A stretch of 35,851 nucleotides of DNA from an uncultured Oscillospiraceae bacterium (GTDB lineage: Bacteria; Bacillota; Clostridia; Oscillospirales; Acutalibacteraceae), in NCBI GenBank assembly GCA_948471095.1, contig CAOKRG010000026.1, forward strand, positions 1 through 35,851, given 5' to 3'. The position numbers and the translations under genes are program-made. Of this stretch, positions 1 through 35,851 are shown one piece after another (positions within the stretch are counted from its first letter, which is position 1; every line of letters begins with the position of its first letter). A model generated the notes under the pieces. That model saw only the letters and a list, made by a program, of their open reading frames with translations. It made no database searches and was not told the origin of the DNA.

Positions 1-2433
1 ATTACCAGCAATAGCAGTGTCAGCGGTAAGCCAAACCTGACCGGTAAAGGTTACAGTACCAATCACATCAGTACCGATCTTAACGTCATAGGCATTGGTC
101 TTGGGGCTGGCAGGAGCAACGCTAGCGATCACGAAGTCTTTATAGGCAGCACCCAATTCATTGCCGTCATTCTTCTTGGCAGTACCAACCAGATCGAAAG
201 CATCGCCGCTTGTGTACTTCAAGCCCAACTGAATGGTACCACTTGCCATATCAGCCTGATAGCCCAGCTTTGCCGCAAGAGCCGCGTCGAACTTGGTCTT
301 GTCGGTAATAGCAAGCGCAGCCTGCACATTATCCTGCGTGTTGGAAGCAGCGCCAGTGCCAGTGCCAGCAACATTAGTAGCAGTGCCAGTGGCAGCATTG
401 AAAGTGGGGTTACCGGGGGCATTCGCATAGAAATCGGCAGGCAGCTCGAAGTTGAAGTTGTTGTTGGTGCTGTGGTAGGTAGAATCGAACACGGTCCAAA
501 CTTTCTTGACCGGATCGAAGTAGTGCAGCTCAACCTTGCTCACGTCAACGCCAGTCTTCTTGGTGGGACGGTTGATCTTGATGGTGTAATCCTTGTAGTT
601 GCTGCCATTGTACACGCGCAGCACGAAGGAGCCGCCCTCAGTCTTAACGTTGTCGATGAACGCGGTCGCGGTCTGGCCAGGCTTGCCAATACCAGCATTC
701 ACGCCATAGGTGGTGCTGCGGGCCATGGTGGAAACCTTGCCGTCAGAGCCGCCAACGGTCCAGAAGTTGTTGGCGCCCAGAGCGGTGCTGGCCTGAGCGG
801 GGATGCCCACGGCGTCGCCCTCGATCAGAGCGGAGATGCGGGCAGGATGCTGGCCGTAGCCAGTGCTGAACGCGAACTGATAGTCCACGTCAATGGTAAC
901 CACGGTCTCACCAGTGGCCTCGTTCTTCACACCGATTTCCTTGCCCTGGTTCCAAACAGCGCGGTAGCCGTTGAGCTGAAGCTCTACCAGCTTCGCGTCG
1001 CCGGAAGGAGCAGTGCCCTCGGTAACGGGGTCGATGATGATGCGGGTGTTAGCATAGAAATTGGTATTCTTATCGCCGTCATTCCCAGCGTCAATGTTGA
1101 TGGAGTTCACCTGCATGTTCGCTTCGGTCTTGGCGGTGATGTAAGTCTGATAGGCAGCGGCAGTCTGGTTGGCAGCTCTGCCGGGCTTCGCGTTGTTAAA
1201 TACGAAGGTGTTCTTGCCGGAGGCAATGGGCTCGTCGTCGCTCTCAGTGGCGACGGAACTGCCATGAGCGGTCAAGGGCTCACAGTAAGTGGCCTCGGTG
1301 GTGCCGTCGGCATAGGCCTTATCAGTGGAGTCATGGGGATCCTCAACACGGACGGTGTTGCCCAGCTTCTCGAAGTTGATGGTGCCCATCAGTTCGCCGT
1401 TGGCTGTGCCGCCGTTGGTAGCTTTGTCAGCAGCCTCAACCACGCTCTTGGGAACTTCAACCACCAGAGTGCGGATGCCGTCCAGGTCCACGTACTCGCT
1501 GGCAACCGGATAGGTAGCCTCGTTGGTGGTATCCTTGAACAGAGTAACGGTCACGTCCTTCAGAGCGTCTTCCTGCTTAAAGCTCACCGTGTAGTTCTTG
1601 GTGCGGCCGTCACGGGCGGTCACAGTGACCTGGCCCTGAGCGGAGGTCGCGTTGTAGGTGTAGCCCACGGTGGAGTAGTCGGCAGTGGGACGGAAGACCT
1701 GGCTGACTACCTGGTCGCGCAGCTGAGCCTCAAGGGCAGTCAGACTAGCGCCAGTGCCGCGGTTCGTGACATCACCGAAGTCGGCGGAGTCGAAACCGGC
1801 AGCCGCGGGGCTGTAGCCCAGGGGCAGAGTGATGACCACGGTCTCCTTCTCATGGTCAATGTCGCCGTTAATGCCCAGGAAGGCATAATCGACGGCGTTG
1901 ATCTTGAAGGAAGTGTTCGCGTTAACGGACTTCAGGGTCACGTCATCGCTGGCAGCCTCGGTCTTGGCGGTGATGTGCAGGGGGTGCTTGTACTCCTCTT
2001 TCACATCGTCCACGGTACGGGTCAGGATGATCTCCACGCCGTAAGTGATGGTCTTGGTGTCATCGTTGTAAGGAGTGACAACCTTGGCCTCCGTGGTGAG
2101 GTCCAGACGGTAGAAGGGGAGGTCAACGGTCACGCCTCTCTCTGTCAGCATCTGAGCCTTGAAGCCTTCCTGCGTCATCGGCACCCAGGAGACGGACACG
2201 GAAGTGGCGTCGTCCACGGTGGCGGTGTAAGCGTCGTCGGCCTCTGTCGGTGCTGTGGCATTGCGGTTGTTCACCGTAATGACCGGCTTGGGGGCTTCAG
2301 GAGCCGGAGTCGGAGTCGGATCCGGGCTCGGAGAAGCGTCCGTAGCCGCAGCACTGAGCGGAATCATTGCGACGACCATCAAGATGGCCAGGAGCATCGC
2401 AAGTGATTTCTTCAGAAACTTGCTTTTGTTCAT
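1..2433 (-). CDS. Large secreted surface protein with Ig-like/cadherin-like repeats (3' end outside window)
   Basis: The frame is open for 811 codons from ATG 2433 to the left edge, so the C-terminus is missing. The N-terminus is a classic signal peptide (MNKSKFLKKSLAMLLAILMV, then AMIPLSAAAT), followed by a short Pro/Thr/Ser linker (about residues 32-48). The rest is Thr/Asp/Asn/Val-rich and nearly Cys-free. It contains repeating beta-sandwich-like blocks ending in phrases such as GQVTVTARDGRTKNYTVSF and NGSNYKDYTIKI, which resemble the bacterial Ig-like/DUF5018-like domains of large Clostridia surface proteins. No SLH, LPXTG or catalytic motif is visible in the part present. A weak AGAGGG sits before the ATG, and a good promoter lies about 70 bases upstream. 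Role inferred: S-layer-like or adhesive cell-envelope protein. The long plus-strand frame across it (472-2406) is a composition shadow. Confidence 0.8.
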   Translation of the reverse strand, partial: MNKSKFLKKSLAMLLAILMVVAMIPLSAAATDASPSPDPTPTPAPEAPKPVITVNNRNATAPTEADDAYTATVDDATSVSVSWVPMTQEGFKAQMLTERGVTVDLPFYRLDLTTEAKVVTPYNDDTKTITYGVEIILTRTVDDVKEEYKHPLHITAKTEAASDDVTLKSVNANTSFKINAVDYAFLGINGDIDHEKETVVITLPLGYSPAAAGFDSADFGDVTNRGTGASLTALEAQLRDQVVSQVFRPTADYSTVGYTYNATSAQGQVTVTARDGRTKNYTVSFKQEDALKDVTVTLFKDTTNEATYPVASEYVDLDGIRTLVVEVPKSVVEAADKATNGGTANGELMGTINFEKLGNTVRVEDPHDSTDKAYADGTTEATYCEPLTAHGSSVATESDDEPIASGKNTFVFNNAKPGRAANQTAAAYQTYITAKTEANMQVNSINIDAGNDGDKNTNFYANTRIIIDPVTEGTAPSGDAKLVELQLNGYRAVWNQGKEIGVKNEATGETVVTIDVDYQFAFSTGYGQHPARISALIEGDAVGIPAQASTALGANNFWTVGGSDGKVSTMARSTTYGVNAGIGKPGQTATAFIDNVKTEGGSFVLRVYNGSNYKDYTIKINRPTKKTGVDVSKVELHYFDPVKKVWTVFDSTYHSTNNNFNFELPADFYANAPGNPTFNAATGTATNVAGTGTGAASNTQDNVQAALAITDKTKFDAALAAKLGYQADMASGTIQLGLKYTSGDAFDLVGTAKKNDGNELGAAYKDFVIASVAPASPKTNAYDVKIGTDVIGTVTFTGQVWLTADTAIAGN

Positions 2434-2501
2434 TTCTTTCAACCCTCTTAAATTTTAGATTCTCGACCGGCCTGATATGCCGCCGAGTGGAAGTTGAGTA
2501 T

Positions 2502-2530
2502 ATTCTAACGCCTCCCGGCCGAAAATGCAA
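2502..2530 (-). promoter_or_regulatory. Sigma-A-type promoter of the surface protein gene
   Basis: On the minus strand, TTGCAT (2525-2530) and TAGAAT (2502-2507) are separated by exactly 17 bases. The start would lie near 2495, giving an untranslated leader of about 60 bases before ATG 2433. Confidence 0.6.
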
Positions 2531-2876
2531 GTCTTTTTTTCAACTTTTTTTCGCCTTTACATAATTTCTTTTCTCCCCGGGCAAACTATAAAATTTGGCG
2601 GTTTTCCGGGCTTTCTCGGCTCTTCGCTTGTCTATTTCGCCCCAGCATCTGGCTCTTTTGCCACACTTTGCTTTGGCAGGCTCTGTTTTTATTGGCAAAA
2701 TCTTCCAAGTTTTTTTGCCTGCCCCGCCGCCTTTTGCCCGCTTTTTCCTCCTCTCTTTTCTGAAATTTTCTTTTGCTCCCGGCGAAACCGGACCTGCCTT
2801 TTCAGCGGTTCGTCTCTATTTTAACACAAAAAGCGCCCGAGCACAAGCCCCCAGGCGTGCCCGCGCGCGGCTTTTC
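2531..2876. other. Intergenic, strand-asymmetric purine/pyrimidine-rich stretch, no gene seen
   Basis: About 345 bases between the MecA-like gene and the surface-protein promoter. The plus strand is strongly C+T rich with many T-runs. Short plus-strand frames here have no ribosome binding site and low-complexity products. No repeat copy, terminator with a clear T-tract or RNA motif was recognised. Confidence 0.5.
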
Positions 2877-3215
2877 TCAATGCGCTTCCCCTTCCCCCTG
2901 CCTGCCGCCGCCCCGGGCCAGGGCCCCGCCCAGCTTTGCCACCGGGTCGCCGCTGATCTCCACGCCGTGCTCCCGGCAGTAGGCGAAGAACACCGGGCTC
3001 GCGCCCAGGCAGGCCCCGTACCGGGCCCCGGACCGGGCCAGCCTGCCCCGCATCCCCAGCCCGGCCCGGACCTGCAGGAAGTAACGCCCCCGCCACCGGC
3101 ACAGCGCCGAGGGGGCCTTCGGGGCCATGCGGTAGATCTCCTCCACCGCGGAGCATAGGGCCGTAGGGCCGTCGAACCGGAACACCACCGGCTGCGGCGG
3201 CGTCTTCAGCCTCAT
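2877..3215 (-). CDS. Short MecA-like adaptor protein (C-terminal domain only)
   Basis: 112 residues. The pattern VVFRFDG at the start, a helix (ALCSAVEEIYRM), CRWRGRYFLQV in the middle and YCREHGVEISGDPVAKL at the end matches the C-terminal half of MecA/YpbH adaptors. In MecA that half binds the ClpC unfoldase and feeds substrates to ClpCP. The N-terminal substrate-binding half of full-length MecA (about 220 residues) is absent. ATG 3215 is preferred because GGAGGG lies about 10 bases upstream; a GTG at 3224 abuts that Shine-Dalgarno too closely. The protein is rich in Arg/Gly/Ala. It could have lost substrate binding or be a stand-alone ClpC-binding module. Family assignment is by eye from a short, divergent sequence. 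Confidence 0.55.
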   Translation of the reverse strand: MRLKTPPQPVVFRFDGPTALCSAVEEIYRMAPKAPSALCRWRGRYFLQVRAGLGMRGRLARSGARYGACLGASPVFFAYCREHGVEISGDPVAKLGGALARGGGRQGEGEAH

Positions 3216-3286
3216 CGGCAGCACCCCCTCCCATACCTCTAGCCCATTTTATGCGCCCGCCGCGTTCTTGTGCCTCCGCGCTCCTG

Positions 3287-3420
3287 GCCTCCGGCGGCTT
3301 AAGAAACTTCTTGAAAGAAGTTTCCGACTTCATTGAAAATGAAGTCGCAGAATCTTCAAGAACTTTTACACGCTTTACGGTTGGGTGACACATAGGCTTG
3401 GCGCTCGGTTTGGGGCTTGC
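3287..3420 (+). repeat. Mosaic hairpin repeat, copy 1
   Basis: Begins with GCCTCCGGCGGC (3287-3298). Next comes the perfect hairpin GAAACTTCTT-GA-AAGAAGTTTC, then a second perfect hairpin CGACTTCATT-GAA-AATGAAGTCG, then the block AATCTTCAAGAACTTTTACACG. The following ~55 bases (3361-3417) are nearly identical to 30331-30388. Confidence 0.8.
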
Positions 3421-3552
3421 GTTTACCACTCAACGCCTTCGCGGGCAGCGAAGCCAACGTGTGTCTCAAAGCTTGCACGCGCGTGTGCCCACCGCTAGGT
3501 GTGCTCGGTTTGGAGTCTGTTCACTTGCGCTTTTTGGGAGTTTTACGGAGTG

Positions 3553-3648
3553 GCCTCCGGCGGCTTAGGGGCTCTGCCCCTAAGAACCCTGCCGCCTTTG
3601 AAAAGGTGGACGAAACTTTTACTGTCACGCTCAGCAGGCTTAGCTCTT
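3553..3648 (+). repeat. Mosaic hairpin repeat, copy 2
   Basis: GCCTCCGGCGGC (3553-3564), hairpin CTTAGGGGC-TCT-GCCCCTAAG, then AACCCTGC, a second hairpin CCGCCTTT-GA-AAAGGTGG, then ACGAAACTTTTACTG. Between copies 1 and 2 (about 3436-3455) lies a small palindrome CTTCGC-GGGCA-GCGAAG. Confidence 0.8.
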
Positions 3649-3669
3649 GATAAAACGCGCTCTTGGGAG

Positions 3670-3710
3670 AAAACGGGCTCCCGCCCGTCCAGCCGTGGGG
3701 GGAGCCCGTT
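3670..3710 (-). terminator. Probable rho-independent terminator of rpe
   Basis: Inverted repeat AACGGGCTCC ... GGAGCCCGTT with a ~20-base loop, about 25 bases beyond the rpe stop. On the minus strand it is followed by TTTTCTCCC, a short T-run only. Confidence 0.5.
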
Positions 3711-3733
3711 CTATTCCGCTCATTGCGCGGCGC

Positions 3734-4360
3734 TTATATGGCCAGGCAGCGCATCTCCAGGTAGGGGTCCTCCGCCTGGAACACCGAGGTGCCGGCCACC
3801 AGAATGTCCGCCCCCGCCGCTTTGCACAGGGGCGCGGTCTCCAGGTTTACGCCGCCGTCCACCTCCACCATAAGCCAGGGGAAGCGTATTTTCAGCTCGA
3901 TGATCTTCCGCAGGGGGTCCAAAAGCATCTTCTGCCCCCCGAAGCCCGGCTCCACCGTCATCACCGTCACCTGCTTCAGGTCCTCCCCCCAGGAGCCGAT
4001 GGCCGACACCGGGGTCCTGGGGCTCAGGGCCACGCCGGGCCGGGCCCCGCTGGCCTTGATCGCCGCGATGATCTCCTGGGGCGGCTCCCCGCACTCCACA
4101 TGGAAGGTGATCGTCCCGGCCCCCGCCTTGCGGAACACGCTGATATAGGGCAGCGGGTCCTCCATCATCAGGTGCACGTCAAAGTAGAGCTTGGTCCTGC
4201 GCCGCAGGGCCTCCACCACGGCCGGGCCGATGCTCAGGTTGGGCACGAAGCGCCCGTCCATCACGTCTACATGGAGCATGTCCGCCCCCTCGATCCGCTT
4301 GAGCTCGCTGCCCAGCTCCGCAAAGTCCGCCGCCAGCAGGGATGGCGCTATATATACCAT
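3734..4360 (-). CDS. rpe: Ribulose-phosphate 3-epimerase
   Basis: 208 residues, a TIM-barrel enzyme interconverting D-ribulose 5-phosphate and D-xylulose 5-phosphate in the pentose phosphate pathway. Family signatures are visible in order: MVYIAPSLLAADF at the start (substrate Ser), MLHVDVMDGRFVPN (metal-binding His/Asp), YFDVHLMMEDPLPYI (metal His), VTVMTVEPGFGGQKM, VEVDGGVN (catalytic Asp) and ADILVAGTSVFQAEDP (phosphate site). ATG 4360 is chosen over an in-frame ATG at 4384 because it gives the canonical N-terminus and has GGAAGGGGAG upstream. The gene is transcribed alone between repeat copies. An 18-base palindrome lies about 100 bases upstream and may be its control site. It could process pentoses released by the GH51/GH127 pair elsewhere in the window, an inference only. 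Confidence 0.96.
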   Translation of the reverse strand: MVYIAPSLLAADFAELGSELKRIEGADMLHVDVMDGRFVPNLSIGPAVVEALRRRTKLYFDVHLMMEDPLPYISVFRKAGAGTITFHVECGEPPQEIIAAIKASGARPGVALSPRTPVSAIGSWGEDLKQVTVMTVEPGFGGQKMLLDPLRKIIELKIRFPWLMVEVDGGVNLETAPLCKAAGADILVAGTSVFQAEDPYLEMRCLAI

Positions 4361-4461
4361 GTCTCTCTCCCCTTCCTTCCACATATGGATTCCGGCTTTC
4401 TCCGGCCTGGCGTCCTGGTTCTTCCTTCCCGGCCGCTTTCCTTCTTCTCTCCCGTTTTTCC

Positions 4462-4479
4462 TATACTATATATAGTATA
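4462..4479. promoter_or_regulatory. 18-bp perfect palindrome upstream of rpe, candidate operator/promoter
   Basis: TATACTATATATAGTATA is a perfect 18-base palindrome in otherwise GC-rich DNA. It contains -10-like TATACT and TATAGT on both strands, without a convincing -35. It is placed about 100 bases before the rpe start. Confidence 0.45.
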
Positions 4480-4532
4480 CGCGTTTTCGTGTTTTCCGGG
4501 TGCCGCAGCTCCTATTTTTGGAGTGTTCGAGG

Positions 4533-4620
4533 GCCTCCGGCGGTCAAGTTCGCTTTGCGAACTTGCAGAAACTTCTTGAAAGAAGTTTCTTAAGAATCTT
4601 CAAGAACTTTTATGCCGCGA
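4533..4620 (+). repeat. Mosaic hairpin repeat, copy 3
   Basis: GCCTCCGGCGG (4533-4543), an inserted hairpin CAAGTTCGC-TTT-GCGAACTTG, then AGAAACTTCTT-GA-AAGAAGTTTCT, then TTAAGAATCTTCAAGAACTT. It lies between the AEC permease 3' end and rpe. Confidence 0.8.
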
Positions 4621-4671
4621 TGCTTTGTGATATTTTTGGGGTGAGGGGTCGTTATTGGGGTGGGTGCTGAG

Positions 4672-5595
4672 CTAGCCGCAGGCCAGCTGGGAGATCACCG
4701 TCATCACCGGGATGGTCAGGATGGACAGCACGGTGGACACTGCCACCAGCTTGGAGGCCAGGGCCGAGTCCCGCTTAAACTGCACCGCGAACAGCACCGA
4801 GTTGGCCGCCACCGGCGCCGAGGCCTGGATCATGTTGCTTAAGAACAGGTCCCCGCTGGGCCGCAGGAACAGGAGCATCCCTAAAAACACCGCCGGACAC
4901 ACCAGTAGCCGCAGGAACGAGGCCTTGTACACGCTGAAATCCGATATGAACGAATGCAGGTCCACTTTCGCGATGTAGCTGCCCACCACCAGCATGGCCA
5001 GGGGCGTGTTCAAGTCCGCCAGATAGCCCACCGGCTCGGCGATGATCCCCGGCAGCTCCAGCCGGAGAAAGTAGATGGGCAGGCCGAAGACCAGGCCCAC
5101 AATGCCCGGGTTCAGCAGAATGGTCTTTAGGTTCAGCTTGGCCCCGCCGCTCATCATGCTGTAGCCGTAGGTCCAGCAGAGGATGTTGAACACCACCACG
5201 CCGAAGGAGGCGTAGATGACCCCCGCGTCCCCCACGATGCCCTGGACCAGGGGGATGCCCATGAACCCCGTGTTGCTGAACAGCACGGAGAAGCGCAGCA
5301 CCTTCTGCCGCTCCGGCGGCTCCCCGCGGAAGGCCAGCAGGCTGATCCCCAGGGCCGCGCCCATCCACAGGGCGGGCAGGGCCATGGCCATCAGCAGCTC
5401 ATAGGCCCCCAGGGTCCCCGTATTGCCCAAAAAGGAATTGACGATGACGCAGGGCGTGACCAGCTTGATCAGCAGGGTGGTCACTTCCGAAGCGCCCCGC
5501 TCCGTAAACACGCCCCGCTTGGTGACAAAATACCCCACCACGATCAAGATCATGATCACGGCTACCTTGCCCACCACGGTCCCAACAGCTTCCAC
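4672..5595 (-). CDS. AEC (auxin efflux carrier) family permease
   Basis: 307 residues with about ten hydrophobic segments in the two-bundle arrangement of the AEC/bile-acid fold transporters. Recognisable family stretches are TLLIKLVTPCVIVNSFL near the N-terminus, FSNTGFMGIPLVQGIVG (residues about 108-124) and NTPLAMLVVGSYIA (about 195-208), which carry the conserved Asn/Pro/Gly of the crossover regions. Bacterial members export or exchange small organic anions such as malate or amino acids; the substrate cannot be read here. The start is GTG 5595, with GGAGG 10 bases upstream, only 5 bases after the stop of the small membrane protein gene. The two are therefore co-transcribed from the promoter at 5922-5950. 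Confidence 0.88.
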   Translation of the reverse strand: MEAVGTVVGKVAVIMILIVVGYFVTKRGVFTERGASEVTTLLIKLVTPCVIVNSFLGNTGTLGAYELLMAMALPALWMGAALGISLLAFRGEPPERQKVLRFSVLFSNTGFMGIPLVQGIVGDAGVIYASFGVVVFNILCWTYGYSMMSGGAKLNLKTILLNPGIVGLVFGLPIYFLRLELPGIIAEPVGYLADLNTPLAMLVVGSYIAKVDLHSFISDFSVYKASFLRLLVCPAVFLGMLLFLRPSGDLFLSNMIQASAPVAANSVLFAVQFKRDSALASKLVAVSTVLSILTIPVMTVISQLACG

Positions 5596-5600
5596 CTAGC

Positions 5601-5897
5601 TCACTCCTCCTTGTCCTTCGCCCCGGCCTCCCCGGACTTTTTCCGGTATTCCTTCACAAAGGCCCACACCAGCACCAGCAGGGCCCCGCCGGTCAGGCAC
5701 TTCAAGGCCACGCCCCAGCCGCCGCTGAACAGGTCCACCGCCGGCAGCAGCGCGTCCGCCAGCCACCAGCCGCCCAGCAGCAGAAAGAAGAGCCCGGCGA
5801 ACAGAAAGATTTTATTCTCCCTGGACATGGAAAAAATCAAAATCAGCCCCACGGCGAACCACAGGGCCGCGTAAAAAAACGGCATAAATTGTTCCAT
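5601..5897 (-). CDS. Small three-helix membrane protein
   Basis: 98 residues with three predicted membrane helices (about residues 6-23, 29-49 and 61-82) and a charged cytoplasmic tail (KEYRKKSGEAGAKDKEE). No family recognised. First gene of a two-gene unit with the AEC permease (5-base gap), so it may assist or accompany that transporter. ATG 5897 has an AAGGGGGGCGGAG Shine-Dalgarno region just upstream and a strong promoter about 25 bases further on. Confidence 0.75.
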   Translation of the reverse strand: MEQFMPFFYAALWFAVGLILIFSMSRENKIFLFAGLFFLLLGGWWLADALLPAVDLFSGGWGVALKCLTGGALLVLVWAFVKEYRKKSGEAGAKDKEE

Positions 5898-5921
5898 ACT
5901 CCGCCCCCCTTATCTGTCTGT

Positions 5922-5950
5922 ATTATAGCCTTTCCCTCGGGCAAATACAA
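5922..5950 (-). promoter_or_regulatory. Sigma-A promoter of the membrane protein/AEC unit
   Basis: Minus strand: TTGTAT (5945-5950), 17-base spacer, perfect TATAAT (5922-5927). The short leader carries AAGGGGGG before ATG 5897. Confidence 0.75.
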
Positions 5951-6104
5951 GCCCGGCGGGGAATGAAACGGGAAATAAGGCAAAGCGCATAAGGTTTTTG
6001 GACGGGCCCGCGGGCCGCTTGGTCAGTTTCATCCAGGAAATTCTTCCTGCCCCTGCCTACGCGTCCGCTATAAAGGCGCGGGGGTACCCACTGGCGCATT
6101 TTAT

Positions 6105-6260
6105 GAGCAGGAAAGCTCCCTAAGCGCAACAGTAAAAGTTTCGTCAACCTTTACAAAGGTTGCAGGGTTCTTAGGGACGGAGTCCCTAAGCCGCCGGAGG
6201 CCACTCCGTATGACTTCAAAAAAATGCGCCCTGTGCGCCTTACGGCCACTCCGTATTACT
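6105..6260 (-). repeat. Mosaic hairpin repeat, copy 4
   Basis: Read on the minus strand: ACGGAGTGGCCTCCGGCGGC, hairpin CTTAGGGAC-TCC-GTCCCTAAG, AACCCTGC, hairpin CAACCTTT-GT-AAAGGTTG, then ACGAAACTTTTACTGTTGCG. A second ACGGAGTGGCC fragment (6244-6254) lies just before the next gene's terminator. Confidence 0.8.
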
Positions 6261-6270
6261 TCATCATAAC

Positions 6271-6299
6271 AAAAAAAGCGGGGCCCAAGCCCCGCTTTT
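6271..6299 (-). terminator. Rho-independent terminator of the 3D/G5 protein gene
   Basis: On the minus strand, AAAAGCGGGG-CTTGGG-CCCCGCTTTTTTT: a 10-bp stem followed by seven T, 11 bases beyond the stop codon at 6310. Confidence 0.9.
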
Positions 6300-6309
6300 C
6301 CCCCCGCTA

Positions 6310-7935
6310 TTATGGCAGCAGATAGATTACCATATCCCTGCGGCCGATGATGCTGCACTCCTCCAGGGTGTCGTAGCACAGGTCGGCGACGATGTCCCCT
6401 GCCAGGCATGCCCCGCCGGTATCCCCCGCCACGCCGTAGCCGTATACCACGCTTCCGTCCGGTGAGGCCACATACATCCGGGTCCCGTAGGGGATCACGT
6501 CCGGGTCCACCGCGATGATTCCCCGCTCCGCCGTCAGACCCACGGAGGTGGTGCCGCCGGGGATGCAGTAGGCCGTGCACTCGCCCTCCATCTTCTTGGC
6601 ATAAGGGACCTCCTGGCCCCAGGCGTCGGTAAAGGTGCCCACGCCCTCCCCGAAGCTGAAATCAAAGTTGGGCCGCCCGCCAGAGCTTCCAGCTCCAGAG
6701 CCGCCAGCCCCTGAGCCGCTCCCCGCGCTTCCAGAGGAGCTGTTGTTTCCAAAGCGGTGGCTGGTCAGGCTGCTGTCGCCGGAGCTGCCGATGACCTCCG
6801 CGTCCGCGTCAAACTCCAGCTGGGGCAGTTTTCCAACGCTCCCGGCGCTGCCCGTGCCCCCGCCGCCCGTGCTTGCGCTCCCCGTGCCCTGTACGATGAT
6901 CCGGTCAATGGGCTCCCGGGTCACCTCCTCGGAGACCAGCTTGCGGCTTTCCAGCTTTTCCTCCACATAGACCGCCCGGTATGTATAGGTCTTCTCCCCC
7001 TTGAGCCCGGCGGTCAGGGTGTTCTTCTCCCCCCGCTTCAGGTCCTTGGAGTAGGTGGTCTTGGTCTTATAGTCCAGCTCCTCGGTCTCGGTCTCCTCCT
7101 TCACGCGCACCCGGGTCACGGTGATCTCCATGCCCTCCACGGGCCGGGCGGTCCGGCGCACGTTCAGCCGGTCGTGCTCTCCCAGGCCCACGCCGCACTG
7201 CTCTAAGGCGTCCTCCACCGTAGCTGCGGAGACGGCATACTCCTTGGTCCCGCTCTTGGTGGTGACGCGGATGCGCACCGCCCGCAGCACCTCCAGCTCC
7301 ATGCCGTCCGTCAGGGGTTGGTCCAGGCTGTAGTTGCAGCACTCGTCCTTGGCCAGCTTCACACCGGCCTCCTTTAGGGCGTCCGCCACGCTGCCGCCCA
7401 GCATTTCCAGGGTCTGGGTCTTCCCATTGGCCGTAACCCGCACGGTGCACAGCCGGCTGACCTCCACGGTCAAGGCGGCTCCGATCACGGTCTCCGGGCT
7501 GGGGCTGATCCGGTCCCCGGCCTCCACGGAGACTCCATTGGCCGCCAAAGCCTCCCCCACGGTGTCGCCCTTATAGGCGGTCAGCTGGGTGGTCTCCCCG
7601 GCCTGGCGCAGGTAGAGGTCCACGCCCCGGCGCAGGGTGATGGTGTCCGTGTTCCAGTCGGCCAGCGCCTCGTCCAATGCCCCCAGAGGGGCCAGGCCCA
7701 GGCCCTCCGCCTTCTTTAAGATCGCGTCCACGTCCCGCCGCTCCGTGCGGACGGAATAGCTCTGCCCGCCGTCCACCACCCGGGCCCGAACGCCGGAAAT
7801 GAGGGACGCCGCCGCCATGCCGGTAAACAGAACAAACAGCGCCGCCCCCGCCGCTGCCAGCAGGAACAAAAGCTTCCGCCTGCTCCGGGGCCTTCCATAT
7901 TGATTCCAAGCGCGCACAAAAGCCCACCTTTCCAT
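6310..7935 (-). CDS. YabE-like cell-wall protein: DUF348 repeats, G5 domain, 3D lytic domain
   Basis: 541 residues. Order: short basic N-terminus, one membrane anchor or uncleaved signal (KLLFLLAAAGAALFVLFTG, about 22-40), three DUF348 ubiquitin-like repeats (about 115-290; phrases GDTVGEALAANGV, GGSVADALKEAGV, ATVEDALEQCGV), a G5 domain (about 295-365), a Gly/Ser linker (about 375-440), and a C-terminal 3D domain (about 455-541). The 3D domain shows GECTAYC, VDPDVIPYGTRMYV and AGDTGG...GDIVADLCYD, which supply the three conserved Asp of MltA-type lytic transglycosylase folds. Such proteins remodel peptidoglycan in Firmicutes (YabE/Rpf-like). The start is uncertain: ATG 7935 lies only about 16 bases after a -10 and lacks a Shine-Dalgarno, while GTG 7917 has AAAGGTGGG at good spacing. 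Confidence 0.9.
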   Translation of the reverse strand: MERWAFVRAWNQYGRPRSRRKLLFLLAAAGAALFVLFTGMAAASLISGVRARVVDGGQSYSVRTERRDVDAILKKAEGLGLAPLGALDEALADWNTDTITLRRGVDLYLRQAGETTQLTAYKGDTVGEALAANGVSVEAGDRISPSPETVIGAALTVEVSRLCTVRVTANGKTQTLEMLGGSVADALKEAGVKLAKDECCNYSLDQPLTDGMELEVLRAVRIRVTTKSGTKEYAVSAATVEDALEQCGVGLGEHDRLNVRRTARPVEGMEITVTRVRVKEETETEELDYKTKTTYSKDLKRGEKNTLTAGLKGEKTYTYRAVYVEEKLESRKLVSEEVTREPIDRIIVQGTGSASTGGGGTGSAGSVGKLPQLEFDADAEVIGSSGDSSLTSHRFGNNSSSGSAGSGSGAGGSGAGSSGGRPNFDFSFGEGVGTFTDAWGQEVPYAKKMEGECTAYCIPGGTTSVGLTAERGIIAVDPDVIPYGTRMYVASPDGSVVYGYGVAGDTGGACLAGDIVADLCYDTLEECSIIGRRDMVIYLLP

Positions 7936-7951
7936 CTTGTTTCTGCTATAC

Positions 7952-7980
7952 AGTATACTCAAAACCCGGGGAGAAGTCAA
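7952..7980 (-). promoter_or_regulatory. Sigma-A promoter of the 3D/G5 protein gene
   Basis: Minus strand TTGACT (7975-7980), 17 bases, TATACT (7952-7957). ATG 7935 would give a leader of only about nine bases, which bears on the start choice of that gene. Confidence 0.75.
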
Positions 7981-8017
7981 GCTGGGAAGATTTGGGAGAG
8001 CACCCAGGCGCACATTT

Positions 8018-8098
8018 CGAGGGAAGCCCGCTGAACGCAACAGCAAAAGTTTCGTCCTTCTCGACTGCCTAATACTTCTATAGCAACGCTCTTCGAAC
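8018..8098 (-). repeat. Mosaic hairpin repeat, partial copy 5
   Basis: On the minus strand it reads CGTTGCTATAGAAGTATTA, then GGCAGTCGAGAAGGACGAAA, then CTTTTGCTGTTGCG. The first block matches 24533-24551 and the second matches the end of the copy at 24520-24735. The CCTCCGGCGG hairpin core is missing, so this is a deletion variant. Confidence 0.7.
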
Positions 8099-8142
8099 AT
8101 TCCCAGATTTGGAGGGAATGGCCAAAGCGAGGAGTTAATAAG

Positions 8143-8312
8143 GGAAACCCCCGGCGAGGGTTTCCCTCTGCAAGTCTCCGCTGGAGACTTGCATTCACCT
8201 TTCCTGCGCTATTTCCTTAGGAAAGGGGGCAAGACCGTGGGGCCTTGCCCCACACCCCACCAGGAGCCTAACGCTCCTGGACCGCGCAATGTTTTCCTAC
8301 TGCTAACTGCCG
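8143..8312 (+). repeat. Mosaic hairpin repeat, CCTAAC subfamily (copy A)
   Basis: A chain of hairpins: GGGAAACCC...GGGTTTCCC, GCAAGTCTCC-GCT-GGAGACTTGC, spacer TTCACCTTTCCTGCGCT, GGGGCAAG...CTTGCCCC, CCAGGAGC-CTAAC-GCTCCTGG (8260-8280), then ACCGCG. The same chain in the opposite direction occupies 20913-21082. Confidence 0.8.
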
Positions 8313-8346
8313 GAGCAACAGCTTTGACAGGGGCCAAAAACAGCGC

Positions 8347-8376
8347 GAAAAGGCTGAGCCCCGAAGGGCCCAGCCT
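8347..8376 (-). terminator. Terminator of the adhesin gene
   Basis: Minus strand AGGCTGGGCCC-TTCG-GGGCTCAGCCT followed by TTTT: an 11-bp stem with one G-T pair and a stable UUCG loop, about 40 bases beyond the stop codon. Confidence 0.8.
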
Positions 8377-8414
8377 CTCTTTATGCGTTTCGAACATATA
8401 ACTTAGAGCTTTTT

Positions 8415-11189
8415 TTAGGACTCCCGCTTCCGGGCGGTCAGGGCCACGCCGGTCAGGCCAGCGGCGGCCGCCAGGGCCATCAGGAACCACAGGCCCGCCA
8501 TGTCGCCGGTCTTGGGCACGTCGGCCAGGGGTGCCTCCGGGTCGTCGATGGGCTCCTCGGGCTCGCCGGGGGCCAGGGGCACGTCCGGCTCCTCAATGGG
8601 CTCATCCGGAATGTCCGGAGTGGGATCCAGCGGCACGTCCGGCTCGTCGATGGGCTCGTCGGGCTCATCCGGACCGGGGTCCAGGGGCACGTCAGGCTCA
8701 TCAATGGGCTCATCGGGCTCGTCCGGAATGTCCGGGGTGGGGGTAGGCGTGGGGTCCGGGCTCTCGGAGGGAGTAGGAGTAGGAGTGGGGGTGGGATCGG
8801 GAGTCTCCTCCGGAGCGCGCACGTTGACGAAATTGACCGTCAGCTTGCCATCGCCCAGGCTGCCCAGGTACTTGGCAACCTCGCCGTACTCGTTCTCGGT
8901 TTCAGCCAGGACCTTTTCCACATCGACCAAAGTAGGATCGCAGACGATGTAGATGGTGGTGTCCTGGTCAAAGCCCTCGGGCGGAACAACCTCCTGCAGG
9001 TAGTAGAGAATGTCCTTCATCAGGGCCTTCTCCACGTCCAGCACGCCATTTTGGGTGTAGATGGTGGCATTGGGGTCGGACACAAAGGTGAAGGCGTTCT
9101 TCTCCTCATCGAACATGCAGTACATGTTGGTCTGGGTTTCCTCATCCTTGTACCAAATCTGGAAGCCGGTCTCGCTGCCGGTGATAACCTGCCCGTCCTC
9201 ATCGGTCTTGTTGATGGTCAGGTCCTCATCCCGCTGCTCCAGCTGGATGGAGTTGTACCAGGGCCATTTGGTGTCCTGCCAGTCGTTGCCCATGAGCTCG
9301 CCATCGAGGTTCATGGCCATCATAAAGGAGGTCCACGTAGCGGCCTCGGCGGAAACGCCAGCTTTCAGCAGCGCCTTGAAATAGTCGTTGGCCTGCACCC
9401 ATGCGGCGTTGTGCTGCATGTATTCGGCCAGCATCTTTTCATAGTTCTGCTTGGAGTTCCAGCTCTCGTTCTCATAAGCCCAAGAGCCATCGGCATGCTG
9501 GTACTTCTTGTCGCCAGTAGCCTCGTCAATGTCCGCCTTGTCGCCGAACACGAAGGAGATGAGGTTCTTGTAGAACTCATCATATAGGACACTGCCCATG
9601 TGGGCTTCCACAACAAATTCTTCCTTGTCAATTTTGAAGTACTTGTTGCCGCTGGTTGCGGTCTTGGAAAGCTCGGCACGCGCCTCTTCGTTCTTGGCCA
9701 CCAGGTCAGCGATATCTTTGTACGCAACGCCGGTCTTCTCCTGGTAATACTCCAGCAGATACGCGTTCATGTTCTCCTGAAGCGAATCGTTTCCATATTT
9801 GTCCAGGAGTTTCTTGATCTGTCGTTCATCGTACTTAGTCCAAGAACCGTTAAAGCGGCCCCAGTCGTCAATACCAGCCTCTTTCAGCAGTTCTTGAATG
9901 GGTTCCGCTCTCACCGTTACATGATAGTTCGCCTTGTCCACATACTCTTCCGGCAGTTCCTGGCCGTCAAAGCCAGTGGTGCCGCTGCCGTTTCCTTCCG
10001 TCCATCCGGGGGTAGCCAGAATAAAGCTGCCGTCCTTGTAGCGGTAGGTGTGGCCGGACTTGCTCACGATGTCGAACTGGAACTTGAGGATGTCGCCGGG
10101 CTGGAGCACATCGGACTCGGACTGGTGAATCCAGCGGTCCTCGATGGCATCAAACTGAGACTTGAGGCTGTCCGGCAGAACCGGCTTATCAGCCATCGTG
10201 CCGTATTTTTTTCGAAACAAATCAGCAATCTCATCATCGGTCATGCCGGTGAGATCCTCGCCAAAATTGGGCAAAATCTGCTTAATCTCCGCAATATCGC
10301 TCTCATAAGCAGCAAGGCCTTTTTTATAAGCCTTATAGTCCTCATTATCAGCCAGTTTGGCCTCTAACTCGGCTTTCTCTTTCTCAAGCTGAACCTTGCC
10401 GGTCTGCGCATAAGCGTTCAGCATGCCAAGCGCAATGGTCAGGTCAATGGTCTGGTCGCCCTCGGCCTCTTCGTCTATGACATAGGTAATCTTGTAGGTG
10501 TCGTTTTCCTTGTCATAGAAGATATCCCAGTTGCTCTCGCCCTCAGTGGTAACTGTGGAGCTGCCGGTGTCAATGGTAGAGCCTCCGCCGGGCGTTACGT
10601 CCGGGGTCTCCGTGACATCGGGAGTCTCGGTGACATCGGGCTCCCCCTGCTCCGGGGACGGAGTGGGAACATATAGAGGCTCGTCAGGATTGACTTCCTG
10701 GTTCTCGGGTTTGTCTTCTCCCGGCGCGGGGGTAGCGTCCGGCCCGGGGGTGGCAAAACCCTCGCCGGGCTTTACGCCAACCGTGCCGCTCTGGCCGGGG
10801 CGCTCAACGCCCGCCAGCTCCTCGTCCGTCAAGGGCGCGGGGGTGGGCGTGTTCTCGGGCGCGGGGGTGGGGACGGTTTCCAGCTTTTCCGCGTCGTCCT
10901 TGCCAACGGCGTCTTCGGTGGTAACGGTGTTGCCGTCCTCATCAGCGGTTTCGTCTTCCTCGGGGGCATCGGCATCCTCGGGAGTTTCGTCCACGGGGGC
11001 TCCGTCCTCCCCGCCGGCCAGGGCCATAAGGTCGCCAACGGTCGTCGCGGTCACCTGCGGGCCTTCCGGGGCCGGGGCCTCGGGGGCGTCTTCGGCAAAG
11101 GCGGCCATGGGCAGCATGCCCACGCACAGCATGAGCGCCAGCGCCAGGGCCAGCACGCGCTGATGGAATTTGTTTGTACGTTTTTTCAT
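8415..11189 (-). CDS. Sortase-anchored surface adhesin with SpaA/CnaB-like domain
   Basis: 924 residues. Signal peptide (about 1-32, ending PMAAFAED). Then an acidic Pro/Thr/Glu-rich stalk to about residue 215, with repeated PDVTETPDVTETPDV. A large globular region follows (about 220-650) with a helical stretch (QLEKEKAELEAKLADNEDY) and no recognised fold. A SpaA/CnaB-like beta domain lies at about 655-790, with INKTD at the start and LQEVVPPEGF at the end, the usual Lys and Glu of an intramolecular isopeptide bond. Then a Pro/Asp/Glu repeat stalk (about 795-886), the sorting signal VPKTGD, a hydrophobic helix, and basic ARKRES. Sortase should link it to peptidoglycan; no sortase is in the window. 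ATG 11189 has AGAGAGG upstream. The leader contains two c-di-GMP-I aptamers, so surface attachment is probably c-di-GMP controlled. Confidence 0.92.
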   Translation of the reverse strand: MKKRTNKFHQRVLALALALMLCVGMLPMAAFAEDAPEAPAPEGPQVTATTVGDLMALAGGEDGAPVDETPEDADAPEEDETADEDGNTVTTEDAVGKDDAEKLETVPTPAPENTPTPAPLTDEELAGVERPGQSGTVGVKPGEGFATPGPDATPAPGEDKPENQEVNPDEPLYVPTPSPEQGEPDVTETPDVTETPDVTPGGGSTIDTGSSTVTTEGESNWDIFYDKENDTYKITYVIDEEAEGDQTIDLTIALGMLNAYAQTGKVQLEKEKAELEAKLADNEDYKAYKKGLAAYESDIAEIKQILPNFGEDLTGMTDDEIADLFRKKYGTMADKPVLPDSLKSQFDAIEDRWIHQSESDVLQPGDILKFQFDIVSKSGHTYRYKDGSFILATPGWTEGNGSGTTGFDGQELPEEYVDKANYHVTVRAEPIQELLKEAGIDDWGRFNGSWTKYDERQIKKLLDKYGNDSLQENMNAYLLEYYQEKTGVAYKDIADLVAKNEEARAELSKTATSGNKYFKIDKEEFVVEAHMGSVLYDEFYKNLISFVFGDKADIDEATGDKKYQHADGSWAYENESWNSKQNYEKMLAEYMQHNAAWVQANDYFKALLKAGVSAEAATWTSFMMAMNLDGELMGNDWQDTKWPWYNSIQLEQRDEDLTINKTDEDGQVITGSETGFQIWYKDEETQTNMYCMFDEEKNAFTFVSDPNATIYTQNGVLDVEKALMKDILYYLQEVVPPEGFDQDTTIYIVCDPTLVDVEKVLAETENEYGEVAKYLGSLGDGKLTVNFVNVRAPEETPDPTPTPTPTPSESPDPTPTPTPDIPDEPDEPIDEPDVPLDPGPDEPDEPIDEPDVPLDPTPDIPDEPIEEPDVPLAPGEPEEPIDDPEAPLADVPKTGDMAGLWFLMALAAAAGLTGVALTARKRES
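8530..8730 (-). repeat. Tandem Pro/Asp/Glu-coding repeats in the adhesin stalk
   Basis: Imperfect tandem units of about 16-20 codons encoding variants of DEPIDEPDVPLDP-GPDEP, at least four times, immediately before the VPKTGD sorting signal. It is wall-spanning in position and likely to vary in copy number between strains. Confidence 0.85.
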
Positions 11190-11196
11190 GGTTAAT

Positions 11197-11233
11197 ACCT
11201 CTCTTTGCTAGTTTGTCGGATGCAAAGTATCCG
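11197..11233 (-). promoter_or_regulatory. Putative expression platform and ribosome binding site of the adhesin
   Basis: On the minus strand a hairpin CGGAT-ACTTTGC-ATCCG (11217-11233) starts within the 3' strand of aptamer 2. Its loop CTTTGC can pair with GCAAAG (11203-11208), which abuts the Shine-Dalgarno AGAGAGG. No T-run follows, so translational control is more likely than termination. The pairing is visible; the switching logic is inferred. Confidence 0.5.
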
Positions 11234-11308
11234 GCGGCTGGGCTGCCATAGCGCATTGCGCCTTAGGCCCCTTGCTTTGTGTCCCGGCCTTTCAGGCGGT
11301 TTACTCAG
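11229..11308 (-). promoter_or_regulatory. Cyclic di-GMP-I (GEMM-I) riboswitch aptamer 2 (downstream of the pair)
   Basis: Minus-strand order matches the GEMM-I core: TAAACC (11298-11303), hairpin GCCT-GAAA-GGCC, GGGACACAAAGC (11274-11285), GGGGCCTAAGG ending at 11261, small hairpin GGCGC-AAT-GCGCT, then GGCAGCC and CAGCCGCC (to 11233). The first G of the usual GCAAACC is changed (GTAAACC), as is one base of GACGCAAAGC (GACACAAAGC), so ligand affinity may differ from aptamer 1. It ends about 40 bases before the adhesin start codon. Confidence 0.82.
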
Positions 11309-11311
11309 TGT

Positions 11312-11405
11312 TCCAGCAGCCGGGCTAACATAGCATCGTACTGATACCTTAGTTCCCATAGCTTTGCGGTCCCATCGTTTCCGATGGTTTGCCCGTGCGC
11401 CTCGC
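11312..11405 (-). promoter_or_regulatory. Cyclic di-GMP-I (GEMM-I) riboswitch aptamer 1 (upstream of the pair)
   Basis: Minus-strand sequence shows GGGCAAACC (GCAAACC at 11386-11392), hairpin CCATCG-GAAA-CGATGG with the GAAA tetraloop, GGGACCGCAAAGC (11361-11373), TATGGGAACTAAGG, a short arm, then TGTTAGCCCGGCTGC (ends 11316). This is the full conserved order of the c-di-GMP-I aptamer, including the tetraloop and the distal GCC..GGCTGC receptor side. It is separated from aptamer 2 by only a few bases. Confidence 0.9.
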
Positions 11406-11497
11406 TTCGCCCGCTTTCCGGCGCGTTCCGCGGGCGGCTCTTACGGCGGCATCCCTCCTAGTTTCATTGCAAGCACCCCCTCCTTCCCTCTTGGTTT

Positions 11498-11965
11498 TTA
11501 TGAATCAGCCCGGGGCCGTTTCTCCGGCTCTCTGGCGTATTCATCGATGAATTTGTCGTGCAGCTCGCTTTCCGCCCGCTTCCGGGCCTCCACCGCGTCC
11601 TCAAACCGGGCGTAGCTGCCCAAATAGAGGCGCTGTCCCTTGAAGCAGATGGCCGCGCGCCACAGCCCCTTGGTGGGGCGCCAGTCCACCCCCGGCACGC
11701 CGCTGGTGTTGTTCTTTCGGGCCTGCTTGGCGGCCTTGAGCATCTCCACGCAGGTGCCGTCGATGTAGGCGGGGCCCTTTCCCCGGCATCCGCAGCTTTT
11801 GGTGTGCCCGCTGCGCAGGTGGCAGGTCTTCACGACCGCCTCCCGCCCGCAGTCGCACCGGCACAGCCAGGCCGTGCGCCCGCCCACGTTCTCCGCCGGG
11901 CCGGTTACCGTCAGCGAACCGTACCGCTGCCCGGTCAAGTCCATCTTATGCCGCGCCCCGCCCAT
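11498..11965 (-). CDS. Zinc-binding/AP2-like DNA-binding protein of phage type
   Basis: 155 residues. The N-terminal part begins DLTGQRYGSLTVTG and carries a compact Cys cluster (WLCRCDCGREAVVKTC...SCGC, about residues 34-60), typical of phage-encoded HNH/AP2 proteins. The C-terminal part (about 85-135: NNTSGVPGVDWRPTKGLWRA, then RLYLGSYARFEDAVEARKRA) is an AP2/ERF-like three-strand DNA-binding domain. No nuclease active-site motif is visible, so it is probably a bare DNA-binding protein, perhaps a relic of a homing-type element. ATG 11965 has GGAGG eight bases upstream. It is co-directional with, and just upstream of, the riboswitch-adhesin unit, with no terminator seen between them. Target unknown. 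Confidence 0.75.
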   Translation of the reverse strand: MGGARHKMDLTGQRYGSLTVTGPAENVGGRTAWLCRCDCGREAVVKTCHLRSGHTKSCGCRGKGPAYIDGTCVEMLKAAKQARKNNTSGVPGVDWRPTKGLWRAAICFKGQRLYLGSYARFEDAVEARKRAESELHDKFIDEYAREPEKRPRADS

Positions 11966-12150
11966 GCGTCATTCCTCCGTTGCAAAAAAGCGTACTTATT
12001 TGTAAACGAATGGTAGGGATTTTTTACCGGCAGATTCACGATTTTTTCCCTGGAAGGTATTGCCATTTGGGAGACAATGTGGTAAAATCGAACTGGAAAA
12101 GGGAAGAGTTTCCCCTTACAGTTAAGTACACATTCCTGCATTTTCCACGC

Positions 12151-12203
12151 AAAAAACCGGACCCAGACGCGTTTCCGCGTTCTGAGTCCGGTTCTTCTTT
12201 TTT
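12151..12203 (-). terminator. Strong, probably bidirectional terminator after the GH127 gene
   Basis: Near-perfect stem ACCGGAC...CGCG-TTTC-CGCG...GTCCGGT with A-rich left and T-rich right flanks. On the minus strand it is followed by GGTTTTTTG. It closes the recA-recX-GH51-DUF6171-GH127 run about 120 bases beyond the last stop. The 11966-12150 stretch to its left holds no recognised gene. Confidence 0.85.
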
Positions 12204-12325
12204 ACATCCGCTTGCTATGCTTAACACCGCTTAAAGGCGGCGTCGGCTTCCGGCTGGGCGGACTTGCCCTGTCCGTACGGGGCCTTCCCGCGGTCCGCCG
12301 GAACGGAGGGCTTTAGGCGGCGCGA

Positions 12326-14368
12326 TTATCCGCCCGTGCGCACCCAGACGGCCATCTCCCCCTCGCCCCGGTTGGCCCAGGCGTAGTAGGGGACGAACTT
12401 CAAGGCGGCGGGGGCTTCCTTGGCCGGGGCATAGTCCGCGTAAAGGGCCGCGCCCCTTTCCGGCGGCTCCTGGCGGAAGCCGGGGAGCGTAATGGCCGTC
12501 ATTTCCCGCCCGCCAATGGCAATGGGCTCCAGCCTGGCGCGGCCGACTCCGGCAGGGTCCACCCGCAGGAGGTGCAGGTTTTCCCCATTGTCCGCCTGCT
12601 CCAGGCAGTAGCAGAGGGGCCCCCGGGTAACCGCCGCTTTGCCCATATCCTCCCGCACCCGGGGGTTGGCGGCAATGAGCCGGACCTCCATGGGCAGGCG
12701 GACGGTCACGGTATCGCCGTCCTTCCATTGGCCGGTAAAGTACACATAGCCGTCCTTCTCCGTGCGCTCCATGCCCTGGGGCCCTATAAACTCGGGGGAC
12801 TTACACCAGCCGGGCGCACGGAAAGCCAGCGTGTACGTCTGGGGGCAGCTCCCGTGGACCGTCATTTTCGCCTCGCCCGCCCAGGGCAGGCCGCTTTCCA
12901 GCGTCAGCCGCAGGCCGCGGCGGGTGGCCAGCTCGCCGCCCATGTAGAGGTGGGTGAACAGCACGCTCTCGTTCTCCGTAAAGGCATAGGCCCCGGCAGA
13001 GCCCACAATCCGGGCGATATTGGGCGGGCAGCAGGCGCAGCCGAACCACTTCTGGCGCACCGGCTCCACATGCCGCAGCCGCTCGTCAGCCCGGCACGCG
13101 GCGGGGTCGGCCTCTAGGGGGTTCACATAGAAGAAGCTCTTGCCGTCCAGCGCCATGCCGCTGAGCACCGTGTTGTACATGGCCAGCTCCATCACGTCCG
13201 CGTATTCCGACTTGGGCTGGATTTGCAGCATCCGCCGGGCGAAGAAGGCCAGGGCGATGGCCGCGCAGGTCTCGGAGTAGGCCGCGTCGTTGGGCAGGTC
13301 GAAGGGGTAGGAGAAGGCCTCCCCGTGCACGGTGCCCCCTACGCCGCCGGTGATGTAGAGTTTTTCTTTCACGATGCTGTCCCACAGCCTTTGGCAGGCG
13401 GCGAACAGCGCCTCGTCGCCGGTGAGCCGGGCCGCGTCCGCCATGCCGGAGTAGAGGTAGCCCGCCCGCACCGCGTGGCCCACGGCCTCGTCCTGCTCCC
13501 GCACGGGCTTGGCAGCCTGGTAATAGGCATAGCGGGAGGCGTCCTCCGAAGGGCCGGGCTTTCCTTCGTAAGCGGCCCGCTCCTTGTCCTCCTGCAAAAA
13601 GTAGTTGGGCTCCGTGCCCCGCTGGTCCAGGAAAAACCGGCTCAGCCTCAAATATTTCTCCTGGCCCGTGGCCTCGTACAGCCGGGCCAGCGCCATTTCG
13701 GCAATCTCGTGGCCCGGGTAGCCCTTGCATTTTCCCGGCTCGGGGCCAAAGCGGGAGTCCACATAGTCCGCGAACCGGCAGGCGGCGCGGAGCAGCTTGT
13801 CCTTGCCCGTGGCCTCATAGCAAGCCACCGCCCCCTCCACCAAGTGGCCCAGGCAGTACAGCTCGTGGTGGTCCTTTAGGTTGGTAAAGGCCCGGTCCAT
13901 GCCATTGAGGATGTAATAGGTGTCCAGGTACCCGCTGTCATGCTGGGCGGCGCAGACCGCGTCCACGGCCTCCTCCACCATGGCCTCCAGCCGGGGGTCC
14001 GGGCGGTTCGCCAGGGAGTAGGCCGCGGCCTCCAGCCATTTGTAAAAGTCGGAGTCCTGAAACACAAAGCCATAGAATCGGTCCGGGTCCGGATGCGCCG
14101 GGTCCTCCGGCAGGGTCTCAAAGCCCCGGAAGCTGTAGCTGGGCTCCCGGAAGTCCGGGTTGGACCGCTTCTCCGCCATCTGCCGGGCCGCCGCGCGGAA
14201 ATTGTGCATGCAAAAGCTGGGGGCCGCGCCCTCCACCCGGTCGTTGAGGGCCTCCCACTGGTAGGGGACCACTTCCCGCCGCACGGTCTCTTGGGCGGCA
14301 TGCCAGAAGCCGTCGGTAATCCTCACGTTCTTTAGGTCCAAGGGCCTGCTGAATTCTTCCTTTTTCAT
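12326..14368 (-). CDS. GH127 beta-L-arabinofuranosidase
   Basis: 680 residues without a signal peptide, so cytoplasmic. The family (HypBA1 type) removes beta-1,2-linked L-arabinofuranose, as in plant hydroxyproline-rich glycoproteins, using a cysteine nucleophile held by zinc. The metal and catalytic residues are recognisable: Glu366 and Cys368 in AAYSETCAA, and Cys446-Cys447 in WFGCACCPPN, spaced as in the characterised enzyme. The N-terminal alpha/alpha barrel (phrases HDSGYLDTYY, HHELYCLGHLVEGA) is followed by beta-sandwich domains (AFRAPGWCKSP, VTRGPLCYCLE). ATG 14368 has GAGGTG nine bases before it and lies 22 bases after the DUF6171 gene. Third carbohydrate-related gene downstream of recA-recX. 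Substrate linkage is inferred from the family; GH146-like members are the main alternative. Confidence 0.93.
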   Translation of the reverse strand: MKKEEFSRPLDLKNVRITDGFWHAAQETVRREVVPYQWEALNDRVEGAAPSFCMHNFRAAARQMAEKRSNPDFREPSYSFRGFETLPEDPAHPDPDRFYGFVFQDSDFYKWLEAAAYSLANRPDPRLEAMVEEAVDAVCAAQHDSGYLDTYYILNGMDRAFTNLKDHHELYCLGHLVEGAVACYEATGKDKLLRAACRFADYVDSRFGPEPGKCKGYPGHEIAEMALARLYEATGQEKYLRLSRFFLDQRGTEPNYFLQEDKERAAYEGKPGPSEDASRYAYYQAAKPVREQDEAVGHAVRAGYLYSGMADAARLTGDEALFAACQRLWDSIVKEKLYITGGVGGTVHGEAFSYPFDLPNDAAYSETCAAIALAFFARRMLQIQPKSEYADVMELAMYNTVLSGMALDGKSFFYVNPLEADPAACRADERLRHVEPVRQKWFGCACCPPNIARIVGSAGAYAFTENESVLFTHLYMGGELATRRGLRLTLESGLPWAGEAKMTVHGSCPQTYTLAFRAPGWCKSPEFIGPQGMERTEKDGYVYFTGQWKDGDTVTVRLPMEVRLIAANPRVREDMGKAAVTRGPLCYCLEQADNGENLHLLRVDPAGVGRARLEPIAIGGREMTAITLPGFRQEPPERGAALYADYAPAKEAPAALKFVPYYAWANRGEGEMAVWVRTGG

Positions 14369-14390
14369 GGTCGTTTCACCTCAGATGTTC

Positions 14391-14636
14391 TCACCATTTC
14401 CCCCATGGGCAGGCCTGCCGGAGCTTGGCGGCCCGGACCTCCGCAAAGCACCCGCATTGGGCGCACATGCCGTTTTGCAGATCGCCGCAGTTTTTGCAGA
14501 GCGCCAGCCGCCGGCCATATTCCCGGGGCGGAGCCTTTTGCTCCAGCGGGATGTTTTCGATGTACTGATAGATGGATTTGAAATATTCGCCGTCCAGCTC
14601 GTTCAGAAGACAGCGCTTGCAGTTGGGGGAACTCAT
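14391..14636 (-). CDS. DUF6171-type cysteine-rich small protein
   Basis: 81 residues with paired cysteines: CKRC near the start, CKNC and CAQCGCF in the middle, and a CPWGKW end. This is the layout of the small zinc-ribbon-like DUF6171 proteins of Clostridia. Function unknown; metal binding is likely from the cysteine spacing. ATG 14636 overlaps the GH51 stop codon (ATGA), so it is translationally coupled to the arabinofuranosidase, and it sits between the two arabinose hydrolases. Confidence 0.85.
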
Positions 14637-16111
14637 TTTACAAGGAAAGCCGCCACCGAACAGGGGGGCAGCGCGGCCTGGAAGCCGTCCCCGGTCAACT
14701 CCGCGGTCAGGGGCGCGGGCTTTACGATGGGCTTTGCGCCAAAGTCGTTGTAAGCGCCGCAGCCGCCGGTCAAAACCCGGCCTCCCACGCTGCCCGGCTG
14801 GCCCAGCCCGGAGAGGGCGCAGTCCAGCTCCGCCGGACGCCGGTCGTCCAGATTGGCCGCGGTGACAAGCACGCCGTCTTTGCTCTCGCTGGCCGAGACG
14901 TGCAGATTGGGCGCCAGGCTCTCCCCTTCGCCAATCAGCGCGGTTTCCACGTAGCTCTCCAGCTGCTTGGCCCCCTGGTGCCCCTTGTACATCTCAAATA
15001 CATGGTAGGTGGGGGTCAGCAGCATGTTCGGCCCCTCGGTGAGAATCACGGCCTGCAGCACGTTCACCACCTGGGCGATATTCGCCATGACCACCGTGTC
15101 GCAGTGGTTATTAAATATGTTCAGGTTGATGGCGGCAACCAGCGCGTCCCGCATGGTGTTCTGCTGGTACAGGAACCCCGGGTTGGTGCCCGGCTCCACA
15201 TCGAACCAGGTCCCCCACTCGTCCACGCAGAGCCCCACCTGCCGCTCACCCTGATATTGACGGATGATGCGGCCGTGGTTCTCCACCAGCTCCTCCATGT
15301 AGAGGGTGTTGGCCAGCGTGGAATAGTACTCGCTCCGGGGGAAGCCGGTGGCGGGGCCCTTGTCCTCCCAGCGCTCCGTGCGGGGGCGGGTGTAGTAGTG
15401 CAGGCTCACCGCGTCCACACAATGTCCGGCCCGCTCCATGACCGCCTTGGTCCAGTGGTAATCGTCCACATTAGCCCCGGAGGCGATTTTATAGATCTTG
15501 TGGCCGTCATCATAGTTGCGCATATAAGTAGCGTACTGGCGGCAGAGGTCGGCGTAAAACTCAGGCCGCATGTTGCCCCCGCAGCCCCAGGCCTCGTTGC
15601 CGATGCCCCAATACTTCACGTTCCAAGGCGCGCCCTGACCGTTTTTGCGGCGCTCCTCCGCCATGGGGGACTGCCCGCCCATGTTGCAGTATTCGATCCA
15701 GTCCGAGAACTCCTGCACCGTGCCGCTGCCCACGTTCCCGGAGATGTAGGGCTCGCAGCCCAGCTGGCGGCACAGCTCCATGAACTCGTGGGTGCCGAAA
15801 GAATTGTCCTCGGTCACGCCGCCCCAGTTGGTGTTGACGATTTTCTTGCGGCTCTCTTTCGGCCCGATGCCGTCCCGCCAGTGGTAGGTGTCGGCGAAAC
15901 AACCGCCGGGCCAGCGGAGCAGGGGGATTCCCATCTTTTTCAGAGCCTCCACCACGTCCGTGCGCATCCCGTTCACGTTGGGGATGTCCGAGTTTTCGCC
16001 CACATAAATGCCGTTGTAGATGCACCGTCCCAGGTGCTCGGAAAAGTGGCCGTAGATGTTAGGATTGATGGTTCCTTTCGAGCGGTTTCCGTTGATAATG
16101 GCTTTTGCCAT
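14633..16111 (-). CDS. abfA: GH51 alpha-L-arabinofuranosidase
   Basis: 492 residues, cytoplasmic (no signal peptide), usual length for GH51. It releases terminal alpha-L-arabinofuranose from arabino-oligosaccharides. Catalytic residues are visible: acid/base Glu173 in [10 protein letters not shown] and nucleophile Glu298 in CVDEWGTW. Other family phrases are [40 protein letters not shown] and [12 protein letters not shown]-terminal beta domain follows from about residue 390. ATG 16111 has AGGAGG at ideal spacing and lies 12 bases after the recX stop, so it is probably read from the recA transcript. It pairs functionally with the GH127 enzyme two genes on. Confidence 0.96.
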
Positions 16112-16123
16112 GTTCGCTGCCTC

Positions 16124-16759
16124 CTAATCCGTGTCAAAATCCTCGTCCTCCCAGGCCATTCCCTCCCGGATCTCCTCATAGGAATAGCCCCGCCGCTGCA
16201 GGGCGGCGAAGGCCCGGCGGCGCTGCTTTTCGTCCTCCCGCCAGCCGGGGTATTTGGTCTCCAGCAGGGCCCGGACGTTCTCCGCCGCAAGCCCGCCCCC
16301 GTCCATCTGCCGGTACTCTTCCAGCAGCTCTTCAATCAGCTCTCCGTCTATGCCCTTGCGCCGGAGCTCCTGCTTCACCCGCATGGCCCCCCAGCGCTTG
16401 CGCAGAAACATCTCCCGGGCCCAGTCCCGGGCATAGGCCCCGTCGTCCACTAGGCCCAGCTCCTCCATGTGGTCCGCCGCCGCCTGGGCCGCCTCCCAAG
16501 AGGCGGCGGTGCGGGCGATCTTCTCGGTCAGCTCCCGCTTGGAGTGGTTCCGGTGCTCCAATAAGTACAGGGCCTTCTCCCGGGCCCGCCGGGCGTCCGA
16601 GTCCAAAATCAGCCGGTGCAGCTCCTCGTCGGAGAGCTGGTCCCCCGGCCTCAGCCCGGCCCGCAGAAAGGCCTCCCGGTCCACCTTCACCGCCTCCTCC
16701 CCGTCCAGGTAAAGCTGGACCAGCCCCTTGCGCCGGGGCTCGGCGGCGGTCAGCTCCAT
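16124..16759 (-). CDS. recX: RecX regulatory protein
   Basis: 211 residues. RecX binds RecA filaments and tunes recombination and SOS activity. It contains the three helical-repeat pattern of the family: AREKALYLLEHRNHSKRELTEKI, DHMEELGLVDDGAYARDWAREMF and KRWGAMRVKQELRRKGIDGE in order, plus a C-terminal repeat ending YSYEEIREGM. The proper start is ATG 16759, whose A is the last base of the recA stop codon (TGATG); the TTG one codon earlier is not needed. This coupling to recA is common in Firmicutes. Confidence 0.95.
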   Translation of the reverse strand: MELTAAEPRRKGLVQLYLDGEEAVKVDREAFLRAGLRPGDQLSDEELHRLILDSDARRAREKALYLLEHRNHSKRELTEKIARTAASWEAAQAAADHMEELGLVDDGAYARDWAREMFLRKRWGAMRVKQELRRKGIDGELIEELLEEYRQMDGGGLAAENVRALLETKYPGWREDEKQRRRAFAALQRRGYSYEEIREGMAWEDEDFDTD

Positions 16760-17922
16760 CAATCCACCTCAATGTCGATGGAGGGGTCGTCCACCGGCGG
16801 GGCGGGCTTTTTGGGGGCGGGGGCTTCGGCGGGGGCGGGCGGGGCCTCCACCGGGCGGGCGGCGGCCCCCTTGGGCGCGGTCTTGGCAAAGAGCTTGTCC
16901 ACGTTCTCCCGCACCTGCTTTTCCACCTGGGCGGCTATTTCGGCGTTGTTGGCCAAAAAGTCCTTCACCTTGTCCCGGCCCTGGCCGATGCGCTCCCCGT
17001 TGTAGGCGAACCAGGAGCCGCTCTTCTGGATGATGTCCAGCTGCACGGCAATGTCCATCAGCTCGCCGGTGCGGGAGATGCCCGTGCCGTACATCACGTC
17101 GAACTCGGCTGTGCGGAAGGGCGGGGCCACCTTGTTTTTTACCACCCGGGCCTTAGTGTGGGAGCCGACGATGTCCGTGCCGCTCTTGATGGTCTCCCCC
17201 TTGCGCACGTCGATGCGCACGGAGGAGTAGAACTTCAGGGCCCGCCCGCCGGGCGTCACCTCCGGGTTGCCGTACATGACCCCCACCTTCTCCCGAAGCT
17301 GGTTGATGAAGATGGCCACGCAGTTGGACTTGGAAATGGCCCCGGCCAGCTTGCGCAGGGCCTGGCTCATCAGCCGGGCCTGCAGGCCCACATGGGTGTC
17401 GCCCATCTCCCCCTCGATCTCCGCCCGGGGCACCAGCGCGGCCACCGAGTCCACCACGATCACGTCGATGGCGTTGGAGCGCACCAGGGCCTCGGTGATC
17501 TCCAGCGCCTGCTCGCCGGTATCCGGCTGGGAGACCAGCAGGCTCTCCACATCCACCCCCAGGTTGGCGGCGTAAACCGGGTCCAGGGCGTGCTCCACAT
17601 CGATGAAGGCCGCGTTGCCCCCCAGCTTCTGCCCCTCGGCCACGCAGTGCAGGGCCAGGGTGGTCTTGCCGGAGGATTCCGGCCCGTAGATCTCCACGAT
17701 CCGCCCCCGGGGCAGTCCGCCGATGCCCAAGGCCAGGTCCAGCGAAAGGGACCCGGTGGGAATGGCCTCCAGGTTCAGCGCGGAGTCCTGCCCCAGGCGC
17801 ATCACCGCCCCCTCGCCGAACTGCTTCTTAATCTGGGTCAGCGCGGTTTCCAGGGCCTTGGCCTTGTCCTCGGGCTTGCCCTCCGCCCTTGTGCTGATGG
17901 GCGCTTGCTTCTTTTCCGCCAT
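16759..17922 (-). CDS. recA: Recombinase RecA
   Basis: 387 residues. DNA-dependent ATPase for strand exchange and LexA autocleavage. Walker A GPESSGKT at about residues 80-87, Walker B-like [10 protein letters not shown], loop L1 [20 protein letters not shown], Gln switch [15 protein letters not shown], and a Pro/Ala-rich acidic tail ending [13 protein letters not shown] 17922 (MAEKKQAP) is chosen over an upstream ATG 18 codons earlier because it gives the family N-terminus. A -35/-10 promoter lies at 18043-18071 and a LexA-type box at 18089-18102. First gene of a run recA-recX-GH51-DUF6171-GH127 with gaps of 22 bases or less and no terminator until 12151. Confidence 0.98.
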
Positions 17923-18042
17923 AATAAATCCATCTTCCCTTCCATGCGGGCCCGGCGGCTGCTGGAAGCCCGGCAAGAGCGGATTTCCAGCGGACGGACT
18001 GTGCCGGCCGGCGCAAAACTTCTGATTTTTGGTTCTCTGCCT

Positions 18043-18071
18043 ATTATATAAGAAAAGCCCCGCAAAAGCAA
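18043..18071 (-). promoter_or_regulatory. recA promoter
   Basis: Minus strand TTGCTT (18066-18071), 17-base spacer, perfect TATAAT (18043-18048), giving a leader of about 115 bases. Confidence 0.75.
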
Positions 18072-18088
18072 TAGCTTTCGGAGCTTTT

Positions 18089-18102
18089 CGAACGCATGTT
18101 TT
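18089..18102 (-). promoter_or_regulatory. Candidate LexA (SOS) box upstream of recA
   Basis: The plus strand reads CGAACGCATGTTTT, matching the Gram-positive consensus CGAAC-N4-GTTYG except at the last base. It lies 17 bases upstream of the recA -35. Position and sequence suggest SOS control, by analogy with other Firmicutes. Confidence 0.6.
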
Positions 18103-18131
18103 AATTTCTTTTCAAAGCGGGAGTCCTGCCG

Positions 18132-19241
18132 CTACTGGTCCCCGCCGCCGTGCAGAATCTCCCGCAGCAGCTCCACCGTGTCATACTCATGGGGGTCGCC
18201 AGCCGGGGGCGGGGCGGGGGAAGCCGGGGCCGGCCGGGGCGGCACGGGCGGGGGGAGCTCCTGGGGCTGGGGCTCTAGGAGCTGGGGCCGGACCTGCCGG
18301 GGCGCGGGGGCGGGCTGCCGGGGGGCGGCCTCCCGCCGGGGCGGCTGGGCCATCTCCTCGGGCAGCTCAAACTCTTCCGTGTACAGGAGGGCCGGAGGCG
18401 GAGGGGCCTGCCGGGGGGCTTGGGGCAGCTCGAACTCCTCCGTGTACATGCTGCCGTTCACCGGCACGGACAACGCCTCGGGCTCCGGCCGGTGGAGCAC
18501 CGGGGGGCGCTCCTCATAGCCTGGCTCATACTCATAGGCCGGCTCCGGCGGCTGAGGCTCCGCGGGCCGGGGAGGCTGGGGCCTGCGGGGGGCGGGGCGG
18601 CGGTTCTCCGCCTGGTGGATCTCCTCAAAGATGCCGTCCCGTTCGTCCACGCTCCGGCGGCCCCGGATGATGAAAACCAGCAGGGTGATCAGCCCCACCG
18701 ACCCCACCCCCACAAAGCTGGCCCCTCCATAGAACAGCACCACGGACATGGAGTTGTTCTTCTGGGTCAGGCGGGCGAAGGTCCGGTAGTTGGGCTCGGC
18801 GCTGCCGGGGACCGGCGTGGCGCTGGGCGCCGGCGCGGGCGTGGCGCTGCCGGGGCTGAAGCTGGGCTGGCGGATGGTCCCGCCTGTGCCGCCGGGCACC
18901 CGGGCGGGCGAGGAGCTGCTCCCGCCGCTGGAGCTGGTCCCGCCGGTCTCCTCCGGCGGGGTCCAGGGCTCATCCGGCTCGCTCACGTCTCCGGGCTCGG
19001 AAGAGCTGGGATCGTCCCCCGGCTCCGGGGTGGGCTCTTCCCCACCCGGTTCCGGGGTGGGGTCCTCCCCGCCGGGCTCCAGGTCCGAAGAGGGCGGATC
19101 ATCCGCCGATGGCTCATCGTCCCCGCTGGGGACGACGTCGGAATATCCGCCGTCCCCCTCATCCCCGGCCATGGCCGGAACAGTCAGGAACAGCGCCAGC
19201 AAAACTGCGAGCAGGACCGAAAAGATAGGCTTTGCCTTCAT
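18132..19241 (-). CDS. Proline-rich single-pass membrane protein with duplicated YTEEFELP motif
   Basis: 369 residues. Cleavable signal peptide (1-25, ending PAMAGDE). Extracellular acidic Pro/Ser/Gly stalk (about 26-160) with repeats of EPGGE-DPTPEP type. One membrane helix at about 166-193 (VVLFYGGASFVGVG, then SVGLITLLVFII) followed by RGRRS, so the remaining 175 residues should be cytoplasmic. That tail is very Pro/Arg/Gln-rich and carries YTEEFELP twice (266-273 and 287-294) and a helical end HEYDTVELLREILHG. No enzymatic domain and no known family recognised. ATG 19241 has GGGAGGT at good spacing; the longer frame upstream lacks support. The layout suggests an envelope-to-cytoplasm scaffold, but that is only inference. 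Confidence 0.8.
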   Translation of the reverse strand: MKAKPIFSVLLAVLLALFLTVPAMAGDEGDGGYSDVVPSGDDEPSADDPPSSDLEPGGEDPTPEPGGEEPTPEPGDDPSSSEPGDVSEPDEPWTPPEETGGTSSSGGSSSSPARVPGGTGGTIRQPSFSPGSATPAPAPSATPVPGSAEPNYRTFARLTQKNNSMSVVLFYGGASFVGVGSVGLITLLVFIIRGRRSVDERDGIFEEIHQAENRRPAPRRPQPPRPAEPQPPEPAYEYEPGYEERPPVLHRPEPEALSVPVNGSMYTEEFELPQAPRQAPPPPALLYTEEFELPEEMAQPPRREAAPRQPAPAPRQVRPQLLEPQPQELPPPVPPRPAPASPAPPPAGDPHEYDTVELLREILHGGGDQ

Positions 19242-19423
19242 AAAGACCTCCCTCTTGCATAAGAAGCTTTTCACACGATTCCGCGGCACGCTTTGGCCGC
19301 GGAGGAAAACGGGGCGGACCGCAAAGGGCTGGAACCTCGCGCCCTCCCTTCCATTCTTTCCCAGCGGGGCTCCGTTTATCCGGCGGATGCCCCGCCTTTG
19401 CGCGGCGTGCTCAAAAACGCCGC

Positions 19424-20824
19424 TCAAAACTCCCCGATCTTTTCCTTAATATACCTCGGGAGGCCCTCGATGGGCACCCGCTCCTGGGCCATGCTGTCCC
19501 GCTCCCGCACGGTGACGCAGTTGTCCGCCGGGGTCTTCTCGTCGCCCACGGTCTGGAAGTCGATGGTGACGCACAGGGGCGTGCCGATCTCGTCCTCCCG
19601 GCGGTAGCGCTTGCCGATGGACCCGGTATCGTCAAAGTCCGTCATCATGTGCCCGCCCAGCTGGTCATAGACCTCCAAGGCCTTGGGCGAGAGCTTTTTG
19701 GAGAGGGGCAGCACCGCCGCCTTGTAGGGGGCCAGGGCGGGGCTCAGGCGCAGCACGGCCCGGCTGTCGTTTTTCGCCTCGTCCAGCACCTCCACGTCAT
19801 AGGCCTCGCACAGCAGGGCCAGCACGGTGCGGTCCAGGCCGTAGGTGGACTCAATGATATAGGGAATAAACTTCTCGTTGGTCTCCGGGTCCAGATAATC
19901 CATCTTCTGGCCGCTGTACTCCTGGTGGCGGGTCAGGTCGAAGTCCGTGCGGTTGTGGGTGCCGTTGATCTCCCCCCAGCCGAAGGGGAACAGGTACTCG
20001 ATGTCGCAGGCGGCCTTGGCGTAATGGGCCAGCTTCTCGTGGTCGTGGAAGCGGAGCTTTTCGGCGGGCAGGCCCAGGTCCTCAAAGAACTTTTTACCGT
20101 AGTCCTTGAAGTAGGCGTACAGCTCCTCGTCCGTGCCCTGCTTGCAGAAGGTCTGGAACTCCATCTGCTCGAACTCGATGGTGCGGAAGGTGAAGTTGCC
20201 GGGGGTGATCTCGTTGCGGAAGGCCTTGCCGATCTGCCCGATGGAGAAGGGCAGCTTGGCCCGCATGGTGCGCTGGACGTTCAAAAAGTTCACGTACTCG
20301 CCCTGGGCGTTCTCCGGCCGCAGGTAGATGACGGACTTGCTATCGTTGGTCACGCCCCGGAAGGTCTGGAACATCAGGTTAAACTCCCGGATGTCCGTAA
20401 AGTTATGCTTGCCGCAGTGGGGGCAGGGGATGCTGTGGTCCTTGATGTACTGGAACATCTCCTCCTTGGTCATGCCGTCCGCGTGGGCCTCCGGGTCAAA
20501 GGCGTCGATCAAGTTGTCGGCCCGGTGGCGCATCTTGCACTCCTTGCAGTCCAGCAGGGGGTCGGAGAAGCTCTGCACATGGCCGCTGGCCTCCCAGACT
20601 CTGGGGTGCATCAGAATGTCCGCGTCCACCTCATAGCTGTTGCGGCGCTCCTGGATGAAGCGCTTGCGCCAGGCGTCCTTCACGTTGTTTTTCAGGCGCG
20701 CGCCCAGGGGGCCGTAATCCCAAGTATTGGCAAGGCCCCCGTATATCTCGCTGCCGGGGAAGATAAAGCCCCGGGTCTTGCACAGGTTGACGATCATGTC
20801 CATGGTCTTTTCACTGGTCTGCAT
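19424..20824 (-). CDS. glyQS: Glycyl-tRNA synthetase, alpha2 dimeric type
   Basis: 466 residues, class II aminoacyl-tRNA synthetase charging tRNA-Gly. The single-chain archaeal/Gram-positive type is indicated by GSEIYGGLANTWDYGPLGARLKNN near the N-terminus, CKECKMRHRADNLIDAF and CPHCGKHNF (zinc-type pairs), motif 2 FRNEITPGNFTFRTIEFEQME, motif 3 PYIIESTYGLDRTVLALL, and the anticodon-binding domain (LSPALAPYKAAVLPL to the end). ATG 20824 with AAGGATG upstream gives the normal N-terminus. No T-box leader is recognisable in the 390 bases upstream. Confidence 0.97.
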   Translation of the reverse strand: MQTSEKTMDMIVNLCKTRGFIFPGSEIYGGLANTWDYGPLGARLKNNVKDAWRKRFIQERRNSYEVDADILMHPRVWEASGHVQSFSDPLLDCKECKMRHRADNLIDAFDPEAHADGMTKEEMFQYIKDHSIPCPHCGKHNFTDIREFNLMFQTFRGVTNDSKSVIYLRPENAQGEYVNFLNVQRTMRAKLPFSIGQIGKAFRNEITPGNFTFRTIEFEQMEFQTFCKQGTDEELYAYFKDYGKKFFEDLGLPAEKLRFHDHEKLAHYAKAACDIEYLFPFGWGEINGTHNRTDFDLTRHQEYSGQKMDYLDPETNEKFIPYIIESTYGLDRTVLALLCEAYDVEVLDEAKNDSRAVLRLSPALAPYKAAVLPLSKKLSPKALEVYDQLGGHMMTDFDDTGSIGKRYRREDEIGTPLCVTIDFQTVGDEKTPADNCVTVRERDSMAQERVPIEGLPRYIKEKIGEF

Positions 20825-20912
20825 TCTATATACATCCTTTCGCGTTTTGAGAATACGGTGTGAGTGGGGCCGAGAGCGCCACACATTCAGAAGCAGAAGG
20901 TACCCTAGAACG

Positions 20913-21082
20913 TTATACGCGGTCCAGGTGCGTTAGGCATCTGGCAGATTCTTAAGGCAGAGCCTTAAGCTGCCAGAGGCGGCCTTTTCCCTTCTTCCTG
21001 GGAAAACAGCGCAGGAAAGGTGAATGAAAATCTCCAGTGGAGATTTTCAGAGGAAAACCCTCGCCGGGGGTTTTCCTGCCCT
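20913..21082 (-). repeat. Mosaic hairpin repeat, CCTAAC subfamily (copy B)
   Basis: Reverse-oriented counterpart of 8143-8312. It contains CCAGGTGC-GTTAG-GCATCTGG (20924-20944) next to CGCGGT, CTTAAGGC-AGA-GCCTTAAG, CTTTTCCC...GGGAAAAC, GCGCAGGAAAGGTGAA, AAAATCTCC-AGT-GGAGATTTT and GGAAAACCC...GGGTTTTCC. It fills most of the divergent 390-base space between glyQS and ruvC. Confidence 0.8.
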
Positions 21083-21142
21083 TAGCCCTTGCCCTTACAC
21101 TGCCATTTTATCAAATCTCGGGCCAGTTTGCAAGAAAAACCG

Positions 21143-21171
21143 TTTCCTTTTCCGCGAGTTTCTGCTATAAT
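21143..21171 (+). promoter_or_regulatory. ruvC-ruvA promoter
   Basis: Perfect TATAAT at 21166-21171, with a weak -35 TTTCCT at 21143-21148 and a 17-base spacer, ahead of the ruvC ribosome binding site. Confidence 0.6.
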
Positions 21172-21214
21172 AAGGCCAGACAAGCTCAATCCCGCCCCAA
21201 ACAGGAGGATTGCC

Positions 21215-21739
21215 GTGCGTATTTTAGGCATCGACCCCGGCTACGCCATTGTGGGCTATGGGGTCATCGAGGCCCGAAACGGGGCCTACCGCCCCTTGGA
21301 GTACGGGGCCGTTACCACCGCGCCCAACCCGGACTTCGGCCTGCGCCTCAAGGAAATTTACGAGGGCATGGCCCAGCTCCTTCGGGAGCACCGGCCCCAG
21401 GCGGCGGCGGTGGAAAAGCTCTTTTTCATCAACAACAAGACCACCGGCATCGGCGTGGCGGAGGCCCGGGGGGTCATTCTGCTGGCCCTCTCCCAGGCGG
21501 GGGTGCCGCTGTACGAATACAACCCCATGCAGGTCAAGCAGGCCGTCACCGGCTATGGCAAGGCCCAAAAGCACCAGGTCCAGGAAATGACCCGGCGGCT
21601 GCTCCGGCTTCCCGCCATTCCCAAGCCCGACGACGCGGCGGACGCCTTGGCCATGGCCATCTGCCACGGCCAGGCGGCGGGTTCGGACCTGCGGCGGGGG
21701 CTCATCCAGATCAAAGGAGGCGGTACACATGTTTTATAG
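21215..21739 (+). CDS. ruvC: Holliday junction endonuclease RuvC
   Basis: 174 residues, a RNase H-fold resolvase that cuts four-way junctions as a dimer. Acidic active-site residues are visible in RILGIDPGYAIVGYG (first Asp), AVEKLFFINNKTTGIGVAEA (Glu) and PKPDDAADALAMAICH (last two Asp). The start is GTG 21215 with AGGAGG six bases upstream; the longer ATG frame from 21089 has no ribosome site. It overlaps ruvA by 11 bases. Confidence 0.96.
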   Translation: MRILGIDPGYAIVGYGVIEARNGAYRPLEYGAVTTAPNPDFGLRLKEIYEGMAQLLREHRPQAAAVEKLFFINNKTTGIGVAEARGVILLALSQAGVPLYEYNPMQVKQAVTGYGKAQKHQVQEMTRRLLRLPAIPKPDDAADALAMAICHGQAAGSDLRRGLIQIKGGGTHVL

Positions 21740-22331
21740 CCTGACCGGAACCCTGGCCCACACGGAGCCAGGCGTGGCGGTCATCGACGTGGGGGGCGTG
21801 GCTTTCAAGTGCCTGACCTCCATGAGCACCCTGCGGGCCCTGCCCCGCACCGGCGGACAGGCCACCCTCTATACCTATCTCAACGTGCGGGAGGACGCTT
21901 TGGACCTGTACGGCTTCTATACCCAGGGGGAGCTCAACTGCTACAAGCTGCTCACGGCCATCAGCGGCGTGGGGCCTAAGGCCGCGCTGTCCATCCTCTC
22001 GGAAATGGCCCCGGAGGACGTGGCCCTGGCGGCGGCTGCGGGCGACTCCAAGCGCTTTACCCGGGCCAGCGGCGTGGGGCCCAAGCTGGCCCAGCGCATC
22101 GTGCTGGAGCTCAAGGACAAGGTGAAGGGCCTGAGCTTTGCCGGGCTGGACCTGGGCGATCTGCCCGCCGGGGCGCCCTCCGCCGCCGGAAACGCCGCCC
22201 AAGCCGCCGAGGCCCTGGTGACTCTGGGCTACTCCCCCTCCGAAGCCGCGGCCGCTGTGGCCCGCTTAGACTCCTCCCTGCCCGCCGAGGAGCTGATCCG
22301 GCTGGCGCTGAAAAGCTTTGGGAGTATGTAA
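21729..22331 (+). CDS. ruvA: Holliday junction branch-migration protein RuvA
   Basis: 200 residues, the tetrameric junction-binding subunit of RuvAB. N-terminal OB-fold (MFYSLTGTLAHTEPG), helix-hairpin-helix region (LLTAISGVGPKAALSILS and FTRASGVGPKLAQRIVLELK), Ala/Pro/Gly linker, and the C-terminal RuvB-binding domain (AAEALVTLGYSPSEAAAAVA to the end). Coupled to ruvC by an 11-base overlap. ruvB, the usual next gene, does not follow; a large repeat begins eight bases after the stop. Confidence 0.96.
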   Translation: MFYSLTGTLAHTEPGVAVIDVGGVAFKCLTSMSTLRALPRTGGQATLYTYLNVREDALDLYGFYTQGELNCYKLLTAISGVGPKAALSILSEMAPEDVALAAAAGDSKRFTRASGVGPKLAQRIVLELKDKVKGLSFAGLDLGDLPAGAPSAAGNAAQAAEALVTLGYSPSEAAAAVARLDSSLPAEELIRLALKSFGSM

Positions 22332-22335
22332 TGCG

Positions 22336-22795
22336 GAGCGGGGTCTCGCCTGCCGGCTCGGTCGGTGCTAAACGCTCCCCACCGGGGAGCAGCACCCTCC
22401 GGCGGCTTAGGGACTCCGTCCCTAAGAACCCACGAGTTATCCTTTGGATAACTCGTCAACCTCTTGAAAAGGTTGACGAAACCTTTCCTGTTGCGTTTCG
22501 GAGCCTTTCATGATTAATTACCCTGACAGCTAATGGTGGACAATATACGCGGTCCAGGTGCGTCGACCTTCGCTCTGCGAAGTCGCGGCACCTGGCGGAT
22601 TCTTAAGGCGACTTGGCGAAGCCAACGTCATGAGCCTCGCAAGTTCATCGGAGATGAACTTGGCCGCCGGAGGGTGAGCGTCTGCCAGAGGCAGACACGC
22701 CGCGAGCCGACCGAGCCGGTAGGCGAGACTCCTTAACCGTACTCCCCAGGGCCGTAGGCCCTCTTCGGGGTGCAGTCCCGACCCAAACTACCTGG
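22336..22795. repeat. Composite inverted pair of mosaic hairpin repeats
   Basis: Two repeat copies face each other. The 26-base left arm (22340-22365) and right arm (22707-22732) are inverted copies with two mismatches. Left copy: CCTCCGGCGGCTTAGGGAC...GTCCCTAAG, ACGAGTTATCC-TTT-GGATAACTCGT, TCAACCTCTTGAAAAGGTTGA, ACGAAACC. Right copy (minus strand): CCTCCGGCGGC, CAAGTTCAT-CTCCG-ATGAACTTG, CCTTAAGAATC, CCAGGTGC with a nested palindrome, GGACCGCG. No gene in this 546-base gap. Confidence 0.82.
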
Positions 22796-22877
22796 ATAGC
22801 CCAGGGTTTCAGCATAGCCTACCGCCAAAACTGCTTGGCTTTAAATAAATTATTATGTTTTGGAAAGGATGTTTTCT

Positions 22878-23873
22878 ATGCCCGATGTTCTCACCACCGG
22901 CGAACTGCTCATCGACTTCTCTCCCGTGAAGGCTCCCGGCTTCCCCGGGGCCATCTATCCCAACCCCGGCGGGGCTCCCGCCAATGTGGCGGTCCAGCTG
23001 GCCCGGCTGGGCGTTTCCGCCGGGTTCATCGGCAAGGTGGGCGCGGACGGCTTCGGCGCCAGCCTGCGCCGCTGCCTGGAGGACAACCAAGTGGACGTCC
23101 ATGGCCTGGTCAGCGACCCGGACTTCCGCACCACGCTGGCCTTCGTCCACCTGGACGAAAACGGCGACCGGAGCTTTACCTTCTACCGCAACCCCGGCGC
23201 GGACACCCAGCTGCGGCCGGAGGAGCTGGACCCCGCCGCCCTGGCGGACTGCCGCCTGCTCCACTTCGGCTCTCTGTCCCTGACCACCGAGCCGGGCAAG
23301 TCCACCACCCTGGGGCTGGTAAAGCGGGCCCGGGATCTGGGAAAGCTCATCTCCTATGACCCCAATTGGCGGCCCGTGCTCTGGCCCTCGGAGGAGGCGG
23401 GCGTGGCCGGAATGGCCCTGGGCCTGCCCCTGTGCCACCTGCTGAAAATTTCCGAGGAGGAGCTGGCCCTGCTCACCAACACCGAGAGCATTGCCGGGGG
23501 CGTGAAGAAGCTCCACGCCCTGGGCGTCATTTTGGTTCTGGTCACGCTGGGGCCGGACGGCTGCGTGTCCTCCTACAAGGGGCAGCTGCGCCATCACCCC
23601 ACCTTTGACGTAAAAGTGGTTGACACCACGGGCTCCGGCGACAGCTTCTGGGGGGCGTTCCTCTCCCAGCTGCTGCAAAACGGCGTCGACTCCCCGGAAA
23701 AGCTGGAAGCCCTGGACCCCGGCACGCTTTCCGATTTCTGCCGCTTCGCCAACGCGGCGGGCTCCACCTGCGCGGCCAGCCCCGGCGGCATCCCCGCCAT
23801 CGGGGACCGGCAGGCCATTCTGGACTGTCTGGAGCACACCCCTCAATTGGAAACCGGCTTTCAATTAGGTTAA
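22878..23873 (+). CDS. PfkB-family sugar kinase (fructokinase-like)
   Basis: 331 residues, ribokinase fold. Signature 1 region NPGGAPANVAVQLARLG near residue 35, and signature 2 VVDTTGSGDSFWGAFLSQLL with the catalytic Asp in GSGDSF. Substrate-side phrases DVLTTGELLIDFSP and SFTFYRNPGADTQL favour fructokinase (fructose to fructose 6-phosphate), but related members act on 2-keto-3-deoxygluconate or other sugars. ATG 22878 has GGAAAGGA eight bases upstream; the 22860 start is weaker. Plus strand, isolated between repeats, no sugar transporter beside it. Confidence 0.9.
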   Translation: MPDVLTTGELLIDFSPVKAPGFPGAIYPNPGGAPANVAVQLARLGVSAGFIGKVGADGFGASLRRCLEDNQVDVHGLVSDPDFRTTLAFVHLDENGDRSFTFYRNPGADTQLRPEELDPAALADCRLLHFGSLSLTTEPGKSTTLGLVKRARDLGKLISYDPNWRPVLWPSEEAGVAGMALGLPLCHLLKISEEELALLTNTESIAGGVKKLHALGVILVLVTLGPDGCVSSYKGQLRHHPTFDVKVVDTTGSGDSFWGAFLSQLLQNGVDSPEKLEALDPGTLSDFCRFANAAGSTCAASPGGIPAIGDRQAILDCLEHTPQLETGFQLG

Positions 23874-24031
23874 GGAACCGCGGATTCAATCGCGCCTGGC
23901 GGCTTGGCACACAACCGGCCTACATAATTTTCCGTCATGGCGCACAACTTTCGCGTTTTCCATTTGCTCTAAATTGTCAATCAAAAAGCCCCAAACCGAG
24001 CCCCAGGCCCACGCCCCCCACCCAACCCAAA

Positions 24032-24110
24032 CGTGTAAAAGTTTTTGATCCAAACTTTTTTCAAAAAGTTTGGTCCGGTCCAGGGTGAAACCCTGGCCGC
24101 CGGAGGCCCA
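24032..24110 (-). repeat. Mosaic hairpin repeat, copy 6
   Basis: Minus strand: GGCCTCCGGCGG, hairpin CCAGGGT-TTC-ACCCTGG, ACC, hairpin CCAAACTTTTT-GA-AAAAAGTTTGG, ATCAAAAACTTTTACACG. The 23874-24031 stretch before it holds nothing recognisable. Confidence 0.78.
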
Positions 24111-24116
24111 AAAGGC

Positions 24117-24156
24117 CAAAAAGCCCCGTGCCAGCACATGGCGCGGGGCTTTTTGA
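24117..24156. terminator. Bidirectional terminator between the sugar kinase and the DUF378 gene
   Basis: AAAAAGCCCCG-TGCCA...TGGCG-CGGGGCTTTTT: a long GC stem with A and T runs on both sides, five bases past the DUF378 stop. Confidence 0.88.
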
Positions 24157-24160
24157 TTTT

Positions 24161-24385
24161 CTAGTGGGAGCTGGCTACAGCCGGTTCGTCGTCCCAGTCC
24201 CGGAAGAGCAGGGCCAGGCACCACAGGGCGGAAATTCCCACCAGGGTGTAGACGATGCGGGCCAGGACCGCGGTCTGCCCGCCGCAGAGCCAGGCCACCA
24301 GGTCAAACCGGAAAATGCCCACCAGCCCCCAGTTCACGCCGCCGATTACAGTTAGGGCCAACGCGATACGGTCGATGATGTTCAT
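24161..24385 (-). CDS. DUF378 small membrane protein
   Basis: 74 residues with two membrane helices (about 5-25 and 40-60) and the family phrases IALALTVIGGVNWGLVGIF and ARIVYTLVGISALWCL. YuzA-like proteins are widespread and of unknown function. ATG 24385 with GGGAG seven bases upstream is chosen; the 25-codon longer frame is not family-like. Single gene, terminator directly downstream. Confidence 0.92.
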   Translation of the reverse strand: MNIIDRIALALTVIGGVNWGLVGIFRFDLVAWLCGGQTAVLARIVYTLVGISALWCLALLFRDWDDEPAVASSH

Positions 24386-24519
24386 GCAATCTCCCTCTTT
24401 TCCAATGGATTTTTTCGCCGCCAAGCCATGGGAACTCTGTTTAAAAGGTCCCGGACCCACCTTGCCGGTAGGCCGAGGCGGCTCATATCGTTAGCGCGGT
24501 TCAAGAGAGATAAAATGGG

Positions 24520-24735
24520 AGCGTCCCAAAGGCGTTGTTATAGAAGTATTAGAAAGCCTCCGGCGGTTCAGGGGCTTACAACATTCGCTGCGCGAAGTCC
24601 CCTGAAAACCCCGCAACCTTTGAAAAGGGCGCTAATCGCCAGTGGCGATTGTCCAACGCCGACCGAGATGGCAGTCGAGAATGACGAAACTTTTTCGATT
24701 GCGCTCAAGAAGCTTTGTCCGGACAAAACACGCGT
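24520..24735 (+). repeat. Mosaic hairpin repeat, copy 7 (with palindromic inserts)
   Basis: CGTTGTTATAGAAGTATTA, GCCTCCGGCGG, an outer stem TTCAGGGG...CCCCTGAA whose loop holds ATTCGC-TGC-GCGAA, GCAACCTTTGAAAAG, an insert with AATCGCC-AGT-GGCGATT, then GGCAGTCGAGAATGACGAAA. The remaining 24736-24863 holds no recognised element. Confidence 0.78.
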
Positions 24736-24863
24736 TTGGCCACTCCCAATAAAATACCCCTTCTGAACCAGTCAGAGATCGCGGGCTTCAAAGCCCTAGC
24801 GATATTTTTAGCGGGAGCGGTAAAATAATTCCCGGAATCTTTTGGGGGATTTTTTAATTTTAC

Positions 24864-24899
24864 AAAAAAAGGCGGACGCTTGCGCGTTCCGCCCTTTTT
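24864..24899 (-). terminator. Rho-independent terminator of secDF
   Basis: Minus strand GGCGGAACGC-GCAA-GCGTCCGCC followed by TTTTTTT, 17 bases beyond the stop. Confidence 0.9.
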
Positions 24900-24915
24900 C
24901 AACCCAAAACCGGCT

Positions 24916-27270
24916 TTATCTGCCTTGCTTCTCTTTCTCGCGGATCTGCCACATGCCGAACAGGTTCGGCGCGATGAACTGGGAGGAGAAGCAGCCGGCC
25001 GCCACGCCCACCATCATGGGCAGGGAGAAGGAGACCACCGTGTTGATGGAGAACAGCCCCGCTACCACCAGCACCACCACCAAGGCCAGGAAGGTGGTCA
25101 GGGAGGTCAGCAGCGTGCGGCCCAGGGTCTGGTTCATGCTCAGGTTCATGTTCTCCGCAATGTCCGCCCGGGGCCCGGCCTTGCGCTTGTTCTCCCGCAC
25201 CCGGTCGTAAATGACGATGGTGCTGTTCAGGGAGTAGCCCAGCAGGGTCAGCACAACGGCGATAAAGATATCATTGATGGGCATGCCGAAGACAACGAAC
25301 ACGCAGAACGCGATGATTACGTCGTGCAGCAGCGCCACAATGGCCGTCAGGCCCGCGGAGAGGCCGCCGATCTTCTTAAAGCGCAGGGCGATATACACCA
25401 GCAGCAGAATGGCCGTCAGCACAAAGCAGACCATGCACTTCTGGAAGAACTTCGCGCCCATGGTGGCGTCCACGGAGTTGGACTCCAGCAGGGTGAAGTT
25501 CGCCTGGTCAAAGGCCGCGCTCAGGGTGTCGGCCACCTTGGCCTGCTCATCGGGAGAGATGCTCTTGTTGCCCGCGAAGGAGATGGTTACCTGGTCCTTG
25601 CCGGTGCTCATGTCCTGGTTCAGGGAGACGGAGCTGTCCATGCCCAGCTGGCTGGACAGGGTGTTCTCAATGTCGCTGGCAGAGACCGCGCTGCCGTCCA
25701 CCGCGTAGCGGATCATGGCGCCGCCCGCGAACTGGATGTCCAGCTTGGGCCCCATGATGGCGCTGGCAATGAGCCCCACCACGATCACCGCGCCGGAGAT
25801 CATGTAGTAGGTCTTGCGGTGGCCCAGGAAGTCGATTCTGCCGGCCTTGCGGGGGGCCGCGCCCTCCTTGGCGGCGCCAAAGAGCCAGCGCTTGCGGAAG
25901 CACTTGAACTCCGCCAGGGACAGGATCATCAGCCGGGTGGCCAGCACGCCCATAATGAAGTTGGCGATGATGCCCACCAGCAAAGTGAAGCCAAAGGAGA
26001 AAATCGCGCCCGTGGTGGACTGGCCGAAGATCATGGACAAGATGTTGCTGGGGCCAAAGACCATCATCAGCATAACAGCCACAATGGCCGTGGTAATATT
26101 GCCGTCAAAGATAGCCCAGAAGCTGCTCTGGAAGCCGTTTTTCAGGGCCCCGTCCAGGGTCTTGCCGTTGTTCAGCTCCTCCCGCACCCGGCTGGCGGTG
26201 ATCACGTTGGCGTCCACGCCGATGCCGATGGAGAGGATCAGGCCCGCGATGCCGGGCAGGGTCATGGTAAAGGAATTCATGCTGGGCAGGAAGCCGGACA
26301 CCGCCGCGAAGCAGATGCCCATCTGGCCCGCCAGGGTGATGACCGCCACCACGCCGGGCAGGCGGAACACAACGATCATCAGCAGGGCGATGAGGATGAA
26401 GGCGATGACGCCGGCCATCAGCATGGACTCCAGGGCCTGGCCGCCCAGGGTGGGGGCCAGGGAGTTGAAGTTGGAGGTGGTGAGGGCAAAGGGCAGCGCG
26501 CCCGCCTGGATCTGCGCCGCCAGGGTGGTGGCGCTCTCGCTGGTGAAGTTGCCCTCAATCACGCACTTGCCGTCGCTGATCACCGCGTTGACCGTGGGGG
26601 CGGAAAGGCGCACGTCGTCCATCCAGATGGAGATGGTCTGGCCCACCAGCCGCTCCGTGGCCTCGGCGAACTTCTGCTTGCCCTCTTCGCTGAACTCCAG
26701 CGAAACCACATACTGGGCCGCGCCGGTGGTCTGGTCCTGGTTTACGGCGGGCTCCGCCTTCACCACGTCGGACCCTTCCAAGATAATCGTATCCGCCGTG
26801 GTCCCCGTGGGCGTTTTATAGACCTCGTTGCCGTTTTCATCGTAGTCCATGGTCTCATAGCTGCCGCCCTCCCGGAAGGTGAGCATGGCCGTGGCGGAGA
26901 GCTCGTTGATGGCCTTCTCCGGGTCAAAGTCCGTCTCGTCGGACTTCCAGGGGAAGCGCACGATGATCCGGTTGTTGGCCTCGTCGGTGTAGAGCTCATA
27001 GTCGGTGATGTTCTGGGAGACCATGCGGGTCTCGATGATCTGCTTGGCCGATTCCAGCTCGCCGCTGGTGGCCTTTACCCCGTCCGCCGGACTGAAGGTG
27101 GCCTCCACGCCGCCCCGGATGTCGATGCCCCAGCGGATGTCGCCGGCCCCTTTGATATAGGTCACCTTAAAGTCGCCGTTCTGGCCATATACGCCGAACA
27201 GGGACGTGCCCACCAGGGCGCAGATCAAGATCAGCACCACAAAAAATACAGGTTTCTTTACACGCTTCAT
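24916..27270 (-). CDS. secDF: Fused protein translocase subunit SecDF
   Basis: 784 residues: SecD and SecF in one chain, the proton-driven accessory of the Sec translocon that pulls secreted proteins to the outside. The N-terminal helix (KKPVFFVVLILICALVGTSL) and GIDIRGGVEATF open the SecD part. The periplasmic P1 domain follows, then MTLPGIAGLILSIGIGVDANV with the conserved Asp. The SecF part starts about residue 470 (IDFLGHRKTYYMISG) and includes GLTAIVALLHDVIIAF and TLLGYSLNSTIVIYDRVREN. About twelve helices in all. ATG 27270 with GGAGG eight bases upstream is the start; the 97-codon upstream extension is not protein-like. Transcribed just after the alpha/beta hydrolase gene with a 56-base gap. 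Confidence 0.95.
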   Translation of the reverse strand: MKRVKKPVFFVVLILICALVGTSLFGVYGQNGDFKVTYIKGAGDIRWGIDIRGGVEATFSPADGVKATSGELESAKQIIETRMVSQNITDYELYTDEANNRIIVRFPWKSDETDFDPEKAINELSATAMLTFREGGSYETMDYDENGNEVYKTPTGTTADTIILEGSDVVKAEPAVNQDQTTGAAQYVVSLEFSEEGKQKFAEATERLVGQTISIWMDDVRLSAPTVNAVISDGKCVIEGNFTSESATTLAAQIQAGALPFALTTSNFNSLAPTLGGQALESMLMAGVIAFILIALLMIVVFRLPGVVAVITLAGQMGICFAAVSGFLPSMNSFTMTLPGIAGLILSIGIGVDANVITASRVREELNNGKTLDGALKNGFQSSFWAIFDGNITTAIVAVMLMMVFGPSNILSMIFGQSTTGAIFSFGFTLLVGIIANFIMGVLATRLMILSLAEFKCFRKRWLFGAAKEGAAPRKAGRIDFLGHRKTYYMISGAVIVVGLIASAIMGPKLDIQFAGGAMIRYAVDGSAVSASDIENTLSSQLGMDSSVSLNQDMSTGKDQVTISFAGNKSISPDEQAKVADTLSAAFDQANFTLLESNSVDATMGAKFFQKCMVCFVLTAILLLVYIALRFKKIGGLSAGLTAIVALLHDVIIAFCVFVVFGMPINDIFIAVVLTLLGYSLNSTIVIYDRVRENKRKAGPRADIAENMNLSMNQTLGRTLLTSLTTFLALVVVLVVAGLFSINTVVSFSLPMMVGVAAGCFSSQFIAPNLFGMWQIREKEKQGR

Positions 27271-27326
27271 GGGTCTTTCCTCCAATATCTTCTTTCTCCA
27301 AGCCAAAGAGCGCCGAAACGCCCCGG

Positions 27327-28109
27327 CTATTCTCCAACGCGGGAAAGGAAATCCAGCACGGCGGCGTTTACCTCCCGGCCCTGCTCCATGACGAACAGGG
27401 GCCTGTGCCCGCCGCCCTTTATTTCCCAGGTCTCCCCGTGGGGGATCTTTTCCGCCATTTCCGCACAGGTGCCAAAGGGGTCGTGCTCCCCGTTGATGAA
27501 CAGGGCCGGGCAGGCGACAGCCGCCCATTCCTCGTCCGTCAGGGCGGGGTGGCCGCGCCAATCCGCAACCGTCTGTTCCAGGAAGGTCTTCCAGTCGCCC
27601 TTATGGGCTTCCCTGTGCCGGACTTCCATCTCCCGGATAAACTTCTGGTCGTTTTTCCGCAAAAGGCTTTCCGGCAGGAAGTCCTCCGCGCCCTCTGGGC
27701 GGGGGTAGGCCCCTGCTCCCACAGCGGTCAGGCTGCGCACCTTTTCCGGATAAAGGGCCGCCATATATAGGCCCACCGTGGCGCCGAAGCTGTACCCGAA
27801 AAGATGGGCCTTTTCTATGCCTAGGACATCCAGGAAGCGCGCCATGTCCCTGGCGATCTTCCGGGAATCCCATTCCAGGCTGGGGCAGACGGTACGGCCA
27901 TGGCCCCGGAAATCCGGGAACAGGCAGCGGTACTTTCCCTGAAAGGGCTGTATCTGCGCCCCAAAGGCCAGCAGGCCCCGGCTGAAATGGCTGTGCAGGA
28001 AAAGCACGGTTTCGCCGCCTATCCCCATATCTTCATAGAACATGTCCAAATCGTCAAAACGAATGCGCGGCAAAATGTTCTTCCCACTGCCACCAAGACT
28101 TTGACACAT
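27327..28109 (-). CDS. Alpha/beta-hydrolase fold enzyme
   Basis: About 260 residues. Elements: VLFLHSHF (oxyanion region), FPDFRGHGRT, nucleophile elbow GYSFGATVG (Ser about 107), acid INGEHDPFG (Asp about 210) and IKGGGHRPLF (His about 235), a complete catalytic triad. A small cap lies between about 140 and 185. The fold covers esterases, lactonases, dehalogenases and others, so the substrate is unknown. The start is uncertain: ATG 28109 lacks a Shine-Dalgarno; a TTG about 11 codons later (LPRIRFDD) has AGTGGGAAG upstream. A TATAAA lies 30 bases before ATG 28109. Confidence 0.88.
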   Translation of the reverse strand: MCQSLGGSGKNILPRIRFDDLDMFYEDMGIGGETVLFLHSHFSRGLLAFGAQIQPFQGKYRCLFPDFRGHGRTVCPSLEWDSRKIARDMARFLDVLGIEKAHLFGYSFGATVGLYMAALYPEKVRSLTAVGAGAYPRPEGAEDFLPESLLRKNDQKFIREMEVRHREAHKGDWKTFLEQTVADWRGHPALTDEEWAAVACPALFINGEHDPFGTCAEMAEKIPHGETWEIKGGGHRPLFVMEQGREVNAAVLDFLSRVGE

Positions 28110-28172
28110 TTGCCAATTTGCCAAAGCGGCGCATGAAATTTATAGTCACAGGGACGAAACCCCTCTACACAC

Positions 28173-28202
28173 AAAACAGGGCAGTTTGCACACTACCCTG
28201 TG
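28173..28202 (-). terminator. Terminator of the ispH-S1 gene
   Basis: Minus strand ACAGGGTAGT-GTGCAA-ACTGCCCTGT followed by TTTTG, about ten bases beyond the stop. Confidence 0.8.
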
Positions 28203-28213
28203 ATGTATTAAAA

Positions 28214-30220
28214 TTACTCCTCGCTGGAGGCTTCCGCTTCGTCCGAAGACTCGGTGGAATAGACGGTCTCGGTTTCGGGGGCTTCGGCCGCCGCCTCGTC
28301 TGCCGCGGCCTGCTCCTCTTCCAGCAGCACCCGAATGGACAGGGACACCCGGTGGCGCTCCAGGTCTATGTCGGTGATCTTCACCTTGACCACATCGCCC
28401 ACCTTGAGCACATCCTGGGGCTTCTCAATGCGGTGGTCCGAAATCTGGGAGATATGGATCAGGCCGTCGATGCCGGGAATCACGCTGGCAAAGGCGCCAA
28501 AGGCGGTCATGCCCACAATCTTGGCCTCGCACACGGTGCCCACGGGATACTCCCGCTCCAGCTTCACCCAGGGATTGTCCTCCGGACGGCGGTAGCCCAG
28601 GGAGATCTTGCCGGCCTCCTTGTCCAGGCCCTTTACGTACACGTCCACCGTGTCGCCTACGTTGACCACCTCGCTGGGATGCTTCACCCGGTTCCAGCTG
28701 AGCTCGGAGATGTGGATCATGCCGTCCACGCCGCCCAGGTCCACGAAAGCGCCGAAGTTTGTCAGGGACTTCACCTTGCCGGTGTAGGCCTGGCCCTCTT
28801 CCACCTGCTCCCAGAACTTCTCCTGGGCCGCCTTGCGCTCCTCGCGCAGGACGCTGCGGATGGAGCCCACGGCCCGGTGCCGCTGGCGGTTGACCTCGAT
28901 GATCCGGAAGCGCACGTCCTTGCCCTGCAGTCCCTCCAGCTCCTCGCCCCGGGTGGCGGTGGCCTGGGAGGCGGGCACAAACACCCGCAGCGCGTCGTGC
29001 AGGACGATCACGCCGCCCTTCACCACCTCGATGACCTTGCCCTCGAGGATCTCGTTGTTTTCCTGGGCCTCCTGGATCAGGTCCCAGCCCTTCATGGCGT
29101 CCACCCGGCGCTTGGAGAGCATGATGGTGCCCTCCTGGTCGTTGGTCTTCATGATCAGCAGCTCAACCTCGTCCCCGATTTTGAGCACGTCCTCGGGCTT
29201 GACCGAGGGGTCGCTGGAGAGCTCGGCGGCGGGGATGAACCCGGCCTGCTTGCGGCCCACGTCCACATAGACCTCGGTGGGGGAGATGCCTACGACTACG
29301 CCGTGTACCTTTTCGTCTGTATTCATGCTCTTGAGCGATTCCTCAAGCATCTCCTCAAAGTTCTGTTCCGTGCTGTTGACTTCAGCCATGGTATCAAGTA
29401 CCTCCTTAATTATGCTTGCCGGGGTCGAGGCCCCAGCGGTAATGCCAACGCTCAGGCCGGCGGAAAAGACGGGCAGCTCGTCCGCCCTTTCGATGAGGTA
29501 CGTTTCACACTCCTCCGCGCAGATGTCGCGGAGCTTGGCCGTATTCGAACTGTTCCTGCCCCCGACGACCACCATCCGGTCGCACTCCCGGGCCAGGTCC
29601 AGCGCCTCTTTCTGCCGTTTCGCTGTTGCATTACATATTGTATCAAAAACTGCGGCGTTTGTACATACTTTTTTCAGAGTTTCCGCGCATTTTTGCCAGT
29701 AAATTTTATGAAAAGTCGTCTGCGCCGCCGCCGTCAGGGGAGCCGTGCGCAGCTCTGGATGGGTTTTAAGCAGATCTTGTAGATCCTCCTCCCCCCTACA
29801 CACAAAATATGGACCCGTGCAGTGGCTTACCGTTCCCCGGGCCTCCGGATGCTCCGGATCGCCGAAGAGAAGGAAGGTTCGTCCCCGGGCCCCGGCCTCC
29901 TCCGCCAGCTTGTGAATTTTTTTCACATTCGGGCAGGTCGCGTCCACAAAGCGCACCCCGAGGGAGCGCGCTTCCTCCTCGGTTCCCTTGGGGACGCCGT
30001 GGGAGCGCAGGACCAGCACGTAGCCCTCCGGCGTGTCCCCGGGGGACTCCACCACCCTTACCCCCCTGGCCTCCAGCTGGGCCACAAGCTGGGGGTTATG
30101 GAGGATGGCCCCCAGCGTGGCGGCCCGCTCTCCCCGGTCCAGCAGCTCTTGGACCATATCCACCGCCCGCTTTGCCCCAAAGCAGAACCCGGCGGTCTTT
30201 GCCAACTTGAACGTAACCAA
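28214..30220 (-). CDS. ispH: IspH - ribosomal protein S1 fusion
   Basis: 668 residues. N-terminal part (about 1-285) is HMBPP reductase, the last MEP-pathway step giving IPP and DMAPP. The three iron-sulphur cysteines are in [22 protein letters not shown] and [11 protein letters not shown]; substrate His are in ILHNPQL and LRSHGVPKG, and PEHPEARG holds the catalytic Glu. C-terminal part carries four S1 RNA-binding domains (about 310-625; e.g. [40 protein letters not shown]) and an acidic tail. This bifunctional chain is known in Clostridia. A TTG start at 30220 is chosen, with AAAGGAAG seven bases upstream; the earlier TTG 30238 precedes that site. Downstream of plsC in the usual order, separated by 445 bases of repeats. 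Confidence 0.95.
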
Positions 30221-30286
30221 GGCGGCACTTCCTTTCAAGAATAAAAATTGTTTTTTTGAAGAGTAATACGGGGCGGCCGCTGGCAG

Positions 30287-30390
30287 GTTAAGGAACTTTC
30301 TGAAGAAAGTTCCTTAACAATCTTCAAAGACTTTTACACGCTTTACGGTTGGGCGGCACGCAAGCTTGGCGCTCGGTTCGGGGCGAAAGG
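30287..30390 (+). repeat. Mosaic hairpin repeat, copy 8
   Basis: A perfect 32-base hairpin (30287-30318) with arms GTTAAGGAACTTTCT and AGAAAGTTCCTTAAC and GA loop, then AATCTTCAAAGACTTTTACA, then a ~55-base block nearly identical to 3361-3417. Confidence 0.8.
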
Positions 30391-30504
30391 CTACGCACTG
30401 GTTCCGCCAAGTATCTGGCGGCCAGCGCCTTTTTCAAGGTGGCAGGGGAAGAGAGCCAGTAAAAGTTTTGTAGTTCTCGCCGTTGGTCGGGTTGACAATG
30501 TTAA

Positions 30505-30570
30505 TGCCAACTTCGCGAAGCGAATGTTGGCTTCGCGCAGCGAATGCCGACTTCACAAAGTGAATGTCGT
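30505..30570. repeat. Array of three consecutive TTCGC-type palindromes
   Basis: Three hairpins back to back at roughly 22-base spacing: GCCAAC-TTCGC-GAA-GCGAA-TGTTGGC, TTCGC-GCA-GCGAA-TGCCGAC, and CGAC-TTCAC-AAA-GTGAA-TGTCG. Flanking arms are shared between neighbours. Confidence 0.8.
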
Positions 30571-30614
30571 AAGCCCCAAACCGAGCGCCCAGTGTACGCC
30601 TCACACTTACGATA

Positions 30615-30688
30615 AACGTGTAAAAGTTTTTGAAGGTTCTTAGGGAACTTTTTTCAAAAAGTTCCCTAAGCCGCCGGAGGCCGTTCCG
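30615..30688 (-). repeat. Mosaic hairpin repeat, copy 9, overlapping the plsC 3' end
   Basis: Minus strand: GGCCTCCGGCGG, perfect 32-base hairpin (30639-30670) with arms CTTAGGGAACTTTTT and AAAAAGTTCCCTAAG, then AACCTTCAAAAACTTTTACA. The plsC stop codon lies inside this hairpin. Confidence 0.82.
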
Positions 30689-31364
30689 CCGCCTCGGCCT
30701 TTTGGGAGGGCAGGCCCAGCTCCTTAAGGGTTTCCTCCCGCAGGGCGCTGATTTCCTCCATAATCACCCGGCTGGCCCGGCGCAGCTGCATGCTGGAGTC
30801 GTCCGGAATGGCCAGACGCTGGGCCGCGATGGGCGGGCCGAAGCTGACGACGGTGCGCTTAAAGGCCTTGGGGATGCCCCCGTCCCCCGTGGTGATGCAC
30901 ACAGGCACCACAGGGGCCTTGGTGCGGTAGGCCAGCAGGGCCGCGCCGGTTTTGGGGCGCTGCAGCCGCCCGTCCTTGGAGCGGGTCCCCTCGATGAACA
31001 CGCCCACAACAGCGTTTTCGTCCAGCAGCTCGTAGGCGTCGGCCAGGGCGTCCGCCCCGCCGCTGCCCCGCCGCACGGGAAAAGCCCCCAAGCCCCGGAG
31101 CAGCCCGCCCAAAAACCGGCTCTGGAACAGCTCCTCCTTGGCCATGTAGAAGACCTGGCGCAGCTGGGCCACGCCCAAGATCACCGGGTCCCGCTTGGCC
31201 AGGTGGTTGCTGCACAAGAGCACCGGGCCGGACTTTGGGACGTTCTCCCGCCCCCGCACGGAAATGCGGAAGACCGGGTAATAAAACAGCGCCAGAAGGG
31301 TCTGGCCAATGGCGTAAAGCAAAGTTTTCCGTTTGGCTTTCGCTTGCTTGGGCACGCTCCTCAT
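30666..31364 (-). CDS. plsC: 1-acyl-sn-glycerol-3-phosphate acyltransferase (PlsC family)
   Basis: 232 residues. Makes phosphatidic acid from lysophosphatidic acid at the membrane. Acyltransferase motifs in order: catalytic NHLAKRD (H-x4-D, about residue 54), GAFPVRRGSGG, VFIEGTRSKDG (phosphate binding) and PVVPVCITTG. The N-terminus has one hydrophobic helix (LYAIGQTLLALFYYPVF). ATG 31364 overlaps the cmk stop (ATGA). The last residues, ERPPAA, and the stop codon are encoded by the intergenic repeat at 30615-30688. Confidence 0.93.
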   Translation of the reverse strand: MRSVPKQAKAKRKTLLYAIGQTLLALFYYPVFRISVRGRENVPKSGPVLLCSNHLAKRDPVILGVAQLRQVFYMAKEELFQSRFLGGLLRGLGAFPVRRGSGGADALADAYELLDENAVVGVFIEGTRSKDGRLQRPKTGAALLAYRTKAPVVPVCITTGDGGIPKAFKRTVVSFGPPIAAQRLAIPDDSSMQLRRASRVIMEEISALREETLKELGLPSQKAEAAERPPAA

Positions 31365-32038
31365 CCTTTCCCACCGGCCCCGTCCATCCGGGCCCGGGCC
31401 AATTCCAAAATTTTCTCCACCACCTGTTCAAAAGAGAGCTCCGTGGCGTCCAGCCGCACCGCGTCCGGGGGGACCGCCTCCAGTTGGGCCGCGTCCTGCC
31501 GGTCCCGCTGGGCTACCTCCCGCAGCACCTGGTCAAAGTCAGCCGCTTCTCCCGCCGCATCCAGCTGCAGGGTCCGCCGCCGGGCCCGCTCCTCCGCCGA
31601 GGCCGTGAGGAACACCTTCAGCTGGGCCCCGGGGAGGATCACCGTGCCGATGTCCCGGCCGTCCATCACCACGTCGGCCCGCCGGGCCAGGTCCCGCTGC
31701 AGGTCCAGCAGAAAGGCCCGCACCCGGGGAATGTGGGCCACCCACCGGGAAGCCGCCATGGAGACCTCCTGGGTCCGGATGTCCTGGGACACGTCCCGGC
31801 CCGCCAGCAAGGTCCGCTGGCCCTCCGGGCCGTATTCCAGGCCCACCTCCACCTGGGGCAGCCGGGCGGACACAGCTTCCGGGTCGGTCAGGTCCACCTG
31901 GTTTTCTATCATAAAAAGGGCGATGGCCCGGTACAGGGCTCCGGTATCCACATAGGCGAATCCCAGCGCCTTGGCCAGCGCCTTGGCCACGCTGGATTTT
32001 CCCGCCCCGGCGGGGCCGTCTATGGCAATTGCAAACAT
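31361..32038 (-). CDS. cmk: Cytidylate kinase
   Basis: 225 residues. Phosphorylates CMP/dCMP with ATP. P-loop AIDGPAGAGKSSVAKALA at the start, YVDTGALYRAIAL, VVMDGRDIGTVILPGAQLKV in the CMP-binding area, and the lid region with ERARRRTLQ. ATG 32038 has AGGAGGGGG eight bases upstream. Translationally coupled to plsC by a 4-base overlap; the pair, with ispH-S1 after it, is the usual Clostridia order. Confidence 0.96.
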   Translation of the reverse strand: MFAIAIDGPAGAGKSSVAKALAKALGFAYVDTGALYRAIALFMIENQVDLTDPEAVSARLPQVEVGLEYGPEGQRTLLAGRDVSQDIRTQEVSMAASRWVAHIPRVRAFLLDLQRDLARRADVVMDGRDIGTVILPGAQLKVFLTASAEERARRRTLQLDAAGEAADFDQVLREVAQRDRQDAAQLEAVPPDAVRLDATELSFEQVVEKILELARARMDGAGGKG

Positions 32039-32097
32039 GATTCTTCCCCCTCCTAATTTCCCAAAACGAGCGTTGATTAACGCACAGGCCCCGATAG

Positions 32098-32178
32098 CGA
32101 GCCAGTAAAAGTTTCGTCCACCTTTTCAAAGGTGGTGGGGGGGGAGGGGGCAAAGCCCCCTCCCCGCCGGAGGCCTTC
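32098..32178 (-). repeat. Mosaic hairpin repeat, copy 10
   Basis: Minus strand: GGCCTCCGGCGG, GGGGAGGGGGC-TTT-GCCCCCTCCCC, hairpin CCACCTTT-GA-AAAGGTGG, ACGAAACTTTTACTGGCTCG. It lies between the 44-codon gene and cmk. Confidence 0.82.
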
Positions 32179-32205
32179 TATTACTCCCCCCAAACAACTC
32201 CCCAA

Positions 32206-32340
32206 CTATTTCCGGAACTTGAACCGAAACTGATACTCACCGTTCCCCCTCGGCTGGCTGAACTCGAACTCAAACCGGGTCAGGTATACGCAGGCCACCG
32301 CGGCCAGCGCCGCAATCAGCACCGTCAGCACTTTTTTCAT
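32206..32340 (-). CDS. 44-residue membrane or lipoprotein-like peptide
   Basis: MKKVLTVLIAALAAVACVYL opens the peptide: two Lys, a 17-residue hydrophobic helix and a Cys that could be a weak lipobox. It is followed by an alternating FEFEF stretch and a basic FRFKFRK end, so one short beta hairpin outside or beneath the membrane is likely. The ATG overlaps the stop of the nucleotidyltransferase-GNAT gene (ATGA) and is preceded by GGGGAAGGGG, so translation is coupled. No family recognised. Its reality rests on the coupling, Shine-Dalgarno and clean signal-like start. Confidence 0.65.
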   Translation of the reverse strand: MKKVLTVLIAALAAVACVYLTRFEFEFSQPRGNGEYQFRFKFRK

Positions 32341-33314
32341 CGCGAACCCCTTCCCCTCATGCTTTCATATTCCTCCCGCAGCAGCCGGTATTCCAGCCGG
32401 GTCTTCATCTCTCCCTCGTGCCAGGTCCAGCCCGGACGCTCCGCCTCCTTGATCATGCCGCATTTCTGCATGATCCGCTCCGAGCCCTTGTTCTCCGCCA
32501 GACACCCGGTGGAGACCCGGTATACCCCGTCCTCCTCAAAGGCGAAGCGGAGGACCTCCCCCATGGCCTCCGTGCCATAGCCCCGGCCCCAGAACTCCGG
32601 AAAGTAAAAGTACCCGGCATGGACCAGCTTGCCCGCCGGGGTCCGGTCCGTAACCGTGTAGCCCGCCGAGCCCAGCTGCCTGCCGCTTTCCCTCTCCTCC
32701 ACCCGGAAAAAGTAGAAGCTCCGGTCCGGCTTTCTGGCGTCCGCCAGCACTCGGGCAAAGTCCGCATGGGCCTCCTTCCGGCTGTGGACCATAATGTCCC
32801 GCTGGTAGCGGCTCATAGCCCCCTCATCGCTTTTCAGCTGGTAATAGTCTTCCTCGTCCGCCGGGGTATAATCCCGCAGAACCAGCCGGGAGGTCTCCAG
32901 ACGAATCATACTCCCCTTCCAGCCCAAAAATGCGTCGATCAAGGCGATATCCGCCCAATCCTTCTCCCGGCCCAGGGCCTCCTTCTGCTTTCGGACGCTG
33001 GGAAGGCTGGCCGCGCGCAGGCCCTCTACCTCCACGACCTCTTCCGTGTCCCAGTCCTCCAGCACCTCCACCCAGCGGTTCACGGCAAACACCCTCGTGT
33101 TGTCCAGCCCCTTCCGCTGAAAGGGCAGGCCGCGCTGTTCCAGCCGGTCCGCCAGCTCCTTTGTGCAGACCAGGTCCACGTCCCGGGTGGACTCCTTCAC
33201 GCCGTAAAGCACCAGGGCCGCGCCGGAGGTGAGCCAGCAGTCCTCCCCGCCGAAGAAGTCCAGCCCTTGCACAATGTTCAGAACGTCCGCCCGCCTTAAC
33301 CGCCGTTCCTCCAT
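32337..33314 (-). CDS. Nucleotidyltransferase-like domain fused to GNAT acetyltransferase
   Basis: 325 residues. Residues 1-135 resemble stand-alone nucleotidyltransferase-like proteins (AbiEii/DUF6036 type): LTSGAALVLYGVKESTRDVDL gives the G-[AS]-x(n)-D-x-D core, followed by an alpha/beta region ending DIALIDAFLGW. Residues 136-325 form a complete GNAT domain of RimJ/RimL type: MIRLETSRLVLRDYTPADE, acetyl-CoA motif FWGRGYGTEAM, LAENKGSERIMQKCGM and a closing EYRLL strand. At the junction an internal ATG (32909) has GGAAGGGGAG just before it, so a free GNAT protein may also be made. ATG 33314 (GGAAGGGG upstream) is the start. Substrates of both halves unknown. Coupled to the 44-residue peptide. 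Confidence 0.82.
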   Translation of the reverse strand: MEERRLRRADVLNIVQGLDFFGGEDCWLTSGAALVLYGVKESTRDVDLVCTKELADRLEQRGLPFQRKGLDNTRVFAVNRWVEVLEDWDTEEVVEVEGLRAASLPSVRKQKEALGREKDWADIALIDAFLGWKGSMIRLETSRLVLRDYTPADEEDYYQLKSDEGAMSRYQRDIMVHSRKEAHADFARVLADARKPDRSFYFFRVEERESGRQLGSAGYTVTDRTPAGKLVHAGYFYFPEFWGRGYGTEAMGEVLRFAFEEDGVYRVSTGCLAENKGSERIMQKCGMIKEAERPGWTWHEGEMKTRLEYRLLREEYESMRGRGSR

Positions 33315-33377
33315 GAAATATCCCCTTCCTCTTTTAGAGACTGTATTTATAATTGCGCCGCTAATAAACAATCGGGA

Positions 33378-33545
33378 TGCTGGGGTCGGGACTGCGTCCC
33401 GAATAGGGGCCTACGGCCCTTTGGAAGTATTATATGGCCTCCGGGCGCCAATGCCGCGCCCTGCGGCAAGGTCGCGAGACTCTGTCTCGCGCTCTGCCAG
33501 GTGCCTAACGCACCTGGACCGCGTTCTTTGGCTGCCATTAGCTGA
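33378..33545 (+). repeat. Mosaic hairpin repeat, CCTAAC subfamily (copy C)
   Basis: GGTCGGGACTGCGTCCCGA, GGGCC-TAC-GGCCC, AGTATTATATGGCCTCCGG, GCCGC...GCGGC, CGCGAGAC-TCT-GTCTCGCG, CCAGGTGC-CTAAC-GCACCTGG (33497-33517), ACCGCG, CCATTAGCTG. The first block recurs inverted at 22759-22788. Confidence 0.8.
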
Positions 33546-33571
33546 GAGGTAATTCTTCGGCTGACGGCTTC

Positions 33572-34813
33572 TCATAAGTCCCCTTGGGCCAAGGCCTTTG
33601 CCATGCTCTCTCCGGCCAACCGGCCCGTGGAAAAGGCGATCTGCAAGTTATAGCCCCCGGTGGGCGCGTCCACGTCCAGCATTTCCCCGGCAAAGTAGAG
33701 GCCCTTCACCAGCCGGGACTCCATGGTCCGGGGGTCCACCTCCCCCAGGCGTACGCCGCCGGCGGTGACGATGGCCTCCTCCAGGGGCCGGAAGCCCTGC
33801 ACCTCAATGGTAAAGTCCTTCAACAGGGCCAAAAACCGCCGCCTCTGCTCCTTGGTCACCGTGTTGCACCGGGTCCCGCCGGGAGTGCCGCCGCGCTCCA
33901 CGGCCACGGGGATCAGCTTTTGGGGCAGCAGCCGGTCCAGAGCGTTGGCGAACTGCCGGTTTTTGTTCTCTTCCAGGTCCCGCAGCAGGCGTGCGTCCAG
34001 CTGGGCCTGGTCCAAGGCGGGCTTCAGGTCGATGTGCACCGTGTACCGCCCGGGCTCCATGGGCCGCATATGGGAGGACGCGCTGAGGATGGTAGGCCCG
34101 GACAGGCCGAAGTGGGTGAAGAGCAGCTCGCCGAAGTCCGTATAGACGGGCTTTTTCTTTCCGGCGGCGGTAACTTTCACCCCGCAGTTCCGCAGGGAGA
34201 GGCCCATGAGCTTTTGGCACCAGCCCCCGGCCTCCACCAGGGGCACCAAAGCCGGGGCAAGAGGGGTAATGCTGTGGCCCGCGCCCTGGGCCAGACGGCA
34301 GCCGGAGCCGTCCGAGCCCGTGGCCGGGTAGGAGGCCCCGCCGCAGGCCAGCAGCACGGCCTGGGCCCGGTACTCCTTCCCCGCCGCCGCTACGCCCACC
34401 GCGCGGCCCTCTTCCACCAGCACCCGGGCCACGGCCTCCCGGCGCACCTGGGCTTTCCCGGCCCAGCGGGCCAGGGCCTGGGCAATGTCCCCCGCCTTGT
34501 CCGACTGGGGGAACACCCTCCGCCCCCGTTCGGTCTTTAAGGGCACGCCCAGGCCCTCGAAGAAGGCCATAACGTCTTCGGGCGGAAAGGCGCACAGGGC
34601 CGTGTAGAGGAACTTTCCCCCCTGGGCCGCGGCCACCACTTCCTGGGGCGGGCAGCGGTTGGTCACATTGCAGCGGCCCTTGCCGGTGATGCGCACCTTG
34701 CGCCCCAGGTCCCGGTTTTTCTCGAAGAGCAGCACCGGCGCGCCCTGGGCGGCCAAAGCGCCCGCGGCCATCAGCCCGGCCGCCCCGCCGCCCACCACAA
34801 TGGCCCCGGTCAA
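33572..34813 (-). CDS. HI0933/YhiN-family flavoprotein (NAD(P)/FAD-dependent oxidoreductase)
   Basis: 413 residues. N-terminal FAD-binding motif IVVGGGAAGLMAAG, then KNRDLGRKVRITGKGRCNVTN characteristic of the family, QSDKAGDIAQAL, VLLACGGASYPATGSDGSG, and C-terminal GLYFAGEMLDVDAPTGGYNLQ with AFSTGRLAG. Exact reaction unknown; this conserved family is often annotated as an aminoacetone oxidase-like flavoprotein. The start is a TTG (34813) whose last two bases are shared with the regulator's stop (TTGA), with GGAGGAGG just upstream, so it is translationally coupled to the RpiR gene. Usually found near cmk in Clostridia, as here. Confidence 0.93.
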   Translation of the reverse strand: MTGAIVVGGGAAGLMAAGALAAQGAPVLLFEKNRDLGRKVRITGKGRCNVTNRCPPQEVVAAAQGGKFLYTALCAFPPEDVMAFFEGLGVPLKTERGRRVFPQSDKAGDIAQALARWAGKAQVRREAVARVLVEEGRAVGVAAAGKEYRAQAVLLACGGASYPATGSDGSGCRLAQGAGHSITPLAPALVPLVEAGGWCQKLMGLSLRNCGVKVTAAGKKKPVYTDFGELLFTHFGLSGPTILSASSHMRPMEPGRYTVHIDLKPALDQAQLDARLLRDLEENKNRQFANALDRLLPQKLIPVAVERGGTPGGTRCNTVTKEQRRRFLALLKDFTIEVQGFRPLEEAIVTAGGVRLGEVDPRTMESRLVKGLYFAGEMLDVDAPTGGYNLQIAFSTGRLAGESMAKALAQGDL

Positions 34814-35676
34814 GCCTCCTCCACCTTCTCGTAGACCCCGTACTCGTCCCAGATGGACTCAATGGCCCGCAGGGACTCGGCCACCTCGGCCTTCTTCCGG
34901 ATGGCCACGGTGACGATCAGGGCGTTGATCAGGCTCAGGGGGCCCACCAGGGAGTCCACAAAGGAGACCATGTCGCTGCGGGCCAGCAGCAGGTGGGAGG
35001 CCCCCTGGGCCAGGGGGGAGAGGGGGCTGTCCGTTATGGCGATGGCGGTCATGCCCCGGCTGGAGGCGTATTTCAGCGCCTTGGCGGCCTTTTTCGAGTA
35101 GCGGGGGAAGCTGATGGCGATGATGGCGTCCCCCGGCCCCACCCGGACCATCTGCTGCAAAATCAGCGCCTCGCTGGTGGCCTCGATGAGCTGCACGGTG
35201 TCGAAGATGAGCCGCAGGTAATGGGCCAAAAAGGTGGCCAGGGCCAGGGAGCTGCCCGCGCCCAGCACAAAAACCCGTTTCGCGCCCACCAGAGCGTCCA
35301 CGGCCTGGTAGAAGGCGGGCTCGTCCAAATTCTCCCGGGTGCGGCGCAGAATGTCGATGTCCTGGCCCAGCACCGCGTCCAGCAGCTTTTCCGGGGGGAT
35401 GTTCCGGGAGGTCATCTCCAGGCGCTGGAAGCTGGTGAGCTTGTTGCGGATCATCTCCTGCACGGCCTGCTGCATGGCCGGGTAGCCGGAGTAGCCGATC
35501 TCGGTGGCGAAGCGGACCACGGTGGACTCGCTGACCCCCACAGTAGCGCCCAGCCGGGAGGCGGTCATAAAGGCCACTTGGTCCGGGTGGTCCTGCAGGT
35601 ACTTGGCGATGGCCCGCTGGCTTTTGGAAAACCCCCTCCGGCTGCGCTGGATCCGTTCGGAAAGCTGGTCGTTCAT
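34810..35676 (-). CDS. MurR/RpiR family transcriptional regulator
   Basis: 288 residues. N-terminal helix-turn-helix (about 1-75): SKSQRAIAKYLQDHPDQVAFMTASRLG, GVSESTVVRFATEIGYSGYP. SIS sugar-phosphate domain (about 115-250): RVFVLGAGSSLALATFLAHYL, GDAIIAISFPRYSKKAAKAL, GMTAIAITDSPLSPLA. Such regulators respond to phosphosugars or sialic/muramic acid derivatives; the effector here is unknown. ATG 35676 is chosen because GGAAG lies nine bases upstream and the length fits the family; ATGs at 35703 and 35742 lack a Shine-Dalgarno. Coupled to the flavoprotein by a 4-base overlap, which does not by itself suggest a sugar target. Confidence 0.93.
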   Translation of the reverse strand: MNDQLSERIQRSRRGFSKSQRAIAKYLQDHPDQVAFMTASRLGATVGVSESTVVRFATEIGYSGYPAMQQAVQEMIRNKLTSFQRLEMTSRNIPPEKLLDAVLGQDIDILRRTRENLDEPAFYQAVDALVGAKRVFVLGAGSSLALATFLAHYLRLIFDTVQLIEATSEALILQQMVRVGPGDAIIAISFPRYSKKAAKALKYASSRGMTAIAITDSPLSPLAQGASHLLLARSDMVSFVDSLVGPLSLINALIVTVAIRKKAEVAESLRAIESIWDEYGVYEKVEEA

Positions 35677-35713
35677 GTTGCCGATCTTCCTCTCAAAAGA
35701 CATTAATAGTTTT

Positions 35714-35742
35714 ATTTTACGTCTTTTCGGGAAGAAAATCAA
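35714..35742 (-). promoter_or_regulatory. Promoter of the RpiR-flavoprotein unit
   Basis: Minus strand TTGATT (35737-35742), 17 bases, TAAAAT (35714-35719), about 40 bases before ATG 35676. Confidence 0.6.
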
Positions 35743-35760
35743 GAAAAAAATGAGGCAAGC

Positions 35761-35781
35761 ATTACAATCGTAGGTTGTAAT
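35761..35781. promoter_or_regulatory. Perfect dyad, candidate operator
   Basis: ATTACAA-TCGTAGG-TTGTAAT: seven-base perfect arms and a seven-base spacer, about 20 bases upstream of the RpiR-gene -35. AT-rich, operator-like. Confidence 0.4.
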
Positions 35782-35788
35782 ATTAAAT

Positions 35789-35849
35789 GCGAAAGAACAC
35801 GAAGCCCCAAAAGCGGGGCGGGAGAGTTCTTCCGCATTTATTTTTTTAT
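35789..35849 (+). terminator. Hairpin with T-tract near the right edge
   Basis: Outer arms GCGAAAGAAC and GTTCTTCCGC (one mismatch) enclose GCCCC...GGGGC. They are followed on the plus strand by ATTTATTTTTTT. No plus-strand gene precedes it within the window, so its partner is unclear. Confidence 0.35.
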
Positions 35850-35851
35850 AC

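Follow-up and report, generated by a model that had tools for sequence, protein, structure and literature searches.

The window analysed here, a stretch of 35,851 nt, carries on its minus strand two c-di-GMP-I (GEMM-I) aptamers, a single platform sequence, a Shine-Dalgarno sequence and the gene of a 924-aa secreted protein with a PKTG-type C-terminal anchor (ORF, 8415..11189). A cmscan search of the whole window returned exactly two matches to the Rfam model RF01051 above the gathering cut-off of 35 bits, namely aptamer 1 (11312..11403, minus strand; 61.5 bits, E 7.6e-10) and aptamer 2 (11230..11310, minus strand; 58.2 bits, E 4.8e-9, or 63.3 bits when taken as 11315-11230). Our own model R3 gave 83.6 and 75.7 bits, respectively, aptamer 2 being part of the R3 training set. 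A permissive scan of 11170-11520, taken up to E 1, yielded the same two RF01051 matches without a hit to any further Rfam family. An earlier sequence-only reading had proposed two complete tandem GEMM-I aptamers on the minus strand, and the Infernal check bore this out with two significant minus-strand matches in the 11150-11500 region; all of the core motifs quoted in that reading are present in the sequence. It described an array of switches; the data point to adjacent aptamers on one common platform. The A at position 20 of aptamer 2, the pseudoknot-like platform downstream and the leader ORF upstream, all described below, go beyond what it reported.

The core from G21 to C92 spans 11392-11316 in aptamer 1 and 11304-11234 in aptamer 2, and the ligand-contact nucleotide C92 is present in both (C at 11316 and 11234). 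The other ligand-contact nucleotide, position 20, is G in aptamer 1 (11393) and A in aptamer 2 (11305). From C92 of aptamer 1 to G21 of aptamer 2 there is an 11-nt linker (11305..11315, minus strand), the last base of which is position 20 of aptamer 2. An expression platform would not fit into these 11 nt. In 10800-12000, terminator-like sites were found on the plus strand only (four) and none on the minus strand, and a promoter scan of the sequence found no promoter. Adjacent aptamers have been defined as homologous aptamers less than 20 nt apart with one platform after the last (PMC12452182), and this is the arrangement at the locus, where a platform follows aptamer 2 only; the spacing and the terminator result do not match a pseudo-cooperative tandem, in which each aptamer has its own expression platform. 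Aptamer 2 has A20 and, within stem P2, a C.C mismatch, which could be read as signs that it has decayed, no longer binds ligand and serves only to space the platform structurally. We regard this as unlikely: aptamer 2 keeps C92, the GAAA loop and a U22-A45 compensation and scores 58-63 bits, and among eight arrays whose last aptamer starts with GTAAAC, six have A20 and two (L045, L046) have G20. Decay was set aside because A20 recurs in this subclass.

The platform begins at C93 of aptamer 2 and reads CGGAU-A-CUUUGC-AUCCG, followed by 8 nt, GCAAAG and the Shine-Dalgarno sequence AGAGG. On the minus strand, the 5′ strand of stem S1 (CGGAU, 11229..11233) starts directly 3′ of the ligand-contact C92; the 5′ strand of stem S2 (CUUUGC, 11222..11227), together with the next four bases, forms the strand complementary to the aptamer core; the 3′ strand of S1 (AUCCG) lies at 11217..11221 and that of S2 (GCAAAG) at 11203..11208. 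The Shine-Dalgarno sequence of the regulated gene (11198..11202, minus strand; read from the sequence) adjoins S2, which flanks but does not cover it, and AGG occurs no more than 8 nt after GCAAAG in all 84 distinct loci of the set described below. The pairs CGGAU/AUCCG and CUUUGC/GCAAAG cross as in an H-type pseudoknot, and we infer that the platform is one, with an S1 of 5 bp, an L1 of 1-2 nt, an S2 of 6 bp, an L2 of 0 and an L3 of 5-14 nt. Translational preQ1-I riboswitches also contain a small H-type pseudoknot, with its final strand next to the Shine-Dalgarno sequence. In those the pseudoknot itself is the aptamer, whereas the one proposed here would be a platform distinct from the c-di-GMP aptamers that precede it.

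Covariation was examined in platform alignment A8, whose 40 rows comprise 14 exact platforms and 26 variants (the near copies L266 and L267 were excluded). The inner pair of S1 is U-A in 16 rows, U-G in 14, C-G in six, A-U in two and other in two, and the rest of S1 hardly varies. The result showed eight double-changed cells in S1, a number reached by 0/500 shuffles, and a single double-changed pair, which was reached by 173/500. No covariation was found for S2 in A8, where identical bases are kept in 38-39 of the 40 rows; the S2 pairing therefore rests on complementarity, position and the near-invariance of both strands. Vienna, which cannot model pseudoknots, only partly yielded the stems in 69 loci (mean probability 0.14 for S1 and 0.38 for S2); the predicted fold of the window forms the CUUUGC/GCAAAG helix. 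The platform is damaged in L259 and L269, and S1 is broken in L268.

Between the platform strand CUUUGCAUCC and the aptamer core GGACGCAAAG, 9/10 positions are complementary; for the G form of the strand, CUUUGCGUCC, 10/10 are. Scored against one typed core consensus, uniform random 10-mers reach 9/10 with p 0.0017 (about 0.16%) and 10/10 with p 6.5e-5 (0.0065%). The anti-core table leaves out 53 aptamers that did not fit the core regular expression. An anti-core helix is used in the predicted folds of L044, L071, L121 and L133 and is absent from that of the window; nor is it universal, as 20 of 50 doublets have no upstream site with a 9/10 match. The reading that CUUUGC pairs solely with the core of the last aptamer was dropped, because one subclass (seven last aptamers) has an ACAAAG core yet retains CUUUGC.

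The protein encoded at 11189-8415 has a signal peptide and a VPKTGD...RKRES tail, both recognized by eye, and its match to NCBIfam LPXTG_double (39.5 bits) is below the cut-off of 48. It had been called a PKTG-anchored SpaA-domain adhesin; the PKTG tail is there, while support for the SpaA domain is weak, with a Pfam SpaA score of 18.6 bits against a cut-off of 23.1 (E 0.0021). One sortase match was found in the genome, and with the RF01051 pair and the PKTG-tailed ORF this agrees with the proposal of tandem c-di-GMP-I aptamers ahead of a sortase-type surface protein. For P0001, a search of genome contigs found no relatives, and no solved structure matched at E 0.01. A downstream ORF could be identified at 80 of 85 loci; under a lenient rule, every one of these ORFs encodes a hydrophobic stretch near the N-terminus, and 23 of the 45 complete downstream proteins have P.TG in the tail. 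Pfam searches of seven downstream proteins (that of L102 partial) gave FctA in two and SLH and Cna_B in one; the other four had no match above cut-off. In this genome, the array-controlled proteins encoded at window 8415-11189 and L046:7943-10861 have identical last 38 residues, a common end that suggests gene conversion or recent duplication.

Upstream of the array, the minus strand carries a leader ORF, MKLGGMPP-stop (11441..11467), which contains a diprolyl motif and has an in-frame GTG three codons upstream as a possible alternative start. It is preceded by the Shine-Dalgarno-like AAGGAGGGGG (11476..11485, minus strand), which was read from the sequence and also found by script. Between the leader ORF and the array, a GC hairpin, CGCCCGC/GCGGGCG (11408..11436, minus strand), was noted by eye; in the window this segment folds no better than its own shuffles (z -0.4), and across arrays z was below -2 in 14/46, with a mean of -1.28. 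A diprolyl leader, i.e. a start preceded by a Shine-Dalgarno sequence with an early in-frame diproline, was found in 41, 46 or 48 of 76 arrays, depending on the rule, the sample comprising arrays with at least 150 nt upstream and L137 having been dropped. For the rule giving 46/76, shuffles gave 3.8 (maximum 8 in 100 runs) and the region 210-400 nt upstream gave 1/71. PPW occurs in 22 leaders versus 0.02 in shuffles; the residue after the diproline is W in 23, G in eight, V in five, D in four and another in eight, and third codon positions vary. Diprolyl motifs have been described as sites of ribosome stalling when Trp, Asp, Asn or Gly comes next (PMC4176338), and EF-P is present in the genome. 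The diprolyl leader ORF probably adds a ribosome-stalling input.

The recurrence of the platform was determined by an exact-pattern scan of genome contigs with CGGATNCTTTGCATCCGN{3,25}GCAAAG, in which 80 of 83 matching stretches were taken in. The 80 listed loci hold 82 matches, 80 of them in GEMM-I context, one of which is the locus of genome G002, a member of the genus. Seventy-nine of these 80 follow a visible GEMM-I 3′ end, and the other, L144, has only 3 nt of upstream sequence. The matches in an alphaproteobacterial metagenome-assembled genome (L099) and in Caulobacterales (L120) have no GEMM-I context and look like chance matches. By a manual count of accession prefixes, the carriers are 52 assemblies. 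Their titles place most of them in Clostridia (Oscillospiraceae, Lachnospiraceae and others), and some say just "bacterium"; named strains include Oscillibacter sp. 1-3, Flintibacter muris DSM 110149 and Schaedlerella arabinosiphila DSM 106076, and several record titles presumably denote mouse-gut catalogues or mouse isolates. With the four loci of this genome (G000) and that of G002 there are 85 loci, or 84 distinct ones, as L048 and L137 are one contig; this set was chosen by exact sequence.

Aptamers were counted with R3, a trimmed model trained on 64 aptamers, nearly all from the arrays themselves, which replaced R1 since R1 missed neighbours in abutting arrays. Among the 84 distinct loci, the number of aptamers chained to a platform was two in 50, three in 20, four in three, five in two, one in four and zero in five, so that 75/84 have 2-5 detected aptamers. 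Three of the five loci without chained aptamers begin less than 40 nt from a contig edge, and the aptamers of the other two (L101, L147) failed the chaining rule. Linkers are mostly 2-15 nt, with 95 of 107 measured at 15 nt or less. Nine of the 12 longer ones hide an aptamer 3′ end plus a short linker, a long P3 having been truncated by the model, and the really long ones are in L045 (81 nt), L046 (32 nt) and L087 (52 nt). Five-aptamer arrays with linkers down to 2 nt occur in L079 and L089, and four aptamers in L090, L078 and L126. The aptamer helices of the arrays covary (alignment A4: 216 double-changed cells versus 54.8 in shuffles, with 94.7% paired). Taken together, the array type looks like a little-known multi-sensor switch that recurs in dozens of related genomes.

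This genome has nine RF01051 matches: a triple on contig C3, doubles on C4 and C26 (the window) and one each on C46 and C33. The partner of the C46 aptamer is cut by the contig end and is seen as a truncated match, and the C33 aptamer lies near a contig end. The platform is present in four copies, on C3, C4, C26 and C46. The triple array (L044:8303-8593, minus strand) has two 12-nt linkers, TAATTATAAAAG and TGATTATAATTA. With strict filters, model R2 run on 394 genomes of the order gave the four copies of this genome at 70-73 bits and one match each in 27 other genomes, all at 30.0 bits or less. Within the genus, 3/29 genomes have platform matches, clear in G000 and G002 and marginal in G021 (25.1 bits); a clear platform in only 2/29 suggests gain or loss by transfer. 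On 26 carrier genomes R2 gave 77 matches, 1-9 per genome. Thirty weaker R2 matches were examined, of which two (L242, L243) match the exact pattern; L243 is probably the same locus as L092, the contigs of the two being equally long.

As controls, R3 was applied to 41 GEMM-I loci of the family, giving 43 chains (L032 and L059 are one locus twice). A diprolyl leader was found in 1/39 control chains and an anti-core match of at least 9 within 150 nt in 1/43; with no such match, the platform is absent or unseen in the remaining controls, among them L063, which ends at a contig edge. Control tandem gaps are at least 61 nt in 15/16 (61-211 nt), the exception being L063 with 12 nt. Other GEMM-I loci of the family are thus mostly without the features of the compact arrays. 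Two tandem-riboswitch surveys class c-di-GMP-I tandems with separate-platform switches (PMC9481103, PMC12452182), and such tandems are common, with 347 doublets and 12 triplets (PMC9481103). It is nevertheless very improbable that the two aptamers of the window work independently of each other as ordinary tandem riboswitches, in the manner of Bacillus thuringiensis Bc3-5, given the 11 nt between them without a minus-strand terminator-like site, the short linkers of most arrays and the wide gaps of the family's other tandems.

Position 20 depends on the place of the aptamer in the array. In arrays of at least two aptamers, the first aptamer has G20 in 72 and A20 in two (n=74 readable, one cut), middle aptamers have G20 in 27 and A20 in five, and last aptamers have A20 in 42, G20 in 24 and C20 in nine, i.e. 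A or C in 51/75. A Fisher test gave p 3.6e-19, with the duplicate locus included and with related species that are not independent. A20 is also common in the control loci (7/28 singles, 7/13 readable first and 7/15 last tandem aptamers), so that it is not A20 as such but its place in the arrays that is special. Other wide-spaced tandems of the family with A20 in one or both aptamers are L052, L054-L057 and L060. In 12 distinct last linkers of 9-12 nt, a sample that leaves out the TGGA class to which the window belongs, the linker ends pair at 3.58 of four positions versus 1.99 in shuffles (0/1000 shuffles), which in that linker class points to a possible pair between A20 and the neighbour's base 93; linkers starting with A or G cannot form this pair. 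No end pairing above shuffles was found in 13 distinct non-last linkers (1.85 versus 1.73).

A20 in aptamer 2 is the only hint of the two-input switch for c-di-GMP and cGAMP that had been suggested, in which aptamer 1 (G20) would sense c-di-GMP and aptamer 2 (A20) 3′,3′-cGAMP. In a Geobacter riboswitch an A20-to-G change turned the preference from cGAMP to c-di-GMP (PMC6456294), and the frequency of A20 in last aptamers points the same way. Of the features of GEMM-Ib cGAMP switches, however, A20 is present in aptamer 2 only and a Hypr GGDEF cyclase was not found in the genome: the Hypr position of its four GGDEF domains was read by eye as D, D, D and N, with no Ser/Thr, a count from which a Hypr cyclase could be missing as the assembly is 87% complete. 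None was found either among 25 readable domains, all D, in nine carrier genomes (30 loci listed of 41 matches). The two-input reading is thus decidedly unlikely, and cGAMP as second ligand was dropped since no readable GGDEF domain has Ser/Thr at the Hypr position. We know of no cGAMP precedent for C20, and G20A alone can leave c-di-GMP binding. We would instead take a last aptamer with A20 or C20 for a c-di-GMP site that is tuned, weaker or promiscuous.

What is observed is two closely spaced aptamers followed by one platform sequence, which recurs and lies beside the Shine-Dalgarno sequence. We think it fairly probable that the locus is an adjacent-aptamer c-di-GMP-I riboswitch in which two complete aptamers, too close together to have an expression platform between them, jointly use a single one that controls translation of the secreted, wall-anchored surface protein. 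The platform strand CUUUGC(A/G)UCC could alternatively pair with the aptamer core GGAC-GCAAAG, and an occupied aptamer would hold its own core. In the model that we prefer, c-di-GMP on the aptamers would remove the competing core, the pseudoknot would form and initiation would fall. Several aptamers on one platform would give a steep response, which is plausible and fits the 2-5 aptamers per platform.

The sign of control is the weakest step of this model, and we infer off over on by little. C92 stays outside S1, which begins at C93, and in the 84 exact-pattern loci the base able to extend S1 to C92 is never G; the bound aptamer and the pseudoknot could therefore coexist, which slightly favours off. 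The absence of G is a weak point against an on switch, as G makes up just 6% of L3 bases and is found there in the variants L263 and L264. As an on switch, the same RNA would block initiation through the unliganded pseudoknot, and c-di-GMP would capture the strand with C92 and C93, so that S1 is lost and the adhesin is translated. The downstream proteins look secreted, many with a P.TG tail, and such surface-protein targets favour c-di-GMP as an on signal, contrary to the off lean. In the Geobacter pilM riboswitch, the bound aptamer and an off structure that sequesters the ligand-contact C exclude each other (PMC9262584). We hold the on switch to be a substantial possibility, somewhat short of even chances.

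A bolder reading is a three-layer device, in which a diprolyl leader with an EF-P-type stall, 2-5 fused aptamers and one core-mimicking pseudoknot act together, with physically coupled pockets and a cooperativity that is true and not just apparent. Neighbouring aptamers would share bases of linkers as short as 2 nt, position 20 of the last aptamer would lie in the linker, and the A/C20 last aptamer would be a coupling or readout unit. We advance this reading tentatively and consider it rather doubtful.

Several known systems resemble parts of the array. In the triple-tandem Bc3-5 of B. thuringiensis, several c-di-GMP-I aptamers also precede anchored surface-protein genes, and more copies give a steeper response, but each aptamer has its own terminator, whereas here the aptamers abut and the common platform has no terminator (PMC4759541). 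The tandem glycine riboswitch likewise has adjacent homologous aptamers and a single expression platform (PMC9481103); it differs in aptamer and ligand, while in the present class there are up to five aptamers, most of the last ones are changed at position 20, the platform resembles a pseudoknot and a diprolyl leader is often present. The Geobacter GEMM-Ib cGAMP riboswitches share A at position 20 of a GEMM-I aptamer (PMC6456294, PMC8835794), but here no Hypr GGDEF was found, a G20 aptamer lies in the same leader and C20 also occurs in the class. The mgtA/mgtL leader, with proline codons and EF-P, also places a proline-containing ORF before the controlled gene; its prolines are interspersed, whereas here a diprolyl motif, most often PPW, precedes the c-di-GMP array (PMC6460261). 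A compact c-di-GMP-I array with one platform was not found in the accessible text of PMC9481103 and PMC12452182 or in searches of open-licence papers. If the proposed arrangement is true, it would be a glycine-like multi-aptamer switch for c-di-GMP signalling, its natural variation in copy number would allow cooperativity between RNA pockets to be tested, and a set of Clostridia secreted surface proteins would be likely to be under second-messenger control.

Two genes flank the riboswitch and the adhesin gene. The product of the gene 3′ of the adhesin (6310-8100, minus strand) contains DUF348 repeats together with a G5 domain and a 3D domain. Directly upstream of the array lies the gene of P0003, an AP2-domain-like protein (11498-11965, minus strand; Pfam AP2 below cut-off). 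P0003 matches occur upstream on the same strand in 23/84 arrays including the window, ending 78-276 nt before the first aptamer, and those at the 22 other arrays have 59-73% identity.
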